From contig VBKF01000123.1 in the NCBI GenBank assembly GCA_005888095.1, positions 1 through 52,016 of the forward strand: a DNA stretch of 52,016 bases, written 5' to 3'. This document shows, in pieces, positions 1 to 52,016 of this stretch. Numbering within the stretch: position 1 is the stretch's first letter; each line of letters begins with the position of its first letter. The position numbers and the translations under genes were made by a program. Source of the DNA: Deltaproteobacteria bacterium. Its GTDB lineage: Bacteria; Desulfobacterota; Binatia; DP-6. The notes under the pieces are model-generated. The model was given only the letters and a program-made list of their open reading frames with translations. It was not told where the DNA came from and did no database searches.

Positions 1-609
1 GTTGTCGTTGCAGTCCGGGCAGAGCGGGATCGAGCTCGACTGCTGCCCCGTCGAGGTGAGGTTGTTGTCGCACCGGGCGTCGTTCTGGGACGCCAGGTAG
101 CCGGTGACCTCCTCGATCTCGTTCGGCGTGCTGTCGGTGCTCCGCGCGAGGACCTTGACGTCGAACTCCAGGCTGCAGAAGCCGGGGGGAATCGTCTGGT
201 TGGCGGGGATCATGACCGGGCTGCTCGGCGTGAACACCACCTCGTTCGGGGTCGCGCTGGCCGCGTGGCCGGTCGTCCAGGTCACGCCGCAGGTGGTGGT
301 GATCGTCCCATCTCCCTCGTACTCGGCGATCATCCCCTCGTCGGTGCACGGGATGCCGAGGGTGAAGTTGCTGTCGCAGTCGAGGTCGAAGCGCAGCCGG
401 TTGACGTTGAGCTTGGTGCCGCCCTGGATGCTTCCCGTGCCGAGCGTCAGCTTGACCCGGACGACGTCACCCGGCAGCGCGAAGTCGGGTCCGGCCACGT
501 AGTCGATGGTGATCAGCCCGTTGCAGGTGTTGACGGCGTGCGCGACGCCGGGGGCGGCCGCGCTCACTGCGATCGCAAGGAGGCCAAGCAGCAGGATTCT
601 GACGCGCAT
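1..609 (-). CDS. Secreted Cys-rich repeat protein, copy A (3' end cut by window edge)
   Basis: The gene starts at ATG 609, behind GGGAGGA about 8 nt upstream, and stays open for 203 codons to the window edge, so the C-terminus is missing. Residues 1-25 form a clear signal peptide (hydrophobic LLLGLLAIAVSAAA, then AHA), so export is expected. The mature part begins with a beta-rich domain (FDLDCDSNFTLGIPC; Cys-containing, resembling cohesin-like or Ig-like adhesive modules, family not recognised). The visible end runs into CPDCNDN, where the Cys-rich repeats of the neighbouring copy begin. It is almost identical to the N-terminal half of the gene at 738-2619 and in this copy the frame is intact, which makes it the reference for the frameshift in copy B. 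Function unknown; a cell-surface or extracellular role is inferred. Confidence 0.75.
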   Translation of the reverse strand, partial: MRVRILLLGLLAIAVSAAAPGVAHAVNTCNGLITIDYVAGPDFALPGDVVRVKLTLGTGSIQGGTKLNVNRLRFDLDCDSNFTLGIPCTDEGMIAEYEGDGTITTTCGVTWTTGHAASATPNEVVFTPSSPVMIPANQTIPPGFCSLEFDVKVLARSTDSTPNEIEEVTGYLASQNDARCDNNLTSTGQQSSSIPLCPDCNDN

Positions 610-737
610 CGTCGTAGTCCTCCCGGGGGGGACGATGCTCCCTGGGTCGGCAGGACGTCAAGCGAAAAAAGGGCGAGCGCGGGCCGACGGAGCGATTTCG
701 CGCCGTACGCGAGGCCCTGCGCTCTATCGCGGGCTAC

Positions 738-1958
738 CTACTTGTAGAGGTCACGGACCACCCACCCGAACTTCGTCCGCGTCCAAGCGCCGCTGTGAAT
801 GCCCGGCGTCGGCCGGTTGCCGATGTAGAACTGCAGATCCATCAGAGGGTCGGTCGCTGCCGACATGTCGCCGTAGGCCTCGACCCGGTAGCCGTACGAG
901 GTGCCGTACGAGGTGATCCTGATCTCGGCCTTGTAGACGCCGCCCTCGGTGAGCGCCGCCGGGTTCGCGTACTTGAACCGCTTGTGGGCTGCGAATTGCT
1001 TGAACACGCCGGGAGGCAGAACGGCGCTGTAGATGCGCCCCCGCGCGTTGCTCAGCAGCCACCCGACCTCCGAGCCTGCCACGTTCACGGGTTCCGTGAT
1101 CGTCACGCGCCCGTGCGACGTGAACTGGTCGAGACCCGCCCCGGCCGGTCCGAACTTGATGGCCGTGGGGTCCTTCTGGATGATCGGGCAGCGGCACTCG
1201 CCGCCACCGTTGATACAGGCCGTCTGTTGCTTCGGCGTCGTGCAGGGGTGGTGGTCCTGCGTCCCACCTTCGCACCTGGACGGCCCGCAGGCGGGATCGG
1301 CGCAGTCGATGAGCCCGTTGCAGTCGTTGTCGATCATGTCGGCGCAACCCTCGGGCCCGGTCGGGACGCAGCCCTGGAGGGTGGTGGTGGTCGTGCTGGG
1401 GACCGTCGTGGTCGTCGTGGGGATGGTCGTCGTGGTGGTGACGCACAGGATGTGACTCTGGTCGCAGACGCCGTTGCCGTCGCAGCCGGCGGTCGTGCAG
1501 GCGTCGCTGTCGGTATCCGGGCAGGGCGTGCTGGCGGGCACGTTCGGGAAGTCGCAGCTCCCCGTCTGCGGGTTGCAGGTGGGCGGCCCGGTGCAGGGGT
1601 TGGCGTCGTCGGTGCAGGTCTTCACCATGTGGTTCTGGTCGCACCCCCCGTTGCCGTCGCAGCCGGCGGTCGTGCAGGCGTTGCTGTCGGTGTCCGGGCA
1701 GGGCGTGCTGTCGGGCACGTTCGGGAAGTCGCAGTTCCCCGTCTGCGGGTTGCAGGTGGGCGGCCCGGTGCAGGGATTGGTGTCGTCGGTGCAGGTCTTC
1801 ACCATGTGGTTCTGGTCGCAGCCGTCGGTCACGCTGCCCCCGGTGGCCAGCGTGCCGTTGCAGCCCGCCGTCGTGCAGGCGTTGTTGTCCGTGTCCGTGC
1901 ACGGCGTGCTGTCGGCCACCGGGGTGTGGCTGCACATCCCGGTGCTCTGGTCGCACAT
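738..1958 (-). CDS. C-terminal Cys-rich repeat and Thr-linker segment of copy B
   Basis: This is the open frame that remains for the C-terminal two thirds of copy B; ATG 1958 is internal and probably not a natural start. It contains two nearly perfect 59-residue repeats (NACTTAGCDGNG, DQNHMVKTCTDD, NPCTGPPTCNPQTG, PCPDTDS) and a more divergent third. A Thr/Pro/Val linker of three poly-Thr blocks follows, then a motif MIDNDCNGLIDCADPAC of the kind seen in MopE-like metal-binding motifs. A C-terminal domain of about 160 residues carries no name I can assign and ends DLYK. Acidic and Cys residues in DTD, DNDC and CADPAC suggest calcium or other metal binding; this is inferred from motif resemblance. 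Whether it is translated depends on the upstream frameshift being real. Confidence 0.5.
   Translation of the reverse strand: MCDQSTGMCSHTPVADSTPCTDTDNNACTTAGCNGTLATGGSVTDGCDQNHMVKTCTDDTNPCTGPPTCNPQTGNCDFPNVPDSTPCPDTDSNACTTAGCDGNGGCDQNHMVKTCTDDANPCTGPPTCNPQTGSCDFPNVPASTPCPDTDSDACTTAGCDGNGVCDQSHILCVTTTTTIPTTTTTVPSTTTTTLQGCVPTGPEGCADMIDNDCNGLIDCADPACGPSRCEGGTQDHHPCTTPKQQTACINGGGECRCPIIQKDPTAIKFGPAGAGLDQFTSHGRVTITEPVNVAGSEVGWLLSNARGRIYSAVLPPGVFKQFAAHKRFKYANPAALTEGGVYKAEIRITSYGTSYGYRVEAYGDMSAATDPLMDLQFYIGNRPTPGIHSGAWTRTKFGWVVRDLYK
1471..1824 (-). repeat. Two tandem 177-bp units encoding 59-residue Cys-rich repeats
   Basis: The block starting ccgttgccgt at 1471 recurs at 1648, a period of 177 bp or exactly 59 codons, with only scattered substitutions between units. 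A third, more diverged unit with an insertion follows to about 1960. The in-frame period means unit number can change without breaking the protein, a typical source of length variation in surface proteins. Confidence 0.8.
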
Positions 1959-1976
1959 GTCCTGGGAGCACTCGAT

Positions 1977-2594
1977 GTTGTCGTTGCAGTCCGGGCAGAG
2001 CGGGATCGAGCTCGACTGCTGCCCCGTCGAGGTGAGGTTGTTGTCGCACCGGGCGTCGTTCTGGGACGCCAGGTAGCCGGTGCGTGCCGTCGGTGCTCCG
2101 CGCGAGCACCTTGACGTCGAACTCGAGGGCGCAGAAGCCGGGGGGAATCGTCTGGCTGGCCGGGATCATGACCGGGCTGCTCGGGGTGAACACGACCTCG
2201 TTCGGCGTGTCGCTGACCCCGTGGCCGGTCGCCCAGGTCACGCCGCACGTGGTGGTGATCGTCGAGTCGCCCTCGTACTCGACCTTCATCCCCTCGTCGG
2301 TGCAGGGGATGCCGAGGGTGAAGTTGCTGTCGCAGTCGAGGTCGAAGCGCAGCCGGTTGACGTTGAGCTTGGTGCCGCCCTGGATGCTTCCCGTGCCGAG
2401 CGTCAGCTTGACGCGGACGACGTCACCCGGGAGCGCGAAATCGGGTCCGCCGACGTAGTCGATCGTGATCAGTCCGTTGCAGGTGTTGACGGCGTGCGCG
2501 ACGCGCGGAGCCGCCGCGCTGACGGCGATCGCGAGCAGGCCGAGCCGCAGGATCCTCGCCCCGGCGGCCGGGCCCGCATTTCCCGGCTTCGACG
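1977..2594. repeat. Second copy of tandem duplication; first copy begins at position 1
   Basis: Bases 1-106 are identical to 1977-2082. Beyond the 20-bp difference, 133-606 and about 2089-2562 stay closely similar with scattered changes up to the signal-peptide region. Copy A leaves the window at position 1, so its remaining repeats probably lie just outside. The regions upstream of each start differ, which places the duplication boundary near the 5' ends of the genes. Confidence 0.8.
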
Positions 2595-2889
2595 CCGAAG
2601 CCTTCCCGTGGACACACATCTCGGCACCCTCCTCGCAGGTATGGCGAACGGGACTACCCGTAGCATCGCCCGTTCCAGCGCCGACGGGCCTGCGGGGACG
2701 CGACCAGGCTGTGGTCGGCAGTCGATGTCAAGCACGAAAAGCCGACCAGGGGACGGCGCGAACGGTCAATGGGGACCGGGCGTTGGGGGACGGAGGAGGG
2801 GGCGCTGCAAGACGGTCACAAGACTGCCGAAATGCCTCGACCTGCAGCTCTGCGGGCTCCTCGTACTACCGGGCAACCCCCAAGAGCCC

Positions 2890-4743
2890 CTAGAAGTACC
2901 CCTCGGGCTCGTCCTTGCCCCGGGGCGCCTCGCCGCGGCTCGGGATGTACTTCCCGGTGATCATGTCCTTGTAGCCCATGCCGGGAGCCACCATCGGGTA
3001 GACGTGCGCGGTCTGGTCTACCATCACCTCGAGGAAGGCGGGTCCGGGGAAGCTGACGAACTCCTCGAGCGCCGGACGGACGTCCGGGATCGCGGTGACC
3101 CGCCGGGCGAACCCGAAGCCATCGGCCTCGACCGCCTTCACGAAGTCTTTCTTGTGGAGGGTCTTGTCCGAACCCGAGTAGCGGTTCGAGTAGAAGAGGT
3201 CCTGCCACTGACGAACCATGCCGTCGCCCAGGTTGTTGAGCAGCAGCACCTTCACGGGGATGTCGTAGTTGGTGAGCGTCTCGAGCTCGCCGAGGTTCAT
3301 GCGGATCGAGCCGTCGCCATCGACATCGATCACGAGCTTGCCGGGGTTGGCGAGCTGGGCGCCGATCGCGGCGGGGAGCCCGAAGCCCATCGTCCCCATG
3401 CTGCCCGAGGTGAGGAAGCTCCGCGGCGCGTGGAAGTCGAGGTACTGCGCGGCCCACATCTGATGTTGGCCGACGCCCGTCGACACGATCGCGTTGGCCC
3501 GGGTGATCTGGTTGAGGGTCGAGAGCACGTACTCGACCTGGATCAGGCTCGAGCCGCGGTTGTAGTTGAGGGGGTGACGGAGGCGGAGCTCCGCCACGTG
3601 CGCGCGCCAGCGGCTGAAGTCCTTCTTGAAGCCCGCCCCCGCCTCGAGGAGCTGGTGGAGGCCGCGCCTGGCGTCCGAGACGTGGGCCCAATCGACGTGC
3701 TTCACCTTCTCGATCTCGGACGCGTCGATGTCGAGGTGCGCGATCCTGGCGTGCGGGGCGAACTCCTTCACCTTGCCGGCCACGCGATCGTCGAAGCGCG
3801 AGCCGACGGCGAAGAGGAAGTCGCAGTCCTCGACCGCATAGTTGGCGTACGCGGTGCCGTGCATGCCGAGCATGTGCAGCGAGAGCTCGCTCGTCGTGTC
3901 CATCGCACCGATCCCCATGAGCGTGGTCACGACGGGGATGCCGAAGCGCTTGGCGAAGGCCCGCAGCTCGGACCCCGCGTTGCCGTTGATGACGCCGCCG
4001 CCGGCATAGATGAGCGGCCGGTCCGAGGCGCCGAGCAGGCGGAAGAAGGCGTCGGCGTCCGGCGACGAGATCGTGGCGCGCTCGAGCGCCTCCAGCCGGT
4101 CCTGGTAGCCGCGCATGTGGAGGAGTCCCGCGCCGCGGAAGGTCCCCTTGGCGAGCTGCACGTCGCGCGGGATGTCCACGACGACGGGTCCCGGCCGACC
4201 GCTGCGCGCGATGTGGAACGCCGTGCGGAGGGTCTGCTCGACCTTCGTCTCGTCGGTGACCAGGAAGACGTGCTTCGCGCAGGCCGCCATGATGTTGAAG
4301 ACGGGTGCCTCCTGGAACGCGTCGGTGCCCATCGCGACGCGCGGCACCTGCCCGCAGATGAGCACGATCGGCACGGAGTCGGCCTGGCAGTCGCGGACGG
4401 GTGTCACGGAGTTGGTCGCGCCGGGACCCGAGGTGACGAGGGAGACGCCCACCCGGCCGCTCGAGCGCGCGTAGCCCGCGGCCATGAACCCCGCGCCCTG
4501 CTCCGTGGCCGGCACGATCAGCCGGATCTCGTCCTTGCCGGCGCGGCCCTCGTTGTAGCGGAAGACGGCGTCGTAGGTCGGCAGGATGGCGCCGCCGCTG
4601 TAGCCGAAGATCGTGTCGACGCCCTCGTCGGCCAGCACCTGCACGATCATGTCGGCGCCGTTCATGACGGCCCCGGCGAGCGGGTGAGGCGCGGCGGCTG
4701 CACCGGCGACGGTGGCGCGCGGCGGCTTCATGGCGATCGACAT
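2890..4743 (-). CDS. ilvB: Acetolactate synthase, large (catalytic) subunit
   Basis: A ThDP-dependent enzyme that condenses two pyruvates, or pyruvate with 2-oxobutyrate, as the first committed step of branched-chain amino-acid synthesis; cytoplasmic. ATG 4743 is chosen because AAGGAG sits 6 nt upstream, and an upstream extension in frame looks non-coding. The 617-residue length is usual for the family. Seen in order: N-terminal PYR domain with FGYSGGAILPTYD and the ThDP-activating Glu in ATEQGAGF; a central FAD-type domain; and a C-terminal PP domain with the ThDP motif DVDGDGSIRMN ending in LLLNN, followed by GMVRQWQ, typical of biosynthetic IlvB. The regulatory subunit ilvN and the reductase ilvC are not adjacent. 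It is divergent from the VOC gene with a 65-bp gap. Confidence 0.93.
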   Translation of the reverse strand: MSIAMKPPRATVAGAAAAPHPLAGAVMNGADMIVQVLADEGVDTIFGYSGGAILPTYDAVFRYNEGRAGKDEIRLIVPATEQGAGFMAAGYARSSGRVGVSLVTSGPGATNSVTPVRDCQADSVPIVLICGQVPRVAMGTDAFQEAPVFNIMAACAKHVFLVTDETKVEQTLRTAFHIARSGRPGPVVVDIPRDVQLAKGTFRGAGLLHMRGYQDRLEALERATISSPDADAFFRLLGASDRPLIYAGGGVINGNAGSELRAFAKRFGIPVVTTLMGIGAMDTTSELSLHMLGMHGTAYANYAVEDCDFLFAVGSRFDDRVAGKVKEFAPHARIAHLDIDASEIEKVKHVDWAHVSDARRGLHQLLEAGAGFKKDFSRWRAHVAELRLRHPLNYNRGSSLIQVEYVLSTLNQITRANAIVSTGVGQHQMWAAQYLDFHAPRSFLTSGSMGTMGFGLPAAIGAQLANPGKLVIDVDGDGSIRMNLGELETLTNYDIPVKVLLLNNLGDGMVRQWQDLFYSNRYSGSDKTLHKKDFVKAVEADGFGFARRVTAIPDVRPALEEFVSFPGPAFLEVMVDQTAHVYPMVAPGMGYKDMITGKYIPSRGEAPRGKDEPEGYF

Positions 4744-4776
4744 CGACGGCTCCTTGCGCTCGGTGCGAGCTTCCGA

Positions 4777-4784
4777 TCTATAGC
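4777..4784. promoter_or_regulatory. Palindromic TATA-like core in the ilvB/VOC divergent gap
   Basis: The 65-bp gap between ilvB and the VOC gene holds TCTATAGC, one of very few AT-rich stretches here. Read rightwards it gives TATAGC and leftwards TATAGA, so overlapping -10 elements for both genes are possible. No good -35 was found at 16-18 bp on either side, so this is a weak call. Confidence 0.25.
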
Positions 4785-4808
4785 GCGGATCAGGACTGGA
4801 GGCGACCC

Positions 4809-5162
4809 ATGCGCATCCGCGCATTACAGCACGTCTCGATCCGGAGCCGCGACCTGGCCCGCGCGCGCGATTTCTACGAGCGTCTGCTGGGGCTCCCGGC
4901 GGTGCCCCGCCCCGAGCTCGGCTTTCCCGGCGCGTGGTACGGCATCGGGACGAACCAGCTCCACCTGATCGCCCACGAGAAGCTGATGGAGGGAATCGAC
5001 CCGACCGACCCGCACTTCGCGCTCGAGGTCGAGAGCCTGGAGGCCGTCCGGCGCGAGCTCCAGACAAGCGGCATCCCCTACCTCGACTTCGGCGGGCCGC
5101 AGCTCTGGGTGCGCGACCCCGACGGCAACGTGGTCGAACTCTGCGAGCCGAGCAGCGTCTAG
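4809..5162 (+). CDS. VOC (glyoxalase/dioxygenase) family protein
   Basis: A single-domain vicinal-oxygen-chelate protein of 117 residues, usual for one beta-alpha-beta-beta-beta module pair. It opens with LQHVSIRSRDLARARDFYE, where the His is the expected first metal ligand. It continues with NQLHLIAH and DPHFALEVE, and closes with LWVRDPDGNVVELCEP, where the Glu is the canonical last metal ligand. GGAGG lies 8 nt before ATG 4809. Substrate cannot be read from sequence; glyoxalase I, dioxygenase and resistance proteins share the fold. Its stop overlaps that of the convergent next gene in the tetranucleotide CTAG. Confidence 0.85.
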   Translation: MRIRALQHVSIRSRDLARARDFYERLLGLPAVPRPELGFPGAWYGIGTNQLHLIAHEKLMEGIDPTDPHFALEVESLEAVRRELQTSGIPYLDFGGPQLWVRDPDGNVVELCEPSSV

Positions 5163-5545
5163 TGCCCGGATGGGCCCGGGCGGCGGTCGCCCGCCTTCGC
5201 CCAGCCGGCCCCGCTACGCTGATCGCCCGCCTTCGCCCAGCCGCCGCCGGCGCGCTCGGTGCTGCTGGTCCAGCCCCGAGAGCTTGCGGGCGAGCCCGTC
5301 CCGCCTCCCGCCTGCCCCCCGGGCTTCGCCCATCCCTCCGTGCCCGAGCTCACCGAACCCGAGCTCAGGTGGCTCTTCACCGTGCCGAGGGTCGCGGCCG
5401 GGCGACCGGCGCTCGTCCCGCTGAGGGTCGAGTGGGTCCCCATGGCCGCGGTCGTGTCACCGAGCGTCTGGGCCCGTCCCCCGGCGGGAACCATCAGACC
5501 GAGCACCAGCCCCATCCCCAACAACCCCATCACCCGTGGTCGCAT
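5159..5545 (-). CDS. Low-complexity exported protein of unknown function
   Basis: About 128 residues with a convincing signal peptide (MGLLGMGLVLGLMVPAG, then GRAQ). The mature part is rich in Gly, Ser, Thr and Ala and carries three spaced copies of GWAK, two of them as GWAKAGD. No known domain. Two adjacent ATGs exist; the second (5545) has better spacing from GGGAGGAG, so I start there. The strong ribosome site and signal peptide argue for a real gene despite the low complexity. It is convergent with the VOC gene. An extracellular or cell-wall-associated role is the most one can infer. Confidence 0.55.
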   Translation of the reverse strand: MRPRVMGLLGMGLVLGLMVPAGGRAQTLGDTTAAMGTHSTLSGTSAGRPAATLGTVKSHLSSGSVSSGTEGWAKPGGQAGGGTGSPASSRGWTSSTERAGGGWAKAGDQRSGAGWAKAGDRRPGPSGH

Positions 5546-5632
5546 CATCTCCTCCCGGACGTGGCGCCAGTGTAGCGCCCGCGGACGCGGGTCTAAAGCA
5601 GCATCCGCCTGGGCACGTGGGGGAGCGCCCGC

Positions 5633-6304
5633 TCAGCGCGGCCGGAAGACGAGGCAGTACTGATAGGGGAGCACGTCCGGCTCGTCGGCGAGCGCATAGC
5701 CCGCCGCCCGCATCTCCTCGACCACCTGCTCGCGCGCGAGCCGGTGCTCGAGCTCGGGGCCGACCGGCGTCTCCCGCTTCTGCCAGTCGACGACCGCCAC
5801 GCGCCCGCCCGGCGCGAGCGTCCGCCGCAGGCTCCCGAAGTACGCCACCCGGTGATCGATGTGGTGGAAGGTGTCGACCAGCAGGACTAGGTCCACGGCG
5901 CCGCGCGGCAGGCGCGGGTTATCGGGCGACGCCAGGATCGGCACGACGTTGTCGGTCTTCTCCTTCTCCGCCCGCTCCCGCAGGTAGCGGACGAGCTCCG
6001 GCTCGGTGTCGACCGCGAGGACGGTGCCCGCCGCCCCGACCGCAGCGGAGAGGTAGCGGCTGAAGTAGCCCGTCCCCGCCCCCACGTCGGCGACGCGCAT
6101 GCCGGGACGGATGCGGAGCGCGCGCACCACCTCCCGCGGCTTCTGGTAGGCGTCGCGGGCCGGGTCGTCGAAGACCGCCACCCACTGCTCGACGTCGGCG
6201 AAGGATCGGTGCGAGGTGGCGTCGTCCGAGGGGGCCCGGCCGAGCGGCGCCGCGAGCAGGACGTACCCCACGAGCATCGCGGCCCAGCGGCACGTCGTGT
6301 TCAC
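5633..6304 (-). CDS. Class I SAM-dependent methyltransferase with N-terminal export signal
   Basis: 223 residues. A Rossmann methyltransferase: motif I VADVGAGTGYFSRYLS, acidic loop VLAVDTEPE, motif IV VDLVLLVDTFHHIDH, post-motif RRTLAPGGRVAVVDW. Unusually, the first 25 residues (WAAMLVGYVLLAAPLG after a basic start) look like a signal peptide or membrane anchor. The start is GTG 6304, with only a weak ribosome site. It lies 12 bp after lpd on the same strand and is probably the last gene of the sucA-sucB-lpd transcript. Related proteins with signal sequences occur in proteobacteria, but their substrate is unknown to me. If truly exported, a source of SAM outside the cytoplasm is hard to see, so membrane anchoring is an alternative. 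Confidence 0.8.
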   Translation of the reverse strand: MNTTCRWAAMLVGYVLLAAPLGRAPSDDATSHRSFADVEQWVAVFDDPARDAYQKPREVVRALRIRPGMRVADVGAGTGYFSRYLSAAVGAAGTVLAVDTEPELVRYLRERAEKEKTDNVVPILASPDNPRLPRGAVDLVLLVDTFHHIDHRVAYFGSLRRTLAPGGRVAVVDWQKRETPVGPELEHRLAREQVVEEMRAAGYALADEPDVLPYQYCLVFRPR

Positions 6305-6316
6305 GGGCTGCCGCGC

Positions 6317-9021
<2,705 letters not shown>

Positions 9022-9029
9022 GCAAGCCG

Positions 9030-11789
9030 TCAGCGAGCGAGCGCGTTCATCACCAGGTCCCGTTCCTCGGCCTGGTGGACCTTGTACGAGCCCGTCGCCG
9101 GGCTCGCCGCCTCCGCACGTCCGACGTAGGACAGCTCGCGGCCCTCGGGAAGCACGCGCCGCAGGCGGCGGTACATGGTGTGCCAGGCGCCCATGTTCCA
9201 GGGTTCCTCCTGGACCCAGCACACCTGCCGCGCATTCGGGTAGGCGGCGAAGACCGCCTCCAGCTCCTTGCCCGGGAAAGGATAGAGCTGCTCGACCCGC
9301 ACGATGGCGATCGTGTCGTCGTCGCGCTCGCGGCGGCCGGCGAGGAGCTCGTAGTAGACCTTGCCGCTGCAGAGCAGGATGCGGCGCACGCGCGGCCGCT
9401 CGACCCGGACGCCGGCCTCCGGCGCGCCTTCGATCGCCACGTCGTCGATGACGGTCCGGAACGTGCCCTCGGTGAACTCGCCGAGCGGCGACACCGCGAG
9501 CTTGTGACGCAGCAGGCTCTTGGGGCTCATCACGATCAGGGGTTTGCGGAAGCTGCGGTGCATCTGGCGACGGAGCGCGTGGAAGTACTGCGCCGGCGTG
9601 GTCAGGTTGCAGACCTGCATGTTGTCCTCGGCGCAGAGCTGCAGGAACCGCTCGAGCCGCGCGCTCGAGTGCTCCGGCCCCTGCCCCTCGTAGCCGTGGG
9701 GGAGGAGGAGCACGATGGCACTCATCCGCTGCCACTTCGACTCGGAGCTCGAGATGAACTGGTCGATCACGACCTGCGCGACGTTGGCGAAGTCGCCGAA
9801 CTGCGCCTCCCAGAGGACCAGCTGACGCGGATCGGCCAGGCTCACGCCGAACTCGAAGCCGAGCACGCCGTATTCGGACAGCATGCTGTCGAGGATCATG
9901 AACCGGGCCTGCCCCTGGCGGATGTGGTCGAGCGGGACGTACCGGGTGCCGCTCTCCACGTCGTGCAGGACGGCATGGCGGTGGCTGAACGTGCCGCGGC
10001 TGGTGTCCTGCCCGCTCATGCGGACGGGGATCCCCTCGAGCAGGAGCGAGCCGATCGCCAGCGCCTCGGCACAGCCCCAGTCGATCCGCCCTCCTTCCGT
10101 CATGGCCGCCCGGGCCTCCATCAGCCGGGCCGCCTTCGGGTGCGGCGTGAAACCGGCGGGGAAGCGCGCGAAGGCTGCGGCGACCTCCCGGAGGAGGTCC
10201 GCCCGGACGGCCGTCGCCGCACTCCAGTCGTCGCCCGCCCAGCCGAGGCCCTTCCACAGGCCGCCGAAGGCGAAGATCGGCTGGCGCGGCATGAAGTCGC
10301 GCGCGTACGCCTGGGCGGCGTCCATCAGCTCACGGAAGTCGGCGACCCGCCGCTCCACCTCGTCGGCGACGATGACGCCGGCCGACACGAGGCGCTCGCG
10401 GTACTGTGCCAGCACCGACGGGTGCGCGGCGATCGTCTTGTACATGAGGGGCTGCGTGAACGTCGGGTCGTCGAGCTCGTTGTGCCCGTGGCGGCGGTAG
10501 CAGACCAGGTTGATGATCGCGTCCTTCTTGAACCGCTCGCGGAAGCCGATGGCCAGCCGCGCCGCCTGCACGGCGGCCTCCGGGTCGTCGCCGTTCACGT
10601 GGAACACGGGGGCCTGGATGATCTTGGTGACGTCGCTCGGATAGCGCGTGAAGCGGTACGCCCCGGGCGGCGTGGTGAAGCCGATCTGGTTGTCGATGAT
10701 GACGTGGATGGTGCCGCCGACGTGATAGCCGGGCAGCTCGGACAGCCCGAGCGTCTCGGTGACGACGCCCTGCCCGTTGAAGGCGGCGTCGCCGTGCAGC
10801 AGCACCGGGACCACGCGCGAGCGCTCACGGTCGCCGTAGCGGTCCTGCTTGGCTCGCACCATGCCCTCGATCACCGGGTCGATGGCTTCCAGGTGGCTCG
10901 GGTTGGCGCTGAGCGAGAGGTGGACCTTGTGGCCCGCCCGCGTGGTGTGGTCGCGCGAGTAGCCGAGGTGGTACTTGACGTCGCCGTCGCCCGTCGCCTC
11001 GCGGGCGAGCAACGCGCCCTCGAACTCCGCGAGGATCATCTCGTACGGCTTGCGGATCACGTTGGCGAGGACGTTCAGCCGGCCGCGATGCGGCATGCCG
11101 AAGACGATCTCCTCGACGCCCAGCGTGCCCGCCTCCTCGATGAGCGTGTCGAGCATCGGGATCAGCGAGTCGCCGCCCTCGAGCGAGAAGCGCTTGGCGG
11201 TGGGGTAGCGGACCTGCAGGAACTGCTCGAACGCCTCCGCCTGGAGCAGGTTCTCGAGGACGCGGATGCGGTCCTCGGCGGCGAGCTCGGGGCGGTTCTC
11301 CGTCGGCTCCATGCGCTCCTGGAGCCACTCTCGCTGCTCCTTGTCCGGGATGTGCAGGTACTCGACGCCGAGCGTGCCGCAGTACGTGCGCCTGAGGCGT
11401 TCGATCAGCTCGCCCAGTGGAGCCCGGCGCGGGCCGCGGAAGCCGCCGCAGTCGACCGCGCGCTCCATGTCCGCCTCGGTGAAGCCGAACTCGGCGGGGT
11501 CGAGCAGCGGATGGCCCATCGGCCGCGGCTCGAGCGGGTTCAGGTGGGCGACCAGGTGGCCGAGCTCGCGGAAGGAGTGCACCAGGTCGGAGGCGTCGAG
11601 GACGCGGCCCGGGGCTGCCGCGGCCTCGATCAGGGTGGCGGGCGCCTCGCCGTTGCCGTTCGCCAGCTCGAAACCGGCGAAGAAAGCCGCCCAGCGCTCG
11701 TCGACGGAGGCGGGATCGGCCTGGTAGCGGCGATACTGCTCGGCCACATAGTCCTTGTTCGCCAGCGCCACCCCGTCCAGGCTGTACAT
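9030..11789 (-). CDS. sucA: 2-oxoglutarate dehydrogenase E1
   Basis: The ThDP-dependent decarboxylase of the TCA cycle, first gene of sucA-sucB-lpd. 919 residues, close to the usual 930. The N-terminal E2-interacting segment ([20 protein letters not shown]) distinguishes it from pyruvate dehydrogenase E1. The core has [15 protein letters not shown], the ThDP motif starting [11 protein letters not shown] and ending IDNQIGFTT, then the transketolase-like domain ([17 protein letters not shown]) and the C-terminal domain ([13 protein letters not shown]). ATG 11789 follows an AGGGA-type ribosome site. It is divergent from an SDR gene with a 107-bp gap. Confidence 0.96.
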
Positions 11790-11896
11790 GATGCGTCCCT
11801 TTTAGCGTCCCGCAGGCTCTCCCGCCACCCGCCGCGCCGCTCCTTCCCCTGGCCGCGCCGGCGCAGCTATCCTGCGCGCTCGAAAGGAGACACCCC

Positions 11897-12667
11897 ATGC
11901 GGGACCTGTTTTCCATCGCGGGCAAGACGGCCCTCGTGACCGGCGGCTCGCGCGGCATCGGCCTCATGATCGCGCGCGGCTTCGTCGAGGCCGGCGCCAA
12001 GGTCTACATCTCCTCCCGCAAGGCCGACGTGTGCGACCGGGCGGCCGCGGAGCTCGCGCAGGCTGGCACGTGCGTCTCCGTGCCGGCCGACGTCTCGACC
12101 GAGGCCGGCGCGCGCGGGCTGGCCGACGCCGTCGCGGCACGCGAGCAGGCGCTCGACATCCTGGTGAACAATGCGGGCGCCAACTGGGGTGCGCCGCTCG
12201 CCGAGTATCCCGACTCCGCGTGGGACAAGGTGCTGGCGCTCAACGTGAAGAGCGTCTTTCACCTCTCCCGCTTCCTGCTCCCGCTCCTCGAACGCGCCGC
12301 TCGCCCGGGCGACCCGGCCCGCATCATCAACGTCGGTTCGATCGACGGGCTGCACGTGCCCGTCCTCGAGACGTACGCCTACTCGGCGAGCAAGGCGGCC
12401 GTCCATCACCTGACGCGGGTCCTCGCCCGCCGGCTCGCTCCCCACGGCGTCACGGTGAACGCCGTCGCGCCGGGTCCGTTCGAGAGCAAGATGATGGCCG
12501 AAACCCTGCAGCGATTCCGTGACGCCATCGTGGCCTCCTGTCCCCTCGGCCGGATCGGGGAGCCGGAGGACATGGCAGGCGTGGCAATCTACCTCGCGTC
12601 CCGGGCCGGGGCCTATCTCACCGGCGCCGTCATCCCCGTCGACGGCGGTATCTCGACCTGCGTCTGA
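11897..12667 (+). CDS. Short-chain dehydrogenase/reductase (RhlG/FabG-like)
   Basis: A classical SDR of 256 residues: cofactor site TGGSRGIG near residue 16, NNAG, and catalytic Ser in NVGSIDG followed by YAYSASK (Tyr and Lys). It ends in LTGAVIPVDGGIS, usual for the FabG-like group. The segment NVGSIDGLHVPVLETYAYSA resembles RhlG-type NADPH beta-ketoacyl reductases. AAAGGAG lies 7-8 nt before ATG 11897. A weak -10-like TATCCT (11868-11873) stands in the divergent gap with sucA. It is followed after 139 bp by thiolase, so a role in fatty-acyl or polyketide-type beta-keto chemistry is plausible but not proven. Confidence 0.85.
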   Translation: MRDLFSIAGKTALVTGGSRGIGLMIARGFVEAGAKVYISSRKADVCDRAAAELAQAGTCVSVPADVSTEAGARGLADAVAAREQALDILVNNAGANWGAPLAEYPDSAWDKVLALNVKSVFHLSRFLLPLLERAARPGDPARIINVGSIDGLHVPVLETYAYSASKAAVHHLTRVLARRLAPHGVTVNAVAPGPFESKMMAETLQRFRDAIVASCPLGRIGEPEDMAGVAIYLASRAGAYLTGAVIPVDGGISTCV

Positions 12668-12806
12668 GCGGGGATCGGAAGCGCGCCGCGTCCGCAGGGC
12701 GCGAGCACTGCACGGGCCCCGGATCCGTTACCCACTTGCGCGACCGCCTCCGAGCTGCGACATAGCGTAGCCCGGGCGCGTGCTTCCGCCCTGCGGAGGA
12801 AACGTC

Positions 12807-14000
12807 ATGCCGACGCGTGAAGCCGTCATCGTCGCCAGCCAGCGGACGGGTCTCGCCAAGTCGTTCCGCGGCTCCTTCAACCTGACGCGGCCCGACGACA
12901 TGGCCGCGCATTGCATCAAGGCCGTCCTCGGCAAGGTGCCCCGGCTCGAGCCCGGCGAGATCGAGGACGTGGTGATGGGCTGCGGCTTCCCCGAGGGCCC
13001 GCAGGGCTTCAACGTCGGCCGCAACGTCGCCGTGATGGCGGGCCTGCCGATCACGGTGCCGGGCTGCACGGTGAACCGCTTCTGCTCCTCGGGCCTCAAC
13101 GCGATCGCGATCGCCGCCCACATGGTGCAGAACGAGGGCGCCGAGGCGGTCGTCGGCGGGGGGCTCGAGTCGATCACCATGCTGCAGAACGACTTCAACA
13201 AGACCAACCTCTTCAACCCCTGGCTCATGGACCACAAGCGCGCGGTCTACATGCCGATGGGTCTCACAGCCGAGGTCGTGGCCGAGCGCTACAAGGTGAC
13301 CCGCGAGGCGCAGGACGAGTACGCCCTCGTCTCCCAGCAGCGAACCGCGGCCGCGCACAAGTCGGGCAAGCTGAAGGACGAGATCGCGCCGATGACGGTC
13401 ACCATGGAGGTGACCGACAAGGCGACGGGAGCGAAGTCGAACAAGGAGGTCACCGTCGACCGCGACGAGTGCAACCGCCCGGACACGACCCTCGAGGGCC
13501 TCGCCAAGCTCCCGCCCGCCTTCCGCGAGGGCGGCACGGTCACCGCCGGCAACTCCTCCCAGTTCTCGGACGGCGCCTCGGCGACGCTCCTCATGTCGGC
13601 GAGCCGCGCCAAGGCGCTCGGCATCGAGCCGCTCGGCGTCTTCCGGGGCTTCGTCGTCGCTGGCTGCGAGCCCGACGAGATGGGCATCGGGCCGGTCTTC
13701 GCGGTCCCGAAGCTCCTGAAGCTCGCGGGCCTCCGGCTCGACGACATCGACATCATCGAGCTGAACGAGGCCTTCGCCTCGCAGGTCGTCTACTGCCGCG
13801 ACCGGCTCCACCTCGACCCGGCCAAGCTCAACCCGAACGGCGGCTCGATCTCGATCGGTCATCCCTACGGCATGACGGGGTCGCGCATGACCGGGTCGAT
13901 CCTGCTCGAGCTGCGCCGGCAGAAGAAGCGCTACGGTATCGTCACCATGTGCGTCGGCGGCGGGATGGGCGCGGCGGGGCTGTTCGAAGCGGCACGCTAA
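12807..14000 (+). CDS. Thiolase (acetyl-CoA acyltransferase family)
   Basis: 397 residues, the usual thiolase length. The nucleophilic Cys is in GCTVNRFCSSGLNAIAIAA; the His motif is IGHPYGMTGSRM and the second catalytic Cys is in MCVGGGMGAAGLFE; NEAFASQV is also present. ATG 12807 is chosen over the in-frame start at 12780 because GGAGGA lies 6-7 nt before it and the protein then begins with the standard MPTREAVIVASQRTG. It could work in beta-oxidation (3-ketoacyl-CoA thiolase) or as a biosynthetic acetoacetyl-CoA thiolase. The fairly long polar loop after KATGAKSNKEV does not settle this. A 35-bp gap leads to dodecin in the same direction. Confidence 0.92.
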   Translation: MPTREAVIVASQRTGLAKSFRGSFNLTRPDDMAAHCIKAVLGKVPRLEPGEIEDVVMGCGFPEGPQGFNVGRNVAVMAGLPITVPGCTVNRFCSSGLNAIAIAAHMVQNEGAEAVVGGGLESITMLQNDFNKTNLFNPWLMDHKRAVYMPMGLTAEVVAERYKVTREAQDEYALVSQQRTAAAHKSGKLKDEIAPMTVTMEVTDKATGAKSNKEVTVDRDECNRPDTTLEGLAKLPPAFREGGTVTAGNSSQFSDGASATLLMSASRAKALGIEPLGVFRGFVVAGCEPDEMGIGPVFAVPKLLKLAGLRLDDIDIIELNEAFASQVVYCRDRLHLDPAKLNPNGGSISIGHPYGMTGSRMTGSILLELRRQKKRYGIVTMCVGGGMGAAGLFEAAR

Positions 14001-14035
14001 CGGGCGAGAGGCCCTGCATGCGAAAAGGAGGAGCC

Positions 14036-14245
14036 ATGCCGGAGAGCGTCTACAAGGTGATCGAGCTGGTCGGCACCAGCCCCGACTCGTGGGAGAAGGC
14101 GGCGTCGGCCGCCGTCAACAAGGCGTCCAAGACGCTGCGCGACCTGCGCATCGCCGAGGTCGCCGAGCTCGACCTGCAGATCGAGGACGGCAAGGTGCGC
14201 GCCTATCGCGCCAAGGTGAAGGTCTCGTTCAAGTACGAGGACTGA
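14036..14245 (+). CDS. Dodecin (flavin-binding dodecamer)
   Basis: 69 residues, exactly the usual dodecin size. It begins [20 protein letters not shown], with the Trp that stacks on flavin in characterised dodecins, and ends [14 protein letters not shown]. Dodecins bind riboflavin, FMN or FAD, sometimes with CoA, as a storage or buffering shell in the cytoplasm. AAGGAGGAG stands just upstream of ATG 14036, and the gene sits 35 bp after thiolase, suggesting one transcript. Its closeness to CoA and flavin enzymes fits a cofactor-buffering role, which is an inference. Confidence 0.9.
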
Positions 14246-14306
14246 TCCGCCCCGCGGACGGGCGCCAGGGCGGCCGCCGCGCGTGGCACGGGAAAGGAGG
14301 TCCGCG

Positions 14307-14984
14307 ATGTGGAGGAGATCCCTGCTCGCCGTCCTGGCCGTCGTCGTCGTGGCCGTCCCGTCGAGTGCTGGCGGCCCGGAGCCCAAGACCGACGACGAGA
14401 AGACGCTCTACGCTCTCGGCCTGGCGCTCGCCCGCAACGTCGGCTCGTTCAACCTGACCGAGAAGGAGCTGGATCTCGTCAAGGCCGGCCTCACCGACGG
14501 GGTCCTCAACCGCAAGCCCCAGGTCGACATCGAGACCTTCGGCCCGAAGATCCAGGGGCTGGCTCAGGCGCGCGCCGCCGCCAGCGCCGAGGTCGAGAAG
14601 AAGTCGAGCCAGGCCTTCCTCGAGAAGGCGGCGGGCGAGAAGGGCGCGACCAAGACGCCCTCCGGCCTCATCATCTCCGAGATCAAGCCGGGCACGGGGG
14701 ACTCGCCCAAGCCCACCGACACGGTGAAGGTCCACTACCAGGGCACGCTGACCGACGGCACGGTGTTCGACAGCTCCATCAAGCGCGGCGAGCCGGCGAC
14801 TTTCCCGCTGAACGGCGTCATCAAGTGCTGGACCGAGGGGTTGCAGCTCATGAAGGTGGGCGGCAAGAGCCGTCTCGTCTGCCCCTCGGACATCGCCTAC
14901 GGCGACCGCGGCTCGCCTCCCACGATCAAGCCCGGCGCGACGCTCGTCTTCGAGGTCGAGCTGCTCGAGATCGTGAAGAAGTAG
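14307..14984 (+). CDS. FKBP-type peptidyl-prolyl isomerase, periplasmic (FkpA/Mip-like)
   Basis: 225 residues from ATG 14307, which has a perfect AGGAGG 6 nt upstream; the in-frame ATG at 14283 has none. A signal peptide ([17 protein letters not shown]) precedes an alpha-helical dimerisation region of about residues 28-115 ([20 protein letters not shown]) as in Mip and FkpA. The FKBP domain follows ([48 protein letters not shown]). The protein would catalyse prolyl isomerisation and act as a folding chaperone in the periplasm. A T-run at 15001-15006 follows the stop, but no convincing stem was found. Confidence 0.93.
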
Positions 14985-15061
14985 CGAGCGAGGCGCGGAC
15001 TTTTTTCCCATCTTCATCGAATGCCGCTCCCGGCGGCGCACCGGGAGTGGTATCCGGTGAC

Positions 15062-15964
15062 ATGGCCTCGATCGGCGTAACGGAGCGCTCGGCGGACTCG
15101 CGGGCGCTCGCCTACGCGGGCCTTTCGGTGTCGACGTTCGGATGGGCGGCCGCCTTCATCGCCGGCAAGGTCGCGCTCGCCGACATGACGCCGCTCTCGG
15201 TCGCCGTGTGGCGCTACGCGCTCGCCTCGACGGTCCTGTTGCCCTTCGCCGTGCGGCAGCGGCCCGCACAGGGCGTCGGGCGCGCGGCGGCGCCCCTCGC
15301 GCTCATGGTCGTCTGCGGCGGCGTCCTCTACCCGTGGCTCTTCCTCCTCGCCCTCGCGCACACGAGCGCCACCAACACGGCGCTCCTGATCGCGCTCAAC
15401 CCCGTCTTCACGCTGCTCCTCTCGCCGCTCATCGGCGAGCCGCTCGATCGGCACCGGCTGGGCGGCGTGTCGCTGGCGCTCGCCGGGGCCGCCGTCGTCA
15501 TCACCGCCGGCGACACGCACCGCCTCCCGGGACTGTGGTTGCAACGGGGCGATCTCCTGGCCGTCGCCGCCGCGGGGTGCTGGGCGCTGTTCAACCTGGC
15601 CTCGCGCCCGGTGGTCGCGCGGCTCGCCCCGGCCTTCACCAACTGCGTGGTGTACGGGCTCGGCGGCCTGGCGCTTTATGGCCTCGCCCGCGGCGACGCT
15701 CCGTGGGCTCAGCTCGCCGCGGCCACCCCGGCGGCGCGGGGCGGGGTCGTCCTGATGGCGCTCCTCTCCTCCGTGATGGCCGGCCAGCTCTTCCTGGTCG
15801 GCGTGCGTACCGTCGGCGTCGGCCGGACGGTCGTGTTCGTCTACCTCGTGCCGGTGCTGACGGCCGTCCTGTCGACGACGCTGCTCGGCGAGCCGTTCCG
15901 CCTCGCACAGGCGGTGGGCGGCTCGGCGGTCCTCGGCGGCGTCTACTGGACGACGCGGGGGTAG
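15062..15964 (+). CDS. EamA/DMT-family inner-membrane transporter
   Basis: 300 residues with two EamA halves. There are about ten hydrophobic helices, from LAYAGLSVSTFGWAAAFIAG to AVGGSAVLGGVYW, and each half ends with the typical segment (ALNPVFTLLLSPLIGEPLD; YLVPVLTAVLSTTLLGEPF). Members export metabolites or amino acids; the substrate cannot be predicted. ATG 15062 is the natural start but lacks a close Shine-Dalgarno. TATCCG at 15051 lies 11 nt upstream and an in-frame GTG exists at 15047. The stop is directly followed by an orphan binding-protein frame. Confidence 0.85.
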   Translation: MASIGVTERSADSRALAYAGLSVSTFGWAAAFIAGKVALADMTPLSVAVWRYALASTVLLPFAVRQRPAQGVGRAAAPLALMVVCGGVLYPWLFLLALAHTSATNTALLIALNPVFTLLLSPLIGEPLDRHRLGGVSLALAGAAVVITAGDTHRLPGLWLQRGDLLAVAAAGCWALFNLASRPVVARLAPAFTNCVVYGLGGLALYGLARGDAPWAQLAAATPAARGGVVLMALLSSVMAGQLFLVGVRTVGVGRTVVFVYLVPVLTAVLSTTLLGEPFRLAQAVGGSAVLGGVYWTTRG

Positions 15965-15966
15965 CC

Positions 15967-16989
15967 CTGCTGCGGGTCGGGCTCGCCGTGTCGCTCACGG
16001 GGCCCCTCGCGCCGATGGGAAGCTGCGCGCGGCGCGGGCTCGAGCTCTGGGCGGACGAGGCACGGGCCGCTCGCCGAGCCGTGGAGCTGGTCGTGCGCGA
16101 CGACCGGAGCGCCGCCCGGACCGCGCGCGAGCAGGTCGAAGACCTGCTCCGCCGGGTCGATCTCCTGGCCGGGCCATACTCGAGCGGACTCACGCGCGCG
16201 GTCGCGCCGATCGCCGAGGCGCACGGCGTCGTCCTCTGGAACCACGGCGGCGCGGCGGACGACATTCACGCCCAGCGACTCCGCGCGCCCGTCGGCATTC
16301 TCACGCCGGCGAGCCGTTACTTCGAGCCGGCGCTCCGCTGGATTCCGGACGGCCCCGTCCTCGTCCTCTGCCGGCGCGCGAGCGGCTTCTCGGCCGCCGT
16401 CACTGCGGGCGCGGAAGCGGCGGCGCGGCGCCAGGGCCGTCCGGTCCGCATCGCGACGTATTCCGCCGCCGACGCCCTCCGGCGGTTCGTCGCGCGTCTC
16501 GCCGCCGAGCCGCCCGCCTTGCTCCTCGCCGCGGGGCGATTCGAGGACGACGTCGCCCTCGCCGGCATCCTCTCCCACGGCGCACGACCGCCGACCGTGC
16601 TCGTGGCCGCTGGCGTCCGACAATTCGGAGAGGCACTCGGCGTGGCGGCGAACGGCTTCGTCGGACCAAGCCAGTGGCAGGCCGGCGCCGACGTCGTGCC
16701 GGACCTCGGGTCGTCGGCAGCGCACTTCGTCCGCCGCTTCACAGCGTGCTTCGGGGTCGCGCCCGACTATGCGGCCGCGCAGGCGTACGCGGCCGGCGTC
16801 GTCATGAGCCGCTGCGTCGAGCTGGCAGGCACGCTCGACCAGGAGAGGCTCCGCGCCGCGGCGGCGACGCTCGACTGCACGACGCTCTTTGGGCGCTTCC
16901 GCATCGACCCCGTGACGGGGCTGCAGACGGGCCACGAGATGCTGCTCGTCGAGTGGGTGGAGGGACGGCGGCGGGTTGTTCCCGTGTGA
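15967..16989 (+). CDS. LivK-like periplasmic-binding-fold protein, orphan, start uncertain
   Basis: About 340 residues of type 1 periplasmic-binding fold. It opens RVGLAVSLTGPLAPMGSCAR, the standard beginning of branched-chain amino-acid-type binding domains, and closes with GRFRIDPVTGLQTGHEMLLV. It has no signal peptide, and no ATG, GTG or TTG lies near the conserved N-terminus. CTG 15967, three bases after the EamA stop, is a guess. The next ATG (16015) would remove the first strand. No permease or ATPase gene is near. Possible readings: a cytoplasmic sensor, a protein coupled to EamA translation by a rare start, or a gene with a sequence error at its beginning. Confidence 0.6.
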   Translation: MLRVGLAVSLTGPLAPMGSCARRGLELWADEARAARRAVELVVRDDRSAARTAREQVEDLLRRVDLLAGPYSSGLTRAVAPIAEAHGVVLWNHGGAADDIHAQRLRAPVGILTPASRYFEPALRWIPDGPVLVLCRRASGFSAAVTAGAEAAARRQGRPVRIATYSAADALRRFVARLAAEPPALLLAAGRFEDDVALAGILSHGARPPTVLVAAGVRQFGEALGVAANGFVGPSQWQAGADVVPDLGSSAAHFVRRFTACFGVAPDYAAAQAYAAGVVMSRCVELAGTLDQERLRAAAATLDCTTLFGRFRIDPVTGLQTGHEMLLVEWVEGRRRVVPV

Positions 16990-17003
16990 CTGGAGAGCCG
17001 CGT

Positions 17004-17786
17004 CTAAGGCTCGGGCCTCGCCAACCGATGGAGCGCGATCCCCGCCGCCGTGGCGACGTTCAGCGAATCGACGCCCGGCACGATCGGGATGCGGAGGTGG
17101 ACGTCGGCCGCCGCGCGGGCCGCCGCGCTGAGGCCTTGGCCCTCCGCGCCGAGGAGCAGCACGAGCCGCCCCGGCACCGGGCCGAAGGAGCTGATGTCGA
17201 CGGCGGCCCGGTCCGGCGTGAGCGCCGCGATCCTGAAGCCCGCGGCCCGCAGCCTGGCGAGGCCTGCCGGCCACTCGAGGACGCTCACGAAGGGGGTTTG
17301 CAGCGCCCCGCCCATCGAGACTCGCAGCGCACGCCGGTAGAGCGGATCGGCGCAGCCCGGACCAAGGAGCACACCGTCGGCGCCGAACGCCGTCGCGTTC
17401 CGCAAGACGCCCCCGACGTTGTCCGGGTTCGTGACGCCCTCGAGCGCGACGAGGATGCGGCGGCCGTGGGGCTGAAGCAGCACGTCGAGCCCGAGCTCGG
17501 CCGGACGCTCGCCCGCTGCCAGGCAGCCGCGGTGGAAGTGGAAGCCGACGATGCGCTGGAGCGTCTCCGGTCGTGCGACGTAGACCGGAACGGTCGATCT
17601 CTCGAGCGCGAGGCCCGCGAGCGCGGATGCAGTCCCGAGCACGGAGCGCACCCGGAAGCGCGGCGCCGCGAGCAGCGTCCCGACGATCAGCCGCCCCTCG
17701 GCGATGAAGGCCGCCCGGCGCCCCCGGCGGCTCGCGGCGGGGAGGTCCCGGTAGTCCGCGAGCCGCGGATCGTCCGGGTCCTCGAT
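17004..17786 (-). CDS. SpoU/TrmH-type RNA 2'-O-methyltransferase
   Basis: The SPOUT catalytic domain is clear: motif 1 NPDNVGGVLRNATAFGAD, motif 2 LLLGAEGQGLS, motif 3 IPIVPGVDSLNVATAAGIAL. They form the knotted SAM site of rRNA/tRNA ribose methylases. The first canonical start (GTG 17651) would cut off conserved sequence. In the same frame further upstream I read DPDDPRLADYRDL and AAFIAEGRLIVGTLL, the usual N-terminal substrate-binding region, so the protein must begin near 17786. There the frame has only ATC before an upstream stop at 17811-17813. It overlaps the read-through frame of the aldehyde dehydrogenase. The target nucleotide is unknown. Confidence 0.8.
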   Translation of the reverse strand: MEDPDDPRLADYRDLPAASRRGRRAAFIAEGRLIVGTLLAAPRFRVRSVLGTASALAGLALERSTVPVYVARPETLQRIVGFHFHRGCLAAGERPAELGLDVLLQPHGRRILVALEGVTNPDNVGGVLRNATAFGADGVLLGPGCADPLYRRALRVSMGGALQTPFVSVLEWPAGLARLRAAGFRIAALTPDRAAVDISSFGPVPGRLVLLLGAEGQGLSAAARAAADVHLRIPIVPGVDSLNVATAAGIALHRLARPEP

Positions 17787-17790
17787 CGGA

Positions 17791-19281
17791 GATCTTGAGC
17801 CACACGCTCTTCACCTGCGTGTACAGGTCGAGCGCATAGCGTCCGAGCTCCCGCCCGTAGCCGCTCTCCTTGTAGCCGCCGAAGGGCGCTGCCGGGTCGA
17901 AGACGTTGTAGCAGTTGACCCACACCGTACCGGCGCGCAGCGCACGCGCCACCCGGTGCGCCTTGCTCACGTCGCGCGTCCAGATGCCGGCGGCGAGCCC
18001 GTAGGTCGTGTCGTTGCCCTGGAGCACGGCGTCGTGCTCGTCCTTGAACGGGATCACCGAGACCACCGGCCCGAAGATCTCCTCGCGCGCGATCTTCATG
18101 TCGTTGCGGACACCGGTGAAGACCGTCGGCTTCACGTAGTAGCCCTTCTCGAGACCCTTCGCCATGTTCCGCTCGCCGCCGATCAACGGCTTGGCGCCTT
18201 CCTTCTTCCCGATCTCGAGGTAGCCGGTCACGCGCTCGAGCTGCTCCTGGCTGACCAGGGGTCCGATCCGCGTGTCGGCGTCGAAGGGGTTCCCCTGCTT
18301 CATGCCCGCGGCGCTCTTGGCGAGCTTCTGCGCGATCTCGTCGTGCATCTTCTGCTCGACGAAGAGCCGCGTGCCGGCGCAGCAGACCTGCCCGGCGCAG
18401 AAGAAGACGCCGAGGAGCGCGCCCTGCACCGCCGCCTCGGTGTCGGCGTCGCTGAAGATGATGTTCGGCGACTTGCCCCCGAGCTCCAGGGACACGCGCT
18501 TGAGCGTCGCGGAAGTCTCCCGGTGGATCTCCTTGCCGACCTCGGTGGACCCCGTGAACGCGATCTTGTCGACCATCGGGTGACGGACGATCGCGCGCCC
18601 GGCGGTCTCGCCGAAGCCGGGGACGATGTTCACGACGCCGTCGGGGAGCCCCGCCTCGAGCAGCAGCTCGCCCAGCCGGAGCGCGGTGAGCGGCGTCTGC
18701 TCCGCGGGCTTCAGCACGCTGGTGTTGCCGCAGGCGAGCGCCGGCCCGAGCTTCCACGCCGCCATGAGGAGCGGAAAGTTCCACGGGATGATCTGCCCGC
18801 ACACGCCCACCGGCTCGCGGAGGGTGAAGTTGAAGAAGGTCTCGTCCGAGGGGTTCGTCTCGCCGTAGATCTTGTTCACCCAGCCGGCGTAGTAACGGAA
18901 GGTCGCGGCCGCGGCCGGGATGTCGACGTGGCGGCTCTCCATGAATGGCTTGCCGTTGTCCAGGGTCTCGAGCTGCGCCAGCTCGTCCGCGTGCGCCTCG
19001 ATCAGATCGGCGACCTTCAACAGGAAGCGCTCGCGCTCGTTCGGCGGCGTATGCGGCCATGGGCCGTCATCGAAGGCGCGCCGCGCCGCGCGCACCGCCC
19101 GATCGACGTCTTCTGGCCCCGCCGCAGCGACGCGAGCCAGCACCTCGCCCGTGGCGGGGTTCGGTGTCTCGAAGGTCTTCCCCGACGCCGCCTCCACCCA
19201 CTTGCCGTCGATCAGCATCCTGCGCACCGGGGCGGAGACGAAGCGCTCGACCTCTGACTGCAAGGACACGGCGGCTTGCAT
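17791..19281 (-). CDS. NAD(P)-dependent aldehyde dehydrogenase, lacking a stop at its normal end
   Basis: Oxidises an aldehyde to the acid. From ATG 19281 (GGAGG 9 nt upstream) the conserved protein is 497 residues: PWNFPLLMAAWKLGPALACG and FTGSTEVGKEI (cofactor), ELGGKSPNI (general-base Glu), GQVCCAGTRLFVEQ (catalytic Cys), EEIFGPVVSVIPF and PFGGYKESGYGRE. Members normally stop just after YTQVKSVWLKI, which is where I end the feature (17791). Here no stop follows: the frame stays open to 15943 through sequence antisense to other genes and overlapping the TrmH gene. A small indel or substitution near 17785-17795 would restore both genes. It resembles class 1/2 ALDHs; the substrate is unknown. 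Confidence 0.9.
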
Positions 19282-19395
19282 GGTATGACCCTCCGACGCG
19301 AATCCTAGGACCGCCCGCTGGGCGGGTCAACGGAGGGCGGCGGTGGGGGGGCTCTGGGGTGCACCCACGCAACGCCCAGGCATTCCGCGCAGGGT

Positions 19396-19425
19396 TTGAC
19401 TCTCTTCACCCTCTTGGAGGAATAT
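19396..19425 (+). promoter_or_regulatory. Possible sigma-70-type promoter for the SH3-like gene
   Basis: TTGACT (19396-19401) matches five of six -35 consensus bases in otherwise GC-rich DNA. GAATAT (19420-19425) follows after 18 bp as a poor -10. It would start transcription near 19432, almost on ATG 19433. The -10 overlaps the GGAGG motif, so the two readings compete. Confidence 0.3.
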
Positions 19426-19432
19426 CTAATGG

Positions 19433-19795
19433 ATGTCGTTTCAGCCCCCTCGCTTCCCCGCCGTGCGTCCCGCGCGGGCGGCGAGGCCTGTCCTGTCCGT
19501 CGGCCGGCGGGTTCTCGTGAACTGTCCGCGCGACGAAGGGCGTGTGGCGTTGACCGACGCCTTCGGCAATGGGGGCGCGGGGAGCCTGCCCGACGGCGCC
19601 GAGGTCGAGATCCTCGCCTGGCGGCCCCGAGGGCCCAGCGGTGCGCGCTACCAGGTGGTGTCCACGCACGACGGGCTCGAGGGCTGGGTGTCCGCCGACC
19701 ATTTGCGTGCGCCCGCGGCGCTCGGGCGGCCCTCTCCGGAGCCGACGCCGGTGCCCGCAGCCGATCCACCCCGCAAGTTCGGCAGGCGACGCTGA
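19433..19795 (+). CDS. SH3-like domain protein
   Basis: 120 residues. The recognisable part is a bacterial SH3-like strand pattern, residues 23-92: VGRRVLVNCPRDEGRVAL, LPDGAEVEILAWRP, YQVVSTHDGLEGWVSADHL. The ends are Pro/Arg-rich (PPRFPAVRPARAARP and PPRKFGRRR). No signal peptide, so it may be cytoplasmic, perhaps binding nucleic acid through the basic tail; this is speculation. GGAGG is 12 nt before ATG 19433 and 8 nt before ATG 19429, but the latter opens a different frame with Arg-rich shadow sequence. The frame chosen is the one with domain-like sequence. Confidence 0.55.
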   Translation: MSFQPPRFPAVRPARAARPVLSVGRRVLVNCPRDEGRVALTDAFGNGGAGSLPDGAEVEILAWRPRGPSGARYQVVSTHDGLEGWVSADHLRAPAALGRPSPEPTPVPAADPPRKFGRRR

Positions 19796-19907
19796 AGAGA
19801 AGACCAGGCTCTCCGCGTGATGTCCCGCCGTACTTTGTTCCAGGGGTCGCCTGTGGCTCCGCAAGCTGCTACGCTTCCTCGAACTCGACTCTAGAAGGAG
19901 ACAACCC

Positions 19908-20306
19908 ATTTCATCCACGATTTTCGTCGGCAACCTGTCCTTCGACACCACTGAAGAAGAGCTCCACGCCGTGCTCGCCGAAGTCGATCCCGCCGTGCGG
20001 GTGCGGCTCGGGAAGGACCGCGTAACCGGTCGGCCCCGCGGCTTCGCGTTCGCCGAGTTCAGCGATCCCACGCGCGCGGCCGACGCCATCCGTCGTTTCG
20101 ACGCGTTCGAGCTGCGCGGCCGACGGCTGCGCGTCAACGACGCCGACGACAAGCCGCCGGCGCGTGCGCCGCGTCCGTTCGTCCCGCAGGCCGCCGCCTC
20201 GGCCCCCGTCGCGCTGGAGAGCTTCGAGGAGCCGAACTACCGGGCCTTCAACCGCAAGGGCGGAAGTCGCCGCGGGCTGCGCGCCAAGAAGCGCAGCCTT
20301 CGCTAG
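19908..20306 (+). CDS. RRM-domain RNA-binding protein with apparent ATT start
   Basis: A small single-RRM protein like cyanobacterial Rbp proteins. RNP2 is IFVGNLSFD and RNP1 is GRPRGFAFAEF, followed by LRGRRLRVNDA; a basic tail (RKGGSRRGLRAKKRSLR) follows. The canonical N-terminus (M-S-x-x-IFVGNLSF) is obtained only if ATT at 19908 is the start. AAGGAG lies exactly 7 nt before it, and GTG 19971 would delete RNP2. ATT starts are rare (infC is the textbook case, where they serve autoregulation); a base error is the alternative. The gene ends 40 bp before a fatty-acid desaturase on the same strand. Confidence 0.82.
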   Translation: MSSTIFVGNLSFDTTEEELHAVLAEVDPAVRVRLGKDRVTGRPRGFAFAEFSDPTRAADAIRRFDAFELRGRRLRVNDADDKPPARAPRPFVPQAAASAPVALESFEEPNYRAFNRKGGSRRGLRAKKRSLR

Positions 20307-20346
20307 GCCATCGGCCGGGTTCTCGGAGCAGAGGGGCGGGGGGGAG

Positions 20347-21099
20347 ATGCTGATTCTTGCGGTGTTCGTGGGACATTGGGTTCTCGCTGCCTTCTTCCAG
20401 TCGAGCTTCCATCATCGCTACGCCTCCCACCGCATGTTCACCATGAGCCGGCGGACAGAGCGGATGTTTCACGTCCTCACCTACGTCGTACAGGGTTCGT
20501 CGTACCTCTCGCCGCGGGCGTACGCGATCCTCCACCGCGAGCACCACGCCTACAGCGACACCGCGCGCGACCCGCACGCTCCCGGCTTCTTCTCGAACGT
20601 GCTCACGATGATGTGGGCCACGGCGGAACGCTACGCCGCGCACGTCACGCGCAGGTCGTCGCCCGAGGCGCGCTTCCTCGGCGGATATCCCGACTGGCCG
20701 GGGCTCGACCGCCTCGGCTCATCGTGGGGCGGCCGCATCGCCTGGGGCACAGTGTACGGCGTCCTCTACCTCTGGCTCGCCACGGCGTGGTGGCAGTTCC
20801 TCCTCCTGCCGATTCACTGGCTCATGGGCCCGGTGCACGGCGCCATCGTGAACTGGTGCGGCCACCGCTACGGCTATCGGAACTTCGGGACCTCGGACGC
20901 GTCGCGCAATTCGCTTCCTGTCGACCTGGTGATGCTCGGCGAGCTCTTCCAGAACAACCATCACCACGCCGCCGGCCGGCCCGATTTCGCGTCCCGGCGT
21001 TTCGAGTGGGACCCGACCCACGCCGTGCTCCGACTCCTGGCCCGTATGCGCGTCATCCAGTGGCGGGCCGACGTTCCCGCGCTTTCCGCCGCGGCTTAA
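20347..21099 (+). CDS. Membrane fatty-acid (acyl-CoA/acyl-lipid) desaturase
   Basis: 250 residues with hydrophobic segments at about 1-18 and 135-165 and three histidine clusters that hold the di-iron centre: HHRYASHR near residue 22, HREHHAYSD near 72 and QNNHHHAA near 205. The pattern fits the delta-9-type desaturase family, which introduces a double bond into acyl chains in the inner membrane. ATG 20347 follows a GGGGGGGAG ribosome site. The 40-bp gap to the RRM gene suggests co-transcription. It ends one base from the convergent aminotransferase gene. The regiospecificity cannot be read. Confidence 0.88.
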   Translation: MLILAVFVGHWVLAAFFQSSFHHRYASHRMFTMSRRTERMFHVLTYVVQGSSYLSPRAYAILHREHHAYSDTARDPHAPGFFSNVLTMMWATAERYAAHVTRRSSPEARFLGGYPDWPGLDRLGSSWGGRIAWGTVYGVLYLWLATAWWQFLLLPIHWLMGPVHGAIVNWCGHRYGYRNFGTSDASRNSLPVDLVMLGELFQNNHHHAAGRPDFASRRFEWDPTHAVLRLLARMRVIQWRADVPALSAAA

Positions 21100-21100
21100 A

Positions 21101-22213
21101 TCAGCGAGGGTCTCCGCGCCGCGCCACGTTCGCCACGACCTCGGCGAGGCGCTGGATCCCCTCGGCGATCTCCTCCGGCGTCAGCGCGCAGAAGGGCAGC
21201 CGCAGGAACCGCTCGCCGTCGGCCGGTTCGGGGAAGAAGCCCCGTCCGTCGCTCAGGTTCAGCCTCGCGGCGGCGGCGCGGGCGCGGAGGTCCTCGGCCC
21301 GGACACCTGCCGAGAGTGCGAGCGAGAGGAAGAAGCCGCCCTCCGGCTCGATCCACGCCGCATCGGCGAGGCAGCGCCGCATCGACGCGCACGCCGCCTC
21401 CAGCCGCGGACGGTAGAGCGCCCGGAGCCGCTCGAGCTGCGGCTCGAGCAGACCCTGGCGGCAGAACTCGTACACCGCCGCCTCGCCGAGGAGGTTGGGC
21501 GTGATGTAGGTATCCTCGGCGGCCTTGGCCAGGCGCGCCACCAGGCGCGCGTCGCCGATCAGGTAGCCGACGCGCACGCCCGGCGAGATCTGCTTGGTGA
21601 AGGACGACATGTGCAGCGTGCGGGCCGGGATGAGCTCGTGCAGCGACACGACCTCCGCGCCCCGGTAGCGAAGCGGACGATAGGGGGCGTCCTCGAGGAT
21701 CCAGAACCCGTGCTCCGCGGCCAGCTCCGCGACCCGCCGCCGGGTGGCGAGCGTCGCCGTCGCGCCCGAGGGGTTCTGGAAATCGGGAATGGTGTAGAGC
21801 AGCCGGGGGCGTGCGCGCCGCACCGCGGTCTCGAGCGCCTCGAGATCGAGCCCCTCCGCCGTGATCGGGACGCCGGCGATCCGCGCCCCGTGCCGGCGGA
21901 GGAGCGTGAGCGTGCGGTCGTAAGTCGGGGACTCGACGAGCACCGTGTCACCGCGCTCGAGCAGCGTCCAGCCCAGCAGGTCGATGAACGGCAGCGAGCC
22001 ATTGCCGAGCAGCACCTGCTCGACGGCCACCCCGTGGCGCGCCGCCAGCCACTCGCGCAGCGGCAGGAACCCCGCGCTCGGCCCGTACTGCAGGACCTGG
22101 ACCTTGCGCTCTCGCAGCACCGCCGCCACGCATTCGGCGAGCTCCGGGGCGGGGAACGCTTCGTCGGCCGGGACGCCGCGCGTGAAGTTGATCGTGCGGT
22201 CGGCAAGGCTCAT
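21101..22213 (-). CDS. PLP-dependent aminotransferase, class I/II (LysN/MocR-like fold)
   Basis: 370 residues of fold-type I. It begins with a substrate-site region (INFTRGVPADEAFP), then QYGPSAGFLPLREWLA, PDFQNPSGAT, and the PLP-binding Lys in SSFTKQISPGVRVGYL. This subgroup includes 2-aminoadipate transaminases and the aminotransferase half of MocR regulators, but no DNA-binding domain is attached here. AAGGA lies 8 nt before ATG 22213. No neighbours define the pathway; a broad-specificity amino-acid transaminase is likely. Confidence 0.85.
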   Translation of the reverse strand: MSLADRTINFTRGVPADEAFPAPELAECVAAVLRERKVQVLQYGPSAGFLPLREWLAARHGVAVEQVLLGNGSLPFIDLLGWTLLERGDTVLVESPTYDRTLTLLRRHGARIAGVPITAEGLDLEALETAVRRARPRLLYTIPDFQNPSGATATLATRRRVAELAAEHGFWILEDAPYRPLRYRGAEVVSLHELIPARTLHMSSFTKQISPGVRVGYLIGDARLVARLAKAAEDTYITPNLLGEAAVYEFCRQGLLEPQLERLRALYRPRLEAACASMRRCLADAAWIEPEGGFFLSLALSAGVRAEDLRARAAAARLNLSDGRGFFPEPADGERFLRLPFCALTPEEIAEGIQRLAEVVANVARRGDPR

Positions 22214-22279
22214 GCGAGAGATCCTTGTACCTCGTCCCGCGCCGCGCTGCGAGCGGCGCTCGACGGTCGTCGAGTCGCG

Positions 22280-22657
22280 CTACGTCGCGCGTCGCTCGAG
22301 CGCATCCACCCGCCGCTCGAGTTGCGCCAGCCGCTTCAGGTCGGCGGTGCGGCCGGTCACGATCGCCTTGGTCAGCCGATCGAAGCGGCCGTTCAGCCGC
22401 TCGAAGTTGCGGTTCATGCGGTCGTTCTGCGCCGCGACCACCCGGACGAGCCGCGTGAGCACGTCGACCGCCTGGTCGAGCCGGGCGTTCGTCTGGTCCA
22501 GACGGGCGTTGGTCTGATCCAGACGGGCGTTGGTCTGATCCAGACGGGCATTGGTGCCCTGCACGGCCTCCTCGACCGCTTCCATGCGTCGCTCGAGCCG
22601 GCGCAGCCGCTCGTCGGTCAGCCGAACTATCCGGCCGTCGTTGTTCCCCGCCGCCAC
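22280..22657 (-). CDS. Small coiled-coil protein with four perfect heptad repeats
   Basis: 125 residues, nearly all predicted coiled coil: LTDERLRRLERRMEAVEEAV, then four exact TNARLDQ heptads (residues 35-62), then RMNRNFERLNGRFDRLTKAI and LKRLAQLERRVDALERR. There is no signal peptide or membrane segment. The start is GTG 22657; an ATG further in (MEAVEEA) is possible. Such proteins are often scaffold or trimeric-coil proteins; function unknown. It stands alone between the aminotransferase and SDR genes. Confidence 0.6.
   Translation of the reverse strand: MAAGNNDGRIVRLTDERLRRLERRMEAVEEAVQGTNARLDQTNARLDQTNARLDQTNARLDQAVDVLTRLVRVVAAQNDRMNRNFERLNGRFDRLTKAIVTGRTADLKRLAQLERRVDALERRAT
22472..22555 (-). 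repeat. Four 21-bp tandem units encoding TNARLDQ heptads
   Basis: Four consecutive 21-bp units, the middle ones almost identical at DNA level, encode exact seven-residue repeats. The near-identity of the DNA, not just the protein, points to recent expansion by slippage. One unit is one full heptad, so length can change without altering coil register. Confidence 0.85.
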
Positions 22658-22711
22658 GGCGACAGTATCGCCGCGGTGCGGCCGAGCGTCAACGGACGAA
22701 CGTGCTTCCGA

Positions 22712-23503
22712 TCAGGTATCGAGCGGCGTCACGTAGGCCGCCGTGATGCCGCCGTCGACGAGGAAGGTCGCCCCGTTCACGAACGACGACTCGTCCGAAG
22801 CCAGGAACAGCGCGGCCGCCGCAACCTCGCGGGCTTCCGCCAGCCGCCCCATCGGGATGTGGACCATCCGCCGCTCGCGTGCCGCGGGATCGGCGAGGAG
22901 CGGGGCGAGCAGCGGTGTGTTCACCGGACCGGGGCAGAGGGCGTTGGCCCGGATGCCGCGGCGGGCGTACTCGACGGCGATCTCGCGCGTGAGCGCCAGC
23001 ACGCCGCCCTTCGAGGCCGTGTACGCGCTCTGCGACGTCGCCGAGCCCACGACGGCGACGAACGACGCCGTGTTGATGATGGTCCCGCCGCCGGCCCGCA
23101 GCAGCGCGGGCACGCCGTACTTGCAGCCGAGGAACACGCCCTTCAGGTTGACGGCGATCACGCGGTCGAAGACCGCCTCGTCGGTGTCGACCACCGAGCC
23201 GTCCGCGTCCGGGAAGATGCCGGCGTTGTTGAAGAGGACGTGCAGCGCGCCGTAACGCTCCTCGGCGAAGCGGACCATGGCGGCGACGCTCGCCGCCGCG
23301 GTGACGTCGGCGGCCGTGAAGGCGGCCATCCCACCGGCGGCCGCGACCGCCCGCACGGTCTCCTCGCCCGCCGCGCGGTGCGCGTCTGCCACGACGACGC
23401 GCGCGCCCTCGGCGGCGAACGCCAGCGCCGCCGCGCGCCCGATGCCCCCTCCCCCGCCGGTGATGACCGCCGTCCGTCCCGCCAGCCGTCCCGCCATGGT
23501 CAT
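22712..23503 (-). CDS. Short-chain dehydrogenase/reductase
   Basis: 263 residues: cofactor site ITGGGGGIGRAAALAF near residue 14, the AD before VTAAASV, LFNNAGIF, catalytic Ser in NTASFVAVVG, and YTASKGG (Tyr, Lys). It ends in NGATFLVDGGITAAYVTPLD, a C-terminus common in actinobacterial and proteobacterial SDRs of unknown substrate. It begins 19 bp after the glutamine-synthetase-family gene, so it is probably in the same transcript. No strong ribosome site is visible; ATG 23497 is a second candidate two codons in. Confidence 0.85.
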   Translation of the reverse strand: MTMAGRLAGRTAVITGGGGGIGRAAALAFAAEGARVVVADAHRAAGEETVRAVAAAGGMAAFTAADVTAAASVAAMVRFAEERYGALHVLFNNAGIFPDADGSVVDTDEAVFDRVIAVNLKGVFLGCKYGVPALLRAGGGTIINTASFVAVVGSATSQSAYTASKGGVLALTREIAVEYARRGIRANALCPGPVNTPLLAPLLADPAARERRMVHIPMGRLAEAREVAAAALFLASDESSFVNGATFLVDGGITAAYVTPLDT

Positions 23504-23522
23504 CAGTATTCTTCGCTCGCGT

Positions 23523-24923
23523 TCATGCCCGCTCGAGGTACCGCCGCCGTTCCCACGACGTCACCGTCTCGTCGAACTTCCGCTGCTCGGTGCGCGCGAA
23601 GTGGACGAGGTGCTCGACCACCTCGGCGCCGAAGGCCTCGCGGAAGAGCGCCGAGCGCTCGAACTCCGCGGTCGCCTCCGGCAGCGAGCGGGGCACCTGC
23701 GGCAGGCCCTCGGCCTTGTAGACGTCGCCCGTGAACATCGGCGGCGGCTCGAGGCGGCGCGCCAGCCCGTCGAGGCCGGCCGCGAGGGTGGCGGCGAAGA
23801 CGAGGTAGGGATTGGCGTCCGCACCCGGGATGCGACACTCGACCCGCAGCGAGCGGCCGTGGCCGACGACGCGGAAGCCCGCGGTGCGGTTGTCGTACGA
23901 CCAGGCGATCCCGGTCGGCGCGAACGACCCCGCCTGGTAGCGCTTGTAGGAGTTGACGTACGGCGCGAAGAGCAGCGTCGACGCCCGCGCGTGGGCCATG
24001 AGCCCGCCGAGCCACCAGCGAAACTTGTCCGAGACGCGCGCGCGCGCGCCGGGGATCGGACCCTCGCCCTCGAACAGCGGCGTCGTGCCGTCGGGCGACC
24101 AGAGGCTCGAGTGGACGTGCATGGAGCTCCCCGCCCAGCGCTCGTCGAGCTTCGCCATGAAGGTGAGCGCCAGGTTCTGCTGATCGGCGATCTCCTTGGC
24201 CGCCTGCTTGTAGAGGACGTGGCGGTCGGCCATCTCGAGCGCGTCGGCGTAGCGGACGTTGATCTCGTGCTGGCCAGGACCCCACTCGCCCTTGGAGAAC
24301 TCGATCGGCACGCCCGAGGCCTCGAGGTGATGGCGGATGGCACCCACCAGCGGCTCTATCTTCCGGCCCTGCATCGTATGGTAGTCCTCGAGGTACCAGC
24401 CGAAGGGCTCGAGGTCGTGGAAGTGCTTGCGCTCGGCGCCGGCGTAGGAGTCGCGCAGCACGAAGAACTCGAGCTCCGAGGCGGTCATGACGCGCACGCC
24501 CGCGGCGGCCGCGCGCTCGACCTGCCGCTTGAGGATGGTGCGCGGCGCCACCGCCACGAGCGCGTCGCGTTCCTCCTCGACGACGTCGCACAGGACGATC
24601 GCCGTGTGCTCGAGCCAGGTCGCGCGGCGGAGCGTCGAGAGGTCCGGCACGCAGCGCACGTCGCCGTAGCCCTTCTCCCACGAGGCGAAGCGATAGCCGG
24701 GGACGGGATCCATCTCCATGTCGCAGGCGAGGAGGTAGTTGCAGGCGTGCATCCCAATGCCCAGCACCTCGTCGCAGAAGTAGCGACCGACGATGCGCTT
24801 CCCGACGAGGCGGCCATAGAGGTCGGGAAAGACGGTGAGCACCGTGTCGACGTCGCCCTGCGCGACGAGGTCGCGCAGCTGGTCGGGGGTCAGGATCGGG
24901 CTCCGGCGGAGCATGGCGGCCAT
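23523..24923 (-). CDS. Glutamine-synthetase-family enzyme (possible gamma-glutamylpolyamine ligase)
   Basis: 466 residues. N-terminal beta-grasp region, then the catalytic barrel: ASELEFFVLRDSYAG and KGEWGPGQHEINVRY (metal-binding Glu residues), MHVHSSLWSPDG (active-site His-x-His), YQAGSFAPTGIAWSYDNRTA and RVECRIPGADANPYL (ATP and glutamate contacts). The absent adenylylation loop and the GQHEINVRY variant match the PuuA-like/GlnA3-type group better than classical GlnA, so a gamma-glutamyl ligase for amines is as likely as ammonia assimilation. ATG 24923 is the probable start; ATG 24914 is an alternative, and neither has a good ribosome site. The SDR directly downstream could act in the same amine or alcohol pathway. 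Confidence 0.88.
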   Translation of the reverse strand: MAAMLRRSPILTPDQLRDLVAQGDVDTVLTVFPDLYGRLVGKRIVGRYFCDEVLGIGMHACNYLLACDMEMDPVPGYRFASWEKGYGDVRCVPDLSTLRRATWLEHTAIVLCDVVEEERDALVAVAPRTILKRQVERAAAAGVRVMTASELEFFVLRDSYAGAERKHFHDLEPFGWYLEDYHTMQGRKIEPLVGAIRHHLEASGVPIEFSKGEWGPGQHEINVRYADALEMADRHVLYKQAAKEIADQQNLALTFMAKLDERWAGSSMHVHSSLWSPDGTTPLFEGEGPIPGARARVSDKFRWWLGGLMAHARASTLLFAPYVNSYKRYQAGSFAPTGIAWSYDNRTAGFRVVGHGRSLRVECRIPGADANPYLVFAATLAAGLDGLARRLEPPPMFTGDVYKAEGLPQVPRSLPEATAEFERSALFREAFGAEVVEHLVHFARTEQRKFDETVTSWERRRYLERA

Positions 24924-25037
24924 CGGGGGCCGATGTAGCACGGAGGGCAGGCGCACGCCACGTTCGAGGGCCCGACGGCTTGACACGGGCCAGTCGTCGA
25001 GCAGATCTCTTGATCGCTGACTTCGCTCCTGCTCGCC

Positions 25038-25337
25038 GTGACCATCGTCGCCGCGGTGTGCTCCGTTGCGATACGCCGCTGGCGCCGGATGCGCCTCCGA
25101 CGGGCGGCGGCCACGCGTGCCGGCTCGTCGCCCGAGCGCGCGATCACCATCCGCTCGTACGCCGAGATGGACGAGCATCTCGTCCGGCGCTGGTGCGCGT
25201 GCGGCGGCTACCTCGAGCGGAGCGGCGAAGGCACGCGCGAGACCGACGGCCGTCGGTTCCGGGTGGCGCGGCTCCGCTGTCAGGAATGCGAGGCGGTCGA
25301 CGAAGTCTTCTTCGACACGACCGAGCTGCTGCACTGA
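25038..25337 (+). CDS. Small zinc-ribbon-like protein with N-terminal membrane segment
   Basis: 99 residues from GTG 25038. A short hydrophobic stretch (MTIVAAVCSVAI, preceded in frame by SLLLAV) is followed by Arg-rich residues, as in a single-span membrane protein with a cytoplasmic domain. The C-terminal part has WCACGG and LRCQECEAVDEVFF, a CxC/CxxC zinc-ribbon-like pair spaced by about 28 residues. No family name is known to me. The start is uncertain: CTG 25017 would complete the hydrophobic helix, and no ribosome site is visible. It is divergent from the glutamine-synthetase-family gene and lies just upstream of the split lipid-methylase module. Confidence 0.6.
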   Translation: MTIVAAVCSVAIRRWRRMRLRRAAATRAGSSPERAITIRSYAEMDEHLVRRWCACGGYLERSGEGTRETDGRRFRVARLRCQECEAVDEVFFDTTELLH

Positions 25338-25402
25338 TGCCTCTCCCGCGGACCGGTCGCACGGGCTTCCCGCCCGGCCCGCACCTGCGCTAGAGACCCC
25401 CC

Positions 25403-25732
25403 ATGGGCACGATCGCCGCCCGAGCGGCCGGCGTCCTCAGGCGGGTGTTCGCGCCGCTCGACGTGCCGATCACGTTCCGCCTCTGGGACGGCACGACGGC
25501 GCGCGTCGGGCAGGGAGACGGCGGCTTCACCGTCGTCCTTCACTCCCGCCGCATCTTCTGGCGCCTGATGCTGCGACCGACGTCGCGCCGTTTCGGCGAG
25601 GCGTTCATCGCCGGCGAGGCGGACATCGAGGGCGACATCTTCTCGGTCGCGGCCGCAGCCAACCGGCTCGAGGCGCTCCGGCTGCCGCTCGGTACGCGGC
25701 TCGCGCTGCTCGCGTCACTGATCCTCCCATGA
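25403..25732 (+). CDS. Detached N-terminal domain of cyclopropane-fatty-acid synthase
   Basis: 109 residues that match the SCP2-like N-terminal domain normally fused in front of the CFA-synthase methyltransferase: VPITFRLWDGTTARVG, FTVVLHSRRIFWRLML, RFGEAFIAGEADIEGDIFSV. In full-length enzymes this domain binds the membrane and lipid. Here it stops at 25732 instead of running into the catalytic domain. Its TGA overlaps the next gene's ATG (ATGA), so translation is coupled. There is no Shine-Dalgarno; TAGAGA begins 12 nt before ATG 25403, so the message may be leaderless. Together with 26824-27753 it would add up to a normal CFA synthase length. Confidence 0.75.
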   Translation: MGTIAARAAGVLRRVFAPLDVPITFRLWDGTTARVGQGDGGFTVVLHSRRIFWRLMLRPTSRRFGEAFIAGEADIEGDIFSVAAAANRLEALRLPLGTRLALLASLILP

Positions 25733-26820
25733 CGACGCACGACGTCCTCGTGGTCGGCGGTGGGCCGGGCGGCAGCACCGTCGCCTGGCGGCTCGCGCGC
25801 GCGGGGCTCCGGGTGCTCGTCCTCGACGCCGCCACCTTTCCGCGCGTCAAGCTCTGCGCCGGCTGGGTGACGCGGCGGGCGCTCGCCGATCTCGAGCTCG
25901 CGCCCGACGCCTATCCGCGCACGATCCAGCCCTTCGCCTCGGTCACCATCGCGGTCGACGGTCGCGAGCACGAGACCCGCTGGGACGAGCCGGTGAGCTA
26001 CGGGATCGTGCGTGCGGAGTTCGACACGTTCCTGCTCCGTCGAGCCGCTGGTGCGGGCGCGGAGGTGCGCGAGGGCGTCCGCGTGCGCGCGGTGCACGAG
26101 GCGGGCGCGGCCGTCATGGTCGAGGCCGGCGCGGAGCGGTTCACGGCGCCGCTCGTGGTCGGCGCGGGCGGCCACGGCTGCCCGGTGGCTCGCGCGCTCG
26201 GCGACGTCGACGCCGCAGCGCAGGTCGTCGTCACGCAGGAGAGCGAGACGCGAATCGGCGCCGAGCGGCTGCGCGAGCTGACGGCGCGTCACGGCACGCC
26301 CGAGCTCATCGCCGAGCCCGACTTCCGCGGCTACGGGTGGTACTTCACCAAGGGCGACTTCCTGAACGTCGGCGTCGGCGCGCTCGGCGGCCTCGCGATC
26401 CGCGAGCGACTCGCCCGCCTCCTTGCCCGGCTGCGCGGCGACGGGCGGCTGCCGCCCGACCTGGCGCTCACGCCCTTTCGCGGGCACGCGTATCGCGTGC
26501 GCCGCGGCCTCCCTCGCCGGCTCGCTGGCGAGCGGTTCGTGCTCGTGGGCGACGCCGCCGGCCTCGCCCGCGACGTCTCGGGCGAAGGCATCGGCCCCGC
26601 CGTCCGGAGCGGGCTCCTCGCCGCCGAGACGATCCTCGACGGCCGGCCCGCGAGCTACGCGGAGCGTGTGGCCGGGACTTTCGGCCGTCCGGAGCACGGG
26701 CTCGCGCGCCTGACGCGGCACCTTCCTGAGTCCATCATCGTCGCCTTCGCGCGGCTCGCCTGTACGCGCCCCGGGCTCCGCCGCCGTCTCGTCCTCGAGG
26801 GCGCCTTCGGGATGGGGTGA
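25729..26820 (+). CDS. Geranylgeranyl-reductase-type FAD oxidoreductase
   Basis: 363 residues. FAD site DVLVVGGGPGGSTVAWRLARAG, then LCAGWVTRRAL (the C-x-G region typical of the geranylgeranyl-reductase family), PLVVGAGGHGCPVAR, the substrate-lid sequence GYGWYFTKGDFLNVGVG, and second FAD contact VLVGDAAGLARDVSGEGIGPA. Family members saturate isoprenoid double bonds in (bacterio)chlorophyll or archaeal lipids, or act as monooxygenase-like halogenation enzymes. It lies between the two halves of a CFA synthase with a 4-bp overlap on one side and 3 bp on the other. An action on the same lipid substrate as that enzyme is therefore likely, as an inference from context. Confidence 0.88.
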   Translation: MTTHDVLVVGGGPGGSTVAWRLARAGLRVLVLDAATFPRVKLCAGWVTRRALADLELAPDAYPRTIQPFASVTIAVDGREHETRWDEPVSYGIVRAEFDTFLLRRAAGAGAEVREGVRVRAVHEAGAAVMVEAGAERFTAPLVVGAGGHGCPVARALGDVDAAAQVVVTQESETRIGAERLRELTARHGTPELIAEPDFRGYGWYFTKGDFLNVGVGALGGLAIRERLARLLARLRGDGRLPPDLALTPFRGHAYRVRRGLPRRLAGERFVLVGDAAGLARDVSGEGIGPAVRSGLLAAETILDGRPASYAERVAGTFGRPEHGLARLTRHLPESIIVAFARLACTRPGLRRRLVLEGAFGMG

Positions 26821-26823
26821 GCC

Positions 26824-27753
26824 ATGCGACGCTGGAGGACCAAACGCTCGGACCGCCGCGCCATCAGCTTCCACTACGACGTCTCGAACGACTTCTACGC
26901 GCTCTTCCTCGATAAGCGGATGGTCTACACGTGCGCCTACTACCGCCGACCCGACGGCGACCTCGACCAGGCGCAGGAGGACAAGCTCGACCTCGTGTGC
27001 CGCAAGCTGCGCCTCGCGCCGGGCGAGCGCCTCCTCGACATCGGCTGCGGCTGGGGGAGCCTCGTCATGTGGGCCGCCGAGCGCTACGGCGTCGAGGCGC
27101 ACGGCGTCACGCTCTCGGCCGCGCAGGCCGAGTGGGCCGGGAGCGCGATCCGTCGCGCGGGCCTCGAGGGCCGAGCGCGCGTCGAGCACCTCGACTACCG
27201 GGACCTCCCGGCGGGGCTGCGCTTCGAGAAGATCGCCGCGGTCGGCGTCATCGAGCACATCGGCATCCGCAACTACCCCGCCTACTTCGCGCGCGTCCAC
27301 CGGCTGCTCCAGCCGGGCGGGCTCTTCCTGAACCATGGCATCACGCACGAGAAGCACTGGCGGCGGACCAGCCAGACCGAGTTCTTCGAGCGACACGTCT
27401 TCCCGAACGCCGAGCTCGACAACGTGAGCCACACGCTCGACGCGCTCGAGCAGGCGCGCTTCGAGATCCTCGACGTGGAGGCCCTCCGCGCCCACTACGC
27501 GCGCACGACGCGGCAGTGGGTCGAGCGCCTGCAGGCGAACGCCGAGCAGGCGCGGGCGCTCGTCGGCGAGCGCGTCTACCGGACCTGGCTCCTCTACCTC
27601 GCGGCCTCCGCGGTGTCGTTCATGCAGGGCTCGATCGGCCTCTACCAGATCGTGGCCACGCGGCCCGACCCGGCGGCTGCGACCGCGGTGCCCGCCACCC
27701 GCGAACCGATCTATGCGCGGGCGGAACAACCAGCCCTCGCGCGGGCCTCCTGA
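26824..27753 (+). CDS. CFA-synthase catalytic domain (SAM-dependent lipid methyltransferase)
   Basis: 309 residues starting almost directly at the catalytic domain: ISFHYDVSNDFYALFLDKRM, VYTCAYY, SAM site LLDIGCGWGSLVMWAAERYG, then GVTLSAAQ, KIAAVGVIEHIGIRNY and FLNHGIT. Cyclopropane synthases and mycolic-acid methyltransferases of this family add a methylene or methyl group to a double bond of membrane phospholipid acyl chains. The usual N-terminal domain is missing and is found two genes upstream. Starts 3 bp after the flavoprotein stop. The product could be cyclopropane, methyl-branched or otherwise modified acyl chains; which one cannot be read from sequence. Convergent with the TrmN6-like gene, 6-bp gap. 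Confidence 0.9.
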   Translation: MRRWRTKRSDRRAISFHYDVSNDFYALFLDKRMVYTCAYYRRPDGDLDQAQEDKLDLVCRKLRLAPGERLLDIGCGWGSLVMWAAERYGVEAHGVTLSAAQAEWAGSAIRRAGLEGRARVEHLDYRDLPAGLRFEKIAAVGVIEHIGIRNYPAYFARVHRLLQPGGLFLNHGITHEKHWRRTSQTEFFERHVFPNAELDNVSHTLDALEQARFEILDVEALRAHYARTTRQWVERLQANAEQARALVGERVYRTWLLYLAASAVSFMQGSIGLYQIVATRPDPAAATAVPATREPIYARAEQPALARAS

Positions 27754-27759
27754 GGCGGC

Positions 27760-28602
27760 TCAGGGCGGCATCCCCATCTCGCGCCGCAACGCCTGGAACG
27801 CATCCGTCCGCCGCCCCGCCCGATCGCGCACGACCAGCGGCGGGTGCACGGCCGTCGCGCCGGGCTCGCCTGCGCGGCGCATGCCGTAGACCGAGAACAG
27901 CGCCGCCTTCCCCTCGCGCGGGACGACGTCGAGTCGCGCGTCGACGCCGAGCCCCGCGGCCTCGGCCGCGGCGAGCACACGCTCGACCTGTGCCGCCGCC
28001 TGGCAGACGACGAAACGGCCGCCCGGCGCCATCCAGCGCGCCGCGGCGACGCAGTAGTCCTCGATTCCGCCCCGGATCTCCAGGTGGCACGGCCCACACT
28101 GGACGCGCGACGGCGGCGTCGCGCTGCCCGGGTGGAGGTACGGCGGCGTCCCGGCGACGAGGTCGAAGGCCGCGGGCGGCAGCAAGCCCGGGTCGCGCAG
28201 GTCGCCGAGGACGACGCGGCAGCGGCCGGTCGCGCCGTTCCATGCGACTGAGCGCCGGGCGAGCGCGACGCTCATCTCCTGCGCCTCGATGCCGACGGCG
28301 CGCGTCGCGGGGAACCGCCACGCCAGCAGCATGAGGACGGCACCGATGCCGCAGCCGAGGTCGAGGACCGTTCGGGCCGGGGCCTCCTCGAGGAGCCGGG
28401 CCGCGAACCAGGCCGTCACGAGGTCGTCCAGCGACCAGCGATGCCCGTCGAGCCGCTGCAGGATCCGCCAGTCGCCCGCCAGATAGCAGAGGTCCTCGCC
28501 GGGACCGGGACCTCCCACCCCCTGCGGGCCCGCCGGCGGTGGCCCCGCCGCCCGCCAGCCGTCCGGCCGGCGGGCGGCCCGGATGATTCCCGCCTGGTTC
28601 AC
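27760..28602 (-). CDS. TrmN6/YfiC-like adenine methyltransferase, motif IV altered
   Basis: 280 residues from GTG 28602, which overlaps the histidine-kinase stop as GTGA, so the two are coupled. Motifs: WRILQRLDGHRWSLDDLVTA (substrate-side region as in YfiC), SAM site VLDLGCGIGAVLML, GIEAQEMSVALARRSVAWNG, and motif IV AGTPPYLHPGSATPP. YfiC-type enzymes methylate N6 of A37 in tRNA1(Val) and have N-P-P-Y; here the Asn is Thr. The Pro-rich N-terminal 35 residues look unstructured. It could be a tRNA, rRNA or protein N-methylase of the same fold. The Thr variant lowers confidence in N6-adenine activity. Confidence 0.75.
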   Translation of the reverse strand: MNQAGIIRAARRPDGWRAAGPPPAGPQGVGGPGPGEDLCYLAGDWRILQRLDGHRWSLDDLVTAWFAARLLEEAPARTVLDLGCGIGAVLMLLAWRFPATRAVGIEAQEMSVALARRSVAWNGATGRCRVVLGDLRDPGLLPPAAFDLVAGTPPYLHPGSATPPSRVQCGPCHLEIRGGIEDYCVAAARWMAPGGRFVVCQAAAQVERVLAAAEAAGLGVDARLDVVPREGKAALFSVYGMRRAGEPGATAVHPPLVVRDRAGRRTDAFQALRREMGMPP

Positions 28603-30818
28603 GCGCGCGGTTCCCGGGCGGCAGCGGCCCGTGCGACGGCGGTGACGACGTCGATCGGCTCCACCGGCTTCGTCAGGTGGACGTCGAAGCCGGCGGCCAT
28701 CGCTTTCTGCCGCTCCTCCGTGCCCGCGAGCGCCGTCACCGCGATCGCCGGGAGCCTCGATCCGACGGCGCGCTCCATGGTGCGGACCTTCTGGATGAGG
28801 GTGAAGCCGTCCTCGTCCGGCATGACGAGGTCGGTCACCAGCACATCGGGCCGCCCCGACTCGAGGCCCGCCAGGGCCTCCTGCACCGACGCGGCGGGGA
28901 TCACGTCTGCCCCGAATCGGGTGAGCAGGGTCGTCAGGAACTCGCGCGCGTCGGGCTCGTCCTCCACCACGAGGACGCAGAGACGCTGGAGCGTGGAGGG
29001 CTCGGGCGCCGGCCGGGCGATCTCGACCGCCGGCGCCGCCGTGTCCTTCACGGACTCGACGTCGAGCGGCAGGCGGACCGTGAAGGCCGCCCCGCGGCGC
29101 ACGCCGTCGCTCCGCGCCTCGATGGTACCGCCGTGCATCTCGACCAGGTGGCGGGCGATCGCGAGGCCGAGACCGAGCCCGCCGTGCTGCTGCGCGATCG
29201 AGGGGTCCTGCTGAAAGCGTTCGAAGACGTGGGGCAGGACGTCGGGGGCGATGCCGATCCCCGTATCCCGCACGACCAGCTCGGCGCTCGCTCCCGCGCG
29301 CCGGACGACCACCGTCACCCGGCCGCCGTCCGAGGTGAACTTGATCGCGTTGGTCAGCAGGTTCTCGAGGACCTGCTCGAGCCGAATGGCGTCGCCCCGC
29401 ACCGGGACGACGTCCGCCTCCCGCTGGACGTCGAGGGCGATCCGCTTGCCCTCGGCCGCCCCGCGCACGAGCTCGACGGCCGCGTGCGCGATCGAGCTCA
29501 GGTTCACGCAACTCAGCTCGACGCTCAGCTTGCCCGACGCGATGCGCGTCACGTCGAGCAGGTCCTCGATGAGCCGGGTCTGGGCACGCGCGTTGCGCTC
29601 GATGATCTCGAGCGTGTGGTCGATCTTCGCCGGCTCGACCAGTCCCCGGCGCAGCATGTGCGTCCAGTGGAAGACGGCGCTCAGCGGCGAGCGCAGCTCG
29701 TGCGAGAGCGTCGCCAGGAACTGGTCCTTGGCCCGCGTCGCCGCCTCGGCCTCGGCCCGCGCCCGCTCGGCCTGCAGGCGCGCCTGCTCGGCGTCGATGC
29801 GCGCGCCCTGCTCGCGGATCAGGACCGCGTCACGCTCCCGTTCGAGCTGCTTCCGCTCGGTCACGTCGCGGCAGATCGCTCGCACCCCGACCACCTGCCC
29901 GCGGCCGTCGCGGATGATCGACGGGCTGGTCTCGAGCCACCGCATCCCGTGCAGCGTCCGGACCTCGAAGACCGTGGCCGGCACCGGCTCGCGCACGGCG
30001 TGGGGCGCGCCGAGGAGGCTTCGGACCTCGGCGTTGACCGGATGCTCGGAGAGACAGTCGCCGCTCGGCCGCCCGAGCAGCTCCCCCGGCGTCACGCCGA
30101 AGCAACGCGCGAATGCCGGGTTCACGTAAGTGAACCGCCCTGCCTGATCGGTCGTGATGATCAGCTCCGGGGCCTTCTCGGCGAGGTCGCGGTAGGCGTC
30201 CCGCGACGCCTGCAGGGCCCGGCGGCTCTCGAGCTCGTTCCGCCGGTGCAGCAGCGCCGCGCGCAGCGCGCGCGCCGTCCCTTCCGCGATGCCGAGGGAC
30301 AGCAGCGAGCCAAGGACGATCCCCGTGACGAGCTCGATGCGCGGTACGTAGAAGGTGAGAGACGGCGTCGCCGCGAGCCAGGCGGCGGTGGTCGTGACCT
30401 GGAGCACCAGCGCAGGGAGCCAACCCCAGGCGAAAAAGAGCGACGTGGCCAGGTAGAGCATCAGGAGCACGAAGGCGAGCACGTCCCCGTCGGCGCCCAC
30501 TGCGGCGAAGAGCGCCGTCTCCGCGATGCCCAGCAGCACGCATGAGGTCGCCACGATCGGCAGGACCCGGCGCGCCTCGGGGTGGGCGCGACACAGGACC
30601 GCCGCGGCAAAGACGATCGCCGCGGCGACGACCAGCGCGAGCAGCGCGTCGCGCGGGGTGAGGAGCGACTCGACGACCAGGACGGCGTGCCAGCCTGCGG
30701 CGATCCCGAGCCAGCACAGCGCAAACCGCGGCAGCTGGCGGACCGCCACCCGCCGGCGAGCCGCCGCACGCACCGGCGCCTGGTCGTCGGTCCACCGAAC
30801 CGCTTCGGCGTGCGGCAT
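28599..30818 (-). CDS. Membrane hybrid sensor histidine kinase (PAS-HisKA-HATPase-REC)
   Basis: 739 residues. About six hydrophobic helices in the first 190 residues (from FALCWLGIAAGWHAVLVV to VTGIVLGSLLSLGIAEG), then a PAS domain (about 205-330, LIITTDQAGRFTYVNPAF). A coiled linker rich in Glu/Arg/Ala leads to HisKA with phospho-acceptor His in FLATLSHELRSPLSAV. The HATPase has N-box NLLTNAIKFTSDGG and G-boxes DTGIGIAP and HGGLGLGLAIAR. The C-terminal receiver carries Asp in DVLVTDLVMPDEDGF and Lys in HLTKPVEP. ATG 30818, after GGGGAGGGGA, is chosen; ATG 30851 is also possible. No DNA-binding partner regulator is adjacent, so phosphorelay to a distant protein is expected. Signal unknown. 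Confidence 0.9.
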   Translation of the reverse strand: MPHAEAVRWTDDQAPVRAAARRRVAVRQLPRFALCWLGIAAGWHAVLVVESLLTPRDALLALVVAAAIVFAAAVLCRAHPEARRVLPIVATSCVLLGIAETALFAAVGADGDVLAFVLLMLYLATSLFFAWGWLPALVLQVTTTAAWLAATPSLTFYVPRIELVTGIVLGSLLSLGIAEGTARALRAALLHRRNELESRRALQASRDAYRDLAEKAPELIITTDQAGRFTYVNPAFARCFGVTPGELLGRPSGDCLSEHPVNAEVRSLLGAPHAVREPVPATVFEVRTLHGMRWLETSPSIIRDGRGQVVGVRAICRDVTERKQLERERDAVLIREQGARIDAEQARLQAERARAEAEAATRAKDQFLATLSHELRSPLSAVFHWTHMLRRGLVEPAKIDHTLEIIERNARAQTRLIEDLLDVTRIASGKLSVELSCVNLSSIAHAAVELVRGAAEGKRIALDVQREADVVPVRGDAIRLEQVLENLLTNAIKFTSDGGRVTVVVRRAGASAELVVRDTGIGIAPDVLPHVFERFQQDPSIAQQHGGLGLGLAIARHLVEMHGGTIEARSDGVRRGAAFTVRLPLDVESVKDTAAPAVEIARPAPEPSTLQRLCVLVVEDEPDAREFLTTLLTRFGADVIPAASVQEALAGLESGRPDVLVTDLVMPDEDGFTLIQKVRTMERAVGSRLPAIAVTALAGTEERQKAMAAGFDVHLTKPVEPIDVVTAVARAAAAREPRA

Positions 30819-31039
30819 TCCCCTCCCCTCGCCTGGATCGAGCCGGAGCATACTGCCCCCATGCAGGCCCTCCGGGCAAGCGCCGCGAAGCAACAAAGGT
30901 GCCGCCCCAGCGCAGCGCGTCACGCCTTTCTAGATCGCGCGGGCGCGCGGCGGCGGGCAGGGTTGCAGCTCGGGGGATGACGACCGTCGCGGGGCGGCGG
31001 TCCGACCTTCGGGTAGCCCCGCGGCCGAAGTGGGGAGGA

Positions 31040-32302
31040 CTAATGGCCCGCGTTCACCAGCGCCGCGACCGTGAACCAGTCGTCGGTGATGCCCGCCTGC
31101 TCGCCCTGGTTGAAGTACCAGCCCTGCTCGCCCGGGAAGCGCAGGCTCGGCAGCGAGACCTTGGTCGCGTGCTCGAGCTGCATGTCGACCATGACGATGG
31201 CCGGCGCGAAGATGCGCTCCTCGGGATACTCGATCGCGCCCGGGAGGATCTGCTTGCGGATCGCGACGTCGTTGATCCAGATCTTCCAGAGCTCCCCCGA
31301 CCGGTCGTAGATGTCGCTGTACGGGATGCCCCAGGCCTCCTTGTCGATGAAGAGGACGCGCTTGCCGAAGGCGTACTGCGGCAGCTTCGAGACGCCTTCG
31401 ACCACGTGCACGCGCCTTTTCTCCCACACGTCGTCGAAGGCCCAGTCGACCTTCTCGTTCCATTTCACCGGGAAGTGCTCGCCGTGCACCATGGCGAGCA
31501 GGTCACGCTCCCCCAGATACTTCCAGTCCATCCAAGCGACTTGGCCGGCGTAGCCGCCGTAGCTGTCGACGTCGGTGTCCTGCCCGAAGAGCGCGTCGGA
31601 GCGCTGCGCGGTCGACAGGCGGCGGATGCGGCGCAGCGCGGGCAGGTAGAGCCAGGCGTCGTCCTGCTTGGCGAAGTCGAGGTACCGGTTGCTGACGAAG
31701 CCGACCCCCTTCACATCGTACGGCTCGAGGATCGGGTAGAGGCCCTGCTGCAGCTCGTAGCCCGCCGGGTTGGGGGTCTTCTCGGGCTTCGGGTCGACGT
31801 AGAGCCGCCCGATCCACCACAGACGGCGGAAGTGGTCGAGGAGGAAGTGCCGCTCGACGCTCATCGGCCCGTGGTCCGCGATCGTGCCGGTGTCGGCGTC
31901 GAAGTTGCGCGCGTCGAGGTCGTCGGTCGCGAAGAAGTTGTGGTTGTAGTTCCACATGATCTTGATCGCGAGCTGGGGGTCGTTCGGCTGCAGGTTCGGG
32001 AACGGCAGGCCCGCGACGTAGTCCTTGAGCGAGAGGCCGTCGGCGCCGAGCCGCACCTGCTGCGAGTACTTCTCCGTCGCCTCCTTGTAGGCCTGCGGCC
32101 AGATGATGCGCCGGGTCTCCGTCACGGTGAGCGGAAAGCCGTGGCGGATGCACCACTCGAGGCCGGGCGACACCAGGTCCTTCACCCGCTCGACGTTCTC
32201 GGCCGTGATCCGGTCGCCGGGCGCGACGTCGGCGTGCGCGGCGCACGCGAGGACCGCTGCCGCGAGCACCCCGACGCGCCAGGGAATCCGTGAGCTCAGC
32301 AA
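31040..32302 (-). CDS. DUF1329 family exported protein (LolB-like fold)
   Basis: About 420 residues. Signal peptide (WRVGVLAAAVLACAAHA) then a mature DUF1329 domain: APGDRITAENVERVKDLVSP near its start, LPFPNLQPNDPQLAIKIMWN, RYLDFAKQDDAWLYLPALRR, DSYGGYAGQVAWMDWKYLGE and KRVLFIDKEAWGIPYSDIYD. The family is periplasmic or outer-membrane associated, is related to LolA/LolB lipid-binding barrels, and often travels with RND or MMPL exporters and lipid or steroid genes; none is adjacent here. The start is uncertain: TTG 32302 gives a normal signal peptide but GGAGG is only 3 nt away, and longer in-frame starts lack a good ribosome site. A role in lipid or hydrophobic-compound transport is inferred from the family. 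Confidence 0.85.
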   Translation of the reverse strand: MLSSRIPWRVGVLAAAVLACAAHADVAPGDRITAENVERVKDLVSPGLEWCIRHGFPLTVTETRRIIWPQAYKEATEKYSQQVRLGADGLSLKDYVAGLPFPNLQPNDPQLAIKIMWNYNHNFFATDDLDARNFDADTGTIADHGPMSVERHFLLDHFRRLWWIGRLYVDPKPEKTPNPAGYELQQGLYPILEPYDVKGVGFVSNRYLDFAKQDDAWLYLPALRRIRRLSTAQRSDALFGQDTDVDSYGGYAGQVAWMDWKYLGERDLLAMVHGEHFPVKWNEKVDWAFDDVWEKRRVHVVEGVSKLPQYAFGKRVLFIDKEAWGIPYSDIYDRSGELWKIWINDVAIRKQILPGAIEYPEERIFAPAIVMVDMQLEHATKVSLPSLRFPGEQGWYFNQGEQAGITDDWFTVAALVNAGH

Positions 32303-32418
32303 CCGCCTCCGAAGGTCTCTGCCATGCTCGCCTCCGCGCCGTAGAGGTCCACAGCCGGACGGCGAGCGCAAGCCGGTGGCATTGAACGTCGCGGGATCGC
32401 TCGGTAGGAGCAGCGGCC

Positions 32419-33162
32419 ATGCCGGCCGACCCGGGGAGCTTCGCGCTCCTCGCCGCCCTCGTGCTGGTGGCGGCCATCCTCTACTCGTCGGTCGGCCACG
32501 CGGGCGCCTCCGCCTACCTCGCGGCGATGGCGCTCTTCGGCGTGCGCCCGGCCGCCATGAAGCCGGCGGCGCTGGTCATGAACATCGTGGTGGCGAGCGC
32601 GGGTACGGCCCGATGGTGGTCGGCCGGGCTCGTGCCGTGGGAGCTGCTCTGGCCGCTCTGCGCGGGCTCCGTCCCGGCCGCGTTCGCGGGCGGCGCTGTC
32701 GTGCTGCCGGTCGAGGTCTATCGCCGCGTGCTGGCCGTGATCCTGCTCGGCGCCGCGCTGCGCCTCTGGTTTCCGGCCCGCGCAGGGCAGCTCCGGCCGG
32801 CGCCTGGACCCGGCGTGCTCGTCGCCCTCGGCGCCGGCCTCGGGTTCCTCGCCGGGCTCACCGGCATCGGCGGCGGCATCTTCCTCTCGCCGATCCTCAT
32901 CCTCGCCGGCTGGCAGGATCCGAAGCGGACGGCGGGCGCCTCATCTACCTTCATCCTCGCCAACTCGGTGGCCGGCCTCCTCGGCCACCTGACCGGCGCG
33001 CGGGACGTTCCGCCGGGCACCGGCCTCCTCGCCGCGGTGGCGCTCGTGGGCGGCCTCTACGGCTCGTGGCTCGGCGCGCGGCGGCTGCCGCCGCTCGCGC
33101 TGCGGCGATTGCTCGCTGCCGTCCTCCTCATCGCCGGCGGCCGGCTCGCGCGCGGCGGCTGA
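32419..33162 (+). CDS. TauE/SafE-type membrane permease
   Basis: 247 residues with about seven to eight hydrophobic helices. Family signatures: SVGHAGASAYLAAMALFGV in the first half and LTGIGGGIFLSPILILAGW in the second. Members export or import sulfonates and organosulfur anions, or have unknown substrates. TAGGAGC precedes ATG 32419 by about 8 nt. The gene is divergent from DUF1329 and followed directly by a strong stem-loop (33164-33190). The substrate cannot be predicted from the neighbours. Confidence 0.85.
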   Translation: MPADPGSFALLAALVLVAAILYSSVGHAGASAYLAAMALFGVRPAAMKPAALVMNIVVASAGTARWWSAGLVPWELLWPLCAGSVPAAFAGGAVVLPVEVYRRVLAVILLGAALRLWFPARAGQLRPAPGPGVLVALGAGLGFLAGLTGIGGGIFLSPILILAGWQDPKRTAGASSTFILANSVAGLLGHLTGARDVPPGTGLLAAVALVGGLYGSWLGARRLPPLALRRLLAAVLLIAGGRLARGG

Positions 33163-33163
33163 A

Positions 33164-33190
33164 GCCCGCGCGTCGGTGCGACGAGCGGGC
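33164..33190 (+). terminator. 12-bp stem-loop after the TauE gene
   Basis: GCCCGCGCGTCG, loop GTG, CGACGAGCGGGC: eleven of twelve positions pair (one G-A mismatch). It begins one base after the permease stop. No T-run follows, so it may act as a Rho-assisted terminator or mRNA 3' stabiliser rather than a classical intrinsic terminator. The remaining 170 bp to the next start show nothing else I can name. Confidence 0.5.
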
Positions 33191-33358
33191 ATGCTTGCGG
33201 ACTCGGGATGCCCCGAAGCTCGATCGCGGAATCCCTGCAGAGCTTCGCCATGGAGTCTATCTCGAGGCACGCGCATGGCCGGCGAGCGCGGCTTGGCATG
33301 CTTCCGGCAATTGCGGCCAATCGAGCCGGGGCTGGTGAGGAACGTGTCGCACGTCTGC

Positions 33359-35089
33359 ATGCCCGTGGGGTCGACGAGGCCGCGCCTCGCGCGCGCCTGG
33401 TTCGTGGTGCTCCTGCTGCTCGGCCGTACCGCCGCAGCGGAGACCGACGGGGTGCTGGCGTTCACGCCCGACGCCGACACCTACGTGCACGCCCGCGCGC
33501 GCGGTCGGAGCTTCGGCACCGCCCGGCGGCTCTGGGTGAGCGACGCGCCCGCGCGCCAGTCGTTCCTGCGCTTCACGGTCACCGGCATCGGCGCGCGCGC
33601 GGTCGGGCAAGCCGTGCTGCGCCTCACGGTGGGGCCGGGGCGGCGCGCCGCGAGCAGCACCGGGGGCAGGGTCCGCCTGGTCACTGACAACGGCTGGACC
33701 GAGGCGCGTACGACGTACAACACGCGGCCGGCGGCCGGCCCGGTGCTGGCGCAGCAGGGGGCCGTCAGGGCCAAGCAGGCGGTGGACTTCGACGTGACCG
33801 CGGCGGTCGTCGGCGACGGCACCTACAGCTTCGCGCTGGATAGCCCGGCGCGCGACGCCGTCTGGTACCGGAGCCGACAGGCCCGGAGCGGACGTCCCGA
33901 GCTCCGGGTGGTCCTCGCTCCACCCGAGCCGAAGCCGGAGGTGCTCGGCGTCGAGGACCTCGGCTTCGGTCCCGCCATCGAGCCCGACGACAACAACAAG
34001 GCGACCGCACAGAAGCCCGAAAGCAAGCTCTGGTACGACGACGGCACATGGTGGGCCACGCTCTTCGAGCCCGGCGCCGGCGCGTACCGCATCCACCGGC
34101 TCGATCCCGCCACCGACACCTGGATCGACACGGGGACCTTCGTCGACGAGCGCCCGATGAGCCGGCAGGACGTCCTCCCGGACGGCGGCAGGCTCTACAT
34201 GGTGTCGCGTTTCGACGGGACCCCGCCCGTGAGCCGGCTCCTCCGCTTCACCTACTCGCCCGCCTCGCGCTCGCACGTGCTCGACCCCGGCTTTCCCGTG
34301 AGCATTCCCGGCGGCGGGACCGAGTCGATGACGCTCGCCAGGGACTCCGGCGGCACCCTCTGGATCGCCTACACCTTGAACGACCAGGTCTTCGTCGCGA
34401 CCACGCTCGGCAGCGACCTCGACTGGAGCGCACCCCTCGTCGTGCCGGTCGCGGAGGGAACGACGGTCAGGCCCGACGACATCGCCGGGGTGCAGCGGCT
34501 GCAGGGCGGCATCGGGGTCTTCTGGAGCAACCAGCTCACCGACAAGTTCTACTTCGCGGTGCACCGTGACGGGGCGCCGGCGGCGGATCCGGCGGCGTGG
34601 CAGCTCGAGATCGCCGCCGCCGGCGGACGCGTCGCCGACGACCACTTCAACCTGAAGCTCGCCTCCGACGGCCGCCTCTTCGCCGCGGTGAAGACCAGCC
34701 ACCACACTCCGAGCTCGGCGCTCATCGGTCTGCTCGTCCGCTCGCCGGCGGGCGTCTGGTCGCCGCTCCACGAGGTCACCGACGTCGCCTCCAACCCGAC
34801 GCGGCCGCTCTGCGTGCTCGACGAGGCCGCGCGCCGCGTGTACGTGTTCTACTCGCTGGATCAGTCCGCCATCTACTACAAGACGAGCGACCTCGATTCG
34901 ATCTCGTTCCCCGACGGCCCCGGCACGCCGTTCATCGTGAGCACGCTCGCGACCGACATCAACAACCCGACCAGCACCAAGCAGAACGTCGACGCGAGCA
35001 CGGGTCTCGTGGTGCTCGCCTCGAGTACCGAGCGCATGACGTACTGGCACCGGCGGATCGATCTCGCGCCGCCGGTGAGCACTCGTTGA
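33359..35089 (+). CDS. Secreted DNRLRE-domain protein with a propeller-like C-terminal part
   Basis: About 576 residues from ATG 33359, chosen because a signal peptide follows at once (ARAWFVVLLLLGRTAAAE); in-frame starts back to 33176 would bury it. Residues about 28-178 form a DNRLRE domain: DADTYVHARARGRSFGTARR, SFLRFTVTGI, DNGWTEARTTYNTRP, DVTAAVVGDGTYSFALDS. These beta-sandwich modules are typical of extracellular proteins in Gram-negative bacteria. The rest (DDGTWWATLFEPGAGAYRIH, GGTLWIAYTLNDQVFVATTL, RRVYVFYSLDQSAIYYKTSD) shows regularly spaced aromatic strands like a beta-propeller of the BNR/sialidase type, without clear Asp-boxes. Substrate or ligand unknown. It lies 36 bp before the DUF748 gene. 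Confidence 0.8.
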   Translation: MPVGSTRPRLARAWFVVLLLLGRTAAAETDGVLAFTPDADTYVHARARGRSFGTARRLWVSDAPARQSFLRFTVTGIGARAVGQAVLRLTVGPGRRAASSTGGRVRLVTDNGWTEARTTYNTRPAAGPVLAQQGAVRAKQAVDFDVTAAVVGDGTYSFALDSPARDAVWYRSRQARSGRPELRVVLAPPEPKPEVLGVEDLGFGPAIEPDDNNKATAQKPESKLWYDDGTWWATLFEPGAGAYRIHRLDPATDTWIDTGTFVDERPMSRQDVLPDGGRLYMVSRFDGTPPVSRLLRFTYSPASRSHVLDPGFPVSIPGGGTESMTLARDSGGTLWIAYTLNDQVFVATTLGSDLDWSAPLVVPVAEGTTVRPDDIAGVQRLQGGIGVFWSNQLTDKFYFAVHRDGAPAADPAAWQLEIAAAGGRVADDHFNLKLASDGRLFAAVKTSHHTPSSALIGLLVRSPAGVWSPLHEVTDVASNPTRPLCVLDEAARRVYVFYSLDQSAIYYKTSDLDSISFPDGPGTPFIVSTLATDINNPTSTKQNVDASTGLVVLASSTERMTYWHRRIDLAPPVSTR

Positions 35090-35125
35090 CGAGCCCGTGC
35101 CGACACAGTAGCCGGAGCGGTGGAC

Positions 35126-38110
35126 ATGACGCGACGGCGACGGCGCTGGCTCGTGGCGCTCGCCATCCTGGTCGTGCTGCGAGCGGCGCTCCCCGCCGGC
35201 CTGCGCGTGCTCCTGGCCTCGCAGGCCGGCAAGCTGCTCCGGGCGCGCGTCGAGATCGGCGACGTGGACCTCGCGCTCCTGCGCGGCGCGATCGCGCTGA
35301 AGGACGTCGTCGTGCGGCCGGGTGCGACCGCGCCGTCGTCCGGCCCCGACTCCGGGCCGCCCCTCGTCGCGTGGAAGCGGTTCGCCGTGAACGTCGCCTG
35401 GCTCCCGCTCTTCCGCAAGACCGTCGAGCTCGAGAGCGTGGAGCTCGACGAGCCGCGCCTCGCGCTCGACCGGCTCGCGAGCGGCGAGATCAACCTGATG
35501 GCGCTCGTCCCGAAGGGCGATGCGCCAGCCACAGAGCCGGTGGAAGGACAGGCACCCGAGCGCGCGCCCGCCGGAGCGGAGGGCGCGGGAGCGAAGGCGA
35601 AGGCCGCCTGGGGCGTCGGCGTCGACTACCTGGCGCTGCGCGGGGGACACATCCGCTTCCGCGACTTCGCCGTGCGCGGGGTCGAGCCTGTCGACGTCGC
35701 CCTGCCGACCATCGAGGTGCGCGACGTGGCGCTGCGGCCAGGGATCTACGGCCGCCCCGCACGCGCTCACCTCGACGTGCGGGTGGACGAGGGCCGGCTG
35801 CGGATGAACACGCAGCTCCGGCTCATCGCGCACGGCGTCGCGGTCGCGACCAGCCTGCGCGCGCGCCGGCTGCCGGTTCGCCGCACCCGGCTCTACGTGC
35901 CGAAGGTGGGCTGGCGCGAGCTCGCGGGGGAGCTCGGTGCCTCGGTCGTGCACCGCTTCGCGACCGGCGGCCGCCACGAGGTGCGCGGGACGGTCACCCT
36001 GGATGACGTGGCGGTCCGCGTGCCGGGCGTCGAGGAGCCGGCTCTGAAGTGGAAGCACTTCGCGGTGAGCGTCGATCCTCTCGACCTGCTGGCGCAGCGC
36101 GCCGCGGTGGCGAGCGTCGAGCTCGCCGGGGCGTCCGTCTTCGTGCGTCCCCGCGGCGGCGAGCCGCTGCTGGTGGCCGCACGGGCGCCGAACGGCGGGA
36201 CGCCGCCGGCGGGCACCGGCGAGCCGGCGAGCTCACCCGCAGCGGACGCGAAGCCGTGGCGGTGGTCGGTCGCCTCGCTGCGCGTGACGGACGGCCGCGC
36301 GCGCGTGCTGGCCGGCGACGCCCCCACCGACGTCGGAGTCGAGCTCGAGGCACGCGGGCTGAGCGGCGACGGCGACGAGCCGGCTCCGGTGAGACTCGCG
36401 CTCCGGCTGGGCGACGGGTCGCTCACCGCCGAGGGAGGACTCCGCGTCGGCCGGCCCGGCTTCGCGGGCTCGCTCACGCTCGACAAGCTCCCGCTCCCCG
36501 AGCTCGCTGCGCTGCCGGGAGCGCTGCCGCCGAACGTCGTTCAGAAGGGTGTCGTCAGCGCGGAGCTCGGCGTCGCGGCCGGCTCCTCCGCTCCCGTGCC
36601 CGGCGACGTGCGGGTGCAGGGGAAGATCACGGTCACTGATCCGTGGGTCGCGGCCGCGGACCCGGAGGAGTTCGCGGCCGGCTGGTCCGCGCTCGACGTG
36701 GGCATCGACGAGCTCGATGTCCCGGGGGTGCTGGGCGGAGACACGACGACCGCGCCTCAGATCGGTGTCCGTCTCGCGGCCGTGAGTCTCGTCGAGCCCT
36801 ACGTACAGCTCACGCGCACGCCGGAGGGGCTCATCCTCCCGCCGCTCTCGACGGCGCCGGCGAGCGAGGCGAACCCGGCGGCCGCCGCGCCGGAGCCCGC
36901 TCCACCCGGCGCGCCCGCCGTTCAGCCGGTCGGGCCTTCCGGCGACCTCGCGGTAGAGTCTCTCCGCCTGACCAAGGGCCGCATCTTCGTGACGGACCGC
37001 ACCGTGAAGCCTTTCTTCTCGGGCGGCCTCTCGCCCCTCGACATCGACGTGACGCAACTCCGCTGGCCCGCGCTCGCGATGGAACACGTGCGCGTGGAGG
37101 CCACCTCGGCGACGCGCGGGACGCTTCTCGTCACGGGGGGCTTCTCGCCCGCGGGCGGCCAGATCGAGGTGAACGGCAAGGACATCGCCCTCCAGCCGTT
37201 CAATCCGTACGCAACGGCCTACTCGCCCTACAGCATCTCGAGCGGTGGGCTGGTGGTGACGACCAGGGCGCGCTTCCGCAAGGGCCGGTACGACTCGACC
37301 ACTGCCCTGAAGCTCCTCAAGTTCGACCTGGGGGGCAAGGAAGGCGATACGCTCTTCGCGCAGCAGTTCGGCATCCCCCTCAGCGTAGCCCTGGCGCTCC
37401 TCAAGGATCTGCAGGGCAACATCGGCCTCGACGTCGCGCTCGCCGGCGACGCGCAGGGAACGCGGTTCGGGCTCGCGAGCGTCGTCGGCCAAGCGCTCCG
37501 CAAGGCGCTCATCGGCGCGCTCGCGTCGCCGCTCAAGCTGGTGGGGGCGGCGTTCGGAGGCGGCGCGGGCGAGAGCCTGGCGCCCGCCCCGATCCCCTTC
37601 CGGAGGGGCCGCGCCGAGCTCGCGGCAGGCGCGGAGGGGGCGGTGGCGGCGCTGGCGCGCCTGCTCGCGAGTCGGCCCGGCCTCGCCGTGACGCTCGACG
37701 CGGCGCCGAGCGTGGAGGATGTCCGCTGGCTCCGCGAGCAGGCGCTGCGCGAGGAGCTGGCGGCGCCGCAGGGCGTCCTCGGCTCCGTGCGGAACCTCCC
37801 CCAGCGCGGTGCCCGCGACCGCATTCGCACGGCGCTGGAGGCGCGCGCGCACGACGCGAAAGGCGAGCTCGCGACCGAGGACGCGGCGACCCTCGAACGG
37901 TGGTTGAACGAGCGCCCCGCGCCGACGCCCGAGCGGCTGCGAACGCTCACGGCCGAGCGCATGACGCGCCTCCAGGCGGTCCTGCGGGAGCAGCACGGCA
38001 TCCCGTCCGAGCGCGTGGTCCGCCGCGATCCCAGCGCCGACGTGGCCGAGGGTGCGCCCGCCGTCCGCTTCGAGATCGGCGCGGCGAGCGCAGTCGCCAG
38101 CGCGCAGTGA
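35126..38110 (+). CDS. Large AsmA-like DUF748 protein
   Basis: 994 residues from ATG 35126 (GGAG 8 nt upstream). A basic N-terminus and one transmembrane helix (WLVALAILVVLRAALPAGL) anchor a long periplasmic beta-rich part with AsmA-like repeats (AGKLLRARVEIGDVDLALLR; LESVELDEPRLALDRLASGE). The typical DUF748 core is VTQLRWPALAMEHVRVEATS, QIEVNGKDIALQPFNPYATA, YSISSGGLVVTTRARFRKGR. The C-terminal 200 residues are helical and Arg/Glu-rich (LRTLTAERMTRLQAVLREQH). AsmA-like proteins form hydrophobic grooves proposed to carry phospholipids between membranes. That role is plausible here, in a neighbourhood with DUF1329 and lipid-modifying enzymes. Confidence 0.88.
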   Translation: MTRRRRRWLVALAILVVLRAALPAGLRVLLASQAGKLLRARVEIGDVDLALLRGAIALKDVVVRPGATAPSSGPDSGPPLVAWKRFAVNVAWLPLFRKTVELESVELDEPRLALDRLASGEINLMALVPKGDAPATEPVEGQAPERAPAGAEGAGAKAKAAWGVGVDYLALRGGHIRFRDFAVRGVEPVDVALPTIEVRDVALRPGIYGRPARAHLDVRVDEGRLRMNTQLRLIAHGVAVATSLRARRLPVRRTRLYVPKVGWRELAGELGASVVHRFATGGRHEVRGTVTLDDVAVRVPGVEEPALKWKHFAVSVDPLDLLAQRAAVASVELAGASVFVRPRGGEPLLVAARAPNGGTPPAGTGEPASSPAADAKPWRWSVASLRVTDGRARVLAGDAPTDVGVELEARGLSGDGDEPAPVRLALRLGDGSLTAEGGLRVGRPGFAGSLTLDKLPLPELAALPGALPPNVVQKGVVSAELGVAAGSSAPVPGDVRVQGKITVTDPWVAAADPEEFAAGWSALDVGIDELDVPGVLGGDTTTAPQIGVRLAAVSLVEPYVQLTRTPEGLILPPLSTAPASEANPAAAAPEPAPPGAPAVQPVGPSGDLAVESLRLTKGRIFVTDRTVKPFFSGGLSPLDIDVTQLRWPALAMEHVRVEATSATRGTLLVTGGFSPAGGQIEVNGKDIALQPFNPYATAYSPYSISSGGLVVTTRARFRKGRYDSTTALKLLKFDLGGKEGDTLFAQQFGIPLSVALALLKDLQGNIGLDVALAGDAQGTRFGLASVVGQALRKALIGALASPLKLVGAAFGGGAGESLAPAPIPFRRGRAELAAGAEGAVAALARLLASRPGLAVTLDAAPSVEDVRWLREQALREELAAPQGVLGSVRNLPQRGARDRIRTALEARAHDAKGELATEDAATLERWLNERPAPTPERLRTLTAERMTRLQAVLREQHGIPSERVVRRDPSADVAEGAPAVRFEIGAASAVASAQ

Positions 38111-38132
38111 GCCGCGGGCCCCTCCCCCAACG

Positions 38133-38161
38133 TTGTGTGACTGCCTGGACCCTTATATATT
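38133..38161 (+). promoter_or_regulatory. Promoter of the RHH-MazF operon, probably leaderless
   Basis: TTGTGT (38133-38138), 17-bp spacer, TATATT (38156-38161). The -10 begins 12 nt before ATG 38168, which places the transcript start on or next to the ATG, and no Shine-Dalgarno exists. The AT-rich stretch TTATATATTCCTAATA is unique in the surrounding GC-rich DNA and contains near-palindromic TATATA, a possible RHH operator. Confidence 0.55.
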
Positions 38162-38167
38162 CCTAAT

Positions 38168-38404
38168 ATGGGTACTGTTGCATTCAGTATTGACAAGGAC
38201 ACGCTCTCGCTGCTCGACGAGCTCGTGTCCGGGTCCTCTCCTCCTCGGAGCCGCTCATCGGTGGTCCGAGCCGCCATCCGCGATCTCGCCTTCAGGGAGC
38301 GCCGGCGTCGGACGGAGGCGCGGGAGGCGGAGGTTTTGCGGAAGCACCGCAAGCGGCTTGCGCGACAGGCGCGAGCGCTTGTCGCGGCGCAGGCACGCCC
38401 GTGA
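38168..38404 (+). CDS. Ribbon-helix-helix antitoxin
   Basis: 78 residues. The N-terminal beta-strand and helices (VAFSIDKDTLSLLDELV, then RSSVVRAAIRDLAF) fit the CopG/ParD-type RHH DNA-binding fold. The Arg/Lys-rich C-terminus (RKHRKRLARQARALVAAQ) would be the toxin-binding arm. The antitoxin neutralises the MazF protein and represses its own promoter in known systems. It overlaps mazF by GTGA. Its message appears leaderless. Confidence 0.85.
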   Translation: MGTVAFSIDKDTLSLLDELVSGSSPPRSRSSVVRAAIRDLAFRERRRRTEAREAEVLRKHRKRLARQARALVAAQARP

Positions 38405-38739
38405 GACGGGGCGAGATCTACCGCACTCGCGAGCGAGTGGCCGAGCGCGGCGACAAGCCGGGATTTTACGTCGTCGTCTCCCGGAACTTCATCGCGCAGC
38501 ACGACGCCGTGGCGACCGTCGTCTGCGCACCGGTCTACGGCGAGGTCCTCGGCCTCAGCACCGAGGTCACCCTCGGCCCGGACGACGGACTGCCGCGCAG
38601 CTCGGCGGCCCGCTGCGACTTCCTCACCCTGATGTTCAAGAGGCGGCTCACGGACTTCGTCAGCACGCTCGCCCCGGCCAAGGTAGCCGACCTCGACCGG
38701 GCACTCGCCAGCGCCCTCGAGCTGCCACTCCCCGCCTAG
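38401..38739 (+). CDS. MazF/PemK-type endoribonuclease toxin
   Basis: 112 residues, typical size. MRRGEIYRTRE is the family opening strand, GDKPGFYVVVSRNFI the second strand (Lys in place of the more usual Arg before Pro), followed by VVCAPVYGEVLGLSTEVTLG and SSAARCDFLTLMFKRRLTDF. MazF toxins cut single-stranded mRNA at short sequences. GTG 38401 overlaps the antitoxin stop, as usual for such pairs. Its stop overlaps the aidB stop (CTAG). The K-for-R change near the catalytic site occurs in a subgroup of the family, so activity cannot be ruled out. Confidence 0.87.
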   Translation: MRRGEIYRTRERVAERGDKPGFYVVVSRNFIAQHDAVATVVCAPVYGEVLGLSTEVTLGPDDGLPRSSAARCDFLTLMFKRRLTDFVSTLAPAKVADLDRALASALELPLPA

Positions 38740-40373
38740 CGCGACGCGTGCGGCCGCGCCCGCTCGATGATCCGGCCGAAGTCCAGCCCTGCCGGCAGCG
38801 TCCCGAACGCGAGCCCGCGGTCGCCGTCCAGTCGCGAGACGCAGAACGCCTCGGCCACTGCCGGGTCGCCGTACCGGACGAGGAGCGACGCCTGGAGCGC
38901 CACCGCCATCCGCTCGACGAGCCGGCGCGCGCGCGCCTCGATCGCCTCCGAGCGGCCGAGATCCTGCCGCAGGTTCTCCACGAAGAGGTCGAGCCGCCGC
39001 TCGTCGCCGCCCGCCTGCCCGATCTCGCCGAACAACGCCTCCACCGACTCCGGCTCGCGCGCCATGGCGCGCAGGACGTCGAGGCAGATGACGTTGCCCG
39101 ACCCCTCCCAGATCGAGTTGAGCGGCGCCTCGCGGTAGAGGCGCGGCATCATGGACTCCTCGACGTAGCCGTTCCCGCCGAGGCACTCGAGCGCCTCGGC
39201 GACGTGCATCGGCGTCCGCTTGCAGACCCAGTACTTGATCACCGCCGTCGCCAGCCGCGCGAAGTGCCGCTCGCGCTCGTCGCCGCCGTCGTAGGCGCGT
39301 GCGAGACGCATCATCGCGACGGTCGCCGCCTCCGACTCGACGGCGAGGTCGGCCAGCACGTTCTGCATGAGCGGCTGGTCCACGAGGCGGCGGCCGAAGG
39401 CGCTGCGGTGGGCGGCGTGGTGCGTTGCCTGCGCGACGGCCTGCCGCATGGTCGCGGCCGCGCCGATCACGCAGTCGAGGCGGGTGTGGTTCACCATCTC
39501 GATGATGGTCGGGACGCCACGCCCCTCCTCGCCGACCAGGCGCGCCCAGGCGGCGTCGAACTCGACCTCACTCGAAGCGTTGGACCGGTTGCCGAGCTTG
39601 TCCTTGAGCCGCTGGATGTGGAAGCGGTTCCGCGTGCCGTCGGGCAGCCAGCGCGGCAGGAGGAAGCACGACAGACCGCGCTCGGCCTGGGCGAGGACGA
39701 GGAAGACGTCGCACATGGGCGCCGAGCAGAACCACTTGTGGCCGGTGAGCTCGTAGGCGGCGCCGGGACCCGGACGGCCGAGTGGCCGGGCGCGCGTCGT
39801 GTTGGCGCGCACGTCGGAGCCGCCCTGCTTCTCGGTCATCGCCATCCCGCAGAGGGCGCCTGCCTTCTCCGACGCCGGGATCGGCCGCGGATCGTAGGTC
39901 GTCGACGTGAGACGCGGCTCCCACTCGGCGGCGATCTCGGGCACGACGCGCAGCGCGGGCACCGCCGAGTACGTCATCGAGATCGGGCAGCCGTGGCCCG
40001 CCTCCACCTGCCCGAGGACGTAGAACAGCGCCGCCCGGGCGGCGTGCGCGCTCGGGCGAGGCTCCCGCCACGGGAGCCCGTGCAGCTCGTGGGCGACGGA
40101 CAGCCGCATGAGCTCGTGCCAGGCGGGGTGGAACTCGACCTCGTCGATGCGGTTGCCGTAGCGGTCGTGGGTGCGGAGGACGGGCGGATTCGCGTTGGCG
40201 AGCCGCCCCCAGGCGAGCGGCTCGCCGCCCGCGATCGCGCCGAGGCGCTGCACGCGCTCCTCCGCCCACCCCGCGCCCTCGCGGCGGAGCGCCTCGACCA
40301 GCACCCGGTCGGTCGTGAAGAGGTCGTAGCCCTGGAGGGGCGGGGGCTGGTTCAGAACCTCGTGCGTCGGCAT
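38736..40373 (-). CDS. aidB: AidB-type acyl-CoA dehydrogenase
   Basis: 545 residues, close to E. coli AidB (541) and longer than ordinary acyl-CoA dehydrogenases. Hallmarks: MAMTEKQGGSDVRANTTRA, GHKWFCSAPMCDVFLVLAQA, RLKDKLGNRSNASSEVEFD, ALECLGGNGYVEESMMPRLY and PLNSIWEGSGNVICLDVLRA, the FAD and active-site Glu region. In E. coli the protein belongs to the alkylation (Ada) response and binds DNA; elsewhere relatives act on branched acyl-CoA. GAGGAGG lies 8 nt before ATG 40373. No ada or alkB gene is adjacent, so a metabolic role is also possible. Confidence 0.88.
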   Translation of the reverse strand: MPTHEVLNQPPPLQGYDLFTTDRVLVEALRREGAGWAEERVQRLGAIAGGEPLAWGRLANANPPVLRTHDRYGNRIDEVEFHPAWHELMRLSVAHELHGLPWREPRPSAHAARAALFYVLGQVEAGHGCPISMTYSAVPALRVVPEIAAEWEPRLTSTTYDPRPIPASEKAGALCGMAMTEKQGGSDVRANTTRARPLGRPGPGAAYELTGHKWFCSAPMCDVFLVLAQAERGLSCFLLPRWLPDGTRNRFHIQRLKDKLGNRSNASSEVEFDAAWARLVGEEGRGVPTIIEMVNHTRLDCVIGAAATMRQAVAQATHHAAHRSAFGRRLVDQPLMQNVLADLAVESEAATVAMMRLARAYDGGDERERHFARLATAVIKYWVCKRTPMHVAEALECLGGNGYVEESMMPRLYREAPLNSIWEGSGNVICLDVLRAMAREPESVEALFGEIGQAGGDERRLDLFVENLRQDLGRSEAIEARARRLVERMAVALQASLLVRYGDPAVAEAFCVSRLDGDRGLAFGTLPAGLDFGRIIERARPHASR

Positions 40374-40471
40374 GACGAGCCTCCTCGCGCCGGGCAGATC
40401 ATTCCTCCCCGCATACCCCGCCCGTACCCTTGCGCCAAGCAGCGGGCGGTCAGATCAGGAGCAGCACACCG

Positions 40472-40918
40472 TCACTGAGCAGGGCACTGATCGAGGCTGA
40501 GGACGACCCGGCCCGACACCGCGACGTCGACGTGTCCGAACGGATCGAACGCGAGCGGGAGCTGCGCGCCTCTCGGGCTGGTGTCGTACTCGAGCTGGCC
40601 GTCGTCGTGCTTGGCCTTGACGCGGATGGTCCCGCGCTCCACCCCGTCGACCAGCACGGAGTAGAGCCCCGGCGGCACGTCCTGGATCTCGACGTGCACG
40701 TTGTGGTCGCAGTCCGTCTCGACGCGCAGCCGGCGGGTCCCGGTGGCCGTCGAGATCACGCCGCAGTTCAGGAGCGACACCTGGTCCTCGAAGATCGTGC
40801 AGTTCGCCGGCGCCGCGACCGTGGCGGTCGCCCCGACGATACCGATCGTGAACATCACGGCTGCAGCCAGCGATACTCTCATCATCGAGTTCCATGCGGA
40901 CCCTAGACGCCTCCGCAC
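40472..40918 (-). CDS. Small secreted protein of unknown function
   Basis: 148 residues from GTG 40918, which has GGAGAAG 6 nt upstream; paired ATGs at 40885 and 40882 are alternatives. Signal peptide SLAAAVMFTIGIVGATATVA, then a mature domain with four Cys (NCTIFED, LLNCGV, TDCDHN, LDQCP) likely to pair as disulfides, and strands LRVETDCDHNVHVEIQDVPP and YSVLVDGVERGTIRVKAKHD. Probably a small beta-sandwich in the periplasm or outside; no family recognised. It is divergent from the SDR at 41002. Confidence 0.65.
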   Translation of the reverse strand: MRRRLGSAWNSMMRVSLAAAVMFTIGIVGATATVAAPANCTIFEDQVSLLNCGVISTATGTRRLRVETDCDHNVHVEIQDVPPGLYSVLVDGVERGTIRVKAKHDDGQLEYDTSPRGAQLPLAFDPFGHVDVAVSGRVVLSLDQCPAQ

Positions 40919-41001
40919 GGCTTCTCCATTCGGAAAATCCCCTACGGGTCTTCCGTTGCGTACTCTTTCCCCGCGCGGAGGGGTCGAGCTATACGACCGC
41001 C

Positions 41002-41802
41002 ATGGCAGAGACGGCGTCCTTCCGGCAGCGGTACGGCGAGTGGGCGCTCGTGACCGGCGCCTCGGCCGGGATCGGCGGCGAATTCGCCCGCGCGCTGGCC
41101 ACGCGCGGCATGTCCTGTGTGCTGACCGCGCGCCGCGAAGATCGCCTTCGCGCCCTCGCGCGCGAGCTCGAGGAGACCTGCCGCGTCGCCACCCGCGTCG
41201 TTCCTGCCGACCTCGCCGCTCCCGACGGCGCGGACCGGCTCGCCAACGCCGTCGCCCGCCTCGAGATCGGCGTGCTCGTCAACAACGCCGGCTTCGGATA
41301 CGCGGGGCGCTTCGAGAAGCTCGCGACCGACCGCCTGCGCGCCATGGTCCAGGTGAACTGCATGGCGCCGGTCGTGCTCACGAGCCGGCTTCTCCCGGGC
41401 ATGCGTGCCCGCGGCCGGGGCGCGATCATCGTCACCGGCTCGGTGGCCGGGCGCCAGCCGCTGCCCCTGCACGGCGTCTACAGCGCCACCAAGGCCTTCG
41501 ACCTCTTCCTTGGTGAGTCGCTGTGGGCGGAGCTGCGCGGCAGCGGGATCGACGTCCTCGTCATCGAGCCGGGCTCGACCGCCACCGAGTTCCAGGACGT
41601 GGCCGGCGAGGTGGCGCATCGCGGCGAGCCGCCCGAGAAGGTCGTCGCCGTGGCGCTCGCCGCGCTCGGCCGGCAGCCCTCGGTGGTGTCCGGCTGGATC
41701 AACTGGGTGACCGCCAACGCCTCCCGCTTCCTGCCGCGTGCGGCGACGGCGCGGGTCGCGGAGTGGGTGATCGCGCGGCAGACCCCCGCGGAGATGCGAT
41801 AA
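41002..41802 (+). CDS. Short-chain dehydrogenase/reductase (DltE-like group)
   Basis: 266 residues. LVTGASAGIGGEFARALATRG is the cofactor site; LVNNAGFGYAG, the TGSVAG Ser and YSATKAF (Tyr, Lys) complete the active site; the tail FLPRAATARVAEWVIARQTP resembles the DltE/YqjQ group of SDRs. There is no Shine-Dalgarno close to ATG 41002; TATACG (40990-40995) begins 12 nt upstream, so the gene may be leaderless. Its stop overlaps the start of dinB in the tetranucleotide ATAA. Confidence 0.85.
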   Translation: MAETASFRQRYGEWALVTGASAGIGGEFARALATRGMSCVLTARREDRLRALARELEETCRVATRVVPADLAAPDGADRLANAVARLEIGVLVNNAGFGYAGRFEKLATDRLRAMVQVNCMAPVVLTSRLLPGMRARGRGAIIVTGSVAGRQPLPLHGVYSATKAFDLFLGESLWAELRGSGIDVLVIEPGSTATEFQDVAGEVAHRGEPPEKVVAVALAALGRQPSVVSGWINWVTANASRFLPRAATARVAEWVIARQTPAEMR

Positions 41803-42977
41803 GAGACATCATCCACGTCGACATGGACGCGTTCTACGCGTCCGTCGAGCAGCGCGACGACCCCGAGCTCCGCGGCCGCCCCGTGCTCGTCGGCGGGGAT
41901 GCACGCCGCGGCGTCGTGACCTCGGCCTCGTACGAAGCCCGGCCCTTCGGCATCCGCTCGGCGATGCCGATGGCCGAGGCGGTCGCTCGCTGTCCGCACG
42001 CCGTCGTCGTCCGTGGCCGGATGGACCGGTACGTCGCGGTCGGTCACGAGCTGCGGGCGATCTTCCACCGCTTCACGCCGCTCGTCGAGCCGCTCTCGCT
42101 CGACGAGGCCTTCCTCGACGTGACCGCGAGCGTCCGGCTCTTCGGGCCGGCTGCGGACATCGCTCGCCAGATCAAGACCGCCATCCGGGCCGAGACCGCG
42201 CTCACGGCGAGCGCGGGCGTGGCGCCGAGCAAGTTCGTCGCCAAGATCGCGAGCGACGTCTCGAAGCCGGACGGGCTCCTCGTCGTCGCGCCCGAGGACG
42301 TGCGCGACTTCCTCGCGCCGCTGCCGGTGCGCCACGTGTGGGGCGTCGGCCGCGTGACCGAGGCCGCCCTCCACCGCCTCGGCCTGCGGACGATCGGCGA
42401 CCTCGCCGCGGCCGACCCGCGCCTCCTGGCGCGTCACTTCCGCGGCGGCGCCGCCGAGCTCGTCGCGCTCGCGCGCGGGATCGACGACCGCCCCGTGCGG
42501 CCCGACCGCGAGCCCAAGTCGATCGGCGAGGAGGAGACGTTCGCCCGCGACCTCGCCCGGGCGGAGGTGGCGCCCCACCTCCTCGTGCAGGCGGAGAACG
42601 TCGCCCGGCGGCTCCGGGCCCGCGGTCTCCAGGCGCGCACCGTGGCGCTCAAGGTGAAGCTCGCCGCCCGCGCGCGCGCCGGCCGCTTCCCGACGCTGAC
42701 CCGCCGTTACACGCTCGCCGAGCCGACGGCCGACGAGTCCGTGCTGTTCGCCGTCGCCCGCAAGCTGCTCGAGCACGTGGACCTTGGCGGCCGTCGCGTG
42801 CGGCTCGCAGGGCTGGCTGCGGCGAACCTCGTCCCGGCGGCGCCCGAGCAGCTCGCGCTGTTCGCCGCCGCGCGCGAGTCGGCCACACGGCGCGCCGCGG
42901 CCGCACGCGCGGTCGACGAGCTCGCGCGGCGCTTCGGCGCGGACGTGGTGCGGCGTCGGCTGCCGCGCGAGGGATGA
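41799..42977 (+). CDS. dinB: DNA polymerase IV (Y family), apparent ATA start
   Basis: A translesion polymerase. VDMDAFYASVEQRDDPELRG holds the first catalytic Asp; PLSLDEAFLDVTAS holds the Asp-Glu pair; VAPSKFVAKIASDVSKPDG, then helix-hairpin-helix VWGVGRVTEAALHRLG and a little-finger domain. It ends without a clear beta-clamp motif, although LALF near 42855 could serve as one (QLALFAAA). The usual N-terminus M-R-x-I-I-H-V-D-M-D is obtained with ATA 41799: GGAG lies 5 nt upstream and ATA overlaps the SDR stop as ATAA, just as ATGA does in coupled genes. GTG 41763 is the nearest canonical start and adds 12 unconserved residues. Confidence 0.9.
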   Translation: MRDIIHVDMDAFYASVEQRDDPELRGRPVLVGGDARRGVVTSASYEARPFGIRSAMPMAEAVARCPHAVVVRGRMDRYVAVGHELRAIFHRFTPLVEPLSLDEAFLDVTASVRLFGPAADIARQIKTAIRAETALTASAGVAPSKFVAKIASDVSKPDGLLVVAPEDVRDFLAPLPVRHVWGVGRVTEAALHRLGLRTIGDLAAADPRLLARHFRGGAAELVALARGIDDRPVRPDREPKSIGEEETFARDLARAEVAPHLLVQAENVARRLRARGLQARTVALKVKLAARARAGRFPTLTRRYTLAEPTADESVLFAVARKLLEHVDLGGRRVRLAGLAAANLVPAAPEQLALFAAARESATRRAAAARAVDELARRFGADVVRRRLPREG

Positions 42978-43022
42978 GGCCGGGTACCCGGAGGTCATTC
43001 GTGCGGACGCCTCCCTTCGCGC

Positions 43023-43028
43023 TATAAG
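43023..43028 (+). promoter_or_regulatory. -10-like TATAAG before the MNT gene
   Basis: TATAAG in the 57-bp gap after dinB begins exactly 12 nt before GTG 43035. There is no Shine-Dalgarno, so a leaderless transcript for the MNT-HEPN-addBA genes, independent of dinB, is possible. No good -35 at 16-18 bp. Confidence 0.4.
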
Positions 43029-43034
43029 AGCTGC

Positions 43035-43502
43035 GTGGACCCCGAGCTCGACCGGAGCCTGCAGCGTTTTCGCCAGGCGCTCGAGGAGCGGTTCGGAGAC
43101 GACCTCATCACCCTGGCTGTCTTCGGCTCCCGGGTACGAGGGGAGGCGAGGCCGGAGAGCGATCTGGACATCCTGCTGGTGATCCGGGGCCTCCCGCGCC
43201 AGCGCTTTGCGCGGCGGCGGCTGGTGAGCCCGCTCGCCCATGCGGTGGGCGACTCGTTCGCGGAGACGGTCTCGACGATCCCGCTCACGCCGGAGGAAGC
43301 GAGCCGCGTCAAGCCCTTCTACCTCGGCATGCTCGACGGCCACCGCCTCCTGGTCGATCGCGGCGGATTCTTTCGCGGTGTTCTCGACCGGCTCGAGCGG
43401 CGGCTCGAGGAGCTCGGCGCGCGCCGCCTCGTCGATGAGCTCGGCAATGCGTACTGGGACCTGAAGCCGGATTACGTCCTCGGTGAGGACATCGTGCTGT
43501 GA
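43035..43502 (+). CDS. Minimal nucleotidyltransferase (MNT) protein
   Basis: 155 residues. FGSRVRGEARPESDLDILLV is the nucleotidyltransferase signature (G-S, then D-x-D), and the rest is helical. MntA-type antitoxins of HEPN-MNT pairs AMPylate their toxin; other members are of unknown use. The start is GTG 43035, with TATAAG 12 nt upstream. It overlaps the next gene as GTGA. The HEPN-like gene behind it makes a type VII-like (HEPN/MNT) toxin-antitoxin pair the likely identity. Confidence 0.85.
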   Translation: MDPELDRSLQRFRQALEERFGDDLITLAVFGSRVRGEARPESDLDILLVIRGLPRQRFARRRLVSPLAHAVGDSFAETVSTIPLTPEEASRVKPFYLGMLDGHRLLVDRGGFFRGVLDRLERRLEELGARRLVDELGNAYWDLKPDYVLGEDIVL

Positions 43503-43753
43503 CGACGCGCAAGATCGCGCGCGACTATCTCGGCAAGGTGGAAGCCCGCCTCGATGCCCTCCGGCTCTTCCTCGGACGCGGCCGGTACGACGACGTCGTG
43601 CGGGAGGCACACGAGGCAATCGAGCTGCTGCTCAAGGGTGCCCTGCACTTCGTGGGCATCCTCTTCGAGCGTTCGGAGGCCGAGGAAGCCATCCGCGCCG
43701 TGGAGCGTCTGCTCGGCCTCTACCGAGTCCTGCTCGACACCGCGAAGGACTGA
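43499..43753 (+). CDS. Short HEPN-domain-like protein
   Basis: 84 residues. The first helices (ARDYLGKVEARLDALRLFLG and DVVREAHEAIELLLKGALHF) match the start of HEPN proteins that pair with MNT proteins. The end (EEAIRAVERLLGLYRVLLD) matches the last helix of such proteins. Known family members are longer (about 120-130 residues), and the middle part appears to be absent here after HFVGI. The R-x4-6-H RNase motif is not evident. It may be an inactive or reduced partner. It is followed directly by addB with no gap (TGA then ATG). Confidence 0.65.
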   Translation: MTTRKIARDYLGKVEARLDALRLFLGRGRYDDVVREAHEAIELLLKGALHFVGILFERSEAEEAIRAVERLLGLYRVLLDTAKD

Positions 43754-46700
43754 ATGCCTCGCGTCGTCGTCGCACCCGATGCGGCCACCCGGCTCGCCGT
43801 CGCCGCCGAGTGGCTCGCGGCGCAGCCGCTCGATGCCGAGGTCCTGGTCGTCGGGCCCACGTGGGAGGCGTGCGACGACCTCGTCCGGAGCGCGGTCGTC
43901 CAGGCGCGCGCGCGTTTCGGCACCGTCCGGCTGACCCTCGATCGGCTGGCGGCACGCCTCGCCACCCCGGTCCTCGCCGCCGACGGTCGCGTACCCGCGG
44001 GCGGGCTCTCGGTCACCGCCGTCGCAGCGCGGGCCGTCCATCTGCTCCGCGCCGAGGACGCGCTCCGCTACTTCGCCCCGGTCGCGGGACGGCCCGGCTT
44101 CCCGGCGGCGGTCGCCCGGACGCTCGAGGAGCTCCGCATGAACGATGTCGGCCCGGCGGCGCTCCGCCGCCTCGGTGCGAGCGGAGCCGATCTCGCCGCC
44201 CTCGCCGAGCGCGTCCAGCGCGAGCTCGCCGCAGCGCGGCTCGCGGACCGGGCGCTCGTCTTCGAGGCCGCCCGCGGCGCCCTGCCGGACGCGCGGCTCC
44301 CGGCCGCCATGCTCTTCCTCGACGTACCGCTCGCCAGCGTCCGGGAGAGGGAGCTCGTCGCGGCCCTCGCGCGCCGCGCGCCGGAGGTCCTCGCCACGGC
44401 GCCGCGGGGCGACGCGCGCACGATCGCGCAGCTCGAGGCCGCTCTCGGCTGCGCGGCCGAGGCGGCCCGCCCCCGGCGGCGCAGCGGCTCGCTCGGCGCG
44501 CTGCAGGAGCATCTCTTCGAGGACTCGACGCCGCCGCGAGCGGGGCTCGACGAGACCGTCACCCTGCGCTCCTGGCCGGGCGAGGCGCGGGAAGCGGTGG
44601 AGATCGCGCGCGCCGTGCAGGCGGCCGCCGCCCGCGGCGTCCCCTTCGACCGGATGGCGGTCCTCCTCCGCTCGCCCACCGACTACCGCGAGCATCTGGA
44701 GGAGGCCTTCCGGCGGGCGGCCATCCCGGCGTTCTTCGCGCGCGGCACGAGGCGGCCCGATCCCGGCGGGCGCGCGCTCCTGGCGCTCCTCGCCTGCGCG
44801 GCCGAGAAGCTCTCGGCGCGGCGCTTCGCCGAGTACCTCTCGCTCGCGCAGGTCCCCGATCCCGACCGGCCGGCGGACCCCGAGCCGCGCTGGGTCCCGC
44901 CCGAGCCCGACCTGCTGCCGACCGCGCCGGCAACCGAGCCCCTCGACGATCAGCTCCCGCCCGATCCCGACTCGGCCGCGGTGGTCGCCGGCAGCCTGCG
45001 CGCGCCGTGGCGCTGGGAGCGCCTCCTCGTCGACTCGTCGGTGATCGGCGGCAAGGAGCGCTGGGCGCGCAGGCTGGCCGGGCTCGAGCGCGAGCTTGCG
45101 CTCCGCCGGGCGGCGATCGCCGGCGAGGACGAGCTGCGCGCCGCCGCGCTCGACCGCCAGCTCGCCGACCTCGCGCACCTTCGCGACTTCGCACTGCCGC
45201 TCATCGACCGGCTCGCCGCGCTGCCCGCGCAGGCGACGTGGGGCGAGTGGCTGGGCCAGCTCCGCGCGCTCGCCACGGCCGCGCTCCGGAGCCCGGACGC
45301 CGTCCTCGCCGCCCTCGCCGAGCTCGAGCCGATGGCGCCGGTCGGCCCCGTCGACCTCGACGAGGTGCAGCTCGTCCTCGGCCCGCGGCTCCGCGAGCTG
45401 ACCGTGCCGCCTCCTCGCCGCCGCTACGGCGCGGTGCTGATCACCGCGGCGGAGGCTGCCCGCGGTCTCGCCTTCGACGTGGTCTTCGTCCCCGGCCTCG
45501 CCGAGAAGCTCTTCCCGCGGAAGATCGTGGAGGATCCCATCCTCCTCGACGGCGAGCGCGAGACGCTCGGCGTCCCCGCGCTCACCACCCGCCACGCGCG
45601 TGGCGCGGCCGAGCGCCTCGCGCTCCGCCTCGCGATCGGCGCGGCGCGCGAACGGGTCCTTCTCTCCTATCCGCGGATCGACGTGGAGCAGGCGCGGCCG
45701 CGCGTGCCGTCCTTCTACGGCCTCGAGGCGCTGCGCGCCGCCGAGGGCGCGCTTCCCGGGTTCGAGGAGCTCGGGCTCCGCGCCGAGCCCGAGTCGGGCG
45801 GGCGCCTCGGCTGGCCTGCGCCGAAGGAGCCGGAGAACGCGATCGACGAGGCGGAGTACGACCTGGCCCTGCTGGCGCCGCTCCTGACCGCCGATCCGGA
45901 GACGACGGCGGGCACGGCGAGCTACCTGCTGACGGCCAACCCCCACCTCGCCCGGGCGCTGCGCGCGCGCGCCCGGCGCTGGCTCCGCCGCTGGACGCCT
46001 GCCGACGGGCTCGTCGATCCCGACCCGCTCGCTCGCGAGGCGCTCGCACGCCATCAGCTGGGCGCGCGCTCCTTCTCGCCCACGGGGCTCCAGCACTTCG
46101 CCCTCTGCCCGTACCGCTTCCTCCTCCAAGCGATCCATCGCCTCGAGCCGCGCGAGGAGCCGGCAGCGATCGAGGTCCTGGACCCCCTCACGCGTGGCGC
46201 GCTCTTTCACGACGTGCAGTTCGAGGTGCTGAGCGAGCTGCGTGCGGCGGGCCTCCTTCCCTACCGGCCCGCCGACCTCGAGCGGACGCTCGCGACGCTC
46301 GACGTGGTGCTCGAGCGGGTGGCGGCGCGCTATGCCGAGGATCTCTCGCCCGCCATCCCGAGGGTGTGGCAGGACGGCATCGAGACGATCCGCTGCGACC
46401 TCCGCGAGTGGCTCCGGCGTGCGGCCAGCGCCGGCGACGGCTGGGTGCCGCACAAGTTCGAGCTGTCCTTCGGCCTCGCCGACCGCGACCGGCCGAACGC
46501 GGACCCGGCCAGCGTCGGCGACCCGGTCAGGGTACTCGGCGATTTGACCCTCCGCGGCTCGATCGACCTGGTCGAGCGGCACGCACGCGGCGCCGTCCGT
46601 GCGACCGACCACAAGACCGGCAAGGCGCGCGCGGCCGACGGGGTGGTCATCGGCGGCGGACAGGTCCTCCAGCCGGTGCTCTATGCGCTCGCGCTCGAGC

Positions 46701-46990
46701 AGCTCCTGCCCGAGCCCGTCGAGGGCGGCCGCCTCTATTACTGCACGGCCGACGGCGGCTTCCAGGAGCGCGTGGTCCCGCTCGACGCCGAGAGTCGTGC
46801 AAGTGCGGGCACGGTCGCCGATATCGTCGGCCGCGCGCTGGCGGACGGGTTCCTGCCCGCCGCCCCGGTCGCGGGCGCGTGCCGGTGGTGTGACTACCGT
46901 CCCGTCTGCGGTCCGCACGAGGAGGCGCGGGTTGCGCGCAAGCCCCCCGAGCGGCTCGCCGAGCTCGCCCGCCTGCGCGCGCTCAGGTGA
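43754..46990 (+). CDS. addB: AddB-like PD-(D/E)XK nuclease subunit
   Basis: 1078 residues. The N-terminal two thirds have the inactivated helicase-like fold of AddB; there is no Walker A. The C-terminal nuclease shows FSPTGLQHFALCPYRFLLQA (first Cys), RGSIDLVE, ATDHKTGKARAADG (D-x-K), GQVLQPVLYALALE and ACRWCDYRPVCG. The four Cys are positioned for the iron-sulfur cluster of AddB/RexB-type nucleases. With AddA it resects double-strand breaks before RecA loading and also degrades foreign DNA. ATG 43754 abuts the HEPN stop and its stop overlaps addA as GTGA. Confidence 0.87.
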   Translation: MPRVVVAPDAATRLAVAAEWLAAQPLDAEVLVVGPTWEACDDLVRSAVVQARARFGTVRLTLDRLAARLATPVLAADGRVPAGGLSVTAVAARAVHLLRAEDALRYFAPVAGRPGFPAAVARTLEELRMNDVGPAALRRLGASGADLAALAERVQRELAAARLADRALVFEAARGALPDARLPAAMLFLDVPLASVRERELVAALARRAPEVLATAPRGDARTIAQLEAALGCAAEAARPRRRSGSLGALQEHLFEDSTPPRAGLDETVTLRSWPGEAREAVEIARAVQAAAARGVPFDRMAVLLRSPTDYREHLEEAFRRAAIPAFFARGTRRPDPGGRALLALLACAAEKLSARRFAEYLSLAQVPDPDRPADPEPRWVPPEPDLLPTAPATEPLDDQLPPDPDSAAVVAGSLRAPWRWERLLVDSSVIGGKERWARRLAGLERELALRRAAIAGEDELRAAALDRQLADLAHLRDFALPLIDRLAALPAQATWGEWLGQLRALATAALRSPDAVLAALAELEPMAPVGPVDLDEVQLVLGPRLRELTVPPPRRRYGAVLITAAEAARGLAFDVVFVPGLAEKLFPRKIVEDPILLDGERETLGVPALTTRHARGAAERLALRLAIGAARERVLLSYPRIDVEQARPRVPSFYGLEALRAAEGALPGFEELGLRAEPESGGRLGWPAPKEPENAIDEAEYDLALLAPLLTADPETTAGTASYLLTANPHLARALRARARRWLRRWTPADGLVDPDPLAREALARHQLGARSFSPTGLQHFALCPYRFLLQAIHRLEPREEPAAIEVLDPLTRGALFHDVQFEVLSELRAAGLLPYRPADLERTLATLDVVLERVAARYAEDLSPAIPRVWQDGIETIRCDLREWLRRAASAGDGWVPHKFELSFGLADRDRPNADPASVGDPVRVLGDLTLRGSIDLVERHARGAVRATDHKTGKARAADGVVIGGGQVLQPVLYALALEQLLPEPVEGGRLYYCTADGGFQERVVPLDAESRASAGTVADIVGRALADGFLPAAPVAGACRWCDYRPVCGPHEEARVARKPPERLAELARLRALR

Positions 46991-49900
46991 TCATGGCGCT
47001 CGCCGACCAAAACGCGCGCGAACGTATCCGTGCCGATCTGGACACGACGTTGGTGGTCGAGGCCGCAGCGGGCACCGGGAAGACGACCGAGCTCGTCGGC
47101 CGCATGGTGGCCGTCCTCATGGCAGGCCGCGGGCGCCTGGACGGCATGGTCGCGGTCACCTTCACGGACACCGCAGCGGGCGAGCTGAAGCTGCGTCTCC
47201 GCACCCACATCGAGCAAGCCCGCCGCGACGACGCGGGCTGTACCCCGGAGGCGCGCCGGCTCCTCACCGACGCGCTGCCGCAGCTCGAGGAGGCACGGAT
47301 CGGGACGATCCACTCCTTCTGCGCCGACCTGCTGCGCGAGCGGCCGGTCGAGGCGGGCGTCGACCCGCTCTTCGAGGTGGCGCCCGACGACGTCGCCCGC
47401 ATGCTCCTCGACCGCGCCTACGACCGCTGGTTCGAAGCGGTGCTCGCCAATCCGGGACCCGGCGTGCGGCGCATCCTCCGCCGCCGCACCGGCGAGGACG
47501 GGCCGCGCGGCCTGCTCCGCGCGGCGGTGCACGCGCTCGCCGAGCGACGCGACTTCCCGACGTCGTGGCGGCGGGCGCCCGGCTTCGACCGCGACGGCGC
47601 GATCGACGGCCTCGTCGCGGAGATGGCGGCGCTGGCCGAGTGGGCATCACGCGGGAACCCGGAGGACTACTTCACGCAATCGCTCGCCGAGCTGGCGCGG
47701 TTCGTCGACGACGTGGCGCGGGCCGAGTCGGTGCGCCCCCGGGACCACGACGGCCTCGAGGCGGACCTCGTGCGCTTCGTGCGCGACTGGCATGCGGCGT
47801 GGGTCGGCTTCCGCTCCGCGCCGAACGGGTTCCCCAAGGCGGAGCTGCGCGAGAAGCGGGACGCGCTGAAGGTCCGGCTCGACCGCTTCGTCGCCGATGC
47901 GGGCGCCGACCTGGCGCCGGAGCTCAGGGACGAGCTCTGGCCCGTCGTGGAGACCTACGACGAGCTCAAGAAGCGCGCCGGCTGCCTCGATTTCCTCGAC
48001 CTCCTGCTCCTGGCCCGCAACCTGGTCCGCGGCAAAGCCGCCGTGCGCCGCGAGCTCCAGCGGCGCTTCACGCACCTCTTCGTCGACGAGTTCCAGGACA
48101 CGGATCCGCTCCAGGCGGAGATCCTGGTGCTGCTCGCGGCCGACGATCCGATGGTGGACGACTGGCGGCGCGCGCGCCCGGTGCCCGGGAAGCTCTTCAT
48201 CGTCGGCGACCCGAAGCAGTCGATCTACCGCTTCCGCCGCGCCGACGTCGCCCTCTACGAGGAGGTGAAGCGACGGGTCGTCGACGCGGGCGGAGCGCTC
48301 GTGGAGCTCACCACCAGCTTCCGTGCCGTGCCGGAGATCCAGGAGGCGGTGAACGCCGCCTTCGCCCCGCGCCTCGACGGGGGGAGCCAGGCCCGCTACG
48401 TGCCGCTCGCGCCCTTCCGCAGCGGCGTCGAGAGCCAGCCCGCGCTCGTCGCCCTGCCCGTGCCCGCGCCGTACGGCAAGTTCCGGACCATCGTCCAGTG
48501 GAAGATCGAGGAGTGCCTGCCCGACGCGGTCGCGGCCTTCGTCGAGTGGCTGGTCCGCGGGAGCGGCTGGACGGTGACCGAGCGCGAGCGGCCCGCCGAG
48601 CGCGTGCCGCTGCGCGCACGCCACGTCTGCCTGCTGTTCCGGCGCTTCCGCTCCTTCCGCACCGACGTGACGCATCCCTACGTGCGCGCCCTCGAGGCGC
48701 GCCACCTGCCGCACCTGCTGGTCGGCGGGACGTCTTTCCATCGGCGGGAGGAGGTGGAGGCCATCCGCAATGCGCTCGCCGCGATCGAGCGTCCCGAGGA
48801 CGAGCTCGCCGTCTTCGCGACGCTGCGCGGCCCGCTGTTCGCGCTCGGCGACGCGGCGCTCCTCGCCTTCCGCGAGCGGTGCCGGACGCTGCACTCCTTC
48901 CGGCCGCTGCCCGCCGACCTGCCGCCCGAGCTCCAGGAAGTTGCGGACGCGCTCGCCGTGCTCCGCGACCTCCATCGCGGCCGCAACCGCCGGCCGATCT
49001 CCGACACGATCGGCCGGCTGCTCGCCGCCACCCGGGCGCCGGCCGGGCTCGCCATCTGGCCGACGGGCGAGCAGGCGCTCGCCAATGTGAGCCGGCTCGT
49101 CGACCTCGCCCGCCGCGCCGAGCGCGGCGGCGTCATCTCCTTCCGCGCCTTCGTCGACCGCCTTATGGTAGAGGCGGAGCGCGGCGAGGCGAGCGACGCC
49201 CCGATCGTCGAGGAGGGGACCGAGGGCGTGCGCATCATGACCGTGCACCGCGCCAAGGGCCTCGAGTTCCCGGTCGTGATCCTGGCCGACCTCACGGCCA
49301 ACGAGACGCACGCCGAGCCGTCGCGCTGGGTCGACGCCGAGCGCGGGCTCTGCGCCATGCGGCTCGCCGGCTGCTCGCCCCCGGAGCTCCTCGAGCACGC
49401 CGCGGACGAGCTCGCCCGCGACCGCGAGGAGGCGGCCCGCGTCCTCTACGTGGCGGCGACGCGCGCGCGCGACCTCCTGGTGGTGCCCGCGGTCGGGGAC
49501 GGTCGGCAGGACGGCTGGCTCGCGGGCCTCAATCCGGTCGTCTATCCGGCCGAGTCGCGGCCCGAGAGCCGGACGCCGCGCGGCTGTCCCGGCTTCGGCA
49601 CCGACACCGTGCTGGTCAGGCCGGCCGACGTGCCGCGCCCGCCGGCGTCGGTGGCGCCCGGCCTGCATCGCCCCGAGGCCGGGCAGCACCGCGTCGTGTG
49701 GTGGGATCCGGCGGCGCTGCGCCTCGACGTCCAGGAGTCCGTGGGCCTCGCGCAGCACAAGCTCCTGACGGCGGACGAGAGCGGAACCCGATCCGAGGCG
49801 GGGATCCGGCGGCACGACGCCTGGCAGGCGACGCGCGCCCAGGTGCGCGCGGCGGCGGGCCTCGCGAGCCTGCGCGTCGTGACCGCGACCGAGCAGGCCG

Positions 49901-50397
49901 CGGTGGCGACGTTCGACGCGGCGGCCGACGTGACCGTCGAGACCGTCCCGCCCGACGGGCCCCGTCCGCACGGCAAGCGCTTCGGAACGCTGGTACATGC
50001 CGTGCTGGCGGTGGTCGACCTCGACGCCGGGCCCGAGGAGGTGGCGCGCGTGGCGGCGCTCGAGGGCCGTCTCCTCGGGGCGTCGGCGGAGGAGACGTCG
50101 GCCGCGACCGGGACGGTGGTCCGCGCGCTCGCCCACCCGCTCGTCCGCCGCGCGGCCAGCGCCGGGTCCTGCCGGCGCGAGACGCCGGTTGCCATCCGGC
50201 TCGACGACGGCGTCGTGGTCGAAGGGGTGGTCGACGCGGCGTTCCTGGAGAACGGGGTCTGGACCGTCATCGACTTCAAGACCGACGTCGAGATCGCGGG
50301 CCGCCTCGGCGAGTACCGGCGTCAGGTCGCCCTCTACGCCGCGGCGATCGCGCGCGCGACGGGCGCCCCGGCCCGCGCCGTCCTCCTCCAGATCTAA
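46987..50397 (+). CDS. addA: AddA-like UvrD-family helicase-nuclease
   Basis: 1136 residues. Walker A VEAAAGTGKTTELVGRM near residue 28; motif Ia VAVTFTDTAAGELKLRL; motif II LFVDEFQDTDPLQAEIL; motif III VGDPKQSIYRFRRADVALY; motif V GVRIMTVHRAKGLEFPVVIL; motif VI RVLYVAATRARDLLVV. The C-terminal nuclease has GTLVHAVL, VEGVVDAAF and WTVIDFKTD (D-x-K). This matches the helicase-nuclease subunit of AddAB. GTG 46987 overlaps addB as GTGA; ATG 46993 is two codons in. Its stop lies 4 bp before the YhhN gene. Confidence 0.9.
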   Translation: MIMALADQNARERIRADLDTTLVVEAAAGTGKTTELVGRMVAVLMAGRGRLDGMVAVTFTDTAAGELKLRLRTHIEQARRDDAGCTPEARRLLTDALPQLEEARIGTIHSFCADLLRERPVEAGVDPLFEVAPDDVARMLLDRAYDRWFEAVLANPGPGVRRILRRRTGEDGPRGLLRAAVHALAERRDFPTSWRRAPGFDRDGAIDGLVAEMAALAEWASRGNPEDYFTQSLAELARFVDDVARAESVRPRDHDGLEADLVRFVRDWHAAWVGFRSAPNGFPKAELREKRDALKVRLDRFVADAGADLAPELRDELWPVVETYDELKKRAGCLDFLDLLLLARNLVRGKAAVRRELQRRFTHLFVDEFQDTDPLQAEILVLLAADDPMVDDWRRARPVPGKLFIVGDPKQSIYRFRRADVALYEEVKRRVVDAGGALVELTTSFRAVPEIQEAVNAAFAPRLDGGSQARYVPLAPFRSGVESQPALVALPVPAPYGKFRTIVQWKIEECLPDAVAAFVEWLVRGSGWTVTERERPAERVPLRARHVCLLFRRFRSFRTDVTHPYVRALEARHLPHLLVGGTSFHRREEVEAIRNALAAIERPEDELAVFATLRGPLFALGDAALLAFRERCRTLHSFRPLPADLPPELQEVADALAVLRDLHRGRNRRPISDTIGRLLAATRAPAGLAIWPTGEQALANVSRLVDLARRAERGGVISFRAFVDRLMVEAERGEASDAPIVEEGTEGVRIMTVHRAKGLEFPVVILADLTANETHAEPSRWVDAERGLCAMRLAGCSPPELLEHAADELARDREEAARVLYVAATRARDLLVVPAVGDGRQDGWLAGLNPVVYPAESRPESRTPRGCPGFGTDTVLVRPADVPRPPASVAPGLHRPEAGQHRVVWWDPAALRLDVQESVGLAQHKLLTADESGTRSEAGIRRHDAWQATRAQVRAAAGLASLRVVTATEQAAVATFDAAADVTVETVPPDGPRPHGKRFGTLVHAVLAVVDLDAGPEEVARVAALEGRLLGASAEETSAATGTVVRALAHPLVRRAASAGSCRRETPVAIRLDDGVVVEGVVDAAFLENGVWTVIDFKTDVEIAGRLGEYRRQVALYAAAIARATGAPARAVLLQI

Positions 50398-50401
50398 GGT
50401 A

Positions 50402-50998
50402 ATGGAAGCCATCGCGCTCGTGGCCTTCGGCGTCTTCGCGCTCCTCGACTGGCTCGCCGTGTCGCGGAGCGTGCGTCCCGTCGAGTACGTCGCCAAACCG
50501 GCCACGCTCCTCGCGCTGCTCGTCTATGCGGGCTGCGGCCATCCCTCGCCGTGGCTGGTCGCGGCGCTCGCCTTCTCGCTTCTTGGCGACGTCTTCCTCA
50601 TGCTGCCGGCGGACCTGTTCCTCGCCGGCCTGGCCGCGTTCCTGGTCGCGCACCTGGCATACATCGGGGCGTTCGCGGGGCCGGTCATGCCACGGCTCGT
50701 GTGGCTGGCGGTGGTGATCGGCGCCCTCTCGCCGGTCGCGGCCCGCATCCTGCGCGCGGTTCCCGACCGGGCGCTCCGGGCGCCCGTGGCGGTCTACAGT
50801 CTCGCGATCTCGCTGATGGTGGCGTCGGCGCTCGCCTCCACCTCGAGCCTCGCGATCGCGGGAGCCGTCCTGTTCCTCGTCTCCGACATGCTCATCGCCT
50901 GGAACCGGTTCGTGCATCCGCGCCCGTGGGCGCCGCTGGCCATCATCGTGACCTATCACCTGGGGCAGCTCGGCCTCGCCACCGCGCTGCGGGGGTGA
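50402..50998 (+). CDS. YhhN family membrane protein (lysoplasmalogenase-like)
   Basis: 198 residues with about eight hydrophobic helices. YVAKPATLLALLVYAG, LAFSLLGDVFLMLPADLFLA and LFLVSDMLIAWNRFVHP are YhhN signatures; the Asp pair in LGDVF and SDML would form the active site. Characterised relatives (TMEM86) split lysoplasmalogens to aldehyde and glycerophospho-base. ATG 50402 is 4 bp after addA, with AAGG only 3 nt before it, so coupling to addA is likely. The link to DNA repair is probably only positional. Confidence 0.8.
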   Translation: MEAIALVAFGVFALLDWLAVSRSVRPVEYVAKPATLLALLVYAGCGHPSPWLVAALAFSLLGDVFLMLPADLFLAGLAAFLVAHLAYIGAFAGPVMPRLVWLAVVIGALSPVAARILRAVPDRALRAPVAVYSLAISLMVASALASTSSLAIAGAVLFLVSDMLIAWNRFVHPRPWAPLAIIVTYHLGQLGLATALRG

Positions 50999-51007
50999 TG
51001 CCCGCAG
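50987..51007 (+). terminator. Small stem-loop across the YhhN stop codon
   Basis: CTGCGGG, 7-nt loop, CCCGCAG: seven perfect pairs with the TGA stop in the loop. No T-run follows. It may end the long dinB-to-YhhN gene series, but a short GC stem is common in such DNA. Confidence 0.3.
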
Positions 51008-51076
51008 GTCCGCTCCAACCGCGGGTCAGGCTTCACCTTACCGTAACGCACCCGCGCCCCATCGCAGCATCATGAC

Positions 51077-51310
51077 CTATCGAAGAGATCGATGCCTGGC
51101 GAGAAACTCACGACCAAGTGCGGTCACGGAGATGATTTCGACGCCGTCTTCAAGATGACGCCGTATGAAGCCACGCTCATTGGCATCTTCCCAAACCGGG
51201 AGCCGCGGGCAGGAGGTGCGCCATGCATCCATTACCTCTGAATACGCCCTCGATTGAGGACCGATCCATTCGAGTAGATCGAGTATCAACGCTTCTACGG
51301 GATCCACCAT
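51077..51310 (-). CDS. Small winged-helix-like protein of unknown function
   Basis: 77 residues from ATG 51310 (GAGG 5 nt upstream); the longer in-frame start at 51421 adds low-complexity sequence. MVDPVEALILDLLEWIGPQS and AYSEVMDAWRTSCPRLPVWE look like two helices of a winged-helix domain; VEIISVTALGREFLARH looks like the wing and last helix. Similar short proteins occur widely as hypotheticals. The DNA is noticeably less GC-rich than the rest of the window, suggesting a different origin. Confidence 0.65.
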   Translation of the reverse strand: MVDPVEALILDLLEWIGPQSRAYSEVMDAWRTSCPRLPVWEDANERGFIRRHLEDGVEIISVTALGREFLARHRSLR

Positions 51311-51436
51311 CGTGACCTCGCTCGCGGCGACTCGTGCGCGCACCACGACGAGAACCAGATCGGGCCGCGCCGTAGCGCCCTCCGAAGCGGTGGCCGCCCC
51401 TCGTGCACTGTTCGAATTCAACCCACAGCTCAGGAC

Positions 51437-51781
51437 CTACCGTGTCGGCATAAAGTGGAAGACGGTGCCTTCCGGATCCTCGAATCCCAGATTCGGACCG
51501 ATGCGCCGGAGGGGAATTCCCGCTGCGCGAAGCGCGGCCTCGGCGGCGGCCGGATCGGGAACGCGCAGCGCCACGTGGTGGGGCTGGCGCAGCGGCTCCT
51601 CGCCTTCGGCTTGAAACAGCGCCAGGTGCGAGCCGTCGTCGCCGACGTGGACGAACGCCATGGTCCGTGTTTGGTGGTCAATCTGCAGACCCAGGACGTT
51701 GCGAAACCAGGCGACGGCGCGCGGCAGATCGCGATACCGAATGCCAACGTGGTCGATGCCTCTGCTGTCAAAGAGTGCCAT
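51437..51781 (-). CDS. VOC (glyoxalase) family protein
   Basis: 114 residues from ATG 51781, which has GGAGGA 5 nt upstream; ATG 51793 lies in front of that site. GIDHVGIRYRDLPRAVAWFR gives the first metal His, HLALFQAEG and PHHVALRVPDP the middle strands, and GFEDPEGTVFHFMPTR the end. The final Glu seen in glyoxalase I is replaced here, as the sequence reads TVFHFMP, so the metal site may differ. Substrate unknown. It lies just left of the attC-like element, in opposite orientation to it. Confidence 0.82.
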   Translation of the reverse strand: MALFDSRGIDHVGIRYRDLPRAVAWFRNVLGLQIDHQTRTMAFVHVGDDGSHLALFQAEGEEPLRQPHHVALRVPDPAAAEAALRAAGIPLRRIGPNLGFEDPEGTVFHFMPTR

Positions 51782-51847
51782 CAGGTCCTCCATTCAATGA
51801 GCACGCCGACGATGCATCATCACACGCTTTGAGCGCAGCGACTCGCT

Positions 51848-51911
51848 ACCTAACGGTAGCACTCACCCGCACGCGGCTTCCTACGCGTCGGGTGCAGCGT
51901 CAAAGTTAGAC
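51848..51911 (+). other. attC: Integron attC-like recombination site
   Basis: ACCTAAC (51848-51854) fits the R'' consensus RYYYAAC and GTTAGAC (51905-51911) fits R' GTTRRRY, 64 bp in total. Between them, CACCCGCACGCG and CGCGTCGGGTG form inverted L''/L' arms with one unpaired extra base in the left arm, as in true attC sites, around an 8-nt loop. A second GTTRRRY core (GTTAGAT) is at 51980-51986, without a matching R''. No integrase gene is in the window. The other bases from 51782 to 52016 hold no gene I can support. Confidence 0.45.
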
Positions 51912-52016
51912 GGCGACTTGTAGGCGGCGCTGCGGGAAGTGGCCCAGCCGCCACAAGCCGCCGGCAGCCCGGATCGATTGTTAGATTAAGACCCCCGAGC
52001 GTCCGCGCGGCAAGGA

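Follow-up and report, generated by a model that had tools for sequence, protein, structure and literature searches.

We found that, in a 52,016-nucleotide stretch of DNA from a Deltaproteobacteria bacterium (contig VBKF01000123.1; hereafter the window), a cyclopropane-fatty-acid (CFA) synthase is encoded as two separate proteins, with the gene of a flavoprotein of the geranylgeranyl reductase (GGR) family lying between them. This split is found in at least two phyla as grouped here, and a rearranged form occurs in Gammaproteobacteria. We give a probability of roughly 60% to the reading that the module is a split and rearranged variant of the tmp kind of system, whose product would be membrane phospholipids with acyl chains methyl-branched near the middle (10-methyl type); tmpBA is the ten-methyl-palmitate operon described by Blitzblau et al. 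2021 (PMC7791843).

All three genes lie on the forward strand. The first open reading frame (25403 to 25732, 109 aa) starts with an ATG at 25403, ends with a TGA at 25730-25732, and encodes a detached SCP2-like N-domain of CFA synthase. The second (25729 to 26820, 363 aa) encodes the FAD flavoprotein. Its ATG at 25729 overlaps the preceding stop codon in the motif ATGA (25729 to 25732), and its TGA at 26818-26820 is followed by 3 bases and then the ATG of the third frame at 26824. The third (26824 to 27753, 309 aa, stop at 27751-27753) encodes a CFA-synthase-type SAM methyltransferase catalytic domain (CMAS) without an N-domain. Of the 393 positions of the CfaB cyclopropane synthase model, 5-80 are matched by ORF 1 and 98-393 by ORF 3, so the two together cover one CFA synthase. 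The first-pass annotation had described a split CFA synthase with an ATGA overlap and a 3-bp gap, and the coordinates and couplings are borne out by the sequence. Two further points of that annotation held: the N-domain is detached (ORF 1 exceeds the cut-off for DUF7884 and falls in the N-terminal part of the CfaB model), and the interposed flavoprotein is of GGR type (the frame between N-domain and CMAS exceeds the cut-off for TIGR02032).

The N-domain protein matched the Pfam family DUF7884 with 35.4 bits (cut-off 27) and the CfaB model with 24.1 bits (E 1.4e-5), which is under that model's own cut-off. A Foldseek search with its predicted fold (pLDDT 81.6) found nothing at E <= 0.001 (the best hit had E 7.8e-3), and its sequence gave no match to solved structures at E <= 10. 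On realignment of the fold, the best matches were the N-domains of the CFA synthases 7qos (Z 8.0, 81 residues, 3.6 A) and 5z9o (Z 7.3), with SCP2 proteins narrowly behind (Z up to 7.0).

The methyltransferase matched the Pfam family CMAS (PF02353) with 312.4 bits (cut-off 27), and its alignment with the Aquifex CFA synthase 7qos (400 residues) spans residues 106-376 of the latter. Cys37, Glu144, His171, and Tyr225, which we take to be active-site residues, are all present. The protein shares 55.9% identity with a CFA synthase encoded on an Acidovorax plasmid and 32-40% with eight fused, TmpB-like proteins. Identity and its side of the tree (below) place it with the CfaB type, so that cyclopropane is the default guess for its product from sequence. 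It shares with CfaB-type cyclopropane synthases the coverage of both halves of the CfaB model and a CMAS domain with the Cys, Glu, His, and Tyr; however, those enzymes are one polypeptide, whereas here there are two, with the flavoprotein gene between. Across the split CMAS rows, the His was kept in 23 out of 25, being missing in L011 and L025. The CMAS of L011 (2434-3327) is much degenerated.

The flavoprotein matched the NCBIfam geranylgeranyl reductase family TIGR02032 with 174.9 bits (curated cut-off 158.8). Its matches in Pfam and NCBIfam were to families of the GGR and FAD_binding_3 types, and FAD motifs are present. The top Foldseek match of its predicted structure (pLDDT 82.9) was the geranylgeranyl-reductase-like 3oz2, with flavin halogenases close behind; the fold alone thus leaves the family unsettled, and the profile decides. 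It has in common with the GGR family (TIGR02032; 3oz2, 3atq) a profile score over the cut-off, the fold, and the FAD motifs, but differs by CAGW at the conserved Cys and by its linkage to CMAS. CAGW was found in every aligned row of the GGR clade defined below, while nine aligned GGR-type paralogues had CAGG, CGGG, or CGDG in its place and four other flavoproteins were without the motif. GGR-family proteins act on isoprenoid chains, and the family name favors a reading in which both enzymes act on one lipid that is not fatty acyl, such as a polyprenyl or other isoprenoid chain. We consider this quite unlikely, as the methyltransferase best matches CFA synthases and TmpB acts on fatty acids (PMC7791843). 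In one related GGR (L010:2-1012; the same gene in L026 and G004), a stretch of about 60 residues occurs twice in tandem, which is either a real duplication or an assembly fault.

The gene order is conserved well outside the window. The first-pass annotation had named a search of related genomes as a check, and the outcome supports it: N-domain, GGR, and CMAS were complete in this order in 12 of 16 related loci (L001-L009, L012, L015, and L016), with the labels Binatia, Deltaproteobacteria, Nitrospinota, or Tectomicrobia. Three of the 16 (L010, L013, and L014) are cut by contig ends, and the gammaproteobacterial L011 has the order N-domain, CMAS, GGR. These counts include L001 and L010, which are apparently the same genomes as G003 and G004, respectively, and several near-identical Nitrospinota loci. 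A close GGR was found in five of the seven genomes of the window's family, its own included (G001 and G002 are without), and in 15 of the 18 belonging to a second phylum, that of G306, which comprises Nitrospinota- and Tectomicrobia-labelled genomes. Fourteen of these 15 show N-domain, GGR, and CMAS (the CMAS of L057 being cut), and L071 is cut at the N side; the other three genomes gave no CMAS at E <= 1e-12. The order, recurring in two phyla, is not unique to this contig, and we reject chance adjacency or an artefact because of its conservation across the related loci and the second phylum.

The coupling of N-domain and GGR is also maintained. A 4-nt overlap of N-domain and GGR (ATGA or GTGA) was present in 21 of 22 split loci, the exception being L070; this number includes L057, which has ATGA in context despite a nearer in-frame GTG (automatic count 20). 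The spacing between GGR and CMAS ranged from -4 to 45 nt. Compared with the Nitrospinota and Tectomicrobia flanks, the window had only the three module genes, with frames overlapping them, in common (comparison of ORFs from 70 aa upward, covering window 15000-36000 and locus flanks of up to 6 kb, E <= 1e-12). A CFA synthase broken by an insertion, and hence an artefact or a decaying gene, would fit the loss of the active-site His in L011 and L025, but has virtually no chance of being correct, since the same split with open frames occurs in many genomes and the active-site residues are kept in 23 out of 25 split rows. We regard it as refuted by the conservation of the split.

The window's own genome (5.46 Mb, listed as 100% complete) contains five CMAS matches at E <= 0.001, of which only that of the module is over the cut-off, and one DUF7884 match, also in the module. 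The genome thus holds no intact fused CFA synthase, which the first-pass annotation had listed among its refuting conditions; an intact fused CFA-type methyltransferase is, however, present elsewhere in the genome of one relative that carries the split module, G006. The other GGR-like proteins of the own genome are more distant (best E 9e-20). A fatty-acid desaturase at 20347-21099 (PF00487, 50.9 bits) had been linked to the module as a possible source of the double bond. It is the weakest of three desaturases in the genome and, among the loci compared, is close to the module only in L001. The link is therefore weak, and we reject this desaturase as a fixed part of the module. Just upstream of the module, on the forward strand, a 99-aa ORF (25038-25337) contains a Cys-x-Cys and Cys-x2-Cys pair; it is 91% identical in L001 only and has no Pfam match. 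On the reverse strand, an ORF at 23523-25334 resembles, judged by eye, a glutamine-synthetase-type protein.

We then searched with the GGR alone (E <= 1e-40). Matches were found in 17 out of 297 genomes of the window's phylum, with CMAS adjoining in 15 of the 17. By gene order, called with N-domain, CMAS, and GGR profiles built from the same loci they annotate, two of the 17 were split, eight had a fused N-CMAS before the GGR, five (L052-L056) had CMAS before the GGR, and two (L043 and L044) were without an adjoining CMAS. Among Gammaproteobacteria, 34 out of 369 genomes had matches, and 30 of these 34 loci were examined. CMAS was present in 28 of the 30: 24 were fused, three were split in the order N-domain, CMAS, GGR, and L092 was cut but had CMAS; in L088 and L099 no CMAS was in view. 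A plasmid search with the GGR gave no match at E <= 1e-8. The genomes of L043 and L044 (G037 and G074) carry a GGR of the CMAS-linked clade, yet gave no CMAS at E <= 1e-12; in them, the GGR may have another partner or another use. In L052-L056, the CMAS frames extend upstream of the domain by 106 to 145 residues, counted to the farthest start codon. These methyltransferases probably carry a fused N-domain of the E. coli type; the N profile is blind to their N-terminal part and gave no match for Enterobacter Cfa either. With a GGR of the same clade immediately following a methyltransferase of the E. coli Cfa lineage, these loci form a third pairing in the window's phylum.

Phylogenetic trees were constructed for both proteins. 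In the GGR tree (74 rows), the CMAS-linked GGRs together with those of L043, L044, L088, and L099 form one clade (86/94) apart from other paralogues; the bootstrap of 86 is below the mark of 95, a long-branch warning applies, and the outgroup is narrow, as the 16 GGRs without adjoining CMAS are mostly paralogues from the window's family. The split loci of both gene orders, with 16 A-type split loci among the rows, cluster together (97/93). In the CMAS tree (75 rows, after leaving out cut loci, the incomplete CMAS of L057, and duplicates from some genomes), the split-locus methyltransferases form one clade (100/97) within the CfaB-type lineage, the fused ones form another (99/91), and those of L052-L056 join Enterobacter Cfa (100/100). 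A single clade of split and fused methyltransferases was rejected with p-AU 1.3e-4 (63 rows; 12 of the 75 dropped, L011 included) and 3.7e-5 (70 rows; 13 dropped and eight added), both tests using quick trees and groups named by gene order. A simple shuffling of the tmpBA operon as the whole story is thus rejected, because the methyltransferases of split loci are not of the same lineage as the fused ones. In L101, a fused TmpB-like methyltransferase is joined to a GGR of the L052-L056 type. We infer that members of the reductase family have at some point switched to other methyltransferases. The methyltransferases of L132 (G006), L134 (G560), and L135 (G445) fall inside the fused clade with no GGR within the flanks examined, and the same three genomes carry a split locus apart from it. 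The split CMAS is therefore not the sole candidate partner of the GGR there, and two methyltransferases could serve one GGR.

These results bear on whether the two activities concern the same lipid. An ordinary cyclopropane synthase could be formed by N-domain and CMAS, with the flavoprotein merely co-regulated and saturating a different lipid (an isoprenoid or quinone side chain, for example). In line with this are the descent of the CMAS from the CfaB type, a flavoprotein family named for isoprenoid reduction, and the clade GGRs without CMAS in G037 and G074. However, the same GGR clade stands beside three unlike CFA-synthase lineages, which is hard to explain if the substrates are unrelated, and the N/GGR overlap is fixed; we regard this alternative as unlikely.

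A methylate-then-reduce scheme with a GGR-like partner is already known from tmpBA. TmpB is described as a CFA-type methyltransferase with phospholipid-binding and SAM domains in one protein, and TmpA as a putative reductase similar to archaeal geranylgeranyl reductases (PMC7791843). Four out of five tmp operons gave 10-methylenepalmitate in E. coli and none gave 10-methylpalmitate; TmpA showed no activity in either E. coli or yeast, with oxygen sensitivity or a missing electron carrier as possible causes (PMC7791843). The first-pass annotation had proposed SAM methylation followed by hydride reduction. This chemistry has a published precedent in tmpBA, but the claimed novelty of a GGR-type flavoprotein in this role is not supported, TmpA itself being GGR-like. 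The window shares with tmpBA a CFA-type SAM methyltransferase coupled with a GGR-like flavoprotein. Unlike the single protein TmpB, the methyltransferase here is divided into two proteins whose genes flank that of the reductase, and the order is N-domain, GGR, CMAS instead of methyltransferase then flavoprotein; the three gammaproteobacterial split loci, unlike the window, have the GGR last, as in tmpBA. The CFA-synthase lineage of the window CMAS also differs from that of the fused loci, whose identification with tmpBA is by matching gene order and families, not by the published sequences. The same paper describes, after Machida et al., bfaAB as the tuberculostearic acid operon of actinomycetes, states that BfaA has no meaningful homology to TmpA, and supposes independent origins for bfa and tmp (PMC7791843). 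The logic of methylation followed by flavoprotein reduction is shared with bfaAB, but the window flavoprotein is of the GGR / FAD_binding_3 type and not a BfaA-type FAD-binding oxidoreductase. No paper on the split form was found by title or abstract, in a search that most subscription papers lay outside, and nothing relevant beyond PMC7791843 was found on the CMAS-GGR pairing or on lipids of these groups. What is new here is the split with an interposed reductase, how widely it occurs, the constancy of the N/GGR overlap, and a methyltransferase from a different lineage.

In the tmp-like reading that we prefer, the SCP2-like N-domain would present a phospholipid-bound monounsaturated chain, and the reduced FAD flavoprotein would saturate a methylene double bond. 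The split may allow the N-domain to be synthesized alongside the reductase and possibly to serve it as well as the methyltransferase. A methylene product has been described for the analogous TmpB alone (PMC7791843); for the window CMAS it is a proposal, as are the reduction, the double use of the N-domain, and the three-part complex suggested in the first-pass annotation. Cyclopropanes are saturated at the site of methylation, whereas a partner reductase should require a double bond in the methylated chain, and this favors the methylene route. We also counted for methylation followed by reduction the conserved gene order, the sharing of the three genes alone with the Nitrospinota and Tectomicrobia flanks, the 10-methylenepalmitate made by TmpB in E. 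coli, and the GGR-only search, which lands beside CMAS in most matches. Against it we counted the CfaB-type ancestry of the CMAS, the inactivity of TmpA in the published hosts, the same-clade GGRs without CMAS in G037 and G074, the unlinked TmpB-lineage methyltransferases in G006, G445, and G560, and the active-site His missing in L011 and L025. A bolder version, which we hold only tentatively and consider doubtful, is that the module represents a separate class of methyl-branching machine: an SCP2-like subunit tied to the reductase by the 4-nt overlap would hand the same chain to the methyltransferase and then to the flavoprotein, the latter being the defining part, combined with at least three CFA-synthase lineages.

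10-methyl acids are lipid markers of actinomycetes and sulfate reducers. Producers in the Binatia-, Nitrospinota-, and Tectomicrobia-labelled groups, if real, would blur this use. In the tmpBA study, no activity was obtained for the step that would complete 10-methyl fatty acids by reduction outside actinomycetes (PMC7791843). Because the reductase family is kept next to three dissimilar lineages of methyltransferase, it stands out as the partner that stays the same, and its members here are further versions to try.

The flavoprotein could, alternatively, oxidize instead of reduce and thereby produce an unsaturated methyl-branched chain, as in the supposed first steps to furan fatty acids. There are FAD oxidoreductases next to CFA-type methyltransferases elsewhere, as on a Roseibium plasmid, but the window flavoprotein has the sequence of the reductase family TIGR02032, and this reading seems very improbable. 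Three plasmid loci were noted in addition. L110 (Roseibium sp. Sym1, 843-4329) has genes for an NAD(P)/FAD oxidoreductase, a CFA-synthase-type protein, and a transporter, with 4-nt overlaps. L103 (Mesorhizobium sp. INR15, 110-4382) has a type III polyketide synthase, a methyltransferase, an FAD monooxygenase, and a CFA-synthase-type protein in a row. In L112 (Variovorax paradoxus VAI-C, a betaproteobacterium, 2138-4712), the gene of a CFA-type methyltransferase overlaps that of an FAD-binding oxidoreductase, a pair that is possibly bfa-like.
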